Source: Pseudofrankia sp. DC12 (lineage in GTDB: Bacteria > Actinomycetota > Actinomycetes > Frankiales > Frankiaceae). Taken from it: DNA of 64,000 nucleotides. The notes beneath the pieces are model-generated. The model did no database searches and was not told the origin of the DNA. It saw only the letters and a list, made by a program, of their open reading frames with translations. Made by a program: the position numbers and the translations under genes. Positions 1 to 64,000 of this stretch are shown here, one piece after another (position 1 is the stretch's first letter; each line of letters opens with the position of its first letter). The stretch covers positions 430,978 to 494,977 of the forward strand of contig NZ_KQ031391.1 in assembly GCF_000966285.1 (NCBI RefSeq), written 5' to 3'.

Positions 1-225
1 CGGGCGCCCCGCGCACGCCAGAAGGGCGCAGCGCTGAGCGGTCAACCAGTTCGGGCCCGTGGCGACCGGGCGGGCCGGGCCGGCCGGCCGCTCGGACCAG
101 GAGCCGGGGTAGAGGGCGGCGTCGATGCCGGCCACGGCGAGGACGCCGATCTCGTGGGCGGCGGTCACCCCGGAGCCGGCCTCACACGGGCGCAACGTTC
201 GGGCAGCAAAGCTGCGAACGGCAGC
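1..225 (-). pseudogene. 3' remnant of a thiosulfate sulfurtransferase (rhodanese) gene
   Basis: The reverse strand reads a C-terminal rhodanese signature: GSGVTAAHEIGVLAVAGID, then LYPGSWSEW and RPVATG. These are the active-site-following segment and the closing segment of SseA-type thiosulfate sulfurtransferases. The catalytic loop is altered (RPCEAGSG where the family has a YCGSG-like loop). There is no start codon: the frame is open back to the stop codon of the carboxylesterase at 226-228 and is in the same frame as that gene. It stays open to the left edge, past the point where the family normally ends. I read it as a decayed 3' fragment, not a working enzyme. A real gene using a non-standard start is less likely. 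Confidence 0.6.
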
Positions 226-1767
226 CTAGTGCAGCGGCAGGCCGGACCAGGCGGCATGCCGCGCGCCACCCGGGTGCTCGACGGCCGAGGCCGTGGCGCC
301 GAGCAGCAGCGTCGTCCGCCGGTCCGGGTCGTGGCGTGGCCAGGCGGGCAGGGCCGGCGTCGACGGGTCGCCGGTGCGGGCGAAGGCGAGCAGCGCGTCC
401 TGCCAGCGGGCGGCGGCACGGCGGGCCGGGTCCGGGCTCGTCCCGTCGGCGCGGCCCCAGGTCAGTGGCAGGTCGGCACCGTGCATCGCCGCCCGCCCGG
501 CGGTGACAGGGTCGAAGCGGAGGGTCCAGGACCGGCCGCCGGCGGCGTCCGCGGCGGCGGCGAGGCGGGTGGCGGGCAGCGCGAACATCGCGTCGGTGAG
601 CAGTGCGGACCGGCCGGCGGCCGGGTCGCCGGTCTCGCGGGCATAGAGGTCGAGCAGCGCCTGCCACCGGGCCTCGCCGAGTGTGCCCAGCGCGCGGCGC
701 TCCAGGCCGGCCGGGACGACCTCGGGCGCGAGCGCGAGGAACAGCTCGGCCTCGTCGCGGCACCAGGTGACCAGCAACGGCACGTCGCGCGCCGAGCCGG
801 CCGCGACCGCCGCCGTCGGCGCCACCGGCAGGACGGCCCCGTCGACGGACGGCGCGAACGGGTCGAGCCCGAGCCGCGCGCCAGGCAGCACCGACTCCGC
901 GAGCAGCGCCTCGCCCGCGCGGAGCAGCTCGACGGTCGACGCCCGCGCCGGCGGGTGGCCGACCAGGTGCAGGTAGCGGTGGCGGACGCGCTCGCTGTCG
1001 GCCTGGTCTCGCAGGTGGTGGGCGGTGCCGCTCTGCAGGACGGCGCGGTGGAACAGGCCCCGGGCGTCCGGCGCGCCCAGCAGCGCGCCCACGTACATCG
1101 CCCCGGCGGACTCCCCGAAGACGGTCACCAGGGCTGGGTCGCCGCCGAACGCCGTGGCCGCGGCCCGCACCCAGCGCAGCGCCGCGAGCTGGTCGAGCAG
1201 GGCGAGGTTGCCGGTGCCCGGCTGCGGGGCAAGGGCGAGGTGGCCCCACGGGCCGAGCCGGTAGTTGAGCGTCACGACGACGACGTCGCCACGGGCGGCG
1301 AGCCGCGCGCCGTCGAACGAGCTGCCGGCGCCGCTCACGAAGCCACCGCCGTGGATCCAGACCAGCACCGGCCGCGGCGGCCCAGCCGGCCCGGGCGACC
1401 AGACGTTCAGGTAGAGGCAGTCCTCGCTGCCGCGCGGCTCCCGGCCGCGGCGCGCGGGGGCCCGCAGCCCCGGCAACCGCAGCTGGGGGCCGGTCGGGCC
1501 GAACGCCGAGCAGTCTCGCTCGCCGGCCCAGGGCTCCGGCGGCTCCGGGGCCTGGAACCGCCGCTCCCCGACCGGCGCGGCGGCGTAGGGCAGGCCACGC
1601 CACACCCGCACGGCGCCCAGGTCGACGCCCCGTGCGACGCCCCACGGCAGCCGCACCGCCGCCCGGTCCTCGGCCTCCCCAGCGTCGCGGACGTCAGGCG
1701 CGCGGATCCGATCCCCTCGGCCGGCCCAGCCGGGCACGCTTCCCGGCAACGAAGACAGACCGGACAC
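226..1767 (-). CDS. Type B carboxylesterase
   Basis: Serine hydrolase of the type B carboxylesterase/lipase family, probably cytoplasmic, hydrolysing carboxylic esters. Counting from the chosen start, the oxyanion-hole motif HGGGF is near residues 139-143 and the nucleophile elbow GESAG near 218-222. The conserved SEDCLYLNVW block lies ahead of them. The acid residue is probably in CRDEAELF and the catalytic His in MHGADLP. A GTG at 1767 is preferred because AGGGAGG lies 9 bases upstream; an ATG at 1911 would add 48 Arg/Pro-rich residues. The gene is divergent from the MFS exporter at 2022. Its 3' end abuts a rhodanese remnant in the same frame. Substrate unknown. Confidence 0.85.
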   Translation of the reverse strand: MSGLSSLPGSVPGWAGRGDRIRAPDVRDAGEAEDRAAVRLPWGVARGVDLGAVRVWRGLPYAAAPVGERRFQAPEPPEPWAGERDCSAFGPTGPQLRLPGLRAPARRGREPRGSEDCLYLNVWSPGPAGPPRPVLVWIHGGGFVSGAGSSFDGARLAARGDVVVVTLNYRLGPWGHLALAPQPGTGNLALLDQLAALRWVRAAATAFGGDPALVTVFGESAGAMYVGALLGAPDARGLFHRAVLQSGTAHHLRDQADSERVRHRYLHLVGHPPARASTVELLRAGEALLAESVLPGARLGLDPFAPSVDGAVLPVAPTAAVAAGSARDVPLLVTWCRDEAELFLALAPEVVPAGLERRALGTLGEARWQALLDLYARETGDPAAGRSALLTDAMFALPATRLAAAADAAGGRSWTLRFDPVTAGRAAMHGADLPLTWGRADGTSPDPARRAAARWQDALLAFARTGDPSTPALPAWPRHDPDRRTTLLLGATASAVEHPGGARHAAWSGLPLH

Positions 1768-2021
1768 CGGCGATGCCTCCCTGCCAGATTCGGCGACCCG
1801 CCGCGGCGGCCCCTCGCCAGTAAAGCCCCCGTGGCGACGGCGACCGATCAGGGGCGCGGCCGGCACCCGACAGGTCCGCCGGACCGGTCGACCAAACGGA
1901 ATGAGCGTCACGGCCGGGACACAGGGTTGAAGCGGAGGGAGGTTCCGGTTGTCGGTAATATGCGGAGCACGATTCCGCTTCGACGGGATCGCCTCCCTCT
2001 TCTCGTCGCGATCGGAGCACC

Positions 2022-3581
2022 ATGTCCGCCGAACCCGGCATCGGCCCGTCCAGACCCGGCGCGGCCGCGCCTGTCAGCGGGGCGGCCGCCGCCAGCGCGG
2101 GCACACAGCACCACGTGCGTGCGCCGGGGCGCGGAAACCCGACACTGATCTTCCTCACGCTGGCGCTCGGCGCGGGTGCCTACACGGTGCTGCAGTCGAT
2201 GGTGCTGCCGGCGCTGCCCACCATCCAGCGCGATGTGCACACCTCGCAGGTGGGTGTCACCTGGCTGCTGACGGCGTTCCTGCTGTCCGCGTCGATCGCG
2301 ACGCCGATCCTCGGCCGGGTCGGCGACCTGTTCGGCAAGCGGCTGATGCTCCTCATCGTCTTCGCCGCGCTCAGCGTCGGCTCGCTGCTCGCCGGGGTCT
2401 CCAACTCGATCGGCCTGCTGATCCTGGCCCGGGTCATCCAGGGCCTAGCCGGCGCGATCTTCCCGCTGTCGTACGGGATCATCCGGGACGAGTTCCCGCC
2501 CGCGCGGGTGCCGGCGGCGATCGGCCTGATGTCGGCGATGCTCGGCATCGGCAGCGGCCTGGGCATCGTGCTCGCCGGACCGATCATCAACGCCTTCTCC
2601 TGGCACTGGCTGTTCTGGTTCCCCCTGATGGTCTCGGTGCTGGCGCTGGCGGCGACGGCCGTCTTCGTGCCGGAGTCACCGGTGCGGGCTCGCGGGACGG
2701 TGAACCTCGGCGCGGCCGTGGCCCTGGCCGCCTGGCTGGTCGCGCTGCTGCTCGGGCTGTCGCAGGGAACCAGCTGGGGCTGGACCGCGCCGGGCACGCT
2801 GGGCCTGTTCGCCGGCGCCGTCGTGACGTTCGCGCTGTGGGTCTGGGTGGAGAGCCGCTCGGCCGTGCCGCTGATCGACCTGAAGATGATGCGGATCCCG
2901 GCGGTGTGGTGGACCAACGTCGCCGCCCTGCTGCTCGGCGTCGGCATGTACTCGACGTTCATCGTGGTGCCGCCGCTCATGCAGACTCCGCGGCGGATCG
3001 GGTACGGCCTCGGCGCCTCGGTCACGCAGTCGGGCCTCTACATGCTGCCGAGCACCGCTGCGATGCTGGTCATCAGCCTGTACATCGGGCGGCTCACCAG
3101 CCGGTTCGGCGCCAAGCCGCCGCTGGTCGTTGGCTGCCTGCTCACGGCGGCGTCGTTCGTGCTTCTGACGGTGGCGCACGACCAGCCGTGGAACTTCATC
3201 GTGATGACGGCCATCCAGGGCATCGGCATCGGGCTCGCGTTCTCCTCCATGGCCAACCTGATCATCGCGGCGGTGCCGATCGAGGCGACCGGCGCGGCGA
3301 CCGGCATGAACTCCAACATCCGCACCATCGGCGGATCCATCGGCAGCGGTGTCGTCGCCAGCCTGCTGGCCGCCGGAACGCTGCCGAGCGGGTACCCGAA
3401 GGAGTCGGGCTACACCGTCAGCATGATCGTGCTGGTCATCGCGACCGTGGTCGCGGCGGTGGCCGCCGCCCTGGTGCCGGTCGCCCGGTCGCGCGCCGGG
3501 GGGTCGGGCCGGGCGGCCGAGGGCATCGTGGCCGAGCCCGCTGCCCCCGGCCAGCTGGCCTCCGAGCCGGCCGCCGGCTGA
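2022..3581 (+). CDS. MFS drug-efflux transporter, DHA2 (EmrB/QacA) type
   Basis: A 519-residue integral membrane protein with about 14 hydrophobic segments after a roughly 45-residue Ala/Pro-rich cytoplasmic N-terminus. The motif A-like loop GRVGDLFGKR follows the second helix, and the first helix pair (VLPALPTIQRD, WLLTAFLL) is typical of proton-driven drug:H+ antiporters of the DHA2 class. It ends 25 bases before a co-directional TetR regulator, the usual pairing of exporter and local repressor, so it probably exports a toxic compound that the regulator senses. Substrate unknown. Confidence 0.88.
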   Translation: MSAEPGIGPSRPGAAAPVSGAAAASAGTQHHVRAPGRGNPTLIFLTLALGAGAYTVLQSMVLPALPTIQRDVHTSQVGVTWLLTAFLLSASIATPILGRVGDLFGKRLMLLIVFAALSVGSLLAGVSNSIGLLILARVIQGLAGAIFPLSYGIIRDEFPPARVPAAIGLMSAMLGIGSGLGIVLAGPIINAFSWHWLFWFPLMVSVLALAATAVFVPESPVRARGTVNLGAAVALAAWLVALLLGLSQGTSWGWTAPGTLGLFAGAVVTFALWVWVESRSAVPLIDLKMMRIPAVWWTNVAALLLGVGMYSTFIVVPPLMQTPRRIGYGLGASVTQSGLYMLPSTAAMLVISLYIGRLTSRFGAKPPLVVGCLLTAASFVLLTVAHDQPWNFIVMTAIQGIGIGLAFSSMANLIIAAVPIEATGAATGMNSNIRTIGGSIGSGVVASLLAAGTLPSGYPKESGYTVSMIVLVIATVVAAVAAALVPVARSRAGGSGRAAEGIVAEPAAPGQLASEPAAG

Positions 3582-3606
3582 CCCGCCGATCACCTACGCT
3601 CGTCCC

Positions 3607-4350
3607 ATGACCACCACCGCGGCTCGTGCCCGGCCGGCCGCGCGGCCGGCGGCCACAGAGTCCGGCCCGGCGACCGCCGGGCCGGACTCTGTGGCCGCCG
3701 CGGACCACCCGAGCCGCGCGGAGCGCCTGCGCTGCGACGCCGCGCGCAACCGGGAGCGGGTGCTGGCCGCAGCGCTGGAGCTCTACCGGGAACACGGGCC
3801 GGCGTTCACGGTCGAGGAGGTCGCCACCCGGGCCGGCGTCGGGATCGGCACGATCTACCGCCGTTTCCCGACCAAGAGCGCGCTGCTCGACGAGCTGGCC
3901 CGGCCGTTCTTCGAGCGGCTGCTGACCACCGTGCAGGCCGCCCGGGCCCACCCGGTGCCGGCCGAGCGGCTGGAGACCTTCATCCGGGCGATGGCCGAGC
4001 AGCAGGCCGTCAACGGCATCCGGTCCGGCCGGCTGTGGGACACGACCGTTGCCCGGCCGCTGCGGGACGAGTACCTCCGCACCGTCGAGCTGATCCTGGC
4101 CGACGCGCGGGCTGGCGGTCGGGTCCGCGCGGACGTCGACCCGCACGACGTCGGCGTCCTCATCTGGACCGTCAGTGCCCTGGTCGACGCGACCGACCGG
4201 GCCGCGGCCGAGATCTGGCGCCGCTACCTCGACCTGGTCCTCGACAGCCTGCGCCCGGGCGGCGACCGGCCGCTGGCCACCCGGCCGATCACGGCGGCCG
4301 ACTGGGAGAGCCTGGTCGTCGCCGGCCCGGTGCTGCGCCTCGGCGGCTGA
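3607..4350 (+). CDS. TetR/AcrR family transcriptional regulator
   Basis: One-component repressor. The N-terminal helix-turn-helix reads RERVLAAALELYREHG, then FTVEEVATRAGVGIGTIYRRFPTK, near residues 49-95 of the ATG-initiated product. A variable ligand-binding domain follows and ends near residue 247. The first 35 residues are Ala/Pro-rich and unusual for the family, and they contain a perfect 20-bp inverted repeat (3651-3696), so the true start may lie downstream (for example GTG at 3691). Position directly after the MFS exporter suggests it controls that gene and itself. It converges on the yccF-like gene. Confidence 0.87.
   Translation: MTTTAARARPAARPAATESGPATAGPDSVAAADHPSRAERLRCDAARNRERVLAAALELYREHGPAFTVEEVATRAGVGIGTIYRRFPTKSALLDELARPFFERLLTTVQAARAHPVPAERLETFIRAMAEQQAVNGIRSGRLWDTTVARPLRDEYLRTVELILADARAGGRVRADVDPHDVGVLIWTVSALVDATDRAAAEIWRRYLDLVLDSLRPGGDRPLATRPITAADWESLVVAGPVLRLGG
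3651..3696. repeat. Perfect 20-bp inverted repeat with 6-base loop
   Basis: GGCCACAGAGTCCGGCCCGG at 3651-3670 is exactly complementary to 3677-3696, with loop CGACCG. It starts 70 bases after the MFS stop and lies inside the first codons of the TetR gene. It could act as a terminator or attenuator of the exporter transcript, or as an operator for the regulator. No T-run follows it. Confidence 0.8.
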
Positions 4351-4362
4351 GCCGCCGGCGCG

Positions 4363-4737
4363 CTAGGCGACCTCGACGATCTTCTTCCCGAGCGGCAGCA
4401 GCGACACCGGGATCAGCTTGAAGTTGGCCAGGCCCAGCGGAATCCCGATGACCGTGAGGCACAGCAGCACCCCGGTGACCAGGTGGCCGATGGCCAGCCA
4501 CCACCCGGCGACGATGAACCACAGCACGTTGCCGATCAGCGACGGCGCGCCGGCCGACGGGTCGTCGACCACCGTCCGGCCAAACGGCCACAGCGCGTAG
4601 TTCGCGATCCGCAGCGACGCGAACCCGAACGGGATCGTCACGATCAGCACGAAGCACACCAGCGCGGCGACCGCGTACCCGATGGCCATCCACAGGCCGC
4701 ACAGCACCAGCCAGATGAGGTTCAGCAGCAGCCGCAT
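4363..4737 (-). CDS. yccF: YccF domain-containing inner-membrane protein
   Basis: A 124-residue protein made of two copies of the YccF domain. It starts MRLLLNLIWLVLCGLWMAIG, has four strong hydrophobic segments, and carries the repeated pair TIPFG(F)A...ALWPFGR and GIPLG(L)A...LLPLGKK that marks this family. It is a predicted cytoplasmic-membrane protein of unknown molecular role. The ATG at 4737 was chosen because it matches the family N-terminus. It is convergent with the TetR gene; the stops lie 13 bases apart around a small GGCGGC-TGA-GCCGCC hairpin. Confidence 0.85.
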   Translation of the reverse strand: MRLLLNLIWLVLCGLWMAIGYAVAALVCFVLIVTIPFGFASLRIANYALWPFGRTVVDDPSAGAPSLIGNVLWFIVAGWWLAIGHLVTGVLLCLTVIGIPLGLANFKLIPVSLLPLGKKIVEVA

Positions 4738-4951
4738 CAGCGTTCCCTTCGCGCCCGTCCACCTTCGATTAGACCGCCGGTCCCGGTGGAACCGCCAGTC
4801 GACCGGCGGACACACCCCTAACCGGTCCAACGCAGTATCCGGCGACGGACCAGGGCATCTCCCACCATGTCCGGCAGGCGTCAGCCGGCCCGGCCGGCGG
4901 ACCGGGCCACGGCGGGCGATAGGTCGGTGGCACAGCGGGTAAAGCCTGACC

Positions 4952-5131
4952 ATGAGCCTCTCGTTCGGCTGGCGGCGCCGGCCGCCGTGGACACCGGCCC
5001 GGCTCACGACGGAGCCGCCGGAGCCGCACCCCTGGCGTCGCCCTGACCCGGAGGTCCCGCTGAGCCCGGCCCTGCCGCCCGACCCGGCCCCGCCGGAGCC
5101 GCCGCACCACCGCTCCAGGGCGGCCCGGTGA
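4952..5131 (+). CDS. Small Pro/Arg-rich ORF coupled to the flavin monooxygenase
   Basis: ATG at 4952 opens a 59-codon frame rich in Pro and Arg (MSLSFGWRRRPPW..., then PP-x-P repeats). Its TGA (5129-5131) overlaps the GTG start of the monooxygenase (5128-5130) in a GTGA junction typical of translational coupling. No recognised domain. It may be a leader peptide, a small partner protein, or chance. Upstream it has only a weak Shine-Dalgarno match. Confidence 0.35.
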   Translation: MSLSFGWRRRPPWTPARLTTEPPEPHPWRRPDPEVPLSPALPPDPAPPEPPHHRSRAAR

Positions 5132-6432
5132 CGGCCGGACCGGGCGCGGACGCCGACGTCTGCGTGGTCGGCGCCGGGCCGGCCGGCCTGATGCTCGGGC
5201 TGCTCCTCGCCCGCGCGGGGGTCCGGGTGACCGTCCTGGAGAAGCACCCCGACTTCCTGCGCGACTTCCGCGGCGACACGGTCCACCCGTCGACGCTCGA
5301 CGTGCTCGCCGAGCTGGGTTTCGAGGAACGCGTCGCCGGGCTGCCGGGCCGCCGCGTCCGCGAGCTGACCGCGTCCTACGCCGACGGCACCTTCCGCGTC
5401 GCCGACTTCACCCGGCTGCGGGTGCCGCACCCGTACGTGCTCTTCCTGCCGCAGTGGGACCTGCTGGAGATGCTCGCGGCGGCCGCCGCCGAGTACCCCG
5501 GCTTCACGCTGCTGCGCTCCCACGAGGTGACCGAACTGCTGTTCGACGGCCTGGGCGGGCCGGCCAGCGGGGTCGTCGCGCTGGCCGCGGACGGCCGGCG
5601 GACCGAGGTGCGGGCCCGGCTGGTCGTCGCGGCGGACGGGCGGCGCTCGGTGGTCCGCGACGCGCTCGTCCGGGCCGGCCGCGGCCTGTCGCGACGCGAG
5701 TTCGGGGCGCCGATGGACGTGCTGTGGTTCCGGGTGCCGCGCTGGCCCGAGGACCCGGAGGGCCTCGCCGCCCAGATCGGCGCCGGCCGGCTGCTCATCA
5801 TGATCGACCGGGGCCACTACTGGCAGACGGCGTACGTCATCCCCAAGGGCGGGCGGCAGACGGTCCTCGCCGCCGGGCTCGACGCGCTGCGTGCCACGGT
5901 CATCGAGCTGGCGCCCTGGCTGCGCGGCCGGGCCGGCGCCGTCGCCGACTGGGACGACGTCAGCTTCCTGGAGGTGCGGGTCGACCGCCTGCGCCGCTGG
6001 CACTCCCCCGGTGTCCTCCTGATCGGCGACGCGGCCCATGCGATGTCACCGGTCGGCGGCGTCGGCATCAACCTCGCCGTCCAGGACGCCGTCGCCGCGG
6101 CCCGGATGCTCGCCGGCCCGCTGCGCGGCGGCGCGGGCGCGGCGGAGCTCGCGCCCGTGCTCACCCGGTTCCAGCGCCGGCGGATGCTCCCGACCATGGG
6201 CACCCAGCTGTTGCAGCGCTGGGCCGCCCGCGGCGTCATCGGCCCGACGCTGCGCGCCGACGTCCCGGTCCGGGCCCCGGCCGCCGTCCGCCTGATGGAC
6301 CGCCTGCCGTTCCTGCGCGTTCTGCCGGCCTGGGTCGTCGGCGTCGGGCTGCTGCCGGAGCGGATGCCTCCGGCCGCGGCGGCGCCGTCGGCGCGAGCGG
6401 CGGCGCGTCAGGACCTGCCCACCGCTCGGTAA
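5128..6432 (+). CDS. FAD-dependent monooxygenase (group A, PHBH fold)
   Basis: NAD(P)H- and FAD-dependent aromatic hydroxylase-like enzyme of 434 residues. The N-terminal dinucleotide-binding motif is VVGAGPAGLMLGLLLARAG near residues 12-31. The family motif DG(R)R(S)xVR appears as AADGRRSVVRD near 170. The second FAD motif GDAAHAMSPVGGVGINLAVQD lies near 304. These are the hallmarks of p-hydroxybenzoate hydroxylase-type flavoproteins, which insert oxygen into phenolic or polyketide substrates. The GTG start overlaps the preceding small ORF. No pathway partner is adjacent apart from that ORF, so the substrate is unknown. Confidence 0.87.
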   Translation: MTAGPGADADVCVVGAGPAGLMLGLLLARAGVRVTVLEKHPDFLRDFRGDTVHPSTLDVLAELGFEERVAGLPGRRVRELTASYADGTFRVADFTRLRVPHPYVLFLPQWDLLEMLAAAAAEYPGFTLLRSHEVTELLFDGLGGPASGVVALAADGRRTEVRARLVVAADGRRSVVRDALVRAGRGLSRREFGAPMDVLWFRVPRWPEDPEGLAAQIGAGRLLIMIDRGHYWQTAYVIPKGGRQTVLAAGLDALRATVIELAPWLRGRAGAVADWDDVSFLEVRVDRLRRWHSPGVLLIGDAAHAMSPVGGVGINLAVQDAVAAARMLAGPLRGGAGAAELAPVLTRFQRRRMLPTMGTQLLQRWAARGVIGPTLRADVPVRAPAAVRLMDRLPFLRVLPAWVVGVGLLPERMPPAAAAPSARAAARQDLPTAR

Positions 6433-6466
6433 CCGCCGACGCGGGCTCCCGGACGGGCGGGAGGCC

Positions 6467-7567
6467 TCAGGCCGGCTCGGTGTCGCCGTCGACGACCGTG
6501 TCAGCGGGGGCCAGGTCCTCCCGCAGTCCTTTGAACGACGGGTGGCGCATCCGGCCGTCCGCGGTCCAGTGGGCGTACGCGACCTCGGCCACCAGCTCGG
6601 GGCGCACCCAGACAGCGGCGCGCACGTGCGCGTCCGGCACGTCGACGAAGGGCGGCTGGTCGCAGCGCAGCGGCGCCAGCAGCCGGCCGAGCAGGTCGAG
6701 GGTGGTGTCCGAGAAGCCGGTGCCGACGTGCCCGGCGTACCGGAACGTCGGCCCGTCAGGCGCGGCCTCGTGCGGGCGCTCGGCGACGCCGATGAGCAGC
6801 GAGCCGACCCGGTCCGCTCGCCGGCCGGCGCCCGGCTCCCAGCCGCCGATGACGACGGACTGCGTGCGGGTGTTCTTCACCTTGACCCAGTCGAAGCCCC
6901 GCCGGCCGGGCAGATAGGCCGCCGAGCGCCGCTTGGCGACGACGCCCTCCAGCCCGGCAGCGGCGCTCGCCCGCAGTACGTCGGGTCCCTCGCCCACCAG
7001 CGCCTCGGACAACGCCAGCCCCGGCAGGCCGGCCAGCAGCGCCCGGCGCTCGTCGTAGGACCGGGCGGTGGTCAGCTGCCCGTCCAGGAAGAGCAGGTCG
7101 AAGACCAGATAGCTGACCGGGATCCGGCCGGCGAGCCGGCGGGCGGCGGCCGCGTCGGTGACGTGCATCCGGTGGGCAAGCAGGCCGAAGTCGGGCGTGC
7201 CGTCCGGGCCGAAGGCGACGATCTCGCCGTCGAGCACGGCCTGGGTCGGCCCGAGCGCCACGCCCAGGGCGCGCAGCTCGGGGAACGCCACGGTCACGTC
7301 CCGGCCGGTGCGGCTGCGGGCCAGCACCTGCCCACCGTCGACGAAGGCCAGCACCCGCATGCCGTCCCACTTGACCTCGTAGGCCCAGTCCGGCCCGGTC
7401 GGCAGCTCGCGGCCGGCGACGGCCCGCATCGGCGCGAGCGCGGTAGGCAGCGGCGCGCGGGCCGGCCCGGCGCCGCGGCCGGGCTCCGGGGCTCCGGCCG
7501 CGTCGCGGCCGGCGCTGGGCCCGCGCGGGGCGTCCCCGGTCACGGTGTCTCCCCGGTCATGGCACAT
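6467..7567 (-). CDS. ATP-dependent DNA ligase (LigC/LigD ligase-domain type)
   Basis: Nucleotidyltransferase that seals DNA nicks using ATP. Motif I is EVKWDGMR with the adenylated Lys at about residue 66 from the ATG at 7567. Motif III/IIIa appears as SYLVFDLLFLDG, motif IV as EGVVAKR and motif V as WVKVKN. A C-terminal OB-fold follows (GGWEPGAGRRADRVGSLLIGV, ending with the PSFKGLRED signature seen in LigC/LigD). It lacks the LigD polymerase and phosphoesterase domains, so it is a stand-alone ligase of about 366 residues, probably for repair or end-joining. No ku gene is next to it in this window. An alternative GTG start lies at 7543. Confidence 0.88.
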   Translation of the reverse strand: MCHDRGDTVTGDAPRGPSAGRDAAGAPEPGRGAGPARAPLPTALAPMRAVAGRELPTGPDWAYEVKWDGMRVLAFVDGGQVLARSRTGRDVTVAFPELRALGVALGPTQAVLDGEIVAFGPDGTPDFGLLAHRMHVTDAAAARRLAGRIPVSYLVFDLLFLDGQLTTARSYDERRALLAGLPGLALSEALVGEGPDVLRASAAAGLEGVVAKRRSAAYLPGRRGFDWVKVKNTRTQSVVIGGWEPGAGRRADRVGSLLIGVAERPHEAAPDGPTFRYAGHVGTGFSDTTLDLLGRLLAPLRCDQPPFVDVPDAHVRAAVWVRPELVAEVAYAHWTADGRMRHPSFKGLREDLAPADTVVDGDTEPA

Positions 7568-7684
7568 CCCTACCCGACGCGTCCGAGCGCCGCCACGCTG
7601 GCGGCCCAGATCGGCTCGCACCGTGCTGATCCGGTAGAAAGGCGCAGGCCGTTGCCAACCGTGGCTGATGCGAACGAGGTGGTC

Positions 7685-8250
7685 ATGCCGGACTCCGCCG
7701 TCCTGCAGGTGCTGATCGGGCTCGCCCTGGTGTTCGCGGTCTTCAGCGTCGCGGTCTCCAGGGTGAACGAGACGGTCCTCGGGTTCCTCAACTACCGCGG
7801 CCGCCAGCTGGAGGCCGAGCTGCGCCGGCTCGCCTCCGAGAACGTCGAGCGCGACCCGGCCCTGCCGGCCGAGCCGGACTCGCCGGACGGCTCGACGGTG
7901 GGCCAGAGCATCGGCGCGGTCAGGGATCTCACCGCGGAGCTGCTCGACGGGCCGCTGCGCGGGCTGCGGACCGGCGGGCGCCCGTCCGTCCCGGCGGTCG
8001 GGGTGAGGGGGCCGTCGAGGCCGTCCGTGACATCGGGGCGCTGCAGATCCCGTTCGGCTGGACCCGCTCGCACGCGGCCTCCGACCCGCGGGCGCTGCCG
8101 CGCGACGCCGGCGGCTGGGCGCTGAAGGCCCTCGGCTGGCTGATCGCCGTCGCCGCGCTCGCCGCCGGCGCTCCGTTCTGGTTCGACCTGCTCGGCCGGC
8201 TGGTCAACATGCGCTCCACCGGTCCGAAGCCGAAGCCCGCTGACGGCTGA
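7685..8250 (+). pseudogene. Broken membrane-protein gene with internal deletion and frameshift
   Basis: The 5' frame encodes an N-terminal membrane helix (LQVLIGLALVFAVFSVAVS, then NETVLGFLNYRGRQLEAELR). The 3' part, in another frame, encodes IGALQIPFGWTR and a second helix ending GAPFWFDLLGRLVNMRSTG. Both halves look like the start and end of one conserved actinobacterial/cyanobacterial membrane-protein family that is usually much longer. The reading frame changes near 7985-8010 and the central domain is missing. The 5' frame on its own continues as Arg/Pro-rich nonsense to 8125. The gene has therefore lost its middle and is probably dead. A heptamer array sits at the end. Confidence 0.65.
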
Positions 8251-8267
8251 CGGCTGACGGCTGACGG
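8240..8267. repeat. Heptamer tandem repeat CTGACGG x4
   Basis: Four exact head-to-tail copies of CTGACGG overlap the stop codon of the broken membrane-protein gene. A related heptamer array (GGCTGGC) lies at 17704-17761. Replication slippage is the likely origin. Confidence 0.9.
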
Positions 8268-8308
8268 TCCGCGGCCGGCGGCGCACGCCTGACGGTTCGC
8301 CGGAGCGG

Positions 8309-9172
8309 TCAGTACCAGATGCCGATCGGTTCGCCGCGGTCGTCGAGCTGGGTCCCGGAGCCCTCCGGCAGGCAGCGTCCCTGGCCCGTCGCGACGCGGT
8401 GCGCGGTCCAGGCGACGGCCGCGGCGTCGAGGACGTCGACCGGTGGGACGACGTTCGCCGGGCCGAGGTCGTCCGGCAGGACGATGCCCGCGGCGCGCAG
8501 CAGCGCGCGGCGGCGGGCGGCACCGGCCCACGTCGTCTTGGCGTGGGCCAACGGCCGGTGCGCCGTCGCGGGCGCCGCGACCTGGCCACCACCGCCGCGC
8601 GCCGCGGCGGCCAGGACGTCGTCGGGCGGCAGGCCGGCCGTCTCGGCGCCGGCGACGACCATCGCCAGCCAGTCCTCGGCCGGGTCGGCGCGGGGCCGGG
8701 CCGCCATCGCCGCGAACGCGACCTCCGGGTGGACCTCGTAGAGCCGGCTGGGCATCCGCTCCCGCAGCACGTCGGCCTCCAGCAGCTTGTGCCGCAGCCC
8801 CCAGGCCTGCTGGGTGAGGCCGTTGCCGGTCAGCGCCCGGCACTGCGCGTTCGCGGCGGCGAAGTCGGTGTGCGCCCAGACCGCGCGCGGCGGGACGAGG
8901 AAGAGGCTGGCCCGCCGCGGGCCGAGCACCGCGCGGGCGGCGTGGTCGGCCGTCCGCCAGCCCTCGGTGCGCAGGCCGAGCGGCATGTCGACGCCGATCA
9001 CCCCGGCCGTCGAGGTGTCCACCAGCGTCCGCAGCTCCACGGCGAAGGCCGCCCGCGCGAACGCCCCGTCCACCAGCTCGATCGCGACCCACCCGCCGGG
9101 GCACGCGTCGACGCCCAGCACCCTGGCCCCGAGAACCCTGGCCCCCGGAACCCTGACCACACCGTCCGCCAT
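8309..9172 (-). CDS. DUF429 family protein (predicted RNase H-like nuclease)
   Basis: 287 residues. The fold start VLGVDACPGGWVAIEL, the second acidic strand GVIGVDMPLGL and the motifs YEVHPEVAFAAM and DVLDAAAVAWTA match DUF429, a family predicted to share the RNase H-like fold with acidic catalytic residues. Biochemical role is not established. The N-terminus contains a short internal duplication (GARVLGARVLG) caused by a 15-base repeat, so the exact start is uncertain. The gene stands alone between a pseudogene and the end of the polyketide cluster. Confidence 0.78.
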   Translation of the reverse strand: MADGVVRVPGARVLGARVLGVDACPGGWVAIELVDGAFARAAFAVELRTLVDTSTAGVIGVDMPLGLRTEGWRTADHAARAVLGPRRASLFLVPPRAVWAHTDFAAANAQCRALTGNGLTQQAWGLRHKLLEADVLRERMPSRLYEVHPEVAFAAMAARPRADPAEDWLAMVVAGAETAGLPPDDVLAAAARGGGGQVAAPATAHRPLAHAKTTWAGAARRRALLRAAGIVLPDDLGPANVVPPVDVLDAAAVAWTAHRVATGQGRCLPEGSGTQLDDRGEPIGIWY

Positions 9173-9421
9173 CGCCAGCCCCCGGCTCCTGCCGTCGCCC
9201 CGCGGGTCACCATGGCAGGCCTGTCCCGCCCGACGCCCGCCATGGCCGATCTGTCACCTGCGTAAGGACAATGGGGTACGTGCGCGCCGAGGGCCACTGT
9301 CGGCTAGCCGTCAGTGCGGCCCGGCAGGCACCCGGCCGCCAGCACGCCGCGGCGCCGGCGGTCACGGGAACCGCCGGCGCCTCGCGCCCGGAACCGGCCG
9401 GGAGTGGACCGTCCGCCGGGG

Positions 9422-10465
9422 TCAGAAGACGATGGCCTCGGCGAGGTGCTGGGTCGGGAAGGTACCGGGGACCGGCTTGATCCCGAGGAACTTCAGCCCG
9501 GCCTTCTCGAAGAGGATCTCGAACTCCTTCGTGTTGTGGCGGGCGCCGCCGACGTTCAGCAGCAGGAACAGGTCGACCAGCGTGGTGACCCGCAGCTCCT
9601 CGACGCTGGCGTCCATCAGCGCGTCGATGATGACGACCTTGGCACCGGGCCTGGCGCTCTCCTTGATGTTGAGCAGCGCCTTCTCCGAGTTGGTGTTCGG
9701 CGCGTCGAGGATGTTCTTGAGGATGTAGAGGTCGACGTCGACCGGCACCTTGTCGTACAGGTCGCCGCTGACGATGGTGGCGCGCTCGGCGAGCTCACCG
9801 CCCTCCAGCAGCTTCGGGTCGGCGTTGGCGACGACGCTCTCCAGGTCGAACAGCGTGCCCTTGACGTGCGGGAAGCGCTCCATCAGCTCGACGAGCAGCC
9901 GGCCCTGGCCGCCGGCGATGTCCGCGACCGAGCCGACGCCGGTGAGGTCGAAGCCGTCCACGATCGGCGCCGCGGACAGCGCGGTGATCGCCGTCATCGC
10001 CTTCATGAAGTCGACCGCCGACTCGGCACCCTCGGCGCCGAGGTAGCTGTAGAAGTCCTTACCGTAGATGTCCGGGATGACGGTCTTCCCGGTCCTGACC
10101 GCGTCGGTGAGCCGGGGCCAGGCCTCCCACGTCCACGCCGCGCCCATCCACAGCACCAGGTACTTGATCGGGATCGGCGCGTCCTCGCGCAGGTAGCGGG
10201 ACATGTCGTTGTGGGTGTAGCGCCCGGGCTCGACCTCGTCGAACACCCCGTGGACGGTCAGCGCGCGCATCAGCCGGGCCAGCGTTCCCGGCTCCGCCTG
10301 CGCGCTCTTGGCCAGCTCGTCGACGGTCACGCTGCCGTCGTCGAAGGAGTCCGGTATTCCCAGTTTGATGGCGGTCTGCACGATCGCGGCGAGGCCGGCG
10401 CCGACCGCCAGCTGCTCGATCCGGCGGACGACGTCGATCTTCTCGGCGGGCACGATGGAGGCCAT
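9422..10465 (-). CDS. SAM-dependent O-methyltransferase of the polyketide cluster
   Basis: A 347-residue methyltransferase of the plant-type/TcmO-like (Methyltransf_2) class. The N-terminal dimerisation region holds a winged-helix part (LGIPDSFDDGSVTVDELAKSAQ). The SAM-binding motif VADIAGGQGRLLVELMERFP is near residues 170-190, and the acid-containing motif TLFDLESVV follows. The C-terminal ILKNILDAPNT region carries the catalytic-base position; it reads KNILDAPN where many relatives have a His (LKxxLHDW), so the base may differ. It is the last gene of the minus-strand cluster and is expected to O-methylate the aromatic polyketide or its sugar. Confidence 0.82.
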   Translation of the reverse strand: MASIVPAEKIDVVRRIEQLAVGAGLAAIVQTAIKLGIPDSFDDGSVTVDELAKSAQAEPGTLARLMRALTVHGVFDEVEPGRYTHNDMSRYLREDAPIPIKYLVLWMGAAWTWEAWPRLTDAVRTGKTVIPDIYGKDFYSYLGAEGAESAVDFMKAMTAITALSAAPIVDGFDLTGVGSVADIAGGQGRLLVELMERFPHVKGTLFDLESVVANADPKLLEGGELAERATIVSGDLYDKVPVDVDLYILKNILDAPNTNSEKALLNIKESARPGAKVVIIDALMDASVEELRVTTLVDLFLLLNVGGARHNTKEFEILFEKAGLKFLGIKPVPGTFPTQHLAEAIVF

Positions 10466-10570
10466 GGGGCGGCCCTCTCTGTGGGTCGGGACGGTCTGTC
10501 AGGTGTCAGCGAGAGCCCGGTCCGGCGGCACCGCGGGCGCGGTACCGGGAGCGGGCCTGGAGTGGGGGCG

Positions 10571-11719
10571 TCAGCCCGCCGCGAGCTCGACGAGGGTGGT
10601 GACGAGCTGGGCCGGCGCCGGCATCGCGGCGACCTCGGCGGCGACGGCCCGGGCCTTCTCGCCGTAGCCCGGGGAGGCGAGCAGCTCCCCGACCTCCTTG
10701 AGCACCGTGTCGACCTCAAGCTGCTCGGGCATGAGCAGCTTCCCGGCGCCGACGCCCATGACGGTGAAGGCGTTGGGGAACTGGTCCCCGATCTGCGGGC
10801 ACACCAGCTGCGGGGTGCCGAAGGCCAGCGAGGTGAGGGTGCAGCCGGCGCCGCCGTGGTGGATGATCAGGTCGGTGGCGGCGAGCGAGAGGTTCAGCGG
10901 CTGCCAGCCGACGGAGAGCACGCCGTCGCCCAGGTCACCGAGCCTCGTGGCGATCTCCGGGTCGCAGCCGATGACGACCTCGGCGCCGAGCTTCGGCACC
11001 CCGGTCGCGATGTCGCGCAGCACGCCGACGAAGTCGCGGAACCCGACGTGCGGCACCAGGCTGCCGAAGGTGAGCAGCACCCGCGGCCTCGTCCGCGGCG
11101 CGAGCGCCCAGGCCGGCAGCAGGCCCGGCCCGTTGTAGGGGATGTAGCGGGACGGCAGCGCCGTCGCGTCCTCGGCGCTGGCGACGCTCGGCGGGCAGAC
11201 GTTGATGACGGCGTCGGGCTCGGGCAGCCCGTCGAGGCCGAGCTGGGCCAGCTCGCCGGCGACCTCCTCGGCCGTGAACGGGAGGGTCTGCGGCAGCCAG
11301 GTGATCCCGTAGTTGTGCCGCACCCACGGGATGCCGAGCGCCGCGGCGTGCATCGGAGCGCTGAACTCGCTCGGCTCGGCGATGACGAGGTCTGGCCGCC
11401 ACGCGTCCAGCAGGGCCCGGGTGCCGGCGAAGGAGTTGCCGGCGAGCGTGCCCCAGGCGCGCCCGGCGGCCGCTAGCCGCTCCTCCAGCGTCGTCGGGAC
11501 GGTGGCCGCCTCGCCGGACCGGCGGCTGATGATGACGTCCTTGAGCTCCATCGGCGGGCCGGTGACGGCGGCCGGCAGGCCGGCCCCGGTGACCGCGTCG
11601 ACGAGGTTCTCCGGCACGCCGACGAGCACCTCGTGCCCGGCCGCGCGGAACGCGTGCGCGAGCGTGACCAGTGGGAAGAAGTGGCCGTGCATGGGCACGG
11701 CGGAGAAGAGCACCTTCAT
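10571..11719 (-). CDS. Glycosyltransferase, GT1/MGT family
   Basis: About 382 residues. N-terminal MKVLFSAVPMHGHFFPLVTLAHAF is the typical acceptor-domain start of antibiotic glycosyltransferases (EryCIII/DesVII-like). The C-terminal nucleotide-sugar motif HHGGAGCTLTSLAFGTPQLV, then QIGDQFPNA, is near residues 290-325. It probably attaches a nucleotide-activated sugar to the polyketide aglycone. No deoxysugar biosynthesis genes lie in the window, so the donor must come from elsewhere or be a common sugar. An ATG 15 bases upstream (11734) is an alternative start. Confidence 0.85.
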   Translation of the reverse strand: MKVLFSAVPMHGHFFPLVTLAHAFRAAGHEVLVGVPENLVDAVTGAGLPAAVTGPPMELKDVIISRRSGEAATVPTTLEERLAAAGRAWGTLAGNSFAGTRALLDAWRPDLVIAEPSEFSAPMHAAALGIPWVRHNYGITWLPQTLPFTAEEVAGELAQLGLDGLPEPDAVINVCPPSVASAEDATALPSRYIPYNGPGLLPAWALAPRTRPRVLLTFGSLVPHVGFRDFVGVLRDIATGVPKLGAEVVIGCDPEIATRLGDLGDGVLSVGWQPLNLSLAATDLIIHHGGAGCTLTSLAFGTPQLVCPQIGDQFPNAFTVMGVGAGKLLMPEQLEVDTVLKEVGELLASPGYGEKARAVAAEVAAMPAPAQLVTTLVELAAG

Positions 11720-11755
11720 CGGAAGAATTCCCATCGGGGATTGGGCAGGGTTGGG

Positions 11756-12088
11756 CTAGTGGGCGACGTCGGCCAGCACGCCTGACTCGTCGTAGGCCGC
11801 GACCTCCTCGTAGATCACCGGGCGGCGGTCCGGGTCCTGGAGCGGCCGCAGCGGTGAGGTGGCCGGCTTGTGGCTCGCGCCCTGCTCCCAGGCGGCGAAG
11901 TCGGCCATCGAGGCCCACTCGGAGACGACGACGAACCGGCCCGGGTCGCGGGCCGCGCGCATCAGCTGGTTGCCGAGCAGGCCGGGCGTGCCGACGAGCT
12001 GGGCGCTGATCTCGTGGTAGGCGGCCTCGACGGCCGCCGGGCCACCGGCCGGGGCGACGGCCCAGATCATCACGCGGACCCGGCTCAT
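11756..12088 (-). CDS. ABM-superfamily small monooxygenase, second copy
   Basis: 110 residues with the ferredoxin-like antibiotic biosynthesis monooxygenase fold (PF03992-like). It starts VRVMIWAVAPAGG and has the core GLLGNQLMRAARDPGRFVVVSEWASMADFAAWEQG. Relatives (ActVA-ORF6, TcmH, WhiE-ORFI) oxidise anthrone-type intermediates to quinones without cofactors. Its ATG overlaps the stop of the upstream ABM gene (ATGA, 12085-12088), so the two are translationally coupled and may form a heteromer. Confidence 0.78.
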   Translation of the reverse strand: MSRVRVMIWAVAPAGGPAAVEAAYHEISAQLVGTPGLLGNQLMRAARDPGRFVVVSEWASMADFAAWEQGASHKPATSPLRPLQDPDRRPVIYEEVAAYDESGVLADVAH

Positions 12089-12495
12089 CCGGCGGCCGCC
12101 ACCGACTCGGCCTGCTCGAGCGTGCTCGCGGCGCCCGGCAGGAAGGCCAGCCGGGCGCCGGTGACCATCGAGCCGCTGCTGCGCAGCGGGTGCAGGATCC
12201 TGCGGTGCTCCAGATGGCCGGGAGTCTGCTCGAACTCGCGGAACAGCCGCTCGTTCACCCAGTCGCTCATGATGTAGTACGTGCTCGGCTCGTCCGCGGA
12301 CCGGACCAGCCACTGGCCGAGGTTCGCCGGGTGGCCGGTGATCTGGTCGCCGATCTCCAGCCAGGTCCGCTCGAACTCGGTCTCCCGGCCGGGGTGGACG
12401 TGCATCGTCAGCATCACCCGGAACGGCAGGTCGGCGGCCGCGGCCCCGGCGCCGGTGCCCTCGGTCATCTCGACGTCGTACTCGGTGCGTGCCAT
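12085..12495 (-). CDS. ABM-superfamily small monooxygenase, first copy
   Basis: 136 residues. After a short acidic leader the ABM core reads FRVMLTMHVHPGRETEFERTW, then ANLGQWLVRSADEPSTYYIMSDWVNERLFREFE. This is the same fold as the next gene, but with an Arg/Glu pattern nearer to the WhiE-ORFI/TcmH class of quinone-forming oxygenases. It starts 2 bases after the ketoreductase stop and ends inside the start of the second copy. Expected role: oxygenation of the cyclised polyketide. Confidence 0.78.
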   Translation of the reverse strand: MARTEYDVEMTEGTGAGAAAADLPFRVMLTMHVHPGRETEFERTWLEIGDQITGHPANLGQWLVRSADEPSTYYIMSDWVNERLFREFEQTPGHLEHRRILHPLRSSGSMVTGARLAFLPGAASTLEQAESVAAAG

Positions 12496-12497
12496 GG

Positions 12498-13235
12498 TCA
12501 GATCCCTCCGTCAGCCGCGAAGTTGGCGCCGTTGACGTAGCTGGAGACGTCGCTGGCGAGGAAGAGCACCACGTTGGCGATCTCCTCGGGGCTGCCGAGC
12601 CGGCCGAGCGGGATGCGGGTCGTGTACATCGCCCGGACGTTCGCCGGCATGCCGGCCGCGTGGTCGGTCTCGGTGACGCCCGGGGTGACGAGGTTGACCC
12701 TGATTCCCTTGGCGCCGAGCTCCTTGCACAGCGACCGGGTCAGGCCGATCAGGCCGGTCTTGGCCGCCGTGTAGTGCGCGCGGTTCGGCACGCCGACGAC
12801 ACCGGCCCCCGAGCCGACGTTGATGACCGAGCCGGCGTCGCCCAGCAGCGGCAGCGCGCCCTGGGTGACGAGGTGGGTGGCGGTCAGGTTCGTCATGAGG
12901 ACCGAGCTCCAGTCCTCGAGCGACAGCTGGCCGTAGGGGACGTGGTTGATCGTGCCGACGTTGTTCACGACGATGTCGAGGCCACCGAGGTGTGCTCCGG
13001 TGGCCTCGAGAAGCGCCGCGAGAGCCGCCGGGTCGTTGGCGTCGGCGATCATCACCAGGTGGTTGCCGCCGGTCTCCTTCAGCTCGCGGCGCAGGCTGTC
13101 CGCCGCCTCGCTCTCCTGCGAGTGGCTCACGACGACGTGGGCGCCGGCGCGGGCCAGGCCGAGGGCGACGGCGCGGCCGATCCCGCGGGTGCCGCCGGTC
13201 ACCAGCGCGCGCTTTCCGGCCAGGTCTGCGAACAT
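12498..13235 (-). CDS. SDR-family ketoreductase of the polyketide cluster
   Basis: NADPH-dependent short-chain dehydrogenase/reductase of about 245 residues, FabG/ActIII-like. It has the glycine-rich motif TGGTRGIG near the N-terminus, NNVG, an INVGSGAG active-site Ser region, and YTAAK carrying the catalytic Tyr and Lys. The C-terminal end YVNGANFAADGGI is typical of FabG-like enzymes. The ATG at 13235 is favoured over 13247 because AGGAG lies 5 bases upstream. It may reduce a carbonyl of the nascent polyketide, which would set this cluster apart from plain spore-pigment clusters, or act in tailoring. Confidence 0.85.
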   Translation of the reverse strand: MFADLAGKRALVTGGTRGIGRAVALGLARAGAHVVVSHSQESEAADSLRRELKETGGNHLVMIADANDPAALAALLEATGAHLGGLDIVVNNVGTINHVPYGQLSLEDWSSVLMTNLTATHLVTQGALPLLGDAGSVINVGSGAGVVGVPNRAHYTAAKTGLIGLTRSLCKELGAKGIRVNLVTPGVTETDHAAGMPANVRAMYTTRIPLGRLGSPEEIANVVLFLASDVSSYVNGANFAADGGI

Positions 13236-13344
13236 CGGGCTCCTCATCTCGGGGGAACGGATCGGAAGGTCGGTGTCCCGCCAGCACCGGCCGGGGCGGT
13301 GCGCCCTGGCCGGCGGGCCGGCCCGGATCGCCGGCGAGCACCGG

Positions 13345-14640
13345 TCACGCGGGCCGCCGCAGGACGAGCACGCTGTTGAAGCCGCCGAAGCCCCGTGCCA
13401 CGACCATCGCGACCTGCGCGGCGCACGGCCGCGGCTCGCGCACCAGGTCCAGTCCGTAGGCCGGGTCGGGCTCGTCGAGGTTGCCGACCGCGGGCAGCAC
13501 CCCGTCGCGCAGCGCGAGCAGCGCCGTGGCGGTCGACAGCGCGGACCCGCCGGCGCACAGCCGGCCGACCAGGCCGTGCGGGGCCGTCACCGGGACGGCC
13601 CCGGCGCCGAACACGTCCCGCAGCGCCGCGGCCTCCAGCGCGTCCAGGTCCCGCGAGCCGGCGCCGTCGGCGAAGACGACGTCCACCTCGCCGGCCTCGA
13701 CGCCGGCGTCGGCCAGTGCCCGGCGCATCGCGACGGCCAGCCACAGCGGGCTCGGCGCCGCCTGGCTGTGGTGGAAGGCGTCGTGGGTGGCCGCGTAGCC
13801 GGCGATCTCGCCGTAGTTCTTGGCCGCGCCGCGCTCGGCCGCCGCCGCCGGGTGCTCGACGAGCAGCGTCGCCCCGCCCTCGCCGGGCAGGTAGCCGCGG
13901 GCCCGCACGTCGAACGGCTTGTAGGCGGCCTGGGGCTCGGTGGCCGTGCTGACCCGCCCGCTGGACAGGTGGCAGGTCAGCGCGTATGGGGTGAGGCCGG
14001 ACTCGGCGGCGCCGGCGAGCACGGTGGCGGTGCCGCGCCGGATCGTCCGCCGCGCCGCCGCCAGGCTGTCGACGCCACCGGTGCCGTCGGCGACGACGAC
14101 TCCCGACGGGCCCTTGAGGCCGTGGCGGATCGAGGTCTGGCCGGTGGTCGCCGCGTAGAACCAGGCGATCGACTGGTAGACGCTGACCGCGCCGCGGCCC
14201 CGGGTGTGCAGCCGGGACAGCTCGCGCTGACCGAAGTCGTTGCCGCCGGACCCGGCGCCGAAGACGACCGAGGTGTCGTACGCGTCCCGGCTGGACGGGT
14301 CGTAGCCGGCGTCTTCGAGCGCGAGGCGGCTCGCCGCCATCCCGAACCAGGTCCAGCGGTCGGTCTGCACGATGAACCGGTTGTCGAGGTAGGCGTTCGG
14401 GTCGAAGTCGGGGACCTGCCCGGCGAGCCGGGCGGCGTAGCCCGAGGCGTCGAACCGGCTGATCGGCGTGATCGCGAGGTCGCCGCGCAGCGTCGCCGCC
14501 CAGTGCTCCTCGACGCCGATCCCGTTCGGTGCGACCACACCGAGACCGGTGACGATCGGCCTGGTCACCGGCGAGCGCCGGGCCGCCCGGTCGGGGGCGG
14601 GCCTGGTGGCTGGAGCGGGCCTGGTGGCTGTGGTCACCAT
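13345..14640 (-). CDS. Type II PKS ketosynthase beta (chain-length factor)
   Basis: 431 residues with the KS fold: TGLGVVAPNGIGVEEHW at the start, KGPSGVVVADGTGGVDSLA in the centre, and GFGGFNSVLVLRR at the end. It pairs with KS-alpha to set chain length. The active-site Cys of KS-alpha is replaced by Gly186. Most chain-length factors have Gln there, so this is atypical. The His positions of KS-alpha are also lost (HGSGT gives ADGAGS; VGHSLGA gives HGLVGRLCAGG). The first 25 residues are a low-complexity TRPAPATRPAPDR leader. It lies 67 bases downstream of KS-alpha. Confidence 0.88.
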   Translation of the reverse strand: MVTTATRPAPATRPAPDRAARRSPVTRPIVTGLGVVAPNGIGVEEHWAATLRGDLAITPISRFDASGYAARLAGQVPDFDPNAYLDNRFIVQTDRWTWFGMAASRLALEDAGYDPSSRDAYDTSVVFGAGSGGNDFGQRELSRLHTRGRGAVSVYQSIAWFYAATTGQTSIRHGLKGPSGVVVADGTGGVDSLAAARRTIRRGTATVLAGAAESGLTPYALTCHLSSGRVSTATEPQAAYKPFDVRARGYLPGEGGATLLVEHPAAAAERGAAKNYGEIAGYAATHDAFHHSQAAPSPLWLAVAMRRALADAGVEAGEVDVVFADGAGSRDLDALEAAALRDVFGAGAVPVTAPHGLVGRLCAGGSALSTATALLALRDGVLPAVGNLDEPDPAYGLDLVREPRPCAAQVAMVVARGFGGFNSVLVLRRPA

Positions 14641-14707
14641 GTCTCCGTGTCCTTGATCCGCGCGTTGTCGCCAGGTGGCTGGCGCGGGCCACCCCGCGCG
14701 GGCTCGG

Positions 14708-16003
14708 TCATGCCGCCGTCCCCGGAGCCGTCAGCACGATCGCCGACTGGAAGCCGCCGAAACCGCTGCCGACCGAGAGGGCGACGTCAACGGTGTGGTC
14801 CCGGGCGACGTTCGGCACGTAGTCGAGGTCGCACTCGGGGTCGGGTTTCGAGTAGTTCGCCGTGGGCGGCACGACGTCGTGCTCGATGGTCAGCGCGCAG
14901 GCGGCGACCTCGATGGAGCCGATCGCGCCGAGCGAGTGCCCGACCATCGACTTCAGCGAGCTGACCGGCACCCGGTAGGCGTGCGCGCCGAGCGACCGCT
15001 TGAAGGCGGCCGTCTCGTGCCGGTCGTTCTGTTTGGTGCCGGAGCCGTGCGCGTTGACGTAGTCGACCGCGGACGGGTCGACCCGGGCCTCGTCGAGCGC
15101 GAGGCGGATCGCCTCGGCCATCTCCAGGCCGTCGGGGCGCAGGCCCGTCATGTGGAAGGCGTTGGAGCGCGACGCGTACCCGCCGACCTCGGCGTAGATG
15201 TGCGCGCCCCGGGCGACGGCCCGCCCGTACTCCTCCAGGACCAGGACCGCGGAGCCCTCTCCCATGACGAAGCCGTCGCGGGTCACGTCGAACGGCCTCG
15301 ACGCGTGTTCCGGGTCGTCGTTGCGGGCGGAGGTCGCCCGGATCGCGTCGAAGCAGGCGATCGAGATCGGGGACAGCGGTGCGTCGGAGGCGCCGGCGAT
15401 CATGACGTCGGCCTCGCCATCAACGATCAGCTGGTGGGCGTAGCCGATCGCGTCGATCCCCGAGGTGCAGCCGGTCGAGACGACGAACGCCGGCCCGTGG
15501 GCGCCGAACCGGGTCGCGACCTCGGTCGCCAGGCAGCTGGGGATCAGCGCGTGGTAGAGGAACTGGCTGCCGTAGCGGGGGTCGACCTCCCAGTGCCTGC
15601 CCCCGTCGGAGACGGCGACGTACTCGTTCTCCAGCCTGGTGGTGGCGCCGACGGCGCTGCCGAGGCTGACCCCGACGACCGGGCCGCCCGGGTCGGGGGC
15701 TGCTCCGACGCTGGCGAGACCGCCCAGCTCCAGACCGGAGTCGGCGACCGCCTCGGCGGCCGCGACGAGGGCGAACTGGACGAACCGGTCGTTGCGGGCC
15801 ACCTCGCGTGGGGTCAGCCCGGCGGCCAGTGGGTCGAAGTCGCACTCGGCCGCGACCTGGGAGCGGAACGGCGTCGGGTCGAAGAAGGACAGCCGGCGGG
15901 TCGCCGTCCGGCCCTCGGTGATCAGTGACCAGAACTCCTTGCGGCTGGTGCCGCCGGGAGCGACCACCCCTACGCCGGTGACCGCCGTGCGTCGGCGGGT
16001 CAT
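14708..16003 (-). CDS. Type II PKS ketosynthase alpha
   Basis: 431 residues. Condensing enzyme that elongates the polyketide on the ACP with malonyl units. The active-site Cys179 sits in [14 protein letters not shown]. His319 ([13 protein letters not shown]), Lys351 and His356 ([12 protein letters not shown]) complete the catalytic set, and [10 protein letters not shown] ends the fold. The ATG overlaps the cupin stop (ATGA, 16000-16003), so the two are coupled, the same cupin then KS-alpha order as in whiE-type spore-pigment clusters. Subunit partner: the chain-length factor at 13345-14640. Confidence 0.92.
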
Positions 16004-16443
16004 GCCGTGCCGACCGGGGTGTGCGGTGCCGCCGCCTGGGCCGGGGAGAGCTCCTCGGTGTCGACGTGGCCGAGGTCGGGCCGGGGGGCGAGCGGGCCGG
16101 AGCAGAAGACGAAGAACGCCGTCTCGCCGCCGGTGTTGACCAGCCGGTGGCGGGTGCCGACGGGGATCAGCACCCCGCTCTCGGCGGGCAGTGTGTACTC
16201 CGCGCCGTTGAACCGGGCGGTGACCTCGCCGCGCACGCAGAAGAGGAACTCCTCCGAGTACGGGTGCCAGTGCTCGGTGACGATCTCGCCGGGGGCGAGC
16301 GTCAGCGTGCCCATGAAGCCGGCCTTCGCGCCCACGGTCAGCGGCGAGAGGATCGTGCGGATGTCACCGCCACGGCGGCGGTTGGCCGCGACGTCGTGGA
16401 TGGAGACGACCTTCGGCGCCGCGGGGGCGGCCCCGGGGGTCAC
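16000..16443 (-). CDS. Cupin-domain protein of WhiE-ORFII type
   Basis: 147 residues starting at GTG 16443, which overlaps the stop of the upstream aromatase/cyclase (GTGA). One cupin barrel: motif 1 is [17 protein letters not shown] with His/His/Glu metal ligands; motif 2 is [12 protein letters not shown] with a third His. Small cupins directly before KS-alpha are standard in spore-pigment type II PKS clusters, where they are needed for the mature pigment. The chemistry is unresolved (cyclase or oxygenase). The N-terminus [20 protein letters not shown] is characteristic of this subfamily. Confidence 0.83.
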
Positions 16444-16919
16444 CGGGCGCTCCCGGCGCCGAGCGCGGCGGCACGGGCCAGCTTCTCGACCTTTTCCTTG
16501 ATGGCTGCCTGCTCGCGCGGGGTGTTGGTGTTGATGCGCACCACCATGCCCGCGGTGTCGACCGGCGCGGTGGGCTTCATCCGGAAGTCCTGCACCCAGC
16601 GCATTCGCGTGCCGGCGCCCTCCGCCAGGTACGTCCACTCGATGTGCATGAACTCGAAGGGGCCGGTCTCGACGCGGTAGGCACGGACCCGGTGGTTCAC
16701 CGGGTCGAGGGTCCGCTCGGAGACCCAGCTCCACACCTGGCCGTTCTCGTCGGGATGCATCGTCAGGCGGAACTTGAAGGTGTTGTCACGGGCCTCAAGA
16801 ATCTCCACCGCGGCGTACTCGGTGAACAGCTGTGGCCAGGTCGTGAGGTCGTTGGTGAGCCTGAAGACGGTTTCGAGACTGGCGTCGATGTAGATCGAGT
16901 TGTCGGTGTGGCCGTTCAC
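16440..16919 (-). CDS. Polyketide aromatase/cyclase (SRPBCC fold)
   Basis: 159 residues, one START/Bet v1-like domain: DNSIYIDASLETVFRLTND, then TWPQLFTEYAAVEIL, then VWSWVSERTLDP and TRMRWVQDFRMKP. This matches WhiE-ORFVI/TcmN-type aromatase/cyclases, which fold the poly-beta-ketone and close the first ring. The C-terminal half aligns with TcmN-like sequences. It ends coupled to the cupin gene. The 179-base spacer to the ACP gene shows no recognised gene. Confidence 0.85.
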   Translation of the reverse strand: MNGHTDNSIYIDASLETVFRLTNDLTTWPQLFTEYAAVEILEARDNTFKFRLTMHPDENGQVWSWVSERTLDPVNHRVRAYRVETGPFEFMHIEWTYLAEGAGTRMRWVQDFRMKPTAPVDTAGMVVRINTNTPREQAAIKEKVEKLARAAALGAGSAR

Positions 16920-17098
16920 GGGGGGTCTCCTCGGGGGGTTTCGGCGTCTCGGGGCGGCGGTGTGGCAGGTGGGTGCGGGCCCGCCCTCTCACCCGGTGGC
17001 CTCGTTGTTCTCGAGGTGCGCGCACAGGTGTCACGGGACGCTCCGGCCCGTCGGCTGGCCGGCTCGCGGGCGGCCAGCGGGTCAGGCGAAAGCGCAGT

Positions 17099-17344
17099 TC
17101 AGGCGGCCATTTCGCGGTTCACGGCGGCCAGGATGTCGGCGAGGGTGTAGCCGGGCGGCGGGTCGGCCGGCAGCTCCACACCGACCGACTCGACCACCTC
17201 CGACTGCAGTTGCAGATAGGCCAGCGAGTCCAGCCCGATGTCCTCGAACGTGACGTCGAGCGTGGCCGGCAGGTCGTCCTCGGGAAGCCCGGCCCGGGTT
17301 ACTAGGAATTCAAAGAGGGCGGCGGAGTCCCACTGCTGGGGCAT
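17099..17344 (-). CDS. Acyl carrier protein of the type II PKS
   Basis: 81 residues. The phosphopantetheine site is Ser40 in DIGLDSLAYLQLQ. The product begins MPQQWDSAALFEFLV and ends TLADILAAVNREMA, the expected four-helix ACP pattern. The start is well defined: GGAGGT lies 6 bases upstream of the ATG at 17344. It carries the growing chain between KS-alpha/CLF and the cyclases. Unusually, it lies upstream of the KS genes instead of directly after the chain-length factor. Confidence 0.92.
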   Translation of the reverse strand: MPQQWDSAALFEFLVTRAGLPEDDLPATLDVTFEDIGLDSLAYLQLQSEVVESVGVELPADPPPGYTLADILAAVNREMAA

Positions 17345-18017
17345 GTTCTTACCTCCGGAGGATGCGCTTGTCACAGAACTACCACCCATGCGTGGCTTGA
17401 TGGGCCGGATCCCACCCGGGATGTCGCGGCCATCACCTTCCTGCCAGCCAGTCTGGCCGTCATCCAAAAATCCGGTGCGGCGAGCCGGGGGAAACTCTCT
17501 TCGAAACCTCGATGAAAATGGGGTGGTGATGCGGGGCAACGGCAACTGCCGGACGCCGACCCGACAAATGCCTGCCAACGCCCGGTAAGCCGTCGCCTCA
17601 ATGCCGCGCGAAAGCCCGGGAAGGGCGTACGCGCGGAGATGCCTTTCCAGGCGATTGGTGCCCGAGCTTTGGCGGACTTCCCGCCGCGGACGCCGGTCAC
17701 CCGCGGCTGGCGGCTGGCGGCTGGCGGCTGGCGGCTGGCGGCTGGCGGCTGGCGGCTGGCGGACGATCCGCGCACCCGGTCCCGGGGTGTTTCCCGCACC
17801 AGCCGTCCGGCGTGGGCCGTCGCCACACCGGAGCGCGCGGTAGCAGGCCGCGCGCTGACCGGGTGACACACAGGCCCGGGCCGGGTGCCGCCGCGGCGGG
17901 GCCACGCCGCGGGACCGGTCCCGCCACGACGGCTCAGTCGCGGTGGTTCCGGGAAGGTGCCGGCCGAGCAGGGGCGCCCGGCCGGTACCGGCCGGGCGGG
18001 GTCCCGGCCGGAACAGG
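17345..18017. other. 673-base spacer between ACP and cyclase genes
   Basis: No convincing gene seen. The ACP ribosome-binding site lies at its left end (about 17350-17356). The middle holds the heptamer array at 17704-17761. Short frames running through the array encode only repeats of Pro/Ala/Ser or Trp/Gly/Ala. The stretch near 17365-17600 has lower GC and may carry the promoter of the ACP transcript. Confidence 0.6.
17704..17761. repeat. Heptamer tandem repeat GGCTGGC, about 8 copies
   Basis: Uninterrupted head-to-tail heptamers of the GGCTGGC type. Because seven is not a multiple of three, the array passes through all reading frames and is unlikely to be coding. It resembles the CTGACGG array at 8240-8267. 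Confidence 0.92.
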
Positions 18018-18353
18018 TCAGCCGGCCTCGGGCGCCGTCCAGGTGTAGAAGCTGCGGGCCATCGCGTCGCGCGGGCCCCGCCAGGTCGCCGGGTCGTAGG
18101 CGGTGATGTAGCTCTCGAGCCTGGTGTTGACGTCGATGAACAGCGGGTGTCCACGGACATTCGCCAGCGGCGCATTGATGCCGTTCTCCGCCTCGATGAG
18201 GTGGAAGTACAGCCCGTGGAAGGCGAACAACTCCCGGCGCGACACCCCGACGAGGTGCGGCAGCTCACCCGCGTCGGAGTCGCCGAAAATCTGGGCGACT
18301 TTCTCCTCGTCCGACGGGTTCATCCGGGCCACGATCAGCGTCCGGTGACTCAC
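18018..18353 (-). CDS. TcmI/WhiE-ORFVII family polyketide cyclase
   Basis: 111 residues of the TcmI-type dimeric ferredoxin-like cyclase family (PF04673): TLIVARMNPSDEEKVAQIFGDSD, then LPHLVGVSRRELFAFHGLYFHLIE, and FIDVNTRLESYITAYDPATWRGPRDAMA. Such cyclases close the last rings of aromatic polyketides. It is the first structural gene of the minus-strand cluster, about 390 bases after the regulator, and separated from the ACP gene by the repeat-bearing spacer. Confidence 0.9.
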   Translation of the reverse strand: MSHRTLIVARMNPSDEEKVAQIFGDSDAGELPHLVGVSRRELFAFHGLYFHLIEAENGINAPLANVRGHPLFIDVNTRLESYITAYDPATWRGPRDAMARSFYTWTAPEAG

Positions 18354-18741
18354 CGTGTACCTCCCGCCGGTGCCTCACGGAGCGCGTGCGCACGCGGTTG
18401 GTTTCTCGGCACTGTGTCTCTCCTCACAGCGTTCATCGGTCGATCCGGCCGAGCCGTGAGAACCGTCCTGGCCCACTCCGGCGACGGTGCCGGCGACCGC
18501 GCGGACGCGACGGTGCGTCGGCGAGAATGGTTGCGACGGTGGCGGACGCCGGGTTCCCAGCCGCACCCGTCGGCGACCGGCAGGCCCAGACCACTGATTC
18601 GCACCCACGGGCGATGCGGTGTCTCGGGTGGAAGTGTGCGGCAGAACGCCGACGCCCGTGCGCCGTTCCGGGCCAACCAGGGTGGCAACTAGTTGCGGTG
18701 GCATCGTCCTGCCACAACCAACAAATCGAAACACAACAGTG
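18354..18741. other. Likely promoter region of the polyketide cluster
   Basis: 388 bases between the regulator stop and the cyclase start, with no gene seen. The end near 18680-18740 is clearly lower in GC and holds the palindrome at 18685-18696. Transcription of the cyclase gene (minus strand) probably starts here. Confidence 0.45.
18685..18696. promoter_or_regulatory. 12-bp perfect palindrome, candidate operator
   Basis: GCAACTAGTTGC is self-complementary, flanked by GGTG and GGTG and next to an AT-richer stretch, within the spacer upstream of the polyketide cyclase. The nearby regulator is an obvious candidate to bind it, but no binding evidence can be read from sequence. Confidence 0.35.
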
Positions 18742-19950
18742 CTACAACCAGCCTTTCCGCTGAGCCAGCAGGGCCGCCTGGAACCGGCTGCGGGCGTCGA
18801 GCCGGTGCATCAGCTCCGCCACCATCCGGCGGACCGTGCGCACCGAGACCCCCAGCGCCCGGGCCACCGCCTCGTCCTTGAGGCCGTCGGCGAGCAGCGC
18901 CAGCAACAGCAGTTCCGCGGCCGAGAGAGCCTGCTCCGTCGCGCCGTCAGCGGCCGGCTGGTCGGGCCCGGCGGCCGGCGCGACAACCTCGGCGCCAGGC
19001 TGGGCGCAGGGCTCGGTGTCGTCCGTGGCCGTCCGGGCCGCGCCGTTGCTGGCGGCGGCGCTGCCGTTGCCGGCCCGCTCGGGGAGCCCGGCCGCCGGCA
19101 CGCCCGCGGCCAGCCAGTTGTCGGCCCGGCCGTCGTCCGCCAGCGGCTCGACCTGGCGGGCCTCGGCCCGCCCAAGCGGGTCGGCGTTCCCCCACATCTG
19201 GTCGAACATCGCGCCGGCCAGCAGCGCGACGTCCGGCGTGCGGATCACCAGCGCGCCACCGCCCGGGAGGGAGGCGAACCGGACGACGCCGACCCGGCGG
19301 TCGACGACCGTGATGTCCAGCGACGGGTCGTCGGCGAGCCGGATCTCGGCGCCGGCCGCGACGATGTCGGCCAGGTGCTCGAGCCGGGGCAGCACCCAGG
19401 CGAGCCCGGCCCGCGGCCGGGCCACGACGGTCCGCACCGCGACCCCGCGGCGCAGCGCCTCCAGCTCCAGCGGGAGCAGTTCCGCGGCGATCGCGGCGAG
19501 CGTCGTGCGGGTGCGGACCGAGAGCACCTCGTGGCGGGCACCAGCGATCATCGCCGAGAGCTCGACGCGCAGGCCCTCGGTGGTCGTCGGCCGCAGCAGG
19601 TCCGTCTCGCCGCTCGCGAGCATCGAACGGCTCGCCATGAACTCGGTGACCAGCGTCCCGACCTGGGCGTGGGCCCGGACCAGGTGCTCGTGCTGGCGGA
19701 TCAGCTGCTCGTGCCGGTCCTGGATGAGCTGCGCCAGCGGCGCCTCGGGGTGCACGGCCAGCAGGCGGCCGGGCCGGTTGACGTCCGGCACCAGCAGCGA
19801 CAGCGCGATCAGCCGGTCACGCGCGGCCGCGACCAGGGCGGCCGGCTGGCCGAGGCTGTCGCTCACCGCCTGGATGTCGAGGTCCTCGTCGCGCAGCCAC
19901 AGCCGATAGGCGGCTTGGGTCACGTCGTCCAGGCCCAGCAGATCTAGCAC
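18742..19950 (-). CDS. LuxR/TrmB-like regulator with C-terminal HTH
   Basis: About 402 residues. The N-terminus (LGLDDVTQAAYRLWLRDEDLDIQAVSDSL) resembles the TrmB-like winged helix of orphan actinobacterial regulators. A middle PLD-like/sensing region follows (GARHEVLSVRT, then DITVVDRRVGVVRF, then FDQMWGNADPLG). The C-terminal LuxR HTH reads LSAAELLLLALLADGLKDEAVARALGVSVRTVRRMVAELMHRL. GTG at 19950 is chosen because GGAGGAG lies just upstream; the frame continues further but only as Arg/Pro-rich sequence. Being the first gene before the PKS genes on the same strand, it is probably the cluster-specific activator. A Gly/Ala/Asn-rich linker separates sensor and HTH. Confidence 0.78.
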   Translation of the reverse strand: MLDLLGLDDVTQAAYRLWLRDEDLDIQAVSDSLGQPAALVAAARDRLIALSLLVPDVNRPGRLLAVHPEAPLAQLIQDRHEQLIRQHEHLVRAHAQVGTLVTEFMASRSMLASGETDLLRPTTTEGLRVELSAMIAGARHEVLSVRTRTTLAAIAAELLPLELEALRRGVAVRTVVARPRAGLAWVLPRLEHLADIVAAGAEIRLADDPSLDITVVDRRVGVVRFASLPGGGALVIRTPDVALLAGAMFDQMWGNADPLGRAEARQVEPLADDGRADNWLAAGVPAAGLPERAGNGSAAASNGAARTATDDTEPCAQPGAEVVAPAAGPDQPAADGATEQALSAAELLLLALLADGLKDEAVARALGVSVRTVRRMVAELMHRLDARSRFQAALLAQRKGWL

Positions 19951-20201
19951 GCGCTCCTCCGAGCGGTCACCGACCGTTGGTCGGGCCGGCCGGCTCGCCC
20001 GGCGGCCCCCACCGGCCCCTGACGCCGCCCCCTTCGGCGTCCAAGTCCTGCGCGCGGAACAGCTGCGCCAGGATGACGCCGGCTCGCTCGGCACGGGCCG
20101 AGCCGGCCGGCGCCTCAGACGGCCGGCCGGCGCCCCGCGGCGCGGCGGCCGAGGCTCCCGCCTCGGCCGGCCCACCGCGCCGGCGACGGACCATGGCCCG
20201 C

Positions 20202-20828
20202 TCAGGTGCCGGCGAGGTCGTGCTCCCGGTTCTCGGACGCGACCACGTCCAGCGCGTGCCGCACGAGGGCGACCAGCGCCTGGCGGACGGACTCGCGCCG
20301 CCGGGCGTCGCACATCACGACCGGGCGGTTCGACTCCAGGTCGAGCGCCTTGCGCACGTCGGCGACCTCGTACCGCTTCGCACCGTCGAACTGGTTCAGC
20401 GCGATCAGGAACGGGATGTCCCGCTCCTCGAAGTAGTCGATCGCAGGGAACGAGTCCGCCAGCCTGCGGGTGTCGACCAGCACCACGGCGCCGATCGCGC
20501 CGAGCACCAGCTCGTCCCACATGAACCAGAAACGGTCCTGTCCCGGCGTGCCGAACAGGTAGAGGATGACGCTGTCGAGCAGGCTGATCCGGCCGAAGTC
20601 CATGGCCACGGTGGTGGTCGTCTTGCCGCCCACGGCCGACGTGTCGTCGATGCCGATGCTGGCGGCGGTCATCGCGGCCTCTGTCGTCAGCGGGGTGATC
20701 TCGCTGACGGAGCCCACGAAGGTCGTCTTGCCCACCCCGAACCCGCCGGCAATGATGATCTTTACCGGACTCGGGGAAGGGACGGCGTCATTCCTCGGCG
20801 GCCTCGCGCTAGAGGGCCTGTAGTCCAT
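20202..20828 (-). CDS. Conservon small GTPase (CvnD-like, Ras-like ATP/GTP-binding)
   Basis: 208 residues. P-loop GGFGVGKTTFVG near residues 28-39, a G3-like segment LFGTPGQDRFWFMW, and NQFDGAKRY in place of NKxD. These match the CvnD/MglA-like GTPases that close each four-gene conservon. Its start overlaps the DUF742 gene by 20 bases, so the two are co-translated. It probably works as the switch downstream of the membrane kinase complex. It is the last gene of the operon. Confidence 0.92.
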   Translation of the reverse strand: MDYRPSSARPPRNDAVPSPSPVKIIIAGGFGVGKTTFVGSVSEITPLTTEAAMTAASIGIDDTSAVGGKTTTTVAMDFGRISLLDSVILYLFGTPGQDRFWFMWDELVLGAIGAVVLVDTRRLADSFPAIDYFEERDIPFLIALNQFDGAKRYEVADVRKALDLESNRPVVMCDARRRESVRQALVALVRHALDVVASENREHDLAGT

Positions 20829-21180
20829 CGAGCACCTTCTCGATCAGTGCCTGCTCGGGCCGGTTCGTGGGTCGTGCTGGCCGGTGCACCGTGACGAGCC
20901 CCGCGTCGAGCATGTCGCCGACGAGGACCCGGACCACACCGACCGGAATGTTCAGCCGGGCGGAAATCTCCACAATGGACTGCAGCCGCAGGCAGAGCGC
21001 CGCGATGGCGCGCTGCTCGGGGTCGAGCGAACTGGCCGCGGCCCGGCCGTGCGACGTCGTCGTAACCAGGGCGACCAGCTCGAGCGAGCCCTTGTTGGGC
21101 CTGGTGCGTCCCCCGGTGACCGCATAGGGACGAACAACGGGCCCGGCCTCGTCGTCGAACCACTCCTCGTCTCGCGACAC
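20809..21180 (-). CDS. Conservon DUF742 protein (CvnC-like)
   Basis: 123 residues from GTG 21180, with AGGAG 8 bases upstream. The DUF742 pattern is WFDDEAGPVVRPYAVTGGRTRP, then LVALVTTT, then SIVEISARLNIPVGVVRVLVGDMLDAGLV, which contains a winged-helix-like segment. In conservons this protein binds the GTPase and the roadblock partner. It lies between them here. Confidence 0.92.
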   Translation of the reverse strand: MSRDEEWFDDEAGPVVRPYAVTGGRTRPNKGSLELVALVTTTSHGRAAASSLDPEQRAIAALCLRLQSIVEISARLNIPVGVVRVLVGDMLDAGLVTVHRPARPTNRPEQALIEKVLDGLQAL

Positions 21181-21242
21181 TCCGACTCTCCTGCCTGACG
21201 ATTCCCGGTGAGACTTCCCCCAGCCTTGGCTGCCCCGCTCAC

Positions 21243-21662
21243 CTAGATGGGTAGCGCCGCCTGCATCTCGGCACGCAGCTCCGGCGTGAGGAACTCGCCG
21301 ACCCTGGTCACGAGGAGCGCCATCTCGTACGCGATGAGACCGATGTCCGCGCCGGGGCTCGACAGGATCGCCATACACGCGCCGTCACCGACGGCCGTGA
21401 CGAACAGGAAGCCCTGCTCCATCTCGACGATGGTCTGCCGGACGCTGCCCCCGCCGAAGAAACGCCCCGCGCCGCGGGCCAGGCTGTTGAAGCCCGACGC
21501 GACGGCGGCCAGCTGGTCCGCCGTTGCCCGGTCCATTCCCGCCGACGTGGCGAGCAGCAGACCATCCGAGGAAAGCGCGATCGCGTAGGTGACCTCAGGC
21601 ACCTTCTTCACGAGGTTGTTGAGCAGCCAGCTCATGTTCTCGGACGGCCCAACCGGGCTCAT
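21243..21662 (-). CDS. Conservon roadblock/LC7 protein (CvnB-like)
   Basis: 139 residues. The roadblock/LC7 fold reads WLLNNLVKKVPEVTYAIALSSDGLLLATS, then DQLAAVASGFNSLARGAGR, VEMEQGFLFVTAVGDGACMAIL and GLIAYEMALLVTRVGEFL. Such proteins act as partner or GAP-like factors for MglA/CvnD GTPases. Its ATG overlaps the kinase stop by one base (TGATG at 21660-21664, minus strand). Confidence 0.93.
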   Translation of the reverse strand: MSPVGPSENMSWLLNNLVKKVPEVTYAIALSSDGLLLATSAGMDRATADQLAAVASGFNSLARGAGRFFGGGSVRQTIVEMEQGFLFVTAVGDGACMAILSSPGADIGLIAYEMALLVTRVGEFLTPELRAEMQAALPI

Positions 21663-24550
21663 CAGGTCACCTTCCTCTGATCGTCACCGTCACTGGAACC
21701 CTGTCCGTCCGCCAGGCCACGACCGAAGTTGGACTGGAAGGACGACATCATCGACCGGATCTCCTCCGGAGAACGCGGCCCGGCCACGACCGACGGCGGC
21801 CGGGCGGGCTGCGGGCTGTCCCGGCGCAGTTCGGGCGCCAGGTTGGCCCGCCGCATCCGGCGCGGCAGCCCGACCTCGGTCGTCGGCGCGGCCGGGGCCG
21901 GCCGCGGCCGGGCTGGGCCGCCGGGCGCGTAGCCGCCCGCCGGCGTGACCGGGCCGAACCCGTCCGCGCGTGGCGGCGGGGCATCGGCGCCCGGCTGCTG
22001 GTGGCGCGGGGAGGTCCGGCTCGGCAGGTCCAGCCCGAACCGCGACTCGGGCGAGCCGGTCACTGGGTTCCGCGGCGGGGTCACGGGCGCGCTGTAGGCG
22101 GTGGTCGGAGTCGAGTAGGAGGTCGGGGCCTCGGGACCCGAGGCCAGCGGGCCCAGCAGCGGGTCCTCGCCAGCCGCCGGCGGGGCGATCTGCCGCCGCG
22201 GCCGGTCGGCGATGAACCAGCTGGACCGGACGGTGGCGAACACCGGCAGGTCGTCGAGCAGCGGCTCGTCGTCGCCCGCGCGCGGCGGCGTCACGCCGAA
22301 CATGGCCCGCGGGCCCATGTCCTCCAGGCCCAGCGGCGGGACCGGCGGGGCCGGGTCGGTCAGCCGCGGTGGGGCCGGCAGGTCGTCCGGGGACAAGGTG
22401 CCCGCGGCGGCGGGCAGCGCGAGGGCTCCGGTCGGGGGGCCCGAGCGGGTGCCGAAGCCGGTGGTCGGCGGGTCGACGTCGTCGTCGGCCAGCCCGGCGC
22501 CCAGCGACGGCCCCGGCGGCAGGGCGAGTATCGGCCCACCGAAGTCGATCGGCTCGGTGTCGGTGGCGACCGGGCGCCCACCGACCGCGGCGAACTCGCG
22601 GGAGGCATCGGGGCCGGACGGGACGGCCGGCGCCACGTCGGTCGGGGTGTCGTTCTCCGCGGCCCGCAGCAGCGGGCCCGGGATCAGGACGATCGCCATC
22701 GTGCCGCCGTACGGCGACGTCCGCAGGCGGACCTTGATGCTGTGCCGCTCGGCCAGGCGGCCGACGACGAACAGGCCGAGCCGCTCGGAGGTGGTCAGGT
22801 CGAACGGCGGCGGGTTCTCCAGCCGGTCGTTGAGGGCCTTGAACTCGGCCGGGTTCATCCCCAGGCCGCGGTCCTCGATCTCGATCGCGAAGCCGTTCGA
22901 GACCTCGTGGCCCGTGACGTGCACGGGGGTGTGCGGCGGCGAGAACGAGGTGGCGTTCTCGATCAGCTCAGCGAGCATGTGGATCACGTCACCGACGGCG
23001 TGGCCGCTGATCGCGCCACCGCCGACCGGCAGGACCTTCACCCGGGTGTAGTCCTCGACCTCGGCGACGGCACCGCGCACGACGTCCTTGATCGGGACGG
23101 GCCGCCGCCAGCCACGGGCGGGCTTGGAGCCCGACAGGACGATGAGGTCCTCGGCGTGGCGGCGCATCCGGGTCGCCAGGTGGTCGAGGCGGAAGAGCTC
23201 CTCGAGCTCGTCCGGGTCGGTCTCCTTGCGCTCCAGGGCGTCGATGACCTTCAGCTGGCGGTGGATCAGCGCCTGGCTGCGGCGGGCGAGGTTGAGGAAC
23301 GTGTCACCGATGCTCTTGCGCATCGCGGCCTGCTCGACCGCGGTGCGCACGGCGACCTGGTGCACGGTGCCGAACGCCTCGGCGAGCTGCCCGATCTCGT
23401 CGCGGGTTGTCGCGGGCACCGGGAACGTCTCGGCGTCGAGGTCGACCGGCTCGCCCTTGTGGAGCCGCTCGACGACCTCGGGCAGCCGGTGGTCGGCGAC
23501 CTCCAGCGCCCCCTCCCGCAGCCGGCGCAGCTGGCGGATCATGGGGCTGGCCACCAGCAGCGAGATCAGCACCGACAGCAGCAGGATCAGCGCCACCGCG
23601 AGGCTGGAGACCAACGAGTCCTTGACGGCCTTGCTGGAGATCTGGCTCGACGTGGCCACGAGGTCCTCGGAGACCCGGGTCTCGACGTCGTGCATCTTCG
23701 CGATCATCAGCTGCGAGGCGGTCGACCAGTCCCCGATGTTGACGTTGGGCGCCTGGCCGCTCTGCTTCGCGGCCAGCATGTCGTCGCGCATCGAGCCGAC
23801 CCGCTCGATCAGCGAGTTCGGGTTCGTGTCCAGACCGACGGCGTCCGTGAGGTACTGCTTCTGCGCCGGGCTCGCGGTGGCCTGGTACTGCTGCAGCCAC
23901 GCGGTCTCCTGGCCGACCTCGATGCGGGTCTGCTCCAGCGCGCTGCTGTCATTGAGGAACAGCACCCGGTTGATACCGCCGGTCTGCTGGGACAGCGCTT
24001 CCTTCGCCTGGCTGATCGCGACGAGCGTGCTCACGCCGTAGACGACCGCCGTGTCCTTGCTGCCCGACGCGACCTCGCCGTCGAGGCCCAGCAGCGCGGC
24101 GACCAGCGGGTCCCAGTACGCTACGTCACCGTTGAGGTCCATCTGCTGCCGGTCGATCGCGTCCCGGTGCGCCTTGAGCTTGGCGAGAATGCCGTCGACG
24201 TTCGTGAGCTGGCCACCGAGGGCGGCGCGAGCGGTGCCGGGCAGCTTCGCCTCACTGACGCGGAAGGCCCCGAGCGCGGCGTCGACCTGGGGGCGGGCCG
24301 CCTTCATCACCGCGGGCGGGCCGGCATAGTGGGACGCGGTGACGGTGTGAGACCCGAGACGCTCGTTCTGGATGTCGTTGACCAGGCTGTTCACCTCAAC
24401 CGAGAACGCGGCCAGCGCCTTCGTCCGCTGCGCTTCCTGTACTCGGTTGACGTTCCCCCGCACCTGTATCGCGCTGAGCACGGCAAGGGCGACCAAGGGG
24501 ACGATGAGAATTACCACCAGCTTCGTTCGGATGGGCCAGTTCTGGAGCAT
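21662..24550 (-). CDS. Conservon sensor histidine kinase-like protein (CvnA-like)
   Basis: About 962 residues from ATG 24550 (MLQNWPIRTKLVVILIVPLV), the usual conservon-kinase start. First transmembrane helix at residues 10-30, then a long extracytoplasmic nitrate/nitrite-sensing-like helical domain (about 40-310), a second membrane helix (LAVALILLLSVLISLLV), HAMP, a coiled segment, and a HATPase_c domain (ELIENATSFSPPHTPV, EDRGLGMN, LGLFVVGRLAERH). No classical DHp phospho-His motif is seen; conservon kinases often lack a typical one. The C-terminal third is a disordered Pro/Gly/Ala region. It heads the operon and is preceded by a long spacer. Confidence 0.93.
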   Translation of the reverse strand: MLQNWPIRTKLVVILIVPLVALAVLSAIQVRGNVNRVQEAQRTKALAAFSVEVNSLVNDIQNERLGSHTVTASHYAGPPAVMKAARPQVDAALGAFRVSEAKLPGTARAALGGQLTNVDGILAKLKAHRDAIDRQQMDLNGDVAYWDPLVAALLGLDGEVASGSKDTAVVYGVSTLVAISQAKEALSQQTGGINRVLFLNDSSALEQTRIEVGQETAWLQQYQATASPAQKQYLTDAVGLDTNPNSLIERVGSMRDDMLAAKQSGQAPNVNIGDWSTASQLMIAKMHDVETRVSEDLVATSSQISSKAVKDSLVSSLAVALILLLSVLISLLVASPMIRQLRRLREGALEVADHRLPEVVERLHKGEPVDLDAETFPVPATTRDEIGQLAEAFGTVHQVAVRTAVEQAAMRKSIGDTFLNLARRSQALIHRQLKVIDALERKETDPDELEELFRLDHLATRMRRHAEDLIVLSGSKPARGWRRPVPIKDVVRGAVAEVEDYTRVKVLPVGGGAISGHAVGDVIHMLAELIENATSFSPPHTPVHVTGHEVSNGFAIEIEDRGLGMNPAEFKALNDRLENPPPFDLTTSERLGLFVVGRLAERHSIKVRLRTSPYGGTMAIVLIPGPLLRAAENDTPTDVAPAVPSGPDASREFAAVGGRPVATDTEPIDFGGPILALPPGPSLGAGLADDDVDPPTTGFGTRSGPPTGALALPAAAGTLSPDDLPAPPRLTDPAPPVPPLGLEDMGPRAMFGVTPPRAGDDEPLLDDLPVFATVRSSWFIADRPRRQIAPPAAGEDPLLGPLASGPEAPTSYSTPTTAYSAPVTPPRNPVTGSPESRFGLDLPSRTSPRHQQPGADAPPPRADGFGPVTPAGGYAPGGPARPRPAPAAPTTEVGLPRRMRRANLAPELRRDSPQPARPPSVVAGPRSPEEIRSMMSSFQSNFGRGLADGQGSSDGDDQRKVT

Positions 24551-25507
24551 CCGGTCCTCTCGTCCGACGCCCGCGGTCAGGGCGCCTTGGCTACGGGGGT
24601 GGCCTGTGGGGCGAGTGGGCGGGTAAACGGCGGGCCGCACCGGCCGGGTATCCGCGCTCTGGCCCCACCGGGCAGCGTGAGCCGCCGAGGGGACCACGGT
24701 TTCCCCTCGGTCCCCTGTCCGCCCCCTTTGCCCGGAAGGTAGAGGGCAACTCTACTGACCCCTCGCATCCAAGGGATGACGGGGGATCGGCAAGTGGCCA
24801 CGGGGCGCACGGCAGTTGTCTCAATCGCATCGGTGAGACAACACCGTAGGCCGGCCGTTTTGCCGCCGATGACCTGTCGTCACACCGCGTAGCCCCCGCG
24901 CGGCGACCCACCACCCGCCATCGAGGCGCCGCCGAGAGACCCCTTCGGGCCCGGCCTGAACGAAACAGACCGGCAGGTCGAACAACGCGACGGAATGACA
25001 GGCGCGCACCTCTTCATGCCGGGTTCCGGCGGCGTCGGCGCCAAACCCATCGAGCACAACCGATTCATATTCGGAGTAATCTGCGTCACGTCGCATCCCC
25101 GCTCGACGCCCGTCGCGATAGTGCTTTCTGGCATACGGCGGTAACCATCGGGAAACAGCGCCCCAAGGCTCCCGCGGAGACTCACGCACCGGCTCACCGC
25201 CCGCCTCCCGAGCTCTCCTTGGGGCGATTACCGCCGGCCCGGGATCCCCGCTGTCGCGCCGGCCGCCCGCACCCCGCTCACGCCGCTCCAGGCACTGGCC
25301 ACGCGTCCGCGACGCACCTGCGCGCCGGTGACCGCGAGGCTGGCGGCGGGCCAGTGAGCACCGCGTCGGGGGGCGGGCCAGCGGGCACCGGGCGGGGTCC
25401 GCCCGGGCCGGGCCGAGCCGCTCAGGCAGTGACCATTGGCCCAGATTACATAACATATATTCTTCAGCCACCACCGATCGAGCCATCGCGACGAAGCGGA
25501 GAGCAGG
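24551..25507. other. 957-base intergenic region between divergent cvn operon and acyl-CoA ligase
   Basis: No supported gene. Frames present in it are Arg/Pro-rich and lack family motifs. It must contain the cvn promoter (minus strand) and the ligase promoter (plus strand). The best candidate for the latter is the AT-rich stretch at about 25436-25475 (GATTACATAACATATATTC), which stands out in this GC-rich sequence. Confidence 0.5.
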
Positions 25508-27136
25508 ATGACCACCACCGACCGCACTGGCGTCGACGGTTCGACCGCGGACGAAGCGCCGCCGCCGACCATCCCGGCCGTCCTGGACCGAGCCGCCCGC
25601 CGCTGGCCGTCCGATGAGGCGCTGGTCGACGGCGCCGTCCGGCTCACCTTCGGCCAGCTCGCCGAGGCCGCCGACGAGGCGGCCCGCGCGCTCGTCGCCG
25701 GCGGCGTCGAGCCCGGCGACCGGGTCTCCATCTGGGCGCCGAACGGCTACCGCTGGATGGTGGCCGCGCTCGGCATCTACCGGGCCGGCGCGACCCTGGT
25801 GCCGGTGAACAGCCGGTTCAAGGCCGGCGAGGCCGCGGGTCTGCTGCGCGCCACCGGCGCGCGAGTCCTGTTCACCGTCACCGACTTCCTCGCGACGGAC
25901 TACGCCGCGGCGATCCTCGCCGAGCCGGACCTGCCCGCCCTCGGCGAGGTCGTGGTGCTCGACGGCCCGGTGAGCGAGGCCGCCACCGCCTGGTCGGACT
26001 TCGCAGCCCGCGCCGCCGCCGTCCCGGCCGAGGTGACCGCGGCGCGCGCGGCGGCGCTCACCGGCACCGACGTCAGCGACATCATCTTCACCTCGGGGAC
26101 CACCGGGAAGCCGAAGGGCGCGATGCTCGCCCACGGCCCCTCGACCCGGCTCTACTCCGCCTGGGCCGACGTCATCGGCCTCGGCCACGGCGACCGCTAC
26201 CTGCTCGTCTACCCGTTCTTCCACACTGCCGGGCTGAAGGCCGGCCTCCTCGCGAGCCTGCTGGTCGGCGCGGCCCTGGTCCCGTACCCCGTGTTCGACG
26301 TTCCGGCGGTGATGCGCCTGGTCGAGGACGAGAAGATCACCATGCTGCCGGGGCCGCCGGCGGTGTACCAGACGATTCTGAACAGCGACCTGACCGGCTA
26401 TGACCTGTCGAGCTGGCGGCTCGCCGTCACCGGCGCGGCGGCCGTGCCGGCCGAGCTCGTCCGGCGGCTGCGCGCGGACCTGGGCCTGCGGACCGTCGTC
26501 ACCGGCTACGGGCTGACGGAGACGACGGGGACCGTCGCCATGTGCCGGCACACCGACGGCCCCGAGCTGGTCTCCCGCACCTCCGGCCGGGCGCTGGAGG
26601 GGATCGAGGTCCGTGTCGTCGACGACGCGGGCACCGAGGTGCCGCGCGGCGAGCCCGGCGAGATCGTCGTACGCGGCTTCAACATCATGAAGGGCTACCT
26701 GGACAGCCCCGCCGCGACGGCCGAGACCATCGACGCCGACGGCTGGCTGAAGACCGGCGACATCGGCGTGATGGACGACGGCGGGAACATCGCGATCACC
26801 GACCGCAAGAAGGACATGTTCATCGTCGGCGGCTTCAACGCCTACCCGGCGGAGATCGAGAGCATGCTGGCCGAGCACCCGGCCATCGCCCAGGTCGCCG
26901 TCGTGGGCGTCCCGGACGCCCGGCTCGGCGAGGTCGGCATGGCCTACGTCCTCCCGCGCACCGGCCAGCCACGGCCGACCCCCGCCGAGATCATCGCCTG
27001 GTCACGCGACCGGATGGCGAACTTCAAGGCGCCGCGGTACGTCGAGATCGTCGACGCCCTGCCGCTGAACGCGACCGGCAAGGTCGTCCGCTACGAGCTG
27101 CGCGACCGCGCTGCCGCGGCCGTCCCTCCAGCCTGA
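25508..27136 (+). CDS. Acyl-CoA ligase, FadD3-like AMP-binding enzyme
   Basis: 542 residues of the ANL superfamily, making acyl-AMP and then acyl-CoA from a carboxylic acid, ATP and CoA. The P-loop is TSGTTGKPKGAM near residues 197-208. The A5 motif is YGLTETTG, A7 is DGWLKTGDIG, A8 is ITDRKKDMFIVGGFNAYPAEIE and the A10 Lys is in PLNATGKVVRYELR. The overall pattern resembles mycobacterial FadD3 (steroid-derived acid ligase), but substrate cannot be fixed by eye. ATG at 25508 has GGAG about 9 bases upstream. It stands alone. Confidence 0.85.
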   Translation: MTTTDRTGVDGSTADEAPPPTIPAVLDRAARRWPSDEALVDGAVRLTFGQLAEAADEAARALVAGGVEPGDRVSIWAPNGYRWMVAALGIYRAGATLVPVNSRFKAGEAAGLLRATGARVLFTVTDFLATDYAAAILAEPDLPALGEVVVLDGPVSEAATAWSDFAARAAAVPAEVTAARAAALTGTDVSDIIFTSGTTGKPKGAMLAHGPSTRLYSAWADVIGLGHGDRYLLVYPFFHTAGLKAGLLASLLVGAALVPYPVFDVPAVMRLVEDEKITMLPGPPAVYQTILNSDLTGYDLSSWRLAVTGAAAVPAELVRRLRADLGLRTVVTGYGLTETTGTVAMCRHTDGPELVSRTSGRALEGIEVRVVDDAGTEVPRGEPGEIVVRGFNIMKGYLDSPAATAETIDADGWLKTGDIGVMDDGGNIAITDRKKDMFIVGGFNAYPAEIESMLAEHPAIAQVAVVGVPDARLGEVGMAYVLPRTGQPRPTPAEIIAWSRDRMANFKAPRYVEIVDALPLNATGKVVRYELRDRAAAAVPPA

Positions 27137-27225
27137 CCCGGCCGGCGGGCACCGCGACGTCCCAGGTGGCGGTACCGCGCCGCCCGGGCGGACGATGAGG
27201 TCTGCCGTGCACCGGGGGGGACGGG

Positions 27226-28836
27226 ATGGCCGACCAGACCGGCGGGGATTCGAGGCACACGCAGGCCGCGGGGCCGCGCACGTGGCCGGCCACCGGCCCG
27301 GGGCCTTACGGCGTCGAACGCACCGACCTCGACGACCATGACCCGTACGGGCGGCCCGACGGCCACCCCGTCGGAGAAGGACCCGCGACCGGCGCGGCCA
27401 TGCCGGACCCCTACCCCGCCGAGCGCCCCCATCCGGCGGATCGCCCCACTCCGCGGGCACACCCACACCGGGCGGATCACCCGCATCTGGCCGACCTGGC
27501 CGGGCGCGCGGACCGGGCCGCCGGCCGGGCCTGGTCCTGGTTCGCGAAGCTCGCCGACCAGGCGACCGCCCACCAGACCACCACCCAGGGCCCGGTGCAG
27601 TCGCCCCCGGCCGTCCCACCACACCCGCCTGGCGACGCCGGGACGCCGCGCGGCCCCGGGACGCGGCCCAGGGCGGGGACACCGAACGGGGCGGGGACGC
27701 CGCGAGAGGTGGGGACGCCGAACGGGACGGGAACCCCGAACGGGACGGGGACGCCGCGAGAGGTGGGATCCCCGCACGGCGCCGGGACGACCCTCGGGGC
27801 CGGCTCGCGGGTCACGGAGGCGCCCGGCGGCGGTCCCGGGCGCTACGTCGATCTCGCTCCCCCGAACGGCATCACCGTCGACCGGGTGGCTCCGCCGGCG
27901 ACGGCCCGGCCGGCCGCCGCCCCGCCGCGCCCGCCGGAAGCGCTGGTCGGCGAGCTGCCGCGTGAGGACGTCGACGCCGGGCCGTCGGCCCCGCGGCCCG
28001 TCCGCCCGACGGTCGGGTACGCGCTGCACGGCGGCGCGGCCGACGCGCACCGGCTGGCGGCCCAGGCGCGGGCGCTGGAGCCGGGCACGGTGGCCTTCCT
28101 GACCAGCCTGGGCCTGCGCCCCGGCTGGCGCTGCCTGGACGTCGGCTGCGGCCACGGCCAGGTCAGCATCCTGCTGGCCGGCCGGGTGCGCCCGGGCGGC
28201 CAGGTGATCGGCATCGACGCGAACCCGGCGTCGCTCGCCGTGGCCCGGCACAACGCGGCCCGGGTCGGCGCCCGGATCGCCTGGATGAACGCGGACGCCA
28301 GCTGGCTGCCGGTCGCCCGAGGCGGCTTCGACCTGGCCTACAGCCGGCTGCTGCTCGGCCACCTGGCCGAGCCCGTGGAGACGCTGCGCGCGATGACCGC
28401 CGCGGTCCGCCCCGGCGGGGTGGTCGCCGTCGAGGACATCTACTTCGGCTTCGCCGCCGGCGCCGGCACGGCCCTCGCGAACCCGGCCGTCGCCGAGTTC
28501 ATCGACCTGCTGTCGATGACCATCCGCGTCCGCGGCGGCGACCCGATGATCGGGCCCCGGCTGCCGGCGCTGCTGACGGCGGCCGGGCTGGTGGACGTGA
28601 CGGTCGACGTCACGACCTCGCCGCTGCCCGGCGACCCGTCGGGCCGGCTCGTCGAGGAGGCGCTGGAGGCCACCCACGGCACAGCGCTGGCCACCGGGCT
28701 GGTCACCTCCGAACGGCTGGACGAGCTCCGTCGGGCGCTGGGCGCGCTGTCCCCCGGCGAGCTCGCCGGGGCGACCGGAGCGGCCCGCCTCTACCAGGTC
28801 GCCGGCCACCGCCCGGTCCACCCGCACCACGGCTGA
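27226..28836 (+). CDS. Class I SAM-dependent methyltransferase with repetitive N-terminus
   Basis: 536 residues. The C-terminal half is a methyltransferase: the SAM motif [19 protein letters not shown] near residues 304-322, then [17 protein letters not shown], then [18 protein letters not shown], of the UbiE/Methyltransf_25 kind. The first 250 residues are disordered, Pro/Gly/His-rich, and contain six hexapeptide repeats ([12 protein letters not shown]) encoded by an 18-bp array. The ATG follows GGGGGGACGGG. Target unknown; the unusual N-terminus could be a localisation or interaction tail. Confidence 0.78.
27676..27783. repeat. 18-bp tandem repeat, 6 units, inside methyltransferase gene
   Basis: Six degenerate units of the type GGGACGCCGAACGGGACG or GGGACGCCGCGAGAGGTG. 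The period keeps the reading frame, so each unit adds a hexapeptide ([12 protein letters not shown]). Confidence 0.88.
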
Positions 28837-28899
28837 CCAGAGGACCGGCCCGGGTCCGCCCCGCTCTCCCGGGAAGAGGGCGGGGGCCGCGGATCGCCC

Positions 28900-29208
28900 G
28901 TCAGGCCGGTCGAGCACGGGTCACCGTCCGGGGGCTCGACCTTGACGACGTCTGCGCCCCAGTCCGCGAGGATCTCCCCGATCAGTGGCCCGGCCAGGTA
29001 GGAGGACAGGTCGACGACCCGCAGGCCCGCCAGCGGCAGCCGGCCCGCGCTGCGCCCGGACGACCTCCGCGCCGAGGTCGGCGAGCAGCATCCCGGCGAT
29101 CCGGCCCGCCCGCGTCACGGACGCCTCCAGCACCCGCACCCCGGCGAGCGCGGCAACCCGCTCCCCCACCGCCGCCCCGTCGCCCTGGCCTGCCGCCACC
29201 GCCACCAT
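28900..29208 (-). pseudogene. Collapsed CaiB/BaiF family CoA-transferase gene
   Basis: The first 5' frame (ATG at 29208) encodes [19 protein letters not shown], then [12 protein letters not shown], the conserved start of a family III CoA-transferase. About 30 codons later, in another frame, a second such start appears: [19 protein letters not shown], then [20 protein letters not shown]. Nothing of either catalytic domain (such as the family Asp region) follows. This looks like a two-domain CoA-transferase that lost nearly everything but its two N-terminal strands through deletion. Confidence 0.65.
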
Positions 29209-29679
29209 GCGCCACCGTCCTCGGCTCCGTGCCTGGTACCGGCTCTGCTCTTGGTACCGGCACCGCTCTTGCTACCGGCTCTGCTCTTGGTACCGGCACC
29301 GCTCTTGGTACCGGCACTGTTCGTATCAACGGACGTCAGGCCAGGCACCCGAAAGCGCCGGGCGGACTGGATCGCCCGCCCGGGCGGCCCGACCGGCCCC
29401 GCCAGGGAACACGCGGCCGGCGGGCAGGCCGGCCGCAGGCCCACGGGTCGGGTTATCCCCAGTAGGGATTGGTGGGCCAGCGCGATCGTCCCGGCCGCCA
29501 AACCGATCTACGGTCGAACAGACGTCCCGGGCAGCGGGACTTTGCGGCGCACGACGCGCCGGTCGACGGCGAGAACAGCGGGACGCGAACGAGATGACGA
29601 CGCGACCAGGTCCAGGGCGGGCGCCGGCCCCCGCGGGCGCGAGACGCTCCCGGGCAGCCGGGGCAGGGGGGTGTGCCCG
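29209..29679. other. 471-base spacer with 18-bp repeat, upstream of histidine kinase
   Basis: Holds the repeat array at 29234-29323 and otherwise no supported gene. It separates the divergent CoA-transferase remnant and the kinase gene. The segment near 29450-29475 (GGTTATCCCCAGTAGGGATT) is less GC-rich and could be part of the kinase promoter. Confidence 0.45.
29234..29323. repeat. 18-bp tandem repeat, 5 units
   Basis: Five units of TGGTACCGGCTCTGCTCT or TGGTACCGGCACCGCTCT in strict alternation for the first four. On the minus strand they would encode VPVPRA-like hexapeptides just ahead of the CoA-transferase remnant, so they may once have been its N-terminal tail. Confidence 0.9.
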
Positions 29680-30963
29680 ATGAACACGCTCGGCACGGCG
29701 CTGCGGGCGACGTTCGGACGGCGGGCCTGGCTGACGACGATGCTCGCCGCCCAGACGACGCTGCTGGGGACGCTCAGCTTCGCCCTCGTGCTCACGTTCG
29801 TCGTCGCCGGCGCGTCCACCGTGTGGCTCATGCCGGTCGGGCTGCCGCTGCTGTGGCTGGCGCTCGCGCTGGCCCACCAGTTCGCGCGGTTCGAGTCCTG
29901 GCGGTGCAGGGCCTACCTGGGTGAGCCGTTGCCGCTGCGCCTGGTGCCGCCTGGCGCGTCGCCCGGCTCCGGCTGGCTCGGCCGGGCCTGGTCGCGGATG
30001 TGGGCCCGGCTGCGCACCGGCGGCAGCTGGCTGGAGACCGTCTACGCGCTGTTCGTGCTGCCGTTGCTGGGCTGGGTGGGCGGCTGGGTGGTCGCGACGT
30101 TCTGGGGCGGCGCGATCGCCTTCCTGCTGTTCCCCGCCTACGGGCACCGGCTGGGCGGGCCCGACGAGGTGGTCGGCGTCGACCTCGGCTACGGCGGATC
30201 GGTCGCCGTGCACGTCGTCGTCGGCGTGCTGGCGCTGGTCGCGGCACCGTGGCTGGCCCAGGGGCTCGCGGCGCTGGAGCTCGCCATCGCCCGCCGGATG
30301 CTGTGCCCGCGCGGCTCCGAGGCGCTGGCCCGCCGGGTGGCGGACCTGGAGGCCAGCCGGGCCGGCATGGTCACCGCCGCGGCCGCCGAACGCCGCCGGA
30401 TCGAGCGTGACCTGCACGACGGGGCCCAGCAGCGGCTCGTCTCCGTCGCGATGACGCTCGGGCGCGCGCAGGAGCGGTTCACGGCCGACCCCGACGGCAC
30501 CCGCGGCCTGCTCGCCGAGGCGCACGCCGAGACCAAGCGCGCCCTCGTCGAACTGCGTGACCTCGCCCGAGGCCTGCACCCCGCGGTGCTCACCGACCGG
30601 GGCCTCGACGGGGCCCTCCCGGGCCTTGCCGCGCGCTGTCCCATACCGGTGACCCTGGACGTCGCGGTGGCACCCCGGCCGTCGGCCGAGGTCGAGGCCG
30701 TCGCCTACTTCTTCGTCGCCGAGGCGCTGACGAACATCGCCCGGCACGCCGCGGCGCAGACCGCCCGGATCGTCGCCCGCCGCGCCGGCGACCGGCTGGA
30801 GGTCGAGGTCAGCGACGACGGCGCGGGCGGCGCCAGTGAGGCTGGCGGCTCAGGCCTGTCCGGGCTGCGCGACCGGGCGCTGGCCGTCGACGGCACCTTC
30901 TCCGTCCACAGCGCGCCAGGGACGGGCACGACCCTGCGAGTGGACCTGCCATGCCAGAACTGA
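29680..30963 (+). CDS. Sensor histidine kinase, NarL-type (HisKA_3)
   Basis: 427 residues. Four or more N-terminal membrane segments (a sensor domain with no large extracellular loop), then the HisKA_3 dimerisation box ERRRIERDLHDGAQQRLVSVAM with the phospho-acceptor His, and HATPase_c (FVAEALTNIARHA, SDDGAGG, GLSGLRDRALAVDG, GTGTTLRVDLP). Such kinases normally sit next to a LuxR-type response regulator. None is present; the gene instead overlaps the DUF4097 gene by 13 bases. It probably senses envelope stress. Confidence 0.88.
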   Translation: MNTLGTALRATFGRRAWLTTMLAAQTTLLGTLSFALVLTFVVAGASTVWLMPVGLPLLWLALALAHQFARFESWRCRAYLGEPLPLRLVPPGASPGSGWLGRAWSRMWARLRTGGSWLETVYALFVLPLLGWVGGWVVATFWGGAIAFLLFPAYGHRLGGPDEVVGVDLGYGGSVAVHVVVGVLALVAAPWLAQGLAALELAIARRMLCPRGSEALARRVADLEASRAGMVTAAAAERRRIERDLHDGAQQRLVSVAMTLGRAQERFTADPDGTRGLLAEAHAETKRALVELRDLARGLHPAVLTDRGLDGALPGLAARCPIPVTLDVAVAPRPSAEVEAVAYFFVAEALTNIARHAAAQTARIVARRAGDRLEVEVSDDGAGGASEAGGSGLSGLRDRALAVDGTFSVHSAPGTGTTLRVDLPCQN

Positions 30964-31865
30964 ACCCGCCCACCACCGGTCCCGCCTCCGAGGGAGACAG
31001 CGCGATGGCCGACACCTCCACCGCGACGGCCGGCCACGGCCACGGCGGCGGCCCGGCCGCGGTCCGCTCGGCCGCCGGCTACCGGGGCGCCCGCGGCGTC
31101 CTGCTCGTCCTCGGGACGGTGCTGGCGCTGGGCCTCACCGCCCTCGCCGGAAGCCAGGCGCTGAACTGGACGACCGGCCGGGACAAGCACGACCAGCACG
31201 CCGTCCTGCCGGCGTCGATCACCCGGCTGGAGGTGAGCACGTCCAGCGGGAACGTGATTTTGACCGGCACGGACGGCGGGCCGGCCGTCGTCGACGCGCA
31301 CCTGACCAGCACGATCCACGCGCCCAGCCTGCGTCTCGACGTCTCCGGTGGCACGGCGAAGGTGAGCGCGCGCTGCGGCCGGACCTTCACGCTCAGCTGC
31401 GGCGCCACCCTGCGGATCACCGTCCCGGCCGGCCTGACGGTGGTGGCGCACTCGTCGTCCGGTGACATCCGGGCGACCGGCCTGCGCGGTTCGCTCGACC
31501 TCGGCACGTCGTCCGGCAACGTCATCATCTCCGGCGGCTCCGGCACGGCCCGGCTGAGCACGTCGTCAGGCGACGTGCGCGCCGCCGGGCTGGCCGCCAC
31601 GTCCGTGTACGCGCACTCGTCATCCGGCAACGTGTCGCTGCGGCTGACGGTCGTGCCCGACGACGTGACGGCGACGTCGTCAAGCGGCGACGTGCGGGTC
31701 GCGGTGCCGGACACCCAGCTGCCGTATCTGGTCACGGCGCACTCGTCGTCCGGCGACCGGACCATCGGGGTCCGCACCGACCCGACCGCCCCGCGCCAGA
31801 TCACCGTGCGAACCAGCTCGGGCAACGTCTCAGTCGTCTACGGGCCCGAGAACCAGCGACCGTGA
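30951..31865 (+). CDS. DUF4097 family adhesin-like beta-repeat protein, membrane-anchored
   Basis: 304 residues. One membrane helix near residues 43-66 (GVLLVLGTVLALGLTALAG), then an extracytoplasmic right-handed beta-helix-like domain. The domain contains at least eight copies of a strand motif around SSSGDV/TSSGNV (for example LEVSTSSGNVILTG, LDLGTSSGNVIISG, VTATSSSGDVRVAV), diagnostic for DUF4097. Function unproven; often encoded with two-component systems. Its ATG lies inside the kinase's last codons; an ATG at 31005 is an alternative. Confidence 0.8.
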   Translation: MPELNPPTTGPASEGDSAMADTSTATAGHGHGGGPAAVRSAAGYRGARGVLLVLGTVLALGLTALAGSQALNWTTGRDKHDQHAVLPASITRLEVSTSSGNVILTGTDGGPAVVDAHLTSTIHAPSLRLDVSGGTAKVSARCGRTFTLSCGATLRITVPAGLTVVAHSSSGDIRATGLRGSLDLGTSSGNVIISGGSGTARLSTSSGDVRAAGLAATSVYAHSSSGNVSLRLTVVPDDVTATSSSGDVRVAVPDTQLPYLVTAHSSSGDRTIGVRTDPTAPRQITVRTSSGNVSVVYGPENQRP

Positions 31866-32202
31866 CCGCCGGGTCACGCCGTTTCGGCGCGGCCGCCCGC
31901 CGGGAATGCCGGGCTCGTCCTGGGCGTCCGGCCCGCGGCCGCGCGGAATGCCGTCACACGGTGCCGCCGTCGTTTACGCGCGAATCAGGTTTTAGGGTCA
32001 GAGCTGTCGGATACAGGACACCGAAGAGGTTCGCCGCCCGGCGCGCATTGCGCACTACGATCCCCATACCGGCACCGGGTCGGGGGCGCGACACCGGAAC
32101 CGGCCGCCGGCATTGTGCCCATGCACGGGACGCTGCTGGCCACTCCAAACGACGCGGGAAGTCCGTCCGCCTCTGGTGGCCCTGGAACGTATAGGTGGTC
32201 GG
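31866..32202. other. 337-base intergenic region
   Basis: No gene seen. The portion 31960-32200 has lower GC (for example TCAGGTTTTAGGGTCAGAGCTGTCGG near 31986 and GGAACGTATAGGTGG near 32186) and may hold the promoter of the hypothetical gene at 32203. Confidence 0.4.
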
Positions 32203-32943
32203 ATGCCTGACGACCGCGGCTCGCAACACCAGGTAGACCCGGAAGTAGACCCGGAACAAAGAAACAGCGCGGCGCCACGGGAGGCCGCCCGTGCTCTCGA
32301 CCGGTCGGCCATGGGCCGCCGGTTCTTCCTCGCCGATCCGCGCTCCCAGAGCGGGCCCGGCCGGGCACGCCTCGCCGAGATCGCGGCCGAGCTCGCCGAC
32401 CCGGACGCCGCGGCGCGCTGGTACCGACGGCTCGGCCTCGAGGCGCTGGCCGCGATCGCGGCGCCGCACGTCCAGCTGACCGTGCTGCTGGCCGGGGAGC
32501 CGCCGGCGGGCGGCGCCGGCCGGCAGGCCCGCCAGCAGGTCCAGGCCGCCCTGGAGGGGCGTGGGCTCGGCTGGCTGTGCGACGACGGCGCGCGCGGCGA
32601 CCACGCCGAACGCGCCTGGGACGCGCTCTACGCGGCCCACTACGGCGTCGACGACGCGGTGGCCCAGGTTGAGTGCCTGACCCAGGTGCTCGCGGTGTGC
32701 CGGCTCGCGGAGCTCGCCTACTCAGGCGCCGATCCGGGGCGGCGGGAGCTCGCCGACGCGGCCTCGGCCCGGCCGATGGTGCCGGCCGAGATCTACCGGC
32801 CGCAGCGCGGCCGCCGGCAGCGGCCACCCGACCAGGTCGTCCAGGCGGTCGCCATGCCGGTCGCGCGGGCCGAGCTCGACCGGGTCTCCCTGGACGGCGC
32901 GCTCGACCCGGCCGCCCTGCGGTCTGTTGCCGACGACACCTGA
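32203..32943 (+). CDS. Hypothetical protein, alpha-helical
   Basis: 246 residues, not recognised. After a charged leader with a VDPE/VDPE duplication, the body is rich in Ala, Arg and Glu and predicted largely helical: RARLAEIAAELADPDAAARWYRRLG, then WLCDDGARGDHAERAWDALYAAHYGVDDAVAQVE. The LADPDAAARWYRRLG segment looks like a tetratricopeptide-type helix pair, but only one is clear. No signal peptide or membrane helix. Coding potential is supported by third-position GC and by lack of a competing frame. Convergent with the next gene. Confidence 0.6.
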   Translation: MPDDRGSQHQVDPEVDPEQRNSAAPREAARALDRSAMGRRFFLADPRSQSGPGRARLAEIAAELADPDAAARWYRRLGLEALAAIAAPHVQLTVLLAGEPPAGGAGRQARQQVQAALEGRGLGWLCDDGARGDHAERAWDALYAAHYGVDDAVAQVECLTQVLAVCRLAELAYSGADPGRRELADAASARPMVPAEIYRPQRGRRQRPPDQVVQAVAMPVARAELDRVSLDGALDPAALRSVADDT

Positions 32944-32987
32944 CGGCCGCCGGTCCGAGGCCGGGCCGCCCGCGGCGGGGCGCGCGG

Positions 32988-34451
32988 TCAGGCGGGCAGG
33001 ACGGCCGCCACCCCGGTGAGCAGGGCGCGACCGGCCACCGGGCTCGCGGCGAGGACGGCGTCCGCGGCGGTCTCGGCCGCGCCGCGCCGGCCGGTCGCCA
33101 GCAGGCAGAAGTCGACCACGTCGAGGCGGACCTCGGCGCCGGGCAGCTGTGCGCCGGCTGGCCCGTCGAGGGCCGCCTCGGGTACGGCCAGCGGTTCCCG
33201 GCCGGGGCCGACGAGCCACCGGCCGACGACCGCGGCGCCGCCCGTCCGGCCGCCGGCGGCCCGGCCGGCCGGGCCGACCCGGGTCAGGGTCAGTCTGAGC
33301 GGACCTAGGTCGCCGCCCGCGCCGTCCGGACCGCCGAGCCACCGCACCCGGCCGAGCGCAAGCCGGGTCGCCGCGTGCAGCTCGGCGGCGCGCAGCGGCG
33401 GCAGCCGGACCCCGGCCGCCGCGGCGATCGCCGCGCCGTCGAGCCAGGTGCCGAGCATCCGGCTGGTCAGGTGGTCCTCGACGGGCGCGGTCCAGCCGAA
33501 AACGTCGACCGGGGTCCGGGCCGCCTCCGGTTCACGCCCGGCGAGCCAGGCGCACAGCCCGCGCGCGCCCTCGTGCCAGGTGCGCCACAGCAGCACCGGC
33601 GGCCAGAAGACGGGGGGCCAGAACACGGCCGGCCAGTAGGCGGCCGGGCGGACCGCGGGCGCGCCGACCGCGGGCCCCTCAGGGCGACCACCGCCAGTCG
33701 GGCCGCCGGCCCGCGGGCCGGGCGCGGCGGCGGGGCTGGCTGAGGCGATCCCCTCGGCGGCCGGACCGGAGCCGGCCTGGGCCAGCGCGCCGGCGACGGG
33801 GATGCCGATCGCCGCCGCCAGGGCGGCGTCCAGACCGGCCAGGCGGGCGACCACCTCGCGCGGGGTGCGGCCGTCGTGACCGGTCGGCCGGTCCCAGTCG
33901 AGCACGCTCAACTCGGCGAGCACCCGGTCCACCGTCGCCGTCCAGGCCGCGAACGGCGCCGCGTAGGGCGGGGTGGCGGCGGCCGCCGGGCGGTAGGCGA
34001 GCGCCGTGGCGAGCAGTTCGACCCGCGGGTCCGCGCCGTCGTCGTCCAGCGGTCCGGCCGGCCCGGTGAGCAGGCCGCGGAGGCGGGGCCGCGGCCGGCG
34101 GGCCGGGCCGGGCCCACGGGTCTCGACGTGCCGGGCACCGCGGGCGGGCTGCTCGGCGACGTACTGGCGGGTCGCAGCGGCCAACGCGGCGGCGAGTTCG
34201 TCGTCCTCGGCCGGGAAGCGCAACGGGTGCTCCCACAGCCGGGCCAGCACCGACCGCACGGCGGCGGCCCGGTCCGCGTCGGGGTGGCCGGCGGCGGCCG
34301 CGAGCAGGGCCGCGGAGAACCTGGTGTAGGCGTCGGCGAGCGCGGTCGGGTCACCCGTGGCGAGCCGGCCGGACAGCCGGGCGGCGCCGGCCCCGGCCAG
34401 CAGCGGCGGGCCCGCCGGGACCGCCGCGAGCCGGGAGTCGGTCGTCGCCAC
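32988..34451 (-). CDS. Sigma-like N-terminus fused to MDMPI-type domain
   Basis: 487 residues. Residues about 30-100 (GDPTALADAYTRFSAALLAAA, RSVLARLWEHPLRFPAEDDELAAALAAATRQYV) resemble region 2 of ECF sigma factors. Residues about 160-210 and beyond (LAELSVLDWDRPTGHDGRTPREVVARLAGLDAALA) match the mycothiol-dependent maleylpyruvate isomerase/DinB-like N-terminal fold. The C-terminus (EVRLDVVDFCLLATGRRG) matches the small partner domain at the end of MDMPI proteins. Between them lies a Pro/Trp-rich segment (YWPAVFWPPVFWPPVLLW). The sigma-like part lacks a clear region 4, so direct promoter recognition is doubtful. Confidence 0.65.
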   Translation of the reverse strand: MATTDSRLAAVPAGPPLLAGAGAARLSGRLATGDPTALADAYTRFSAALLAAAAGHPDADRAAAVRSVLARLWEHPLRFPAEDDELAAALAAATRQYVAEQPARGARHVETRGPGPARRPRPRLRGLLTGPAGPLDDDGADPRVELLATALAYRPAAAATPPYAAPFAAWTATVDRVLAELSVLDWDRPTGHDGRTPREVVARLAGLDAALAAAIGIPVAGALAQAGSGPAAEGIASASPAAAPGPRAGGPTGGGRPEGPAVGAPAVRPAAYWPAVFWPPVFWPPVLLWRTWHEGARGLCAWLAGREPEAARTPVDVFGWTAPVEDHLTSRMLGTWLDGAAIAAAAGVRLPPLRAAELHAATRLALGRVRWLGGPDGAGGDLGPLRLTLTRVGPAGRAAGGRTGGAAVVGRWLVGPGREPLAVPEAALDGPAGAQLPGAEVRLDVVDFCLLATGRRGAAETAADAVLAASPVAGRALLTGVAAVLPA

Positions 34452-34569
34452 GGGCGCAGTGTCGCACGCGGGGGCGCGCCGATCCCCCAGCCTTCGTGAT
34501 CCGGACGATCAGACCACAGCACCGGCCCGGGAGCCGCCGCGAGCCTTGCCGGGCGCGCACAGTGGAGGC

Positions 34570-35505
34570 ATGGGACGGGCGAGCACACGGCGGCGAATCG
34601 TGCGGGTGACCGTAGGGGCCACGCCGGGCCCTCGGGTCGACACGGTCGCCGGCGAGGAGCCGCTGGAGCTCCGGCTGCGCGGGAGGCCACTCGCCGTCAC
34701 GATGCGCACCCCGGGGGACGACCTGGACCTCGCGGTCGGATTCCTCGTCGGCGAGGGGCTGATCGGCTCGGGCGCCGACGTGCGGTCGATGCGGTACTGC
34801 GCCGGCGCCGACGAGGACGGCGGGCAGACGTACAACGTGCTCGACCTGGTGCTCGACCCGGCGGTGCCCGAGCCGGACCTGTCCGCCGCGGCCCGCTCCT
34901 TCTACATGACCAGCTCGTGCGGGCTGTGCGGGAAGGCGAGCATCGACGCGATCCGGCTGCGCTCCCGGTACGGCGTCGCCGACGATCCGCTGCGGGTCGA
35001 GGCGGCGGCACTTGCCGGGCTGCCCGCGGCGCTGCGCCGGGCGCAGCGGCTGTTCGCGGCCACGGGCGGGCTGCACGCCGCCGCGCTCGCCGACGGACGA
35101 GGGCGCCTCGAGCTGGTCCGCGAGGACGTCGGGCGGCACAACGCCGTCGACAAGGTCGTCGGCGCGGCGGCCCGGGCCGGGCTCCTGCCGCTGCACGGGC
35201 GGGTGCTGCTGGTCAGCGGGCGGGCATCGTTCGAACTGACCCAGAAGGCGCTGCTGGCCGGGATCCCGGTACTCGCCGCGGTGTCGGCGCCGTCGTCGCT
35301 CGCGGTGGACCTGGCGGCCGAGAGCGGGATGACGCTCGTCGGCTTCCTGCGGGGCGACTCGATGAACGTCTACGCCGGGGCCGAACGGGTCGTCACGGGG
35401 AGCGGCCAGGCCGAGCCGCGCAGAGCGGCCGCCGAGCTGGCCGCGGCGGCCGCCGCCACGGCGCGCGACGACTCAGGCGAAAACGGCGCACATCGGGCCA
35501 GGTGA
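34570..35505 (+). CDS. fdhD: FdhD, formate dehydrogenase sulfurtransferase
   Basis: 311 residues. FdhD moves sulfur from cysteine desulfurase to the molybdenum cofactor of formate dehydrogenase. It carries TPGDDLDLAVGFLVGEGLI near residue 48, the redox/sulfur-carrying CxxC in SSCGLCGKAS near residue 118, GGLHAAALAD, EDVGRHNAVDKVVG and the ending GMTLVGFLRGDSMNVYAG. The ATG at 34570 follows GGAGG. No formate dehydrogenase gene is in this window, so the client enzyme is encoded elsewhere. Only 19 bases separate it from the next gene, suggesting co-transcription. Confidence 0.93.
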   Translation: MGRASTRRRIVRVTVGATPGPRVDTVAGEEPLELRLRGRPLAVTMRTPGDDLDLAVGFLVGEGLIGSGADVRSMRYCAGADEDGGQTYNVLDLVLDPAVPEPDLSAAARSFYMTSSCGLCGKASIDAIRLRSRYGVADDPLRVEAAALAGLPAALRRAQRLFAATGGLHAAALADGRGRLELVREDVGRHNAVDKVVGAAARAGLLPLHGRVLLVSGRASFELTQKALLAGIPVLAAVSAPSSLAVDLAAESGMTLVGFLRGDSMNVYAGAERVVTGSGQAEPRRAAAELAAAAAATARDDSGENGAHRAR

Positions 35506-35524
35506 GCCGATAGAGTCCGGCTTC

Positions 35525-36073
35525 GTGACCTGCATCGTCGGGGTGGAGTACAACGGGCGGGTCGTGATCGGCGGTGACAGTGCCGGCGTCGCCGGGTGGT
35601 CGGTGACCGTCCGGGGCGACACCAAGGTCTTCCGCAACGGCGCCTACATCATGGGCTTCACCGACTCGTTCCGGATGGGCCAGCTGCTGCGGTACAGCCT
35701 GGTCCCGCCCATGCCGCACACCTGGGACCTGGACCGGTTCATGGCGACCGAGTTCGTCGCCGCCGTGCGCGACTGCCTGCGCGACGGCGGCTACGCCCGC
35801 AACGACTCGGGCAACGAGACCGGCGGCCAGTTCCTCGTCGGCATCCAGGGCCGGCTCTACCGGATCGACTCGGACTTCCAGATCGGCCGCAGCGTCGACG
35901 ACTACCAGGCGGTCGGCGCCGGCGAGGACTTCGCCTGCGGCTCGCTGCACACCTCGGCCGCCCAGCCGCCGGAGGACCGGGTCCGCCTGGCGCTGGCAGC
36001 CGCGGCGCACCACTCGACCGATGTCCGGGCGCCGTTCCACCTTGTCTGGGACCCGGACCAGCCTGCCGACTGA
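35525..36073 (+). CDS. Small Ntn-hydrolase-like protein with N-terminal Thr
   Basis: 182 residues from GTG 35525. The start (M)TCIVGVEYNGRVVIGGDSAG is close to the pattern of proteasome beta/HslV-type Ntn hydrolases, where the mature N-terminal Thr is the nucleophile and GGDS forms the following strand. Removal of Met would expose Thr here without a propeptide. Later parts (VFRNGAYIMGFTDSFRMGQLL; GQFLVGIQGRLYRIDSDFQ; YQAVGAGEDFACGSLH) fit the sandwich fold. A catalytic Lys is likely in DTKVF. It follows fdhD by 19 bases. Activity, if any, is unknown. Confidence 0.65.
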   Translation: MTCIVGVEYNGRVVIGGDSAGVAGWSVTVRGDTKVFRNGAYIMGFTDSFRMGQLLRYSLVPPMPHTWDLDRFMATEFVAAVRDCLRDGGYARNDSGNETGGQFLVGIQGRLYRIDSDFQIGRSVDDYQAVGAGEDFACGSLHTSAAQPPEDRVRLALAAAAHHSTDVRAPFHLVWDPDQPAD

Positions 36074-36087
36074 GGCCACGCGCAGGG

Positions 36088-37134
36088 TCAGCGAGAGAGC
36101 TGGCGGATCCGCTGGGTCGCGATGGCCGCCCAGGCGGCGGGACCGGTGATCGGGGTGAACCGGGCGGCGGCGTCGGTCAGGGCGGCGTACTGGTCGTCGC
36201 TCAGCCTGATCTCGGCAGCCGCCGCGTTGGACTCCAGCTGCGCCACGCTGGACGCGCCGGGAATGGCGATCACACACGGGTTGTGGATCACCCAGGCGAG
36301 GGCGATCTGCGCGCAGCTCGCGTCGTGCGCCGCCGCCACCTCCCGCAGCACGTCGAGCAGCGGGGTCACCCTGGCCAGGTTCTCGGTCAGGAACAGCGGG
36401 TTGCCGATCCTCACCTTGCCCGCCGGCTGGTTCGTCACGTCGTACCGGCCGGCGAGCAGGCCCTGGGCCAGCGGGCTCCATGCGATGATCAACCGGCCGG
36501 CCCGCTCCGCATACGGGATCAGGATCTCGTCCGGGGCCCGGTGCACGAGGCTGTACTCGACCTGGTTGGACAGGACCGGCCCGCCGAGCGCCGTCTCGGC
36601 CGCCTGCCAGCGGGTCAGCGAGTAGTTCGAGACGCCGACGTGGTCGATCAGCCCGACCTCGCGCAGCCCGCGCATGCCGCGCATCGCCGGGCCGTCCTTG
36701 ACGATCGGGTTCGGCTGGTGCATCTGGTAGAGGTCGAGCCTGCGGACGCCGAGGCGCCGGGCGCTGGCGAGGCCGCGCTGCTCGACGACCGAGGCCACGG
36801 GCACCACCGGGAGGATCTTCGTCGCGATGAAGGCCGTCTCGGCGAGCTCCTCACCGGCCTCGCGCAGCGCGGCGCCGACGATCCGTTCGCTCGCGCCCAT
36901 CCCGTAGATCTCGGCGGTGTCGATCATGGTGATCCCGAGCTCGAGCGCGCGGCGCAGGATCAGATGCGCCTCGCGGCGGGCGTACTCCGGGCCGTAGCCC
37001 CAGTTGCCCGACCCGAACTGCCAGGCGCCGAGCCCGATCTTCGAGATCTTCTTCGAGCCCTTGACCGCGTCGCCGACGACCGCGCTCCCCAGGGTCTTGT
37101 CCCCGAGGTCTCCGAGCGTGTTCACATACCGCAT
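36088..37134 (-). CDS. Aldo/keto reductase
   Basis: 348 residues, NADPH-dependent (beta/alpha)8 barrel oxidoreductase. The catalytic tetrad is visible: Asp and Tyr in TMIDTAEIYGMGASE, Lys in FIATKILP and His in LYQMHQPNP. The cofactor-binding end is VIAIPGASSVAQLESNAAAAEIRLSDDQ. It resembles the YdhF/Tas/AKR11-12-type bacterial enzymes. The ATG at 37134 fits the family start; an ATG at 37203 would add 23 residues. It is divergent from the enoyl-CoA hydratase, sharing a 177-base spacer with a KstR-like box. Confidence 0.88.
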   Translation of the reverse strand: MRYVNTLGDLGDKTLGSAVVGDAVKGSKKISKIGLGAWQFGSGNWGYGPEYARREAHLILRRALELGITMIDTAEIYGMGASERIVGAALREAGEELAETAFIATKILPVVPVASVVEQRGLASARRLGVRRLDLYQMHQPNPIVKDGPAMRGMRGLREVGLIDHVGVSNYSLTRWQAAETALGGPVLSNQVEYSLVHRAPDEILIPYAERAGRLIIAWSPLAQGLLAGRYDVTNQPAGKVRIGNPLFLTENLARVTPLLDVLREVAAAHDASCAQIALAWVIHNPCVIAIPGASSVAQLESNAAAAEIRLSDDQYAALTDAAARFTPITGPAAWAAIATQRIRQLSR

Positions 37135-37279
37135 GGACACAGTCAACACACCTACGTGGCCCGACGCTGTCCGACGCGCGACCATGTTGTCGCGAACGAG
37201 CACATCCGAGGTTTCGCACCGAGCATGGGTGATCCGGTTGTGAGCAGGGGCGCGGTCGCCTATCGTCCGACCTCGCTGG

Positions 37280-37293
37280 TGAAACGTGTTCTA
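37280..37293. promoter_or_regulatory. KstR-like operator upstream of enoyl-CoA hydratase
   Basis: TGAAACGTGTTCTA fits the mycobacterial KstR consensus TnnAACnnGTTnnA exactly, and lies 19 bases before the TTG start (31 before the ATG) of the hydratase. KstR is a TetR-type repressor of lipid/steroid catabolism genes. No kstR gene is in the window. Confidence 0.45.
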
Positions 37294-37311
37294 GTTCGTC
37301 GGGAGGGCGCC

Positions 37312-38262
37312 TTGTCCGAGTCCATGGCGGAGCAGCCCGTGCGCGTCGGAGACCCAGAGCCGCCCGCGCTCACCGGAGACCCAGAGCCGCCCGCGCTCAC
37401 CGGAGACCCAGAGCCGCCCGCGCTCACCGGAGACCCAGAGCCGCCCGTGCTCACCGGAGACACAGAGCCGCCCGTGCTCGTCGAGGCCGACGGGGCCGTG
37501 CTTACGGTGACGTTGAACCGGCCGGCGAAGCGGAACGCCACCAACGCGGAGGTGCTCTGCCGCCTCTACGACGCCTGGCGCCGGCTCGACGAGGACGACT
37601 CGCTGCGGGTCGCGATCCTCACCGGGAGGGGCGGCACGTTCTGCGCCGGCATGGACCTGGGCGAGATCATCCGGCTGCGCCAGGGGGTCCGGGACAACGA
37701 GTGGATCATCCGGCTGCAGGACGACCCGGGCATCTCGCTGAAGGCCTACCTGAAGCGGTACCGGCCGGCGAAGCCGGTGATCCTGGCCGCCGAGGGCTTC
37801 GCCCGGGCGGGCGGCACCGAGATCCTGCAGGGCACCGACATCCGGGTCGCCGGCGAGAACGCCGTGTTCGGGGTCACGGAGGTGCAGCGCGGCCTGTTCC
37901 CGATGGCCGGCTCGGCCGTTCGGCTGCGCCGCCAGATGGGCTACGCCGTCGCCGCGGAGATGCTGTTGACCGGCGCGGACCTGACCGCGCAGCGCGCCCA
38001 CGAGCTCGGCCTGATCAACCACGTCGTGCCCGACGGGCAGGCGCTGGCCAAGGCCCGCGAGATCGCCGACCGGATCGCGCGCAACGGCCCGCTCGCGGTC
38101 CGGGCCATCCTCGCGACCCTGCGCGAGACGGAGACACTGCCCGAGGCGGAGGCCTTCGGCATCGAGGAGCGCCAGGGCGGCGCGGTCATGCGCTCGAAGG
38201 ACGCCATGGAGGGCCCGGTCGCCTTCCTGGAGAAGCGCGAGCCCGTCTTCACGGGTAGCTAG
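37312..38262 (+). CDS. Enoyl-CoA hydratase/isomerase family protein
   Basis: Crotonase-fold enzyme of about 316 residues. The CoA-binding/oxyanion segments are AILTGRGGTFCAGMDLGEI near residues 103-121 and AAEGFARAGGTEILQGTDIRVAGENAVFGVTEVQRGLFP. A Glu in the latter is the usual catalytic position. TTG at 37312 is preferred because GGGAGG lies 5 bases upstream; ATG at 37324 has no such site. The N-terminus carries five nonapeptide repeats (GDPEPPALT) before the catalytic domain, which is abnormal for the family. Probably acts in beta-oxidation. Confidence 0.85.
   Translation: MSESMAEQPVRVGDPEPPALTGDPEPPALTGDPEPPALTGDPEPPVLTGDTEPPVLVEADGAVLTVTLNRPAKRNATNAEVLCRLYDAWRRLDEDDSLRVAILTGRGGTFCAGMDLGEIIRLRQGVRDNEWIIRLQDDPGISLKAYLKRYRPAKPVILAAEGFARAGGTEILQGTDIRVAGENAVFGVTEVQRGLFPMAGSAVRLRRQMGYAVAAEMLLTGADLTAQRAHELGLINHVVPDGQALAKAREIADRIARNGPLAVRAILATLRETETLPEAEAFGIEERQGGAVMRSKDAMEGPVAFLEKREPVFTGS
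37348..37482. repeat. 27-bp tandem repeat, 5 units, in enoyl-CoA hydratase N-terminus
   Basis: Units GGAGACCCAGAGCCGCCCGCGCTCACC, the first three identical and the last two diverged. Each adds nine residues (GDPEPPALT) to a disordered N-terminal tail. Confidence 0.92.
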
Positions 38263-38286
38263 CCCTGGAGGGAAAGGGGAGTCCGG

Positions 38287-38799
38287 ATGCTGAGCGTCTT
38301 CTGTTTCGACCGGCTGGCCGTGACCGTCAGGGACCTGTACTTCGTCGATCCGGACCCCGCTCCCGGTCAGGAGGGGCCCGAGCGCGGGGTGCGCGTGGAG
38401 CTGCGGCTCGTCGAGCCCCAGCCGTGGCGCGGGTCGATCTACGCCTCGCAGCGGATCGTCGTCGACACGTCGCTGCTGCGGGTCGACCTGCTGGAGTCGG
38501 TGGCGCGCGGCCCAGGCAGCCGCGACCGGGTGCATCACCATCCGGTGGTGACCGACAACGAGCCGGGTAGCCGGGTCTTCGACCGCGCGCTGACCGACGA
38601 CCCGCTGGCCTGGCTGCGCGGCCGGCTGGCCGACCCGATGGCGCTGCTCGCTGCGGCGGGGGTCGACGACCTGGCCGGCTACCAGGAGTCCGCCGGCGAA
38701 CTGACGCTGTCATTGCCCCAGGTCGTCGAAGCGGTCGCCAGCAGCCTCGAACGGGTCCGTGCCGGCGAGCTGGCCCTCACCCGGACCCGGGGCACCTGA
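38287..38799 (+). CDS. Hypothetical protein
   Basis: 170 residues, not recognised. It starts MLSVFCFDRLAVTVRDLYFVDPDP, then VRVELRLVEPQPWRGSIYASQRIVVDTSLLRVDLLES, suggesting a beta-rich N-terminal domain, and ends in helices (LSLPQVVEAVASSLERVRAGEL). A His-rich spot (RVHHHPVV) lies in the centre. No membrane segment. The ATG has GGAGGGAAAGGGGAG upstream, and the gene begins 24 bases after the hydratase stop, so the two are probably co-transcribed. The context suggests a lipid-metabolism partner, without direct support. Confidence 0.65.
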   Translation: MLSVFCFDRLAVTVRDLYFVDPDPAPGQEGPERGVRVELRLVEPQPWRGSIYASQRIVVDTSLLRVDLLESVARGPGSRDRVHHHPVVTDNEPGSRVFDRALTDDPLAWLRGRLADPMALLAAAGVDDLAGYQESAGELTLSLPQVVEAVASSLERVRAGELALTRTRGT

Positions 38800-38815
38800 A
38801 CACGAGCGCTCGAAA

Positions 38816-38838
38816 TAGAACGCATTCTACGATCGTAG
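38816..38838. promoter_or_regulatory. Overlapping palindromes between convergent genes
   Basis: TAGAACGCATTCTA (arms TAGAA/TTCTA; one base off the KstR-like consensus) overlaps CTACGATCGTAG, a perfect 12-bp palindrome. Both lie between the ends of two convergent genes, where no promoter is expected. It could be a leftover operator or belong to an unrecognised transcript. Confidence 0.3.
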
Positions 38839-38916
38839 GGTGGACGAGCCCCGGCCGGCGCGAGCCGGGCCGCCCGCTCGAGGCACCGCGGTCCTCCGTC
38901 GCTTCACTCGCCGCAC

Positions 38917-39342
38917 TCACAGGCGGCGGGTCAGCCGGAAGGACTTGATCGAGAAGCCGTTGCGGACGTACAGCCGGTGAGCGTCGTAACGGTGGGTGCC
39001 GGCGTCGAGGTGGACCTGGACGCAGTGGTGGAACCGCGCCTCGCGCTCCAGCCAGGCCAGCAGGCGGGAGGCATGGCCCTGGCCCCGGGCGGCGGGCACG
39101 GTCGAGAGGTCGTCAACGACCAGCACCCGGCCGTGGGCCAGCATGTGCTGCAGGCGGAAGCCGGCCGCGGCGACGACCCGGCCCGAGGCCGCGTCCCAGG
39201 ACCCGACCAGCCGGTAGCCCTGGGGCCGCTGCACCTCGTTGACGAGCCGGACGAACCCGGCCGAGGTCAGGTGCGGGCGCAGTTGGCGCATCGCGTCGTA
39301 CGCCTTCTCGGTCCCGTCCGCTCCCAGCTCCTCGATCTTCAC
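38917..39342 (-). CDS. GNAT family N-acetyltransferase
   Basis: 141 residues from GTG 39342. The acetyl-CoA-binding motif A is VLVVDDLSTVPAARGQGHASRLLAWLEREA near residues 72-101, with the Q/RxxGxG/A pyrophosphate loop as ARGQGHA. Motif B follows (VQVHLDAGTHRYDAHRLYVRNGFSIKSF). It acetylates an amine substrate with acetyl-CoA. It lies 135 bases downstream of an AsnB-type amidotransferase on the same strand and may acetylate the same metabolite. A longer reading from ATG 39393 is possible. Confidence 0.85.
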   Translation of the reverse strand: MKIEELGADGTEKAYDAMRQLRPHLTSAGFVRLVNEVQRPQGYRLVGSWDAASGRVVAAAGFRLQHMLAHGRVLVVDDLSTVPAARGQGHASRLLAWLEREARFHHCVQVHLDAGTHRYDAHRLYVRNGFSIKSFRLTRRL

Positions 39343-39477
39343 GTTTCGTATTCTGCCAGTTGCAAGGCGTGATGGAAGGGTTGGCCCACGCAAGGCCGCC
39401 TTGTCGCGACCCGTCCGCTCGGCCGCCGACCTGTGGTCCCGGTCCGCCCCCGCGGGCCTGCCGGGCCAGCCGGCCGG

Positions 39478-41259
39478 TCAGATTCCGTGGGCCTGCAGCC
39501 ACATCTCCAGCAGGCCGACCTGCCAGAGCGAGTTCGCACCGAGGTTGGTGCGCAGGTCGTTCGGCGCGTCGAGGGCCGCCGCCACCCACTCCGGCCGGTA
39601 GAGGCCCCGCTCGCGCGCGGCCGGGTCATGCAGCGCGGCCGCCACCCGCTCAAGGATCGGGCCCGACAGGTGGCGGATGGCCGGCACCGGGAAGTAGCCC
39701 TTGGGACGGTCGATCACCTCGTCCGGCAGCAGGGTGCGGCTGATGTCCTTGAGCACTCCCTTCCCGCCGGAGGCGAGCTTGTACTCCGGCGGGCAGGCGG
39801 CCGCGAGCTCGACCAGCTCATGGTCGAGGAACGGCGTGCGGGCTTCCAGCCCCGCGGCCATCGTCATGTTGTCGACCCGCTTCACCGGGTCGTCGACCAG
39901 CATGATCGTCGAGTCGATCCGCAGCGCCGCGTCGACGGTGGTCTCGGCGCCGGGGTGGTCGAAGTGCTCGGCGACGAAGTGCCGGCTCGCGTCGCCCTCG
40001 ATCAGGTGGTCGGCCGCGATGATGGCGGCCAGGTCGCCGTGGGCCCGGTCGGCGAAGACCCGCAGATAGGCGTCGACGGCCTGGTCGCGGGGCACCGCGT
40101 CGAGCGGGCTGTACCAGGAGTAGCCGGCGAACACCTCGTCGGCGCCCTGCCCGGACTGCACCACGGTCACGTCCCGGGCGACCTCCTGGGACAGCAGGTA
40201 GAACGCGACGCAGTCGTGGCTGACCATCGGCTCGCTCATCGCGTCGATGGCCGCGTCGACCGCGGGCGTCAACGCCTCGGTCGGGACCAGGATCTGGTGG
40301 TGGTCGGTGCCGAAGTGCTTGGCGACCAGGTCGGAGTAGTGGAACTCGTCGCCCGTCTCGCCGCCGGCGGCCTCGAAGCCGACGCTGAACGTGGCCAGGC
40401 CCGCCTGCCCGGCCCGCGCGAGCAGAGCGACGATCATGCTGGAGTCCAGCCCGCCGGACAGCAGCACGCCGACCGGCACGTCGGCGACCATCCGGCGGCG
40501 GACCGCGACGCGCAGCCTCTCCGCGACGGCGTCGCGCCAGTCGAGCGCCGTCCAGCCGGCCTGCTCGGGGCGGCGGGTGAAGTCGGGCCGCCAGTAGACC
40601 TTGTCCGTGCTGGTCCCGTCCGGCTCGATCACGCGGACCGTCGCCTGGGGCAGCTTGCGCACTCCGCGCAGGATCGTGCGGGGCGGCGGGACGATCGCGT
40701 GGAACGACAGGTAGTGGTGCAACGCGACCAGGTCGAGCTCGGTGTCCACCCCGCCGCCGGCGAGCAGCGCGGGCAGGGTCGAGGCGAACCGGATCCGGTG
40801 GGCGTCGGCGCTGACGTAGAGCGGCTTGATGCCGAGACGGTCCCGGGCGAGCACGAGGCGGCCGCTGTCGCGCTCGTGCACGGCGATCGCGAACATCCCG
40901 GCGAAGTGGTCGACGAAGCCGGTCCCCCACCGGTGGTAGGCCTTGAGCACGACCTCGGTGTCCGAGCCGGAGAAGAACCGGTAGCCGGCGGCGGTCAGCT
41001 CGTCGCGCAGCTCCTGGTAGTTGTAGACGCAGCCGTTGAACACGACCGTGAGGCCGAGCTCGGGGTCGGTCATCGGCTGCGCGCCCCGCTCGGACAGGTC
41101 GATGATCTTCAGACGACGGTGGCCGAGCGCCACCGGGCCGGCCGAGAAGAGGCCGACGCCGTCCGGGCCGCGCCGCTCCAGCGCCGCCGTCATCCTGGCG
41201 ACCGCCACGACGTCAGCCGGCTGGCCGTCCAGCCGCAGCTCCCCGCTCAGCCCACACAT
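39478..41259 (-). CDS. AsnB-type glutamine amidotransferase, NAGGN-amidotransferase-like
   Basis: 593 residues. Class II glutamine amidotransferase domain with nucleophile Cys2 (MCGLSGELRLDGQ), RRGPDGVG, VFNGCVYNYQELR and SGSDTEVVLKAY. The synthetase domain follows with the pyrophosphate loop VGVLLSGGLDSSMI and QSGQGADEVFAGYSWYSPL. The motif set, especially MCGxxGExRxDG at the start and GYSWYSPL, is closer to the amidotransferase of N-acetylglutaminylglutamine amide synthesis than to ordinary asparagine synthetase. It uses ATP and glutamine nitrogen to amidate a carboxylate. It lies between the ligase fusion and the GNAT. Confidence 0.87.
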   Translation of the reverse strand: MCGLSGELRLDGQPADVVAVARMTAALERRGPDGVGLFSAGPVALGHRRLKIIDLSERGAQPMTDPELGLTVVFNGCVYNYQELRDELTAAGYRFFSGSDTEVVLKAYHRWGTGFVDHFAGMFAIAVHERDSGRLVLARDRLGIKPLYVSADAHRIRFASTLPALLAGGGVDTELDLVALHHYLSFHAIVPPPRTILRGVRKLPQATVRVIEPDGTSTDKVYWRPDFTRRPEQAGWTALDWRDAVAERLRVAVRRRMVADVPVGVLLSGGLDSSMIVALLARAGQAGLATFSVGFEAAGGETGDEFHYSDLVAKHFGTDHHQILVPTEALTPAVDAAIDAMSEPMVSHDCVAFYLLSQEVARDVTVVQSGQGADEVFAGYSWYSPLDAVPRDQAVDAYLRVFADRAHGDLAAIIAADHLIEGDASRHFVAEHFDHPGAETTVDAALRIDSTIMLVDDPVKRVDNMTMAAGLEARTPFLDHELVELAAACPPEYKLASGGKGVLKDISRTLLPDEVIDRPKGYFPVPAIRHLSGPILERVAAALHDPAARERGLYRPEWVAAALDAPNDLRTNLGANSLWQVGLLEMWLQAHGI

Positions 41260-41348
41260 GTCCGCTCCTGTCAGCTGATTTGCGTCGGATCGGGAACACG
41301 CCTTTTCCTCCGTTGTGCCCCGGATCGGGCCGGACATTCCGGGCGAGG

Positions 41349-44039
41349 TCAGCTCCGCAGCAGCCAGGTGTCCTTGCACCCGCCGCCGCGGGACGAGTTC
41401 ACGACGAGGCTGCCGGCCGGTGCGACGCGGCTGAACGCGGCCGGCGCCACCAGCATCTGCTCGCCCTGGTAGACGAAGGCGCGCAGGTCGACGGCGCGCG
41501 GTTCCAGCCGGCTGGCGCCCGCGCCGGCCGCCGAGGGGTCGGCCGACTCGGCCGACTCGGCGGCCCAGGTCGGATGAGTGGACAGCGCGACCACCTCCTG
41601 CCCGATCCAGCGCCGCGGCTCGGCGAGAAGCTGTTCGCGCGCCGCCGTCAGCTCGTGCGGCGCGGCGCGGGGGCCGATCAGCACGCCAGCGCCACCGTAG
41701 CCGTCGACCGGTTTGACGACCAGCTCGTCGAGGTGAGCCAGCACGTGGTCGAGCTGCTCCGGGTCGCCGCAGACATAGGTCGGGACGTCGTCGAGCACGG
41801 GCTGCTCGCCCAGGTAGTACGGGATCAGCCGGTTGACATGGGCGTAGACCACCTTGTCGTCGGCGACGCCGTTGCCCGGGGCGTTGGCCAGGCTCACGGT
41901 CTCGGCGGCGAGCGCGGCGGCGAGCGGGGGGCCGAGCGGCCCGCCGTCGGCGCCGAGGGCGGCGAACAGGTCGTCGTCGTCGATCCGCCGGTAGAGCACG
42001 TCGACCGGACGCGGCGCGCCGCCGGCCGGGTCGAGGTAGCGGACGGCGCCGTCACCGACGACGAGCTCGTGCGGCTCGACCAGCGGCACGACCATCTGCT
42101 CGGCCAGGAACTGGTGCTCGAAGTAGGCGGAGTCCTCCGGCCCGCTGGTCAGCACGGCGACCGCCGGCACACCGTGGCTGTCGCGGCCGCGGGCATGGGC
42201 GGGCGCCGCGGCCACGAGCGCGGCGTGCAGCAGCGCCGGCACCGCGTCGAGGCCGAGAATCCCCGGCCGGACGGACAGCTCGGGCAACGCGGCACGGGTG
42301 AGCCAGCGGGCGGCGACCGCGTAGGCGGCGCCGGAGGGAATCCGCAGGTTGTCCTCGAGCACGAGCCACCGGCCGTCGCCGCCGCGGACCAGGTCGATGC
42401 CGCTGACCGTGGCCCGGATGGCGCCCGCGGGGACGGCATGCCCCCAGTGGCGCAGCCCCGGCGACGCCGGGACCGCCCAGGCGGGCACGATTCCGTCGGC
42501 GACGGCGTGCCCGTCGGCGTACACGTCCCGCAGGAAGGCCTCCAGCGCCCGGACCCGCTGGACCAGGCCGGTGCCGATCATGGCCCAGTCGGCGGCGTCG
42601 ACGATCCGCGGCACCAGGTCGATCGGGAGCGGCCGGCTCTCCTGCTCGCCAGCGACGCGGAAGACCATGCCCTGGGCGGTCTGGGTGGCCCGGCGGGTGG
42701 CGGCCCGCTCGTCGAGCGCCGCCGGGCCGATCCGCTCCAGGGCGCGCAGCACCCCTCGGTAGGACGGGCGGACCAGGCCGCGGGCGTCCAGGGACTCGTC
42801 GTAGCCGTCGGGCTGGAAGTCCTGCCGGCCCTGGTAGCCCGACAGCAGCGTCGGCGCCACCCGTTCGGCCCGGGCCAGCGCGGTCGAGTCACTGGTCGCC
42901 GGGCCTGTCGCGGGCGTCGAGGCGGGCGGGCCGGGCTCGGCCGCCCGGGTGCGGGCGAGCAGCAGGTCGGCGGCGTCCGTCAGCAGGCCGCGGCGCAGGA
43001 AAGCCCGGCGGGCCGCGGCCGCGGCGCTGCCGCGCTGGACCGCCTGGTCGGCCAGCTCGGTGAGCAGCTCCCAGTCTCCCGCGGCCTCCAGCTGGGGGCG
43101 GATCTCGGCGAGCAGCCGGCCCAGCAGGTCCTCGGCCGGCACTGGCCCCGCGCCGCCGCCGGACGGCTCGACGAGGTCGCCCTCCAGCCCGGAGCGGGCG
43201 GCCCGCCAGGTCGCGGCCCGCAGCAGTTCGGCGCGCGGCAGCGCGGTGGCCGCACCCGCCTCGATCGCGGCGACCGAGTGGCTCACCAGGCCCCGGAACA
43301 GGCCGGCGATCAGCACGACCGTGTCGACGTCCGGGCAGGCGTCACAGACACGCAGCTCGACGGTCGGCAGGTGGGCCGACGGACGGATGTCGAAGTACAC
43401 CATCCCGAGGTCGCTGATCACCCCGGACTTGACCAGGTCGGCGACCAGCTGGTCGTACTCGGCCGCGGTCTCGAACCGGCCGGTCACCCCGGCGGTCGGC
43501 CAGCGCTGCCAGACCATCGTGCGCATGCTGGCGTAGCCGCTGTCGGCCCCCAGCCAGAACGGCGAGCTCGCCGAGAGGGCCAGGAACAGCGGCAGCCAGG
43601 GGCCTACGCGCGCGATGACGGCCATCGCAATGTCCCGGTCGCCGACGTCGACGTGCACGTGGGCCCCGCAGATCACCTGCTCGCGGGCAAGGATCTGGTA
43701 CTCCTCTGTCATCTGCAGGTAACGCGGGTCGCGGCTGACCTCCAGCCGGTCCGGGTCGACGATCGGGACGGTGCCGGCGGCGACCGGGCCGAGCCCGAGC
43801 GGCTCCGCGGCGGCGGCCAGCTCGCGGCGCAGGTCGACGAGGTCGGCGCGCAGCGCGGCCAGGTCGCGGGTCGGCGCGCTGTTCGTCTCGACGACGGACT
43901 TGAGCAACTCGGAGGTGAAACGACCGGTCGGCAGGACCTCCAGAATCTCCCCGGCCCTGGGTACCAGCGCCCGGGTGACCAGATCGAGGATGTGGAACTC
44001 CTCCTCGACGCCGACGGCAGGAATCGGCGTGTCGCTCAT
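41349..44039 (-). CDS. GCS2-type carboxylate-amine ligase fused to circularly permuted ATP-grasp
   Basis: 896 residues from ATG 44039. Residues 1 to about 370 are a YbdK-like glutamate-cysteine ligase 2 domain (VGVEEEFHILD, VVETNSAPTRDL, ICGAHVHVDVGD, LPTVELRVCDACPDVDTV). Residues about 430-896 are a circularly permuted type 2 ATP-grasp domain (YDESLDARGLVRPSYRG, LEDNLRIPSG, VDVLYRRIDDDDLF, NAPGNGVADDKVVYAHVN, DELVVKPVDGYGGAGVLIG, ending NSSRGGGCKDTWLL). Both domains form amide bonds with ATP, so the protein could ligate two amines in series. It heads the three-gene minus-strand group, 89 bases before the amidotransferase. Confidence 0.87.
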   Translation of the reverse strand: MSDTPIPAVGVEEEFHILDLVTRALVPRAGEILEVLPTGRFTSELLKSVVETNSAPTRDLAALRADLVDLRRELAAAAEPLGLGPVAAGTVPIVDPDRLEVSRDPRYLQMTEEYQILAREQVICGAHVHVDVGDRDIAMAVIARVGPWLPLFLALSASSPFWLGADSGYASMRTMVWQRWPTAGVTGRFETAAEYDQLVADLVKSGVISDLGMVYFDIRPSAHLPTVELRVCDACPDVDTVVLIAGLFRGLVSHSVAAIEAGAATALPRAELLRAATWRAARSGLEGDLVEPSGGGAGPVPAEDLLGRLLAEIRPQLEAAGDWELLTELADQAVQRGSAAAAARRAFLRRGLLTDAADLLLARTRAAEPGPPASTPATGPATSDSTALARAERVAPTLLSGYQGRQDFQPDGYDESLDARGLVRPSYRGVLRALERIGPAALDERAATRRATQTAQGMVFRVAGEQESRPLPIDLVPRIVDAADWAMIGTGLVQRVRALEAFLRDVYADGHAVADGIVPAWAVPASPGLRHWGHAVPAGAIRATVSGIDLVRGGDGRWLVLEDNLRIPSGAAYAVAARWLTRAALPELSVRPGILGLDAVPALLHAALVAAAPAHARGRDSHGVPAVAVLTSGPEDSAYFEHQFLAEQMVVPLVEPHELVVGDGAVRYLDPAGGAPRPVDVLYRRIDDDDLFAALGADGGPLGPPLAAALAAETVSLANAPGNGVADDKVVYAHVNRLIPYYLGEQPVLDDVPTYVCGDPEQLDHVLAHLDELVVKPVDGYGGAGVLIGPRAAPHELTAAREQLLAEPRRWIGQEVVALSTHPTWAAESAESADPSAAGAGASRLEPRAVDLRAFVYQGEQMLVAPAAFSRVAPAGSLVVNSSRGGGCKDTWLLRS

Positions 44040-44399
44040 GGTCGCCACGCTACGTCTCCTCCGTTGCGGCGGCATGTGGCGGGTGTGAACCGCCCGCCTG
44101 TCAGGCGCTTCGTGCCCGCCAAACCCTTCTGTCACCTGTCGTCGCGTCACCCGGCGATGTGTCACCCGGCGCAACGGCATCCGCTGTCGGGACGTGCCCG
44201 GCCCAGCACAGCAGGACCCTCGGAACGAGCCTGCCGGCCGCCCGGCTCCCGGTCGCGGCGCGACGCCGTGACCTGCGCCACCGACCGGTCACCGGCGGCG
44301 GCCAGGCCGCCCGGGACACCGCGCCGGGCCGACAACGGAGGGAGCCGAACAACCGCGAGCAGGCCGGCTGGAAGGCCGCCGCGGCGTACCGTGGCGAGC

Positions 44400-44543
44400 A
44401 TGCCCGCGAAAACGCCAACGAATGCACCGGAAATGATTTCGGAAACCATTCCCCCGCGTATTCCGTCGGGTGTACCGGAAATAACGCGGGACGCGCTGGA
44501 CAGCCCGAAACCCGGGCCATTGCGCCACCGAGGGCCTCGGTGA
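44400..44543 (+). CDS. Possible small ORF coupled to the CDF transporter
   Basis: ATG at 44400 gives 47 codons (MPAKTPTNAPEMISETIPPR..., ending RHRGPR) whose TGA overlaps the GTG proposed for the CDF gene (GTGA, 44540-44543). Base composition here is lower in GC than in neighbouring genes. No domain. The alternative is that the CDF gene itself starts further upstream and this is a shadow. Confidence 0.25.
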   Translation: MPAKTPTNAPEMISETIPPRIPSGVPEITRDALDSPKPGPLRHRGPR

Positions 44544-45832
44544 GCGGTCCGGCGGACCGCTCGGCCGACGTGCAGCTCAGTCCGCGCCCGCACGCCGGGC
44601 ACGGCCCGGACGACGCGCCGCCGGCCTCGTCACCGGCCGCCGCGGGGCAGAGCGAGCGGCCCGAGGCCAGCCATCGGGAGCCGGCGGCCACCCGGCCGGC
44701 CCACGTCCACCAACCAGCCGGCACCGGCCAGCAGAGTGCCGAACACGAGGCCGCCCACGAGAGCGCGGCCGAGGCGGGTGCGGCCCAAGCGGGTTCCGGC
44801 CACGAGCACGACGGGCGCCACGAGCACGGCGGGCGCCATGAGCACGGCGACAGCCACCGGGGCCACCGCCACGGCGCCGGCGGGCACAGCCACCGGCCGT
44901 CGGCGTCCGCCGATGCCCGGCTGCTGACGGCCGCACTCACGCTGATCGGTGGCTTCCTGGTCGCCGAGGTGATCGTCGGCTTCGCCGTCGGCTCGGTCGC
45001 GCTGCTGTCGGACGCCGCGCACATGCTCACCGACGCGGGCTCGCTGGCACTGGCGCTGGTCGCGATGCGGCTCGCCGCGCGCCCGGCGGGCGGCCCGCTG
45101 ACCTACGGCTGGCGGCGCATCGAGATCCTCTCCGCGCAGGCGAACGGCTTCGCGCTGCTCGCGCTCGCCCTGGTGCTGGCCGTGCCGGCGGCCGGGCGGC
45201 TGGTGCACCCGACCGGGGTCGCCGGCGCACCGGTGCTGGTCACGGCGCTCGTCGGCGTCGCGGTGAACGTCGGGGCGACGACGCTGCTGGCCCGCGCCGA
45301 CCGGCGCAGCCTGAACGTCGAGGGCGCCTTCCAACATGTGCTCACCGACCTGTTCGCCTTCCTCGCGACAGCGGCGGCCGGCCTTGTGATCCTCCTGACC
45401 GGCTTCACCCGGGCCGACCCGCTCGCCGCGCTGGTAGTGGCCGCGATGATGGTCCGCGCCGGGTGGGGCCTGATCCGCGACACCAGCCGGGTCTTCATGG
45501 AGGCGGCCCCGGTCGGCGTCGACCCGGCGGAGATCGGCCAGGCGCTGGCCGGTCTCGACCAGGTGGCCGACGTGCACGACCTGCACGTCTGGGAGGTCAC
45601 CTCGGGGATGGCGGCGCTGTCGGCGCATCTGCTGGTCGACCCGGCCGGGGACTGCCACCGGATCTCGGACGCCGCCCGCCGGCTGGTGCGCGAGCGCTGG
45701 CGCATCGACCACGTCACCCTGCAGGTCGACCACGCCGAGCCCACCGTGCTGACGGTCACTCTGGGCCCTCGCTGGCAGTGCTCCGTCACCCCTGCGTCGT
45801 CGGAACCGGCACGCGACGCGGGCGAGCGGTAA
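44540..45832 (+). CDS. CDF-family zinc/cation efflux transporter, His-rich N-terminus
   Basis: About 430 residues from GTG 44540. The His-rich cytoplasmic tail (residues about 60-125) contains HEHDGRHEHGGRHEHGD repeats and binds metal. Six membrane helices follow, with the metal-site motifs LSDAAHMLTDAGSLAL (HxxxD) and HVLTDLFAFLATA (HxxxD). The C-terminal cytoplasmic domain has VADVHDLHVWEVTSG and LLVDPAGDCHR. These are ZnT/CzcD hallmarks: proton-coupled export of Zn2+ or similar ions. An upstream ATG (44159) in frame would add about 127 residues of poor quality. The tail is encoded by an 18-bp repeat. Confidence 0.85.
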   Translation: MSGPADRSADVQLSPRPHAGHGPDDAPPASSPAAAGQSERPEASHREPAATRPAHVHQPAGTGQQSAEHEAAHESAAEAGAAQAGSGHEHDGRHEHGGRHEHGDSHRGHRHGAGGHSHRPSASADARLLTAALTLIGGFLVAEVIVGFAVGSVALLSDAAHMLTDAGSLALALVAMRLAARPAGGPLTYGWRRIEILSAQANGFALLALALVLAVPAAGRLVHPTGVAGAPVLVTALVGVAVNVGATTLLARADRRSLNVEGAFQHVLTDLFAFLATAAAGLVILLTGFTRADPLAALVVAAMMVRAGWGLIRDTSRVFMEAAPVGVDPAEIGQALAGLDQVADVHDLHVWEVTSGMAALSAHLLVDPAGDCHRISDAARRLVRERWRIDHVTLQVDHAEPTVLTVTLGPRWQCSVTPASSEPARDAGER

Positions 45833-45929
45833 CCGGCTTGAACGCCGGATTCCCACCGGGTGGGCGAACACGCCGCCGCACGGCCGAAAGGACGGACGGC
45901 TGGGCACGGGTAGACGGCCGGGTGACGGA

Positions 45930-45963
45930 GAACGGGGCCGGTGTCCCGGCACCGGCCCCGTTC
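45930..45963 (+). terminator. Strong hairpin terminator after the CDF gene
   Basis: GAACGGGGCCGGTG (45930-45943), loop TCCCGG, and its exact complement (45950-45963), followed by TTGG. This perfect 14-bp stem lies about 100 bases after the CDF stop. The rest of the 382-base spacer to 46214 holds no gene; its last 110 bases are less GC-rich and may be the promoter of the next gene. Confidence 0.7.
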
Positions 45964-46214
45964 TTGGATCCAGTGTCCGTCACCCGCGGACGGCGGCGCC
46001 GCCGGGTCTACCCGGCGCGGTTGACGCACGACGCCAGGTCGACACGCGAACAGCCGCCCACCACGGGCGGAACGGCCAATTGCGACATTTATGGCCGAAC
46101 GGTGAGGGTGGCGCGCTATCTCCGGAACGACATTCACCCACTCCGCAGTGATGCCCGTCACGTGACCGGGACCATTCATGTGGGAATCCGCTGAAGCCTG
46201 CTAGACACAAGCAC

Positions 46215-47561
46215 GTGATCGGGGACGAGGCGGACATCCCGGCCGCCGGCGACGCGACCGAGGTGCCGGCCGGCAGCGCACCGCCGGACCGCGGCACCGG
46301 CTCCGTCGCGGCCGCGCCCGACCCGGTGGAGTTCGCCGGCGGCGCGGCCCGGCTGGCGGGGCTGCGCCGGCTGACCGCCTGGCCGCGCCTCCCGCCGCCC
46401 CTCCCCGCCGAGCCGGCCGGCACGCTCGCACCGGTCGAGAGTCCCGGGGCCGACGGGTCCCGCGCGGCCACCCGGACCGTCACGCTCGCCGAGCCCCCAC
46501 CACCCGGCGACGCCGCGCCGTCTGAGGACCTCATGGCGACCGATGCCCCCACAGGGACTGGTCACCCCATGCGGACCGGGGCGCCGGTGGGCAGCCCGTT
46601 CGCCGACGCCGCCGGCGCCCGCCTGCTGACCACCGCGGAGGGGCACGCCACCGCCACGATGACCATCCCGTCCTGGCTGACCGGCCCGGCACCGGGTGGT
46701 GACCTCGGCACTGCCGCCGTCACCGCGCTCGCGGAGATCGCGATGGGTGCCGCGGGCAACGCCGGCCTGGCGGCCGACGAGCTGACCGTCACCGCCGCCT
46801 TCCAGCTACGCACCCGTGGCTCGGCCAAGGGCTGGCCCGGTTTCGGGGCCACCGCGCCCGCGGTGTCGGTGTTCGCCCCCGCGCCGGCCACCGACCGCGT
46901 GCGCCGGCGCCGGGCCGAGCTGCGCGCCGAGGCGCGGGTGCAGGACTCCGAGGCGGATGAGCCGCTGCGCCGGGTGACCGCGACCGTCAGCACCCCCGCG
47001 GGCCACCCGCTGGCCACGGCGTCCGCGATCCGCGCCGTCGTCCGCTCGACCCGCCTCGACCGGGCCCGCGCCGAGGACGCCGCCGGGCTGGCCCAGCTCA
47101 CCGGCCCGGCCGGGGAAGGCGAGGCGGGCACCCGGGCGCGGCAGACGCCGGACGGCCTGGTCTGCCACCGGCCGCCGTCGCATCCGCTGCTCGCCGAGCT
47201 GGCCGCCGACGTCGACCATGACGGCGACCGGGTGACCCTGCGGCTGACCCCGCCCGGGTGGCTCGCCAACCGGCTCGGCCAGGTGCACACGGCCGCCAGC
47301 TGCGCGCTCGTCGACGCGGCGATCGCCACGGCGCTCGCCCGGCGGCTGCCGGCCGGCTCCGCGGCGCACACCCTGTCGCTGGACCTGACGGTCGTGCACT
47401 CGCTCACGCTGGAGGCGGAGGTGACGGCGGTGGCCACGGTCCGCCACGTCGGGCGGCGACTGGCCGTGGTCGACGTCGAGGTAAGCCAGTCAGCGGGGCC
47501 ACCGAGCGTGCTCGCCAGGGCGACCGTCTCCCGCACCAGCCACCGACTGTCGAAGCAGTAG
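46215..47561 (+). CDS. Double-hotdog (PaaI-like) thioesterase family protein
   Basis: 448 residues from GTG 46215. After about 110 disordered residues there is a first hotdog-like domain (GHATATMTIPSWLTGPAPGGDLGTAAVTALAEIAMGAA, TVTAAFQLRT) and a second (RVTLRLTPPGWLANRLGQVHTAASCALVDAAIATALARR, SLDLTVVHSLTLEAEVTAVA), matching the PaaI/acyl-CoA thioesterase pattern with the GG-x-hydrophobic helix. It hydrolyses or binds acyl-CoA esters. A long Arg-rich linker separates the domains. Next to it is a GntR/FCD regulator, which might control it. Confidence 0.7.
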   Translation: MIGDEADIPAAGDATEVPAGSAPPDRGTGSVAAAPDPVEFAGGAARLAGLRRLTAWPRLPPPLPAEPAGTLAPVESPGADGSRAATRTVTLAEPPPPGDAAPSEDLMATDAPTGTGHPMRTGAPVGSPFADAAGARLLTTAEGHATATMTIPSWLTGPAPGGDLGTAAVTALAEIAMGAAGNAGLAADELTVTAAFQLRTRGSAKGWPGFGATAPAVSVFAPAPATDRVRRRRAELRAEARVQDSEADEPLRRVTATVSTPAGHPLATASAIRAVVRSTRLDRARAEDAAGLAQLTGPAGEGEAGTRARQTPDGLVCHRPPSHPLLAELAADVDHDGDRVTLRLTPPGWLANRLGQVHTAASCALVDAAIATALARRLPAGSAAHTLSLDLTVVHSLTLEAEVTAVATVRHVGRRLAVVDVEVSQSAGPPSVLARATVSRTSHRLSKQ

Positions 47562-47810
47562 AATCGCTGGCTGAGCCGTCGGCGGAGGTCGGCTGGCGAC
47601 CGAGTCTCCGGTAGTCCGTAGGCAACCTACATTTACGGATCGTAATCAGGCATCTTCACAGCGTGTTACATTCTTCGTATCACACCGTGGTATTACGCGA
47701 CCCGTGACCGAGTGACTACAACTCCCCCTGCAAGACTCCACCGCGACATCGCGACAGCGAGCTCGCGGCCTGGGCGGCAGGCCGCCCAGCCACCCACAGG
47801 GGGACGAGTC
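47562..47810. promoter_or_regulatory. AT-richer region, probable promoter of GntR/FCD gene
   Basis: 249 bases with a clear drop in GC at about 47615-47700 (TACATTTACGGATCGTAATC near 47627; TGTTACATTCTTCGTATCAC near 47662). No gene. Likely contains the promoter and autoregulatory site of the regulator, whose ATG at 47811 follows GGGGGACGAG. Confidence 0.5.
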
Positions 47811-48776
47811 ATGGCGTTACTGCAACCGGCCACCAATCTCGACACGGCCCGCCGGAGCGCCCACCCGGTGCGCATGACCAGAGTGGGCGGCCCGATGGGC
47901 ACAGCGGTGGGCGCGGCCGCCCTGGCCGGCGGTACCGGACGCGGCACCCCGACGTCCCTGCTCGACGACGGTCGGGTCGGGCGCCATGTGCGGGTCCCCA
48001 AGACCGCCGAGCTGGTCGCGGCGCACCTGCGCCGCCAGATCGTGCGCGGCGAGCTGGTCGAGGGGGACGCGCTGCCTCCCGAAGCCGTCCTCATGGAGCA
48101 GTTCGGCGTCTCCAGGCCGACGCTGCGCGAGGCGTTCCGCGTCCTGGAGTCGGAGGCGCTGATCTCGGTCCGCCGCGGCGCGCACGGCGGCGCCCGGGTG
48201 CACCGGCCGGACGGCCACGTCGCGGCCCGCTACGCCGGGCTGGTGCTGGAGCACCGCCGCACCACGGTCGCCGACGTCCAGCACGCGCGGGCGTCGCTGG
48301 AGACGCCCGCGGTTCGGATGCTGGCCGAGGCGCAGGCCGGACCGGCGCTGGGCCGGCTGCGGGCGGCGCTGAGCGAGTCCGCCACGGCGATCGACGGCGG
48401 CCAGACACCGGGCGGCGCGGCGGCCAGCCACGACGGCACCGGCCCGGACCCCTGGGCGGCGCTGAACGGCTTCCACCACCTGCTCGTCGAGCTGGCCGGG
48501 AACCAGACGCTCACCGTGATCGACAACATGCTCCGTCACATCCTGCACACCGCGGCGACCGGCCACCAGCCGGGCCTGGACGGGCGTCCCGAGCTCTCGG
48601 GTCCCGCCGACGCGGAGGGCCGGGACGAGCTGGCCGGGCACCTGGACGTGCACCGCCGCCTCGTCGAGCTGATCGAGCGGGGCGACCCGGACGCGGCCGA
48701 GGCGCTCTGGCGCCGGCACGTGGCCGAGGCCACCGACGAGAGGTCAGCCGCGCCGCTCGACCTTCTCGGCGGCTGA
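47811..48776 (+). CDS. GntR-family regulator with FCD domain
   Basis: 321 residues. The winged helix-turn-helix at about residues 68-130 reads AELVAAHLRRQIVRGELVEGDALPPEAVLMEQFGVSRPTLREAFRVLESEALISVRRGAHGGARV, the FadR-subfamily GntR signature. The FCD effector domain follows (ETPAVRMLAEAQ, FHHLLVELAGNQTLTVIDNML, HRRLVELIERGDPDAAEALWRRHV) with the His positions that bind metal. Such proteins repress fatty-acid or organic-acid catabolism genes until an acyl effector binds. A perfect palindromic terminator follows. Confidence 0.88.
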   Translation: MALLQPATNLDTARRSAHPVRMTRVGGPMGTAVGAAALAGGTGRGTPTSLLDDGRVGRHVRVPKTAELVAAHLRRQIVRGELVEGDALPPEAVLMEQFGVSRPTLREAFRVLESEALISVRRGAHGGARVHRPDGHVAARYAGLVLEHRRTTVADVQHARASLETPAVRMLAEAQAGPALGRLRAALSESATAIDGGQTPGGAAASHDGTGPDPWAALNGFHHLLVELAGNQTLTVIDNMLRHILHTAATGHQPGLDGRPELSGPADAEGRDELAGHLDVHRRLVELIERGDPDAAEALWRRHVAEATDERSAAPLDLLGG

Positions 48777-48796
48777 CGGCCGTTCTCGCCCGTCGG

Positions 48797-48830
48797 GCCG
48801 GGGATCGCGGCGCGCGCCGCGATCCCCGGC
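48797..48830 (+). terminator. Perfect 34-base palindromic terminator after GntR gene
   Basis: A 17-base arm GCCGGGGATCGCGGCGC followed immediately by its exact complement, starting 21 bases after the GntR stop. The central GCGC would form the loop. No T-run, as usual in high-GC actinomycetes. Confidence 0.7.
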
Positions 48831-48883
48831 CCGCACCGGTCCGGCCCGCACCGGTCCGGCCCGCACCGGTCCGGCCCGCACCG
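48830..48883. repeat. 15-bp tandem repeat, 3.6 units
   Basis: Three exact units CCCGCACCGGTCCGG and a partial fourth directly abut the palindrome. Each unit contains the ACCGGT hexamer. Confidence 0.9.
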
Positions 48884-48957
48884 CGCGCACGGGTCGTCGC
48901 GCGGATTGGCCCATCCCTGTGGTGGAGCCCCCGCCCCGGGGTCTAGCGTGTGGCGCC

Positions 48958-49599
48958 ATGGCGGCCGCGGGTCTTGCCTGGCAGACGCTTCCCGAGCCAG
49001 GCGTGCTGGCGCTCGTGGACACCGTGTCCCGGCGCGCGGCGGCTCTCGCGCGCCCGAACCCGGCCGACCTGCCCATCACCGAGCTCGTCACCGTCGAGCA
49101 GCAGGTGGCCCGCTGGCTGGACCCGACGACGCGGTCCGACGCCGAGACCGTCCTGGCCAGCCGCCTCGCCGGCGACCCGATGCCGACGCTGCGCTCGGTG
49201 TGCTGGCTGATCGCCTCGTGGGCCGTCGTGCTGCACCTGCGCACCGGGGCGGCGCCGTCCGAGGTGCTCGACCGGCTCACCCTCTGCGGCATCTGGCGCG
49301 GCCCGCAGGCCCCGGAGACGGAGCGCGTCTGGGAGCTGCTGACCGCGCAGGTCCGGACCGGGGCACTCGCCGCCCTCACCGACGACGTCGGCACGGCGAC
49401 GGCGTTCCGCGCGGCGGCGTACACCCGCGTGGCGGGCTACGCGGAGTGCCTCCTGCACCACAGCCTCATGCTGATCTCAAGCCTGTGGCTCACGCTGGGC
49501 GCCCACGGCCTGGAGCCGCCCGACGTCGCCGCCACGCTCGCCGTCTACACCCACGACGCGTTCGAACGTCCCCAGGGCTCGTTCCGGCCGCTTGGCTGA
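48958..49599 (+). CDS. Hypothetical protein
   Basis: 213 residues, not recognised. Soluble and helical: VDTVSRRAAALARPNPADLPITELVTVEQQVARWLD, then TLRSVCWLIASWAVVLHLRTGAAPSEVLDRLT, and LLHHSLMLISSLWLTLGAHGLEPPDVAATLAVY. Two hydrophobic helices might be buried or membrane-associated. The ATG at 48958 has no strong Shine-Dalgarno. It stands alone, with no operon evidence. Confidence 0.6.
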   Translation: MAAAGLAWQTLPEPGVLALVDTVSRRAAALARPNPADLPITELVTVEQQVARWLDPTTRSDAETVLASRLAGDPMPTLRSVCWLIASWAVVLHLRTGAAPSEVLDRLTLCGIWRGPQAPETERVWELLTAQVRTGALAALTDDVGTATAFRAAAYTRVAGYAECLLHHSLMLISSLWLTLGAHGLEPPDVAATLAVYTHDAFERPQGSFRPLG

Positions 49600-49660
49600 C
49601 CGCCGGCGGATCTCACGAGCGGCCGACCGGCGAGCGGCCCGAGCCCCGGCCGGGCGGCGG

Positions 49661-50164
49661 TCAGGCCGAGCGCGTCGGGGAGCGCAGGGAGCGGGTGACC
49701 GCGCGGGTCGCGGGCTGGTGCGCCGCGGCGCGCGGCCCTCCCCTGCTGGTGGTCGCCCGGGCGACGGCGTGGGCCGGCTCGTCGCCCAGCTCCGGCTCAG
49801 GCAGCCGCCCCTCTTCCTCGGCGGCGTCGGCCGGCTCGTCGACGCCCGAAGCGTGGCAGCCGGGCACCGTGCCGTTCGCCCGGCGGTCGGCCGCGTCACT
49901 GCCGCCGTCGCCGCCCGCTCCTGGCGCGCCGTCCCAGCTCTCGGGGTCGATGTAGATCGCCCTGGTCATCCCGCCGTGGCCGTGGATGGCGAGCAGGGTG
50001 TCCATGTTCGGGTAGATCGTGGTCGACTCCAGACCGGAGGCCCACCACAGGACGCAGGTGCCGTCCGGCGACTGGGCGCCGTAGGCGACGGCGCCAGTCC
50101 CCGACACCCCCGACACGTCCACGTCCCGTTCGAGCTGGAACCTGCGCACCCGCCGCGCGGACAT
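49661..50164 (-). CDS. Hypothetical protein with conserved beta-rich core
   Basis: 167 residues from ATG 50164. The first 80 residues (RRFQLERDVDVSGVSGTGAVAYGAQ, then CVLWWASGLESTTIYPNMDTLLAIHGHGGMTRAIYID) look like a small actinobacterial family with an all-beta core and a conserved HGH. The rest is an acidic, disordered Ala/Pro tail. An AGGAGGT lies 12 bases upstream of the ATG. Function unknown. Confidence 0.6.
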   Translation of the reverse strand: MSARRVRRFQLERDVDVSGVSGTGAVAYGAQSPDGTCVLWWASGLESTTIYPNMDTLLAIHGHGGMTRAIYIDPESWDGAPGAGGDGGSDAADRRANGTVPGCHASGVDEPADAAEEEGRLPEPELGDEPAHAVARATTSRGGPRAAAHQPATRAVTRSLRSPTRSA

Positions 50165-50475
50165 CGACTGGGATGACCTCCTCGTGGGGCGCGAGCGCAC
50201 CCGCGTCACCTGGCCGGGCCGCCCCGGGCCGACCGGCGCGGCACCGGCCGCGCGGCCCGCCCGACGACCGTGCCCGGGCCAGTCTCAGCCCGGTCGGCAT
50301 ACGGTAACGGCTCGGGGCACGCGTGGTCATTCTTTTCGTGCGCACGGCCACCACCGGGCTGGCCGGCCGTGATCGGATCCGCAGGTCGGAACGCCTGGGG
50401 CCGGCGAGCAGAGACCACAGCCGCTGTGCCGGCCCGGCCGGAACAGCCGCCGTGCCCACCGGGCGCCCCCGGTGG
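50165..50475. other. 311-base intergenic region
   Basis: No supported gene and no notable repeat. It lies between two minus-strand genes, so it holds the promoter for the hypothetical protein at 49661-50164 and the end of the hydrolase transcript. Confidence 0.4.
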
Positions 50476-51705
50476 TCAGGGCGTGGTGCGGACCGTCACG
50501 CGCACCGGCAGGGCCGCGGCCGGCGCCAGGAACCGGCCGTACCGGTCGTCCCCGCGCAGGTAACGCTCCAGGTAGGCCACGGTGTACCACCGCGCCACCT
50601 GCCGCGCCTGGGCGGCCTCGGCCATCGGTGGCAGGCAGGTCACCAGTGCGCCGAGCTGCAGGCGCACGCGGATACCCGCCGGCACCAGGCCGTTCGCGGC
50701 GAGGTAGGCCTGATCGCAGAGGTCGGTGAACGAGTTGTGCGTCCCCTGCGGGACCCGGACCTCCAGCCGGTCCGGCGCCGACGTCAGCTCGCCGAACGTC
50801 CGGTCGGCGTTGCGCTCGATCGGGGTCAGCGGGTCGACGGTGCCGCCGATGAGCAGCGTCGGCACCCGGATCCGGGCGGCGATGTCGGCCGGCAGCACCT
50901 CGCTCGCGGGCGAGATCGCCACTACCACCCGCACCCTCGGGTCGCCCGGCGCGTGCAGGAACCCTACCGGCGCGACCAGCGCGGTAAGTCCACCGAAGGA
51001 GAACCCGACGACCGCGACCTGGCCGGGGTTCAGCACCGGGCCGAACTCACGGTCGGGGCACAGCATCCAGTCGATGACCGCGCTGACGTCCAGCGGCCGG
51101 TCACTCGCCTCGTCGACCTGAGGTTCGTCCCGGCCAGCCGCGAAGTCGGCCATCGTGTCGCCCGGGTGGTCGGGCGCGGCGACGACGTAGCCGCGGCTGG
51201 CCAGCACCTCGGCCAGCGACGCGAGCTGCACCCGGTTGCCGGCGCTCCCGTGGGAGATCACCACCAGCGGGAACCGCCCCCGCTCGACCGGTGCGCCCGC
51301 CACGGCCACCCGCGACTGGATCCCGACCTTCGGCGCGATCTCGTAGCTCGCCGGTGTCGCCAGCCCGGCGGCCGGGGCACCCGGCGCGGGCAGCCGGGCG
51401 TCGGACGGGTACCAGACGGCGGTGGTCAGCACCCGGGCCCTGGACTCATCGACGATGGTGACGGTCTGGTAGCCGACGCCGTGGCCGCCCAGCTCGTCCG
51501 GCGCGGGCAGGTCGCCGCCCGGGGAGCCTGCCTGGCCCGGGGATGCCGGAGCGGCCAGCGTCACGGCGAGTGCCGCCGGTCCGGCGGCGGGCCCAGTGGC
51601 GGCCAGCGCCAGCAGCGCGACCAGCGCCAGCACCCTGAGGGTCGCCCGCCGACGGGACGAAACGCCCCGGATCCGCAGGTCCCCACGACCGGTCGGCGCC
51701 CCCAC
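50476..51705 (-). CDS. Secreted alpha/beta hydrolase (PAF-acetylhydrolase-like)
   Basis: 409 residues from GTG 51705. A Sec-type signal peptide with basic start (RGVSSRRRATLR), hydrophobic core (VLALVALLALAATG) and Ala-rich cleavage region. The hydrolase core has an oxyanion HGSAGN, the nucleophile elbow VVGFSFGGLTAL, Asp in LLIGGTVDPLTP and His in PQGTHNSF. This matches the platelet-activating-factor acetylhydrolase/dienelactone hydrolase-like class. It is expected to act outside the membrane on esters or lipids. Downstream, in the opposite order of transcription, lies the methyltransferase scar. Confidence 0.82.
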   Translation of the reverse strand: MGAPTGRGDLRIRGVSSRRRATLRVLALVALLALAATGPAAGPAALAVTLAAPASPGQAGSPGGDLPAPDELGGHGVGYQTVTIVDESRARVLTTAVWYPSDARLPAPGAPAAGLATPASYEIAPKVGIQSRVAVAGAPVERGRFPLVVISHGSAGNRVQLASLAEVLASRGYVVAAPDHPGDTMADFAAGRDEPQVDEASDRPLDVSAVIDWMLCPDREFGPVLNPGQVAVVGFSFGGLTALVAPVGFLHAPGDPRVRVVVAISPASEVLPADIAARIRVPTLLIGGTVDPLTPIERNADRTFGELTSAPDRLEVRVPQGTHNSFTDLCDQAYLAANGLVPAGIRVRLQLGALVTCLPPMAEAAQARQVARWYTVAYLERYLRGDDRYGRFLAPAAALPVRVTVRTTP

Positions 51706-51791
51706 GCTACTGACGGTAGTCGAACTGCCGGCGGGCCACGGCCCGACCGCCGAGGTTGACCACCGCGGCCCGCGCCGGGCCGGGCGGTCCG

Positions 51792-52290
51792 CTACGGCTT
51801 GCGGGCGACGGCGCCGTAGATGATGTTGCCGCCGGCGATCGCCTCCGGGGACGGCGCGAGGTCGTCCGGCCGCCACAGGTGGGTCGGGGTGAGGCCGGGG
51901 TCGACGATCTCCAGCCCGTCGAAGAAGCGCAGCGTCGCGGCGTGTGGGCGCGCGACACAGGGCAGGCCCTGCGCGTGGTAGACGCCGACGGCGGTGTTCA
52001 CCGGCCCGGGCGCGAGGTCCGCGGTGAGGCAGCTGAGCGCGAGGTAGCTGCCCGGCGGCAGCACGGCCATCAGCTGCCGGACGATGTGTAGGCGCCGTCC
52101 TCGTCGTTGACGAGTGCAGGATCGCGACCAGCGACAGCCCGACCGGCGCGCTCAGGCCGAGGGTCTCCAGCACCTCCGGCGAGCTCAGGATCCGCTCGGG
52201 GTCCCGGACGTCGGCGTCGAGGTACGCGCTCTGGCCCTCAGCGGTGCTGGTCAGCAGGGCCCGGGCCTGCGCGAGAACGACCGGTACCAC
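51792..52290 (-). pseudogene. C-terminal half of a DUF574 SAM-dependent methyltransferase
   Basis: The reading starts inside the protein at PVVLAQARALLTSTAEGQSAYL, continues DADVRDPERILSS and GLSLVAILH, then shifts frame twice near 52085-52120. It then resumes as LMAVLPPGSYLALS and runs to the natural end (LWRPDDLAPSPEAIAGGNIIYGAVARKP, stop at 51792). The two shifts correspond to single-base losses around the expected HFxNDEDGAYxIVRQL segment. The SAM-binding N-terminal half is missing here; a matching N-terminal fragment lies at 54001-54144, beyond the toxin-antitoxin pair. Confidence 0.75.
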
Positions 52291-52347
52291 CCCCGGGTTG
52301 CACAGAGCAAGCTACGGAAGGCGGGGCTGACCCGCGTCTGCCTGAAG

Positions 52348-52842
52348 TCACGGATGGTGTGACTCTGGTCGATGGTGGCCCTTCCGGGGCCGGGGTGCGC
52401 TGATGTCCATTTTGCGGATCTCCGTGGCGTGGACGGCGTAGATGAAAGGGCCTGATTCGGCGCAGGCGGTCGTGATCGCGGGCAGGTTCGAGATCAGCCA
52501 CTGGGCCATCGCCGCACCCGGGAGGTCCTGCCGGGTGATGTAGAAGCATCGCGCGCGATGGGTCAGGACGGCTTCCTGTTCGGCGGGGCGGTAGCGGATA
52601 CGCGCGTCCTTCATGAACACGACCCAGCCGAGGCGGGCCGTGTCCTCGATCCAGGTGACGTCTGCGATGTCCTCGTCCTGTGGGATGCCGTAGTGCTCGG
52701 CGAGCGTGGTCAGCCGTAGCCCGGCGTCCCGGAGCAGCCGGGGGACGGCGATGCGGCCGAGGCTGCGGTCGATGAAGACGTGTGGAAGCCCGGCGGGGTG
52801 GCAGCCTGCTGAGTCATCAGGCGGCGATTTTGCTTGCGACAC
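52348..52842 (-). CDS. VapC45-like PIN-domain toxin
   Basis: 164 residues from GTG 52842, overlapping the antitoxin gene by 26 bases. The PIN-like core begins VFIDRSLGRIAVPRLLRDAG (first acidic residue) and continues DVTWIEDTARLGWVVFMKDARIR (further acidic residues) and HRARCFYITRQDLPGAAMAQW. This matches the small VapC45 (Rv2019-like) toxins, predicted ribonucleases. A 25-residue Pro/Ala-rich N-terminal extension results from the overlap. The C-terminus (YAVHATEIRKMDISAPRPRKG) is basic. Activity is neutralised by the adjacent antitoxin. Confidence 0.7.
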   Translation of the reverse strand: MSQAKSPPDDSAGCHPAGLPHVFIDRSLGRIAVPRLLRDAGLRLTTLAEHYGIPQDEDIADVTWIEDTARLGWVVFMKDARIRYRPAEQEAVLTHRARCFYITRQDLPGAAMAQWLISNLPAITTACAESGPFIYAVHATEIRKMDISAPRPRKGHHRPESHHP

Positions 52843-53536
52843 GGACGGCGCCTTCGAGGTCAGGGAGAGGCACGCCGAATTCCTCCGCCACCTCGGCGAG
52901 TGCTTCGCCGGCATGGAAGCGGCCCAGGGCGTCTTCGATGCGGGCGCCGCCGTGGGTGAAGATCGGCTGGCCGAAGCCACGGAGGGGATCGACGATGACG
53001 GACCCGGGCTCATACCGCGGTAGCCGGATGAGCCGGGGATAGCCGTCCGAGGCGAACTCCACCAGCCGCAGGTAGGACTCGACGATCTCCCCGAACACCC
53101 GCTGCCCGTTGCGCACCACGACTAGTTCCCGGGCTCCACGTGCTTCGGGCGTGTCGCCCTGGCTCTCGGCGAAGTCGTAGAGGACCTCGGCACCATCGGT
53201 GTACAGGGCGCGTGAGGCGAGTACGTGCTCGATCCCCAACTGCTCGGACAGGCGAGCCAGTGCGGGGCGGATCCGCTGTAGCGGCACTCCGGCGGCTCGG
53301 ATGGCCGCCAGGATCATTCCCTCGGCCAGCCCGATGAACGGCACGACGGCCGTACCATGGCGCTGACGGGGAAGCACGGTGACGATCGGCTCGCCGTGGA
53401 CCGGGGCGCGGCCCGGTGCATGCCGGGTGTAGCCGTAGGCCCACTTCGCGAAGGTCGACGTCGGCACGCCCAAGTGCCGGCCCGCCTCGGCGACGCTGTA
53501 CAGAGGCAGGTCGAAACGGCTGCGGTCCTGAATCAT
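52817..53536 (-). CDS. VapB45-like antitoxin with DUF433 domain
   Basis: 239 residues, the same length as mycobacterial VapB45 as I recall it. The N-terminal HTH-like segment is LYSVAEAGRHLGVPTSTFAKWAYGY. The C-terminal DUF433 domain reads GFGQPIFTHGGARIEDALGRFHAGEALAEVAEEFGVPLPDLEGAVRVA. The ATG has AGGAGG 5 bases upstream. Transcribed first, as in VapBC operons, it represses its own promoter and binds the PIN toxin encoded downstream. The pair lies between methyltransferase fragments. Confidence 0.75.
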   Translation of the reverse strand: MIQDRSRFDLPLYSVAEAGRHLGVPTSTFAKWAYGYTRHAPGRAPVHGEPIVTVLPRQRHGTAVVPFIGLAEGMILAAIRAAGVPLQRIRPALARLSEQLGIEHVLASRALYTDGAEVLYDFAESQGDTPEARGARELVVVRNGQRVFGEIVESYLRLVEFASDGYPRLIRLPRYEPGSVIVDPLRGFGQPIFTHGGARIEDALGRFHAGEALAEVAEEFGVPLPDLEGAVRVASKIAA

Positions 53537-53602
53537 GGCGCCTCCTCTCGAGCCTGCTGGATCCGGAAGTTCCTACCGTGCGACACCATGATCATAGCTT
53601 CA

Positions 53603-53800
53603 TGCTGGCATCGACGACGACGTGGTGAGCGCGTTGGGGCTCGGCCCGCTCGTGGGCGCGTCCGTGCCTGCGATGCCCAGGTGGGACAGGGCGAGGTAGC
53701 TGCCGGCGGGGATGGCCTCGGAGAGGGCTCGCGCGACCTCGTAGAGGTCCTCGTCATCGCTGACGCAGTGCCCGGGTGCAAACACCATCATTGCGGGCAA
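53603..53800 (-). pseudogene. Middle fragment of a DUF574 SAM-dependent methyltransferase
   Basis: An open frame reads PGHCVSDDEDLYEVARALSE, then AIPAGSYLALSHLGIAGTDAP, equivalent to the LHFVxDDEDPYxIVRxL...PPGSYLALSH segment of DUF574 methyltransferases. No start, no SAM motif and no normal end are attached. It may be the continuation of the fragment at 54001-54144 with about 45-60 codons lost. Confidence 0.65.
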
Positions 53801-54000
53801 AGGTTCTGGGACGCGTGTAGGGGCCTGCGGGACGTGGGCGGGCCCGGCAGTCGGCCGTCAGCCGACCATGCAACCGCGACGAGCAGTGTGGTGGCCGGCA
53901 TACTGCGCCCGAGCCGTACGGCGTGTGCAACGCGGGGTACGTGCGCGATGCGGTGAAAGGTCGGCCCGATCGCCTAAAGATGCTGGTGAGACGCCCGAAC

Positions 54001-54144
54001 CTACGCCGACACGATGGGGTTGTTGTCGGCATAGACGATCCGAGCCTCGGGCGCGATGCCCTGGGCGACCTCGTGCAGGTTCGGCCGGGTCGGGATGCCG
54101 GTGCCGATGTCCAGGAACAGGGCAGTAAGCGGGTGACCCCCAGG
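54001..54144 (-). pseudogene. N-terminal SAM-binding fragment of a DUF574 methyltransferase
   Basis: An open segment between two stops reads HPLTALFLDIGTGIPTRPNL, HEVAQGIAPEARIVYADNNPIV, the SAM-binding motif of this family (FLDIGTGxPT...NTHEVAQ...VxYVDNDPxV). After PIV the family similarity stops abruptly. The C-terminal half-gene at 51792-52290 starts at exactly the next expected residues (VLAQARALL), so the two could be halves of one gene split by the island. Confidence 0.75.
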
Positions 54145-54149
54145 CTAAT

Positions 54150-54408
54150 CCCAGGATGGATACGAGACCCTGGTTTCGACGTCTTCTGATCAGGTTTCGA
54201 CGCTTCGGACGGCAGTAGGCTTGCACCCTTTCGCTCATCTCCCCGATCCCCACCTGCCCAGGTACTCCCGGGCTTTTCCCAGACCGTTCAGCACCACAGT
54301 CTTTGGCTAAGGCACCGCTGGGTGGTTTGAAGTCTCCCCCCGCAGGGCGACTCCGGAGGGCCGCGCGGTGCCCTATACCACGGGTCGCCGCTTCCCCGTC
54401 TCTCGCAC
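54150..54408 (-). mobile_element. Possible 5' fragment of a group II intron
   Basis: On the minus strand the segment starts GTGCGAGAGACGGGG at 54408, matching the group II intron 5' consensus GUGYG. It contains pairing segments GGCACCGC/GCGGTGCC and GGCGAC/GTCGCC, and a domain-I-like GATGAGCGAAAGGGTGCAAG and GTCGAAACC. GC is lower than in neighbouring genes and no protein frame is convincing. No domain V/VI hairpin or intron-encoded reverse transcriptase was seen, so it would be truncated. It abuts the methyltransferase fragment. The remaining bases to 54534 hold nothing recognised. Confidence 0.35.
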
Positions 54409-54534
54409 AGCACCACGGTCAGCAAGCACGCCATCACATAGCGCTCACCTTCCATGCTCATGTTCACAACGCATCACCTGATTTCGCATTCATAGTGACG
54501 GCCAGCGCAGGTGCGGCGGATCGGCCGGGGCGCC

Positions 54535-55242
54535 TCAGACCGCCAGCAGCCGGACGAGGTCCGCGTCGTGCAGGTCCGCCGCGGTGCCCGCGTGCGCGAC
54601 CAGTCCGGCGTCCAGCACGATGAAGCTGTCGGCCAGCTTGATGGCGGTGTCGACGTACTGCTCGACGAGCAGGATCGCGAGCCCGACCTCCTTGTGGAGG
54701 CGTTCGATGACCTCCTCGATCTCGGCGACGATCGACGGCTGGATACCCTCGGTCGGCTCGTCGAGGATCAGCATCCGGGGGCCGGTGACCAGCGCGCGGG
54801 CCATCGCCAGCATCTGCTGCTGGCCGCCCGAGAGGAACCCGGCGCGGCGGCGCAGGAACGGCTTCAGCCGCGGGAAGACGTCGAGGGCCTCGTCGATCGC
54901 GCCCTTCCTGCCCTTCGCCGCCTCCCAGGTGACCTGCAGGTTCTCGTGGACGGTGAGCTGAGGGAACGTCTCGTGGCCCTGCGGGCAGTAGCCCATCCCC
55001 CGGCGGACGCGGGAGTAGGTGGGGACCTTGGTGACGTCCTTGCCGTCGAACTCGATCCGGCCGGCGGACGGGCCGAGCACCCCCATAATGGCGTTGAGCA
55101 GGGTCGTCTTACCGACGCCGTTGCGGCCCATCACGCAGACCAGCGAGCCGCGCGGGACCTCCAGGTTGACGCCGAACAGCACCTGCGCACGGCCGTAGCC
55201 GACGTCCAGCGACGTCACCCTCAGCATCAGGTCGTCGGTCAT
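54535..55242 (-). CDS. urtE: Urea ABC transporter ATPase UrtE
   Basis: 235 residues, the LivF-like ATPase. Walker A is GRNGVGKTT near residues 39-47, the signature is FLSGGQQQMLAMARAL, Walker B is MLILDEPTEG and the switch His lies in the ILLVEQY region with Gln. The segment GYCPQGHETFPQLTVHENL is typical of UrtE rather than LivF. Last gene of the urtABCDE operon, separated from urtD by a 124-base spacer with an 18-bp repeat. It powers urea (or short-chain amide) uptake with UrtD. Confidence 0.92.
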   Translation of the reverse strand: MTDDLMLRVTSLDVGYGRAQVLFGVNLEVPRGSLVCVMGRNGVGKTTLLNAIMGVLGPSAGRIEFDGKDVTKVPTYSRVRRGMGYCPQGHETFPQLTVHENLQVTWEAAKGRKGAIDEALDVFPRLKPFLRRRAGFLSGGQQQMLAMARALVTGPRMLILDEPTEGIQPSIVAEIEEVIERLHKEVGLAILLVEQYVDTAIKLADSFIVLDAGLVAHAGTAADLHDADLVRLLAV

Positions 55243-55270
55243 GGTGTCGCGGGCTCCGTTCCCTCGTTCG

Positions 55271-55342
55271 TTCCAGGGGTCGCCGAAGTTCCAAGGGTCG
55301 CCGAAGTTCCAAGGGTCGCCGAAGTTCCAGGGGTCGCCGGCC
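55271..55342. repeat. 18-bp tandem repeat, 4 units, between urtD and urtE
   Basis: Units TTCCARGGGTCGCCGAAG, the two middle copies identical and the last diverged at its end. The array lies in the urtD-urtE spacer, where these genes would normally be much closer together. Confidence 0.93.
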
Positions 55343-55366
55343 GGTCGGGGCGGCCGCCGGCCCGGG

Positions 55367-56194
55367 TCACGGCGCCGCCTCCAGCTCCGCGGCCGCCTCG
55401 GGACCGCCGGCCTCCTCGGACGCGCGCCCCAGGTAGACCTCCTGGACCCGCCGGTCGGCCTGGACCTCGGCCACCGTGCCTTCCATGAGCACCTTGCCCT
55501 CGTGCAGGACGGTGACCAGCCGGGCGAACCGGCGCAGGAACTCCATGTCGTGCTCGATGACGACGACCGTGTGCTCCTTGGCGATCTGCTGGAGCAGCTG
55601 GCCGGTGCGCTCGCGCTCGTCCTTGGTCATGCCGGCCACCGGCTCATCCAGCAGCAGCAGCCGGGGGTCCTGCGCGAGCAGCATGCCGATCTCCAGCCAC
55701 TGCCGCTGGCCGTGGGAGAGAATGCCGGCCTTGCGACCGGCGAGGCCGGCGAGCTGTGTCGTGTCGAGCACCCGGGCGACCGAGCCGCTGATCCCCCTGC
55801 GCCTGCGGAACAGCGCCGGGACGGGCTGGCGGAAGCTGGCTGCCAGGTCGATGTTCTCCAGCACGGTCAGTTCCTCGAACACAGTCGCGGTCTGGAACGT
55901 CCGGCCGATGCCGAGCCGGACGATCCGGTGCTCGCGCTGGCCGACCAGCTCCGTGCCGGCGAAGGTGACCGAGCCGGACGTCGGTTTCGTCAGGCCGGTG
56001 ATGACGTCGACGAGCGTCGTCTTGCCCGCGCCGTTGGGGCCGATGAGGAACCGCAGCTCGCCGCGGTTCACGGTGAAGTCGATGCCGTCGATCGCGACGA
56101 AGCCGTCGAAGACGACCCGCAGCCCGCGGACCGCGAGCAGCGCCTCGCCGCTCGGGGCATCGACGGTGCCGGCGGCCGTCGCGTCGGTGGTCAT
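55367..56194 (-). CDS. urtD: Urea ABC transporter ATPase UrtD
   Basis: 275 residues from ATG 56194. Walker A is GPNGAGKTT, the signature reads ILSHGQRQWLEIGMLL (the LSHGQ form typical of UrtD), and Walker B is LLLLDEPVAGM followed by TVVVIEHDMEF with the switch His. It is the LivG-like partner of UrtE. Its ATG overlaps the urtC stop by one base (TGATG). The N-terminal 15 residues and C-terminal tail are Ala/Glu-rich extensions. Confidence 0.92.
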   Translation of the reverse strand: MTTDATAAGTVDAPSGEALLAVRGLRVVFDGFVAIDGIDFTVNRGELRFLIGPNGAGKTTLVDVITGLTKPTSGSVTFAGTELVGQREHRIVRLGIGRTFQTATVFEELTVLENIDLAASFRQPVPALFRRRRGISGSVARVLDTTQLAGLAGRKAGILSHGQRQWLEIGMLLAQDPRLLLLDEPVAGMTKDERERTGQLLQQIAKEHTVVVIEHDMEFLRRFARLVTVLHEGKVLMEGTVAEVQADRRVQEVYLGRASEEAGGPEAAAELEAAP

Positions 56195-57486
56195 CAGGTC
56201 AGTCCCTTCGCGCCGGGCGTGCTCTGGCCGGGGATCAGCCCCGCGCTCGGGTTCGGCGCCGTGTCGAGGACGCCGGCCGGCGGCCCCGAAGTTCCGCCGG
56301 CGCGGTGCGCCGGCACCCGGATGCCCAGCCGCCCGGCCGCCCAGACGGCGTTGTCCCGGATCGTCCAGAACAGCCCGGAGATGCCGCGCGGCAGGAACGC
56401 GATGACGCCGATGAACAGCGCGCCCTGGAAGTAGGTCCACGCCGACGGGTAGTCGTCGGAGAACGTCGACTTCGCCCAGTTGACGACGATCGCGCCCACG
56501 ACCGCGCCGATCAGCGAGTACCGGCCGCCGACGGCGACGGCGATCACCACCTCGATCGACGGGACGATGTCGAGCATGCCGGGGTTGATGATGCCGACGA
56601 CCGGCACGATCAGCGCACCGCCGACCGCCGCCGTGACCGCTGACATGGCGAACGCGATCGTCTTGATGACCGTCGGGTCGTAGCCCAGGAAGCGGACCCG
56701 GTCCTCCCCGTCGCGAATGGCCAGCAGCAGCCGGCCGAACCGGCTGAGCACCACCAGCCGCAGCAGCAGGAAGAGCACCAGCAGGACGCCGGCGGTAATG
56801 TAGTAGAGCTCGCGGCGGCCGTTGTCCGCGTACGTGTCGATGCCGAAGAACGAGCTGAAGTTCGTCAGGCCGTTCGTGCCGCCGGTGTAGCCCTGCTGGC
56901 CTACCAGCAGGATCACGAACGCGGCGGCCAGCGCCTGGGTGAGGATCGCGAAGTAGGCGCCGCGGACGCGCTGGCGGAAGACCAGCAGGCCGAGCAGCGT
57001 CGCGACGACGACCGGCGCGACGATGACCGCGACGAGCGCCACGACGGGGTTGCGGAAGGGCTCCCAGAACGCGGGCAGCTTCTCGACGCCACTCCAGTTC
57101 ATGAAGTCCGGCACCTTGCCGGGGCCGGCGTCGTGCAGCTTGAGGTACATGCCCATCGCGTAGCCGCCGAGGCCGACGAACAGCCCCTGGCCGAGGGTCA
57201 GCATGCCGCCCTGGCCCCAGGCCAGGCCGATGCCGATCCCGATGATCGCGTAGCACAGGTACTTGGTGAACAGCGGCAGTTCGTAGGAGGCGCCGAGGAA
57301 CAGCGGCGCGAGGGCCGCGACCACCAGCACGACGGCGAACGAGGACAACCACCCGGCCCGGGCCGTCAGCACCTTCGAACGCCAGCCGCCGCCGGCCGCC
57401 GGCGTGACCGGCTCGGCCGGCGGGCTCGCATCGGCGGGCCCGGCCGCCGCGTCCAGCGTCACGGGCTCGCCGGCCTGGGCGCTCAT
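56194..57486 (-). CDS. urtC: Urea ABC transporter permease UrtC
   Basis: 430 residues from ATG 57486. About ten membrane helices of the LivM type, with the family segments IGLAWGQGGMLTLGQGLFVGLGGYAMGMYLKL and GYTGGTNGLTNF, and VKTIAFAMSA-like coupling sequence (TVIKTIAFAMSAVTAAVGG). A Pro/Ala-rich 40-residue N-terminus and 50-residue C-terminus flank the core. The start overlaps the urtB stop (ATGA). It forms the translocation channel with UrtB. Confidence 0.92.
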   Translation of the reverse strand: MSAQAGEPVTLDAAAGPADASPPAEPVTPAAGGGWRSKVLTARAGWLSSFAVVLVVAALAPLFLGASYELPLFTKYLCYAIIGIGIGLAWGQGGMLTLGQGLFVGLGGYAMGMYLKLHDAGPGKVPDFMNWSGVEKLPAFWEPFRNPVVALVAVIVAPVVVATLLGLLVFRQRVRGAYFAILTQALAAAFVILLVGQQGYTGGTNGLTNFSSFFGIDTYADNGRRELYYITAGVLLVLFLLLRLVVLSRFGRLLLAIRDGEDRVRFLGYDPTVIKTIAFAMSAVTAAVGGALIVPVVGIINPGMLDIVPSIEVVIAVAVGGRYSLIGAVVGAIVVNWAKSTFSDDYPSAWTYFQGALFIGVIAFLPRGISGLFWTIRDNAVWAAGRLGIRVPAHRAGGTSGPPAGVLDTAPNPSAGLIPGQSTPGAKGLT

Positions 57487-58361
57487 GTGAGCGCCCGCGA
57501 GCGCAGCTGGAACAGGCCCTGCGGGCGAGCCTGCAGGAAGGCCACGATCACCACGAAGACAATCACCTTGGCGAGGCTCGAGTTGGTCCAGAACTCCGAG
57601 TAGCTGTTGAGCAGGCCAAGCGCGAACGCGGCGATCACCGCGCCGCGCAGCTGGCCGAGGCCACCGACGACGACCACGAGGAACGCGTCGACGATGTAGC
57701 GCTGGCCGAGGGTCGGGCTGATCGTGCCGACCAGGGTGAGGCCGACCCCGGCGACGCCGGCGAGGCCGGAGCCGAGGAAGAACGTGAGCTGGTCGACCCG
57801 GTCGGTGCGGACCGCGCTGCACGCCGCGAGCTCGCGGTTCTGCATCACGGCCCGCATCCGCCGGCCGGCCGGGGTGCGGCTCATGTAGAGCCAGATCGCC
57901 GCCAGGCAGACGATCGCCAGCGCGAAGATGAACACCCGGTTGTAGGGAATCCGGACGCCGCCCCAGTCGGCGCCCCCGATAAGCCATCCGGGGGCGACGA
58001 CCTGGACGCCGCGGTTGTCGATCAGGTCCCGAACCAGCTGCTGGAGGATCAGTGAGACTCCCCAGGTGAGCAGCAGCGTGTCCAGTGGTCTCCCGTAGAA
58101 CCTGCGGATCAGCGTCCGCTCCAGGATCACCCCGAACAGGCCCGCCACGACGAACGCCACCGGCAGGGCGGCCAGCACCGCCTCATGCCCGGCCCAGCTC
58201 TGCAGCATGTAGGTCGTATAGGCGCCCACCATGATGAACTCGCCGTGCGCCATGTTGATGACGCCCATCTGACCGAAGGTGAAGGTCAGACCGAGCGACG
58301 ACATGAGCAGTACGGCCGCGATACTCAGCCCGATCGGCAGCTGGTTCAGGAACCCGTTCAC
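57483..58361 (-). CDS. urtB: Urea ABC transporter permease UrtB
   Basis: 292 residues from GTG 58361. LivH-type permease: SLGLTFTFGQMGVINMAHGEFIMVGAYTTYM at the start, TWGVSLILQQLVRDL in the middle and GLGQLRGAVIAAFALGLLNSYSEF near the end. Eight or so membrane helices. It lacks the long N-terminal periplasmic extension of proteobacterial UrtB, as is usual in actinobacteria. Second gene of the operon, 40 bases after urtA. Confidence 0.92.
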   Translation of the reverse strand: MNGFLNQLPIGLSIAAVLLMSSLGLTFTFGQMGVINMAHGEFIMVGAYTTYMLQSWAGHEAVLAALPVAFVVAGLFGVILERTLIRRFYGRPLDTLLLTWGVSLILQQLVRDLIDNRGVQVVAPGWLIGGADWGGVRIPYNRVFIFALAIVCLAAIWLYMSRTPAGRRMRAVMQNRELAACSAVRTDRVDQLTFFLGSGLAGVAGVGLTLVGTISPTLGQRYIVDAFLVVVVGGLGQLRGAVIAAFALGLLNSYSEFWTNSSLAKVIVFVVIVAFLQARPQGLFQLRSRALT

Positions 58362-58401
58362 GTCAACCCAACCGTTTCCCTTTTATCGACCTGTCAGGTT
58401 C

Positions 58402-59625
58402 CTACGAGAGCCCCGCCGCCCACGGGTAGCTCTTCAGGTACGGATCGGGCTTGATCGGGCCCGGCGACGACCAGACGGCCTTGATCTGGCCGTCGGTGCC
58501 GATGAGACCGATACGGGCGGTCTTGTAGACGTGCTGGGTGGCGCCGTCGATGGTGACGTGGCCTTCCGGCAGGTCGAGAGCGATGCCGCCGGCGTCGGCC
58601 GCGGCCTTTACCTTCGCTACGTCGAAGGACCCGGCCTTCTCGACCGCGGCCTTCCACAGGTAGACGGCGTTGTACGCGGCCTCCATCGGGTCCGACGTCA
58701 CCTTGTCCGAGCCGTACTTGGCCTTGAACGCGGCGACGAAGTCCTTGTTCGCGGGCGTGTCGGTCGTCTGGTAGTAGTTCCAGGCGACGTACTGGCCGGC
58801 AAGGTACTGCGTGCCGATCGCCTTGACCTCTTCCTCGGCGATGGACACGGACATCGTCGGGATCTGGGACGGGCCGATGCCGGCCGACTTCAGCTGCTTG
58901 AAGAAGGCCACGTTGGAGTCGCCGTTGAGCGTGTTGAACACGAAGTCGGGCTTGGCCTGCTGGATCTTGTTGACGATCGTCGAGACCTCGGTGGCGCCCA
59001 GCGGGAGGTACTCCTCGCCGTCGATCTCCATCCCGTTCGCCGCCGCGTAGGCCTTGATCTCCTTGTTGGCGGTACGCGGGAAGACGTAGTCGCTACCGAC
59101 GAGGAAGATCTTCTTCTTGCCCTGCTCCTTGATGTAGTCCAGCGCCGGGATGATCTGCTGGTTGGTGGTCGCGCCCGTGTAGAAGATGTACGGGCTCTGC
59201 TCGAGGCCCTCGTACTGGACCGGGTACCAGAGCAGCGCCTTGTTCTTCTCGAACACCGGCAGCATGGCCTTGCGGCTGGCCGACGTCCAGCCACCGAAGA
59301 CGGTGGCCACCTTGTCCTGCGAGATGAGCTTCTGAGCCTTCTCAGCGAAGGTCGGCCAGTCCGAGGCACCGTCCTCTACAACCGGCTCGATCTTCTTCCC
59401 GAGCACGCCGCCCTTGGCGTTGATCTGGTCGATAGCGAGCATCTCGGAGTTCTTCACCGTGACTTCGGAGATGGCCATGGTGCCGCTCAGCGAGTGCAGC
59501 AGGCCAACCTTGACGGTGTCCGACGACGAACCGCCGGACGATCCCCCCGACCCCCCACAGGCCGCGAGCAGAAGAGCAGGCAGCACCGCGAGCGGCGCGA
59601 GCCTACGCCAGGACTTTCGAAACAA
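58402..59625 (-). CDS. urtA: Urea ABC transporter substrate-binding lipoprotein UrtA
   Basis: 407 residues with a TTG start at 59625, supported by GGGAGGG about 8 bases upstream; no ATG or GTG fits. The lipoprotein signal is [20 protein letters not shown] (lipobox LLAAC), then a Ser/Gly linker. The binding-protein fold starts [36 protein letters not shown], with [34 protein letters not shown], the urea-type (FmdD/UrtA) signature. It binds urea or amides outside the membrane and delivers them to UrtBC. Confidence 0.93.
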
Positions 59626-60084
59626 TTCCGTGCCCTCCCTAGGACGCTGGTAACGATCAGTCTAGGGAGACCCGTTACCGCGGCAGCCTCCCCGAGTTAA
59701 GCGAACGTTAATCCGGTGGGAGCGGCGGTTTCCCAGGCCGGCACGGCCGTGGGCGGGCCGAGAGAACGGCGGGACCCCGAGGGCATGGAATGCGAAGAGA
59801 ACAGACACACGCTAGGGGAGAAGCCGCCGGCGCGCCTACCGCGGGGATGCACGTCATCAGATTGTTACGCTCAGAACCCGGTGTTTCCGGCCCGTTTCTC
59901 GAACGCCTCGGAATGGCCCGCCATGACTCCGGAAACTGTTCACCGTGCGTTACGGGAACATTCACGCGGCTCGGCGGGCGGCACCTGTCAGGTGGGTCAC
60001 AGCCAGGCACCGACGGCGGCCCAGCACGGCACCGGCCTCATCAGGAAGCCACCGGCTGCGCCCGTTCGGGCAGACCCGAGCGGG
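59626..60084. other. 459-base intergenic region upstream of urtA
   Basis: Contains the urtA ribosome-binding site, the inverted repeat at 59649-59679 and a lower-GC stretch near 59695-59710 and 59845-59880. No supported gene; frames present are Arg/Pro-rich and lack family motifs. Confidence 0.45.
59649..59679. promoter_or_regulatory. Inverted repeat upstream of urtA, candidate operator
   Basis: GGTAACG (59649-59655) and CGTTACC (59673-59679) are exact inverted copies 17 bases apart, 24 bases upstream of the urtA TTG. GlnR-type nitrogen regulators bind GTnAC-type half-sites, so nitrogen control is plausible, but the spacing does not match a standard GlnR box. Confidence 0.35.
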
Positions 60085-63000
60085 CTACGGCCAGCGGTAC
60101 AACCCGTTCGACGGGCCGCTTGCCTCGCCGTTGTTCAGCGTCACGACCTGCGTCTCCGCGGCGTCGCGGGCGGCCGGACGCGGCGCCGGGGCGCCGTCGG
60201 TGGGCTCGCCGCCGGCCACCTGGGTCTCGTCCTCGTCTCCGCCGGCTCCGGCCGGGCGGCCGGGCGTCGCGGCGTCGCCGGCCCCGGCGGCCTCGGCTCG
60301 GGCCGACGCGGCGGCGCGGGCGTCACCTGGCGCTCGCCGGCTCCACGGCAGCGACCCACCGCGGCGCGCCGGCCGGCCGCCGTCACCGCGTGCCTCCGGC
60401 GGCCGGTGCGCGCCGCGGCCACCGGGACGGCCCTCGTCGAGAAGACGTGGCTCCTGCGCGCCGTCGCCGTCGCCCGGGGACCAGCCATCGCGCGGCTGCG
60501 GCTGCGGCCCGGTCCACCGGCGCCCGGCGGAACCGGCGTAGCCGTCGCGCTGCCCCGGCCAGTCGGAGCCGTTCCCGACAACCGGGCCACGCGCCGGGTC
60601 GCCGCCCAGCCGGGCCGAGCCACCTGAGGTCTCGGCGTCATCCGCGTCGTCGGCGGACGCGGCGGCGGCGCCGAAGCCCCCGAGACCGACGATGCCGCCG
60701 ATGTCGAGTCCGTTGCGGGGGCCGTTCGGGCCGCCGTCGCCGACCCTGTCCTGGCCGGGGCCGGGGCCGGGGCCGGGGCCGGCGGCGACCACTCCACCGA
60801 CGGACACGATGTCCCAGGGAGCCGGGCCGGCGGCGCCTGGCGTATCCCAGCGGCCGGCCGGCGCCGCGGGCGGCGGGCCGGCCTGGTCGCCCTCCGGTAC
60901 GAGGCCCCGCGGCCCGAACAGCGGGTCGCGGCCGGCCTGGCCCACCCGATCGAGCCCGAGCGGATCGCGGCGTGACGCGTCGTAACCGCCGTAGCCGCCG
61001 CCCTCGTAGCCGTCGCCACGTGGCCCGCCGCGGTAGCCGTTAGGGGCGAAGCCGCCGTACCCACCGGCGCCGTACCCGCCGCCGGCAAGGTCGACGTCGG
61101 GCAGGCGCATCCCGCCGCTCGGCGGGCCGCCGACAGCGAGCCCGCCGGTCGGGGGGTAGTCGGGAACCTGGTCGCTCGGCGGCACGGAAGGGCGCGGCGG
61201 CGGCGACATCGACGGATAGGCCGGCGGCACGGTGGCCGGGCCGTCCGTCCAGCCGGCCGGGCCGCTACCGTCGGCCGGTCGTCGGCGGTTCAGGCCGCCC
61301 GACGGGTCGGTCGGCGGCCCGGAGCGGCCCGGGCCCAGCTGCTCCCAGCCGGACGAGGACGCCGAACGCCCTGGCGGCATCGCCGGCGGACCAGCCGCGC
61401 CACCGGGGACGAGGCCGTCGAACCCGGGGTTCTCCCAGGACACGGAACCGCGGTGCTCGGCACGGCGCCTCTCGGCCTCGATCCGGTCCCGCCGGGCCCG
61501 GTCCCGCTCGACCCGGTCGCGGTCGATCCGTTCCAGCTCCGCGCGCTCCCGTTCGAGCCGCTCGCGCTCGGCCCGGTCGGCCTCGGCGCGCTCCCGAGCG
61601 GCCCACGCGCGCTCGGCCCGCTCGCGCTCCAGCTCCACGCGTTCGCGCTCGATCCGCATCAGCTCGGCCCGCTCACGCTCCGCGCGCTCCAGCTCGGCCC
61701 GCTCACGCTCAGCCCGCTCGTACTCGGCGCGCTCGTACTCGGCCCGTTCGAGCTCGGCGCGCTCCCGCTCGACACGCTCGCGCTCGGCGCGTTCCAGCTC
61801 CGCGCGTTCCAGCTCGGCGCGCTCGTACTCGGCGCGCTCGTACTCGGCGCTTTCCAGTTCGGCCCGTTCGAGCTCGGCACGCTCGCGCTCGGCCCGTTCC
61901 AACCCGGAGCGTTCGAGGTCGGCACGCTCGTACTCGGCCCGCTCCAACTCCGCGCGTTCGTAGTCAGCGCGGTCCAGCTCGGTACGTGCCGAACCCGCGT
62001 GCTCCTGCGCCGCACGGTCCAGCTCGGCCTGGTCCCACCCGGCACGGCCGAGCCCGCTGGCGGCCTCGTCGGCCAGCAGCCGTTCGGCCAGCAGTTCGGT
62101 GAGCGGACGCGGCGGGCCGATGTGGAAGCCCTGCGCGTAGTCGACCCCGATATCGGCGAGCACCCGGGCGAGCGACTCCCGGTCCACGTTCTCCGCGATC
62201 GTGTACATGCCGAGCGTCCGGGCGATCCGCACCACCGCGTCGACGAGGGCCATGTCCTGCGCGTTCGCGTCCGCCTGCCGGACGAAGTCACCGTCGATCT
62301 TGACGCCGCTGAACGGCAGGGTGCGCAGGTGGACCACCGAGCCCATCCCGACCCCGAAGTCGTCGAGGATGAAGCGGCAGCCGGCCGCGGTGAGCTTCTC
62401 GGCGAGCCGACGGGCGGGCTCGACGTTCACCAGGGTCGAACGCTCGGCGATCTCCAGGCCGAGCCGGGTCGGGTTGACGGCACTGCCGCGCAGCGCGTCG
62501 AGGACGAAATCACCGAAGCCGGGGTCCTCGACCGAGCGCGCCGAGACATTCACGTGCAGGTAGAGCGACCCGTGCGGCCCGTCGGCGGCCAGGGCCGAGA
62601 CGGCCTGGCCGACGACCCACCGGTCCAGCCGCAGCACCAGCTCGGTCCGCTCGACCGGTTCGAGGAACTCCCGCGGCGACAGCTCGGGCGTCAGCCCGTC
62701 CCGCAGCCGGACCAGCAGTTCGTAACCGATGACGCGGCGGGCGGCGAGGTCGACCAGGGGCAGCGCGTCGACGGCGAGCGTGCCGCTCTCCAGCGCCGAG
62801 CGCACCCGCTGGGTCACCGACACCCGCCGCTCGGCCTGGGAGTACTGCGCGTCGGTGAACAGCCGGGCCCGGTCGCGGCCCGCGTCCTTGGAGTCGTACA
62901 GCGCCAGGTCGGCCTGGGCGAGCGCGGTGGTCTCGCTGTCGACGTGCGCGAGCGGCACCACGCCGATGCTGACCGTGACCCGCAGGGCCAGCTCGTCGAC

Positions 63001-64000
63001 CGGGATCAGAGCCCGCGCGACCGCCTGGCAGACGCTCTCGGCGACCGCGAGCCCCGCCTCGCCGTCGCCGTCCGGCAGCAGCACGGCGAACTCGTCACCG
63101 CCGAGGCGGCCGAGCTCGGCGGCGGGCAGCTCCTCGCGCAGCACCTGGCTCAGGCCCCGCATGACGATGTCGCCAACGGCGTGGCCGCGCAGGTCGTTGA
63201 TGTCCTTGAAGTGGTCGACGTCAATGATCAGGAGCGAGCCGGGCCGGCCGTCCGGGGTCGTCGAGAGGTGCGTGCGCAGCGCCTTGTTGATCGCCCGGCG
63301 GTTGTACAGCCCGGTCAGGGCGTCCCGCTCGGCCAGGTGCGCGAGCTCCTGCTGGACGCGGTGCAGGTCGGTGATGTCGCGCGAGGTGCCCAGCACCCGG
63401 GCCGGGCGGCCGGCGTCGTCGGTGATGACCTCGCCGAAGCACTCGAAGACCCGCTCGCCCTGGCCGCGCCGTTCGCGCAGCCGGTGCAGGTAGGTGAAGG
63501 TCCCGGGCGTGCGGATCGCGGCCGCGACAGCGGACCGGATCATGCTCATGTCCACGGGCGGCACCAGCTGCTCGACCTGGCCCAGGTCCATCTCGTCGCC
63601 GTCGCGGAAGCCCAGCAGGGCGATCTGGTTGCGGGAGAAGCTGACCGAGCCGGCGCTCAGGTCCCACTCCCAGGTGCCCGTGCGGGTGAGCTCCTCGATG
63701 CGGTCGAGGCGGTCCGGGCTGGAAAGCAGCAGCAGCGCGGCTCCGCCTGTGCTCGGGTTCAGCACGACCTGCTGGCCGGCGCCCGCGTCGGCCGCCGGCG
63801 CCGCCTCGGCCTCACCCGGCGGCAGGACGGGCGGCCGCGGGACGACCGGCCGGGCCATCATGACGGTGTCGTCGGTGACCGGTGTGCCCCAGGCCGCCTG
63901 GTCCCACTCGGGGGTGCCGCGCCAGGCCTGGTCGCCACCCGTTGGCGCGGTCCAGCCGGCGGGGGCGGACGCGACGGCCTGGTAGGCGTCTGTGACGTCG
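60085..64000 (-). CDS. PAS-GGDEF-EAL cyclic-di-GMP protein with charged repeat, partial
   Basis: At least 1258 residues counted from ATG 63861; the frame stays open to the right edge with no start codon before it, so the true start probably lies outside. PAS domain about 50-165 (TGTWEWDLSAGSVSFS, LGTSRDITD). GGDEF about 175-335, with intact GGDEF at 254-258 but no RxxD inhibitory site. EAL about 350-595: ELL replaces EAL (Glu382), and Asn439, Glu471, Asp501-Asp502, Lys522, Glu558 and Gln578 are kept. Residues about 610-800 are RAELERAEYE-like charged repeats (probable coiled coil), then a Gly/Pro/Arg-rich tail. It makes and/or degrades cyclic di-GMP in the cytosol. Confidence 0.88.
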   Translation of the reverse strand, partial: DVTDAYQAVASAPAGWTAPTGGDQAWRGTPEWDQAAWGTPVTDDTVMMARPVVPRPPVLPPGEAEAAPAADAGAGQQVVLNPSTGGAALLLLSSPDRLDRIEELTRTGTWEWDLSAGSVSFSRNQIALLGFRDGDEMDLGQVEQLVPPVDMSMIRSAVAAAIRTPGTFTYLHRLRERRGQGERVFECFGEVITDDAGRPARVLGTSRDITDLHRVQQELAHLAERDALTGLYNRRAINKALRTHLSTTPDGRPGSLLIIDVDHFKDINDLRGHAVGDIVMRGLSQVLREELPAAELGRLGGDEFAVLLPDGDGEAGLAVAESVCQAVARALIPVDELALRVTVSIGVVPLAHVDSETTALAQADLALYDSKDAGRDRARLFTDAQYSQAERRVSVTQRVRSALESGTLAVDALPLVDLAARRVIGYELLVRLRDGLTPELSPREFLEPVERTELVLRLDRWVVGQAVSALAADGPHGSLYLHVNVSARSVEDPGFGDFVLDALRGSAVNPTRLGLEIAERSTLVNVEPARRLAEKLTAAGCRFILDDFGVGMGSVVHLRTLPFSGVKIDGDFVRQADANAQDMALVDAVVRIARTLGMYTIAENVDRESLARVLADIGVDYAQGFHIGPPRPLTELLAERLLADEAASGLGRAGWDQAELDRAAQEHAGSARTELDRADYERAELERAEYERADLERSGLERAERERAELERAELESAEYERAEYERAELERAELERAERERVERERAELERAEYERAEYERAERERAELERAERERAELMRIERERVELERERAERAWAARERAEADRAERERLERERAELERIDRDRVERDRARRDRIEAERRRAEHRGSVSWENPGFDGLVPGGAAGPPAMPPGRSASSSGWEQLGPGRSGPPTDPSGGLNRRRPADGSGPAGWTDGPATVPPAYPSMSPPPRPSVPPSDQVPDYPPTGGLAVGGPPSGGMRLPDVDLAGGGYGAGGYGGFAPNGYRGGPRGDGYEGGGYGGYDASRRDPLGLDRVGQAGRDPLFGPRGLVPEGDQAGPPPAAPAGRWDTPGAAGPAPWDIVSVGGVVAAGPGPGPGPGQDRVGDGGPNGPRNGLDIGGIVGLGGFGAAAASADDADDAETSGGSARLGGDPARGPVVGNGSDWPGQRDGYAGSAGRRWTGPQPQPRDGWSPGDGDGAQEPRLLDEGRPGGRGAHRPPEARGDGGRPARRGGSLPWSRRAPGDARAAASARAEAAGAGDAATPGRPAGAGGDEDETQVAGGEPTDGAPAPRPAARDAAETQVVTLNNGEASGPSNGLYRWP

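Follow-up and report, generated by a model that had tools for sequence, protein, structure and literature searches.

The locus described here raises the question of whether three adjacent genes of Pseudofrankia sp. DC12 constitute a unit for the synthesis of an N-acetylated peptide amide, as its initial annotation proposed, and what such a unit would make. That interpretation was partly supported overall, and the observation behind it was confirmed: in the window (the whole 64,000-nucleotide stretch of DNA analyzed), the three open reading frames are consecutive on the minus strand. The first gene of the unit, LIG (41349 to 44039), encodes an 896-residue ligase in which a GCS2 domain is fused to a circularly permuted (CP) ATP-grasp domain. 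It is followed by AMT (39478 to 41259), encoding a 593-residue AsnO-type amidotransferase with a Cys2 glutaminase and an AsnB-type synthetase domain, and by a GNAT acetyltransferase gene (38917 to 39393; PF00583, 43.2 bits; 158 residues from TTG). The start of GNAT is uncertain, being either the TTG at 39393 or a GTG at 39342. The LIG-AMT gap measured 89 bases and the AMT-GNAT gap 84 or 135 bases depending on the start codon chosen, so the gaps of 89 and 135 bases reported earlier are correct.

The relationship of AMT to the amidotransferase of NAGGN, a dipeptide that bacteria make against salt stress, was upheld. AMT scored 967.3 bits on TIGR03104 (cut-off, 570.1), the family model that NCBI assigns to NAGGN synthesis, and 406.5 bits on the plain asparagine synthase model TIGR01536, also over its cut-off of 267.1. 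Because TIGR03104 gave much the higher score, the NAGGN enzyme is the best family for AMT; the grouping with plain AsnB that the initial annotation had named as contrary evidence was not observed, and we rejected that identity. The predicted AMT model (pLDDT, 87.6) gave its best Z score, 36.1, to TsnB9 (7ylz), with 33.3 to AsnB (1ct9). A profile search of the same genome found no match over the cut-off to Ngs (TIGR03103).

LIG scored 292.3 bits on TIGR02050 (cut-off, 176.4). Its YbdK-type carboxylate-amine ligase domain (residues 9 to 285, 43185 to 44015, minus strand; PF04107, 198.9 bits) scored 354.7 bits on NF010041 (cut-off, 332) and matched YbdK (1r8g; 2.9e-25). The CP ATP-grasp domain (residues 477 to 873, 41421 to 42611, minus strand) scored 400.9 bits on PF14403 (cut-off, 32) and matched PDB entry 3n6x (1.9e-91). 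We aligned the GCS2 domain of the window with those of 32 fused ligases and 12 stand-alone partners, leaving out L139 and L173 from the original 34 fused sequences; residues kept in at least 43 of the 45 rows include E12-E14, E51, N53, H129, R173, R219, E228, and R230. ATP-grasp residues kept in at least 32 of the 33 fused ligases include E562-D563-N564, R566, P568-S569-G570, D727-D728-K729, and K776. The ligase is thus of a family different from the known GNAT-ATP-grasp fusion, Ngs, as had been claimed. Among the matches listed, the genome holds another CP ATP-grasp copy (G000:C1:550497-551924).

Across 296 sampled genomes we found 86 AMT copies in 85 genomes, and these fell into two kinds: 44 had Ngs, directly downstream in every case, 38 had GCS2, 4 had neither, and none had both. 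A GCS2 gene lay directly upstream on the same strand within 500 bases of 36 of the 86 copies, and inspection added two more, in G031 (525 bases) and G228 (via its own ATP-grasp half). Same-strand adjacency to GCS2 therefore holds for 38 of the 42 copies lacking Ngs, in several families. We also analyzed 80 named loci, the best 80 of 583 confirmed AMT loci, a sample that for this reason leans towards relatives of the window. Homologues were scored by tblastn on the same strand, with Ngs and S9 peptidase sought within 3 kb of AMT, M42 peptidase within 4 kb, and GCS2 and ATP-grasp within 6 kb, and genes were called by a simple codon-position GC rule. Ngs was present at 22 of these 80 loci and GCS2, ATP-grasp, or S9 at the other 58 (the GCS2 kind), with no locus having both; S9 was found at 53 of the 58, GCS2 at 46, and ATP-grasp at 38. 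LIG and AMT adjoin at 30 of the 32 Frankiaceae loci other than that of the window, and GCS2-AMT adjacency also occurs in other actinobacterial families; one named locus labelled Nevskia (L145) is probably mis-binned. A Streptomyces record names its set glutamate--cysteine ligase, N-acetylglutaminylglutamine amidotransferase, and alpha-beta fold hydrolase, and Azospirillum and Shinella records carry the classical NAGGN set. LIG (or GCS2 alone) and AMT thus form a conserved actinobacterial unit whose adjacency is not due to chance.

The third gene did not generalize in the same way: of the trio that the initial annotation treated as a unit, the ligase-amidotransferase pair recurs across genomes and the acetyltransferase does not. 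Of the 32 other Frankiaceae loci, 21 have GNAT no more than 4 kb from AMT (20 of them downstream on the same strand), and the gene was present in all three Frankiaceae genomes tested. We searched 46 of the 80 named genomes (best 80 of 583), covering 27 of the 54 non-Frankiaceae GCS2-kind loci and 16 of the 22 Ngs-kind loci, and found only weak matches of 38 to 41% identity in 2 of the 27 and none in the 16. We therefore rejected GNAT as a core member of the gene set. Since it is nearly confined to Frankiaceae among the genomes tested, the conserved genes do not imply an N-acetylated product.

The gene that usually comes third in the GCS2 kind encodes an S9 peptidase instead and has apparently been lost from the window. 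In the operon as we define it, GCS2 lies upstream of AMT and S9 downstream; the window has the former and lacks the latter. In L063 (genome G003), AMT, S9, and GNAT are contiguous, the AMT match ending at 10137 with S9 at 10144 to 12429 and GNAT at 12433 to 12885; by comparison, the corresponding AMT-GNAT junction of the window (39394 to 39477, minus strand) holds no peptidase gene. Among the 32 other Frankiaceae loci, 24 have S9; most of the genus of the window lacks it, the gene being absent at the window locus and at five more full-flank loci of that genus (L051, L052, L059, L072, and L073). A search of the window genome with one relative's S9 protein as query, run with no positive control, found no homologue. 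All three catalytic motifs were matched by regular expression in 42 of 53 S9 matches, the other 11 not being inspected one by one. The hydrolase domain of the L063 protein has its nearest matches among aminoacyl and acylamino-acid-releasing peptidases, enzymes acting on N-blocked peptides. M42 peptidase was near AMT at none of the 58 GCS2-kind and 5 of the 22 Ngs named loci (best 80 of 583), and is not among the three window genes. No further protein cluster recurred like S9 among the automatic, unannotated gene calls, for which clusters in at least four loci were listed.

We also searched for regulatory elements. No known RNA element, riboswitches included, reached its gathering score between 34000 and 49000 of the window, and the hits in two sets of eight loci (16 of the 58 GCS2-kind loci; best 80 of 583) were limited to a tRNA and a cobalamin riboswitch, both several kilobases from AMT. 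Control by a riboswitch or other known RNA was dropped from consideration, nothing lying close to AMT at the window or the 16 loci. No sigma-70 promoter was found, and the one terminator-like site was on the opposite strand, as expected by chance.

Comparison of the amidotransferases shows that AMT belongs to the NAGGN amidotransferase family and has diverged into two groups, which for the most part go with the ligase partner. Residues 569 to 577 of the window AMT (39529 to 39555, minus strand) read LRTNLGANS, and in Ngs-partnered actinobacterial AMTs the aligned columns read xLTPL[R/N]GN. At column 570, all 27 Ngs-partnered rows have L, and 73 of 75 GCS2-kind rows have R, a count that excludes L170 and L076 (with both, R in 74 of 77). 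In the main tree (106 rows, midpoint root, no bootstrap; a quick tree was made without L076 and L160), partner kind requires two changes, and the kinds separate with few exceptions. The proteobacterial NAGGN-cluster AMTs L185 and L187 fall within the Ngs group and share the TPLRG of the motif. The AMTs of Modestobacter and Klenkia, which lie in AMT-S9-ATP-grasp sets with no adjoining GCS2, branch beside the Ngs group (support, 91), and that of Rubrobacteraceae L170 lies inside it; because of these placements, ligase partner and AMT tree are not in full agreement. Shared ancestry, rather than the substrate, could explain the motif.

Our preferred explanation, to which we give an even chance of being right, is that the place of Ngs in an AsnO-type pathway is taken by a ligase not homologous to it, giving a capped dipeptide amide that is probably an osmolyte, and that the window locus is a reduced copy of this second kind of pathway. 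The likely ancestral unit would comprise a GCS2 ligase, usually fused to CP ATP-grasp, followed by AMT and the S9 peptidase. The ligase would use ATP to join two amino acids, with the gamma-carboxyl of glutamate as the most likely point of linkage and the ATP-grasp domain assisting or not; characterized GCS2 enzymes form gamma-glutamyl, not alpha-peptide, bonds. AMT would then amidate the C-terminal carboxylate with glutamine-derived ammonia, as AsnO does, and the small capped dipeptide amide would serve as an osmolyte or stress solute. Recycling of this amide may fall to the S9 peptidase, a role that the M42 peptidase may have for NAGGN. The GNAT close by in Frankiaceae may acetylate the product; outside that family, acetylation forms no part of the conserved unit. 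The suggestion that a NAGGN-like compound is made by a route not yet described remains a good reading, because AMT is of the NAGGN type, the ligase is not Ngs, and the ligase-AMT pair recurs.

Several observations count against this explanation, in addition to the imperfect fit of partner and tree, the possible role of descent in the motif, and the negative riboswitch search. By tblastn, the ATP-grasp half was undetected at 12 of the 46 GCS2-bearing named loci (best 80 of 583), in Streptomyces and Streptosporangiaceae. GCS2 of the LIG clade stands apart from AMT, S9, and ATP-grasp at nine loci, fused LIG is found without AMT and S9 at L095 and L097, and LIG with S9 but no AMT at L093, L094, L096, and L098, which means that the ligase is not bound to an amidation step. 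With three candidates scored per sampled genome, such clade members were 51 to 56% identical to the window copy among the matches listed, and up to 68 to 71% to other query copies. Conversely, AMT-S9 genomes with no GCS2 closer than 43% comprise G164, G194, G013, Modestobacter, Klenkia, and the genome of L128.

The explanation takes in two candidate products, NAGGN itself and a related compound, for example gamma-glutamyl-glutamine amide. A compatible solute not yet described, in the form of a gamma-glutamyl dipeptide amide of the latter sort, is a possible but rather less likely than not product of the GCS2-kind unit. In such a compound the gamma-linkage would stand in for the acetyl cap and the amide would abolish the charge at the C terminus, so that no acetyl group would be needed; if so, it would replace NAGGN across Streptomyces, Frankia, Pseudonocardia, Actinoplanes, and Microbacteriaceae.

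Synthesis of NAGGN itself, a special case of the preferred explanation, is possible but somewhat doubtful. Here LIG would be a non-homologous replacement of the ATP-grasp part of Ngs, with acetylation by the GNAT in Frankiaceae, where it is rightly placed, or by an unlinked enzyme elsewhere. The AMTs of both kinds are close, that of the window being 66 to 68% identical to five Ngs-partnered AMTs and GCS2-kind AMTs outside Frankiaceae being no closer. Micromonospora species carry one kind or the other (best 80 of 583), and both occur within Mycobacterium, where we found LIG-AMT-S9 (L136, a MAG), LIG-AMT-S9 with Ngs (L171), and AMT-S9 with Ngs (L128). Ngs was absent from 26 of 30 GCS2-kind genomes searched; the other four hold a single AMT and an unlinked Ngs, which hints at a similar acceptor, and three of them have no GCS2 beside AMT. 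However, two of the four are Modestobacter, which say less about true GCS2-kind AMTs because their AMT branches beside the Ngs group. The gamma-glutamyl chemistry of GCS2 enzymes and the partner-linked AMT residues also argue against NAGGN, as does the failure to find GNAT in 25 of the 27 GCS2-kind genomes tested outside Frankiaceae.

An amide with no part in osmoprotection (a storage compound, tag, or secondary metabolite), made by an AMT whose acceptor has changed, is less likely still. The partner-linked motif and the GCS2-ATP-grasp-S9 sets without AMT are consistent with it, and CP ATP-grasp proteins have reportedly been linked to peptide tagging, by Iyer et al. in 2009. Against it stand the high conservation of AMT between kinds that alternate within genera, the single AMT copy in 27 of 33 genomes examined, and the lack of an additional recurrent cluster among the automatic, unannotated gene calls at the loci. 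The idea of ordinary neighbors, with a glutathione- or thiol-type ligase by chance beside an asparagine synthase, agrees with the NCBI name of the Streptomyces ligase but is very improbable, being already contradicted by the conserved synteny in 38 of 42 AMT copies without Ngs and by plain AsnB not being the best match.

Should the preferred explanation hold, two unrelated ligases would be alternative partners of one amidotransferase family, the GCS2-ATP-grasp fusion would gain a pathway context, and a simple metabolite assay could reveal either NAGGN made by a second route or a novel osmolyte. With 26 of 30 GCS2-kind genomes lacking Ngs, the NAGGN annotation is incomplete or wrong for many actinobacteria, including Streptomyces and Frankia.

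Among known systems, the YbdK/GCS2 ligases (TIGR02050 and NF010041) share with LIG a GCS2 domain over both cut-offs and the core residues, but LIG carries an additional CP ATP-grasp half and is associated with an amidotransferase and, among relatives, also with an S9 peptidase. LIG scored only 40 bits on cyanobacterial GshA (TIGR02048; cut-off, 249), and the EgtA model was absent from its matches at an E value of 0.001. Stand-alone type 2 CP ATP-grasp proteins, such as PDB entry 3n6x, have the domain family and key residues in common with LIG, whereas their usual form is located elsewhere in genomes and in LIG the domain is the C-terminal half. The GCS2-AMT link may already have been described, most likely in the 2009 work of Iyer et al. 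on amidoligases.

A Casuarina Frankia 'asnO-ngg' cluster is possibly the same locus; in the passages describing it, AsnO is more than 60% identical to others, 'Ngg' is less than 15% identical to real Ngg, and a 'dipeptidase' lies between the two, placed like S9 between AMT and GNAT (PMC5563000). This 'Ngg' may be GNAT or LIG; the same source also has the dipeptidase following directly after ngg, an order at odds with GNAT, and its passages on the cluster name no GCS2 or carboxylate-amine ligase (PMC5563000). ABAGG of Micromonospora profundi was rejected as chemically unrelated (PMC10513789). FRAAL1888 and FRAAL2171 were set aside as proof of osmotic induction, their tags being unmapped to the locus and far apart in number (PMC5768760).

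The closest counterpart is the NAGGN system itself, composed of AsnO (TIGR03104), Ngs/Ngg (TIGR03103, a GNAT-ATP-grasp fusion), and an M42 peptidase (TIGR03106). Both systems combine a ligase, an amidotransferase of the same family, and a peptidase in one short gene set. In contrast to the NAGGN system, with Ngs downstream and an M42 peptidase, the GCS2 kind has GCS2 upstream, with or without CP ATP-grasp, an S9 peptidase, no fused GNAT, and a different AMT stretch at residues 569 to 577.

The initial annotation proposed a ligase-amidotransferase-acetyltransferase trio for an N-acetylated peptide amide, and its three open reading frames were confirmed on the minus strand. These are a ligase (LIG; 41349-44039) that fuses a GCS2 domain (residues 9 to 285) to a circularly permuted ATP-grasp domain (residues 477 to 873), an amidotransferase (AMT; 39478-41259) matching TIGR03104, and a GNAT of a generic acetyltransferase family (38917-39393). 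The intergenic gaps are 89 bases and 84 or 135 bases, the latter set by the choice of GNAT start. On the NAGGN amidotransferase model TIGR03104 (cut-off, 570 bits) the AMT scored 967 bits, and on the plain asparagine synthase model TIGR01536 it scored 406 bits; its structure model (pLDDT 87.6) gave its best alignments to TsnB9 (Z 36.1) and to AsnB (Z 33.3). The window genome (6.88 Mb, one contig) holds no match to the NAGGN synthetase Ngs above the TIGR03103 cut-off.

An AMT above the cut-off was found in 40 of the 58 genomes searched. LIG adjoins the AMT in 30 of 32 Frankiaceae loci (window excluded); the exceptions are L071, whose contig starts 298 bases ahead of an AMT that clusters with those of Ngs-linked loci, and L076, which has only a C-terminal LIG fragment. 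The ligase-amidotransferase part of the proposed trio is thus upheld, but GNAT as the next gene is mostly not: the AMT is usually followed directly by a larger protein carrying a Peptidase_S9 domain (S9; 142.8 bits in L063), which is present in 24 of the 32 loci. Locus L063, from G003, which like G004 belongs to the genus of the window genome, has the uninterrupted order LIG-AMT-S9-GNAT. Of the 23 loci whose downstream flank extends 4.5 kb or more, 18 contained S9, 19 GNAT (once on the opposite strand), 14 both and none neither. The window and loci L051, L052, L059, L072 and L073, all of one genus, lack S9 and have GNAT next to the AMT on its downstream side. The L063 S9 protein, searched against the window genome (46 candidates scored, without a positive control), returned no homologue, and the window copy has apparently lost its peptidase. 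The same five loci conserve, at 84 to 94%, a 170-aa protein (window 38287-38799) with no match in Pfam or NCBIfam. Frankiaceae genomes G018 and G021, which lack an AMT over the cut-off, contain only the GCS2 half of LIG (L100:4851-6008 and L101:4352-5659), as though a joint loss had removed the ATP-grasp half along with AMT, S9 and GNAT.

Across the class sample of 296 genomes, 86 AMT copies in 85 genomes exceeded the cut-off, and Ngs was detected in 45 genomes. Ngs lies immediately downstream of 44 AMT copies and GCS2 immediately upstream (≤500 bases) of 36, in fixed orientation (44/44 and 36/36), and none of the 86 copies has both. Two further copies were assigned to GCS2 by inspection, one with a GCS2-AMT spacing of 525 bases (G031) and one that comes after the ATP-grasp half of a fusion whose open frame spans 847 residues (G228). 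Neither partner was found beside four copies (G194, G164, G013 and, in G215, a divergent second copy), the first three of which adjoin S9.

The best 80 of 583 loci, surveyed by name, comprised 22 with Ngs, 58 with GCS2, ATP-grasp and/or S9 (the GCS2 kind) and none with both. Within these best 80, the 58 GCS2-kind loci carried GCS2, ATP-grasp and S9 (30), GCS2 and S9 (12), S9 alone (8, the upstream side being truncated by a contig end in L111, L152, L174 and L177), GCS2 and ATP-grasp (4), ATP-grasp and S9 (3, Modestobacter and Klenkia), or ATP-grasp with a probable divergent GCS2 frame judged by eye (1, L170). They span, among other families, Frankiaceae, Streptomycetaceae, Streptosporangiaceae, Pseudonocardiaceae, Micromonosporaceae, Mycobacteriaceae, Microbacteriaceae, Kineosporiaceae and Nakamurellaceae. 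In two Planobispora genomes, GCS2 lies at another site (59 to 60% identity to the window GCS2) and is probably a fused ligase, because its open frame spans 859 residues. NCBI names in one Streptomyces record are glutamate--cysteine ligase, N-acetylglutaminylglutamine amidotransferase and alpha/beta fold hydrolase; a second lists the AMT and a prolyl oligopeptidase, with no ligase. On a Streptomyces plasmid (L186:5001-9091), the incomplete gene table lists AMT and S9 with no adjoining ligase, which may therefore be unlinked or on another replicon. In the uncultured Rubrobacteraceae locus (L170:5297-10594), ATP-grasp and a separate GCS2-like frame lie upstream of the AMT, and a DUF1028-like gene (both by eye) stands where S9 would.

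On a tree of 106 AMTs, partner kind requires two changes. Notable exceptions are the Modestobacter and Klenkia AMTs, which branch beside the Ngs group (support 91), and that of L170, which is nested within it. On a separate quick tree, two proteobacterial AMTs of NAGGN clusters sit in the Ngs group. The AMT of L145, a contig labelled Nevskia (Pseudomonadota), falls within a mycobacterial group, and this contig is probably mis-binned. With L170 and L076 set aside, two AMT columns separate the kinds without overlap: column 570 is L in the Ngs kind and R (other letters in two rows) in the GCS2 kind, and column 574 is R/N and G (one D), respectively. Across residues 570 to 576, Ngs-kind AMTs carry LTPL[R/N]GN and GCS2-kind AMTs often RTTLG[A/S]N, with ITPLRGS in Azospirillum and Shinella.

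GCS2 domains of the LIG clade stand alone at nine loci, two of them second copies in genomes that already have a GCS2-AMT pair (G050 and G117). Fused LIG occurs without adjoining AMT or S9 in L095 and L097, and a GCS2-ATP-grasp fusion is followed by S9 without adjoining AMT in L093, L094, L096 and L098, whose genomes (G109, G095, G078 and G122) hold no AMT above the cut-off. Together with L100 and L101, these loci show that the ligase is able to function apart from an amide pathway. G095 contains Ngs (L099) without an AMT. Three Micromonospora genomes and G215 carry a divergent AMT as a second copy (about 900 bits on TIGR03104), close to another GCS2 gene that lies on the opposite strand and is 38 to 40% identical to the query copies (L202:7335-10319, L203:8967-12489, L204:2122-5595 and L092:8816-13545); in L202 to L204 the two are convergent, with a probable MarR gene (by eye) ahead of the AMT.

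Whether both kinds yield the same product was considered from gene content. Four of 30 GCS2-kind genomes (two Modestobacter, Candidatus Mycobacterium methanotrophicum and Mycobacterium sp. 1164966.3) hold an unlinked Ngs, with no AMT or M42 (NAGGN-operon peptidase) match nearby, and a single AMT; in three of these genomes no GCS2 adjoins that AMT. All four AMTs have the GCS2-kind stretch, with D at 574 in M. methanotrophicum, and in Modestobacter despite branching by the Ngs group. This coexistence hints that either ligase can feed the AMT and that the acceptor is similar for both kinds. The Frankiaceae GNAT was found in 3/3 Frankiaceae genomes, 2/27 other GCS2-kind genomes (38 to 41% identity) and 0/16 Ngs-kind genomes, and no protein cluster at the loci recurs to the extent of S9; this scarcity suggests a different cap. 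Characterized GCS2 enzymes make gamma-glutamyl bonds, and a possible product is therefore a gamma-glutamyl dipeptide amide without an acetyl group. The closest matches of the L063 S9 hydrolase domain are aminoacyl and acylamino-acid-releasing peptidases, a result that would fit turnover of an N-blocked dipeptide on either reading.

Judged by sequence, the locus is a real, conserved variant of the AsnO/NAGGN pathway, apparently not so labelled to date, in which a GCS2-type ligase would replace Ngs and an S9 peptidase M42. A literature search, shallow in coverage and incomplete for amidoligases, returned no description of a GCS2-AMT link. AsnO, Ngg and peptidase roles are described for Pseudomonas (PMC8070244), one Micromonospora is reported as a source of NAGGN (PMC8146288), and a Frankia asnO-ngg cluster is described in which a dipeptidase separates the two genes and Ngg is less than 15% identical to others (PMC5563000). 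That cluster may be the AMT-S9-GNAT end of a window-type locus; however, the same text also has ngg followed by the dipeptidase, at odds with this order. The classical NAGGN set of Azospirillum and Shinella consists of AMT, Ngs and M42.
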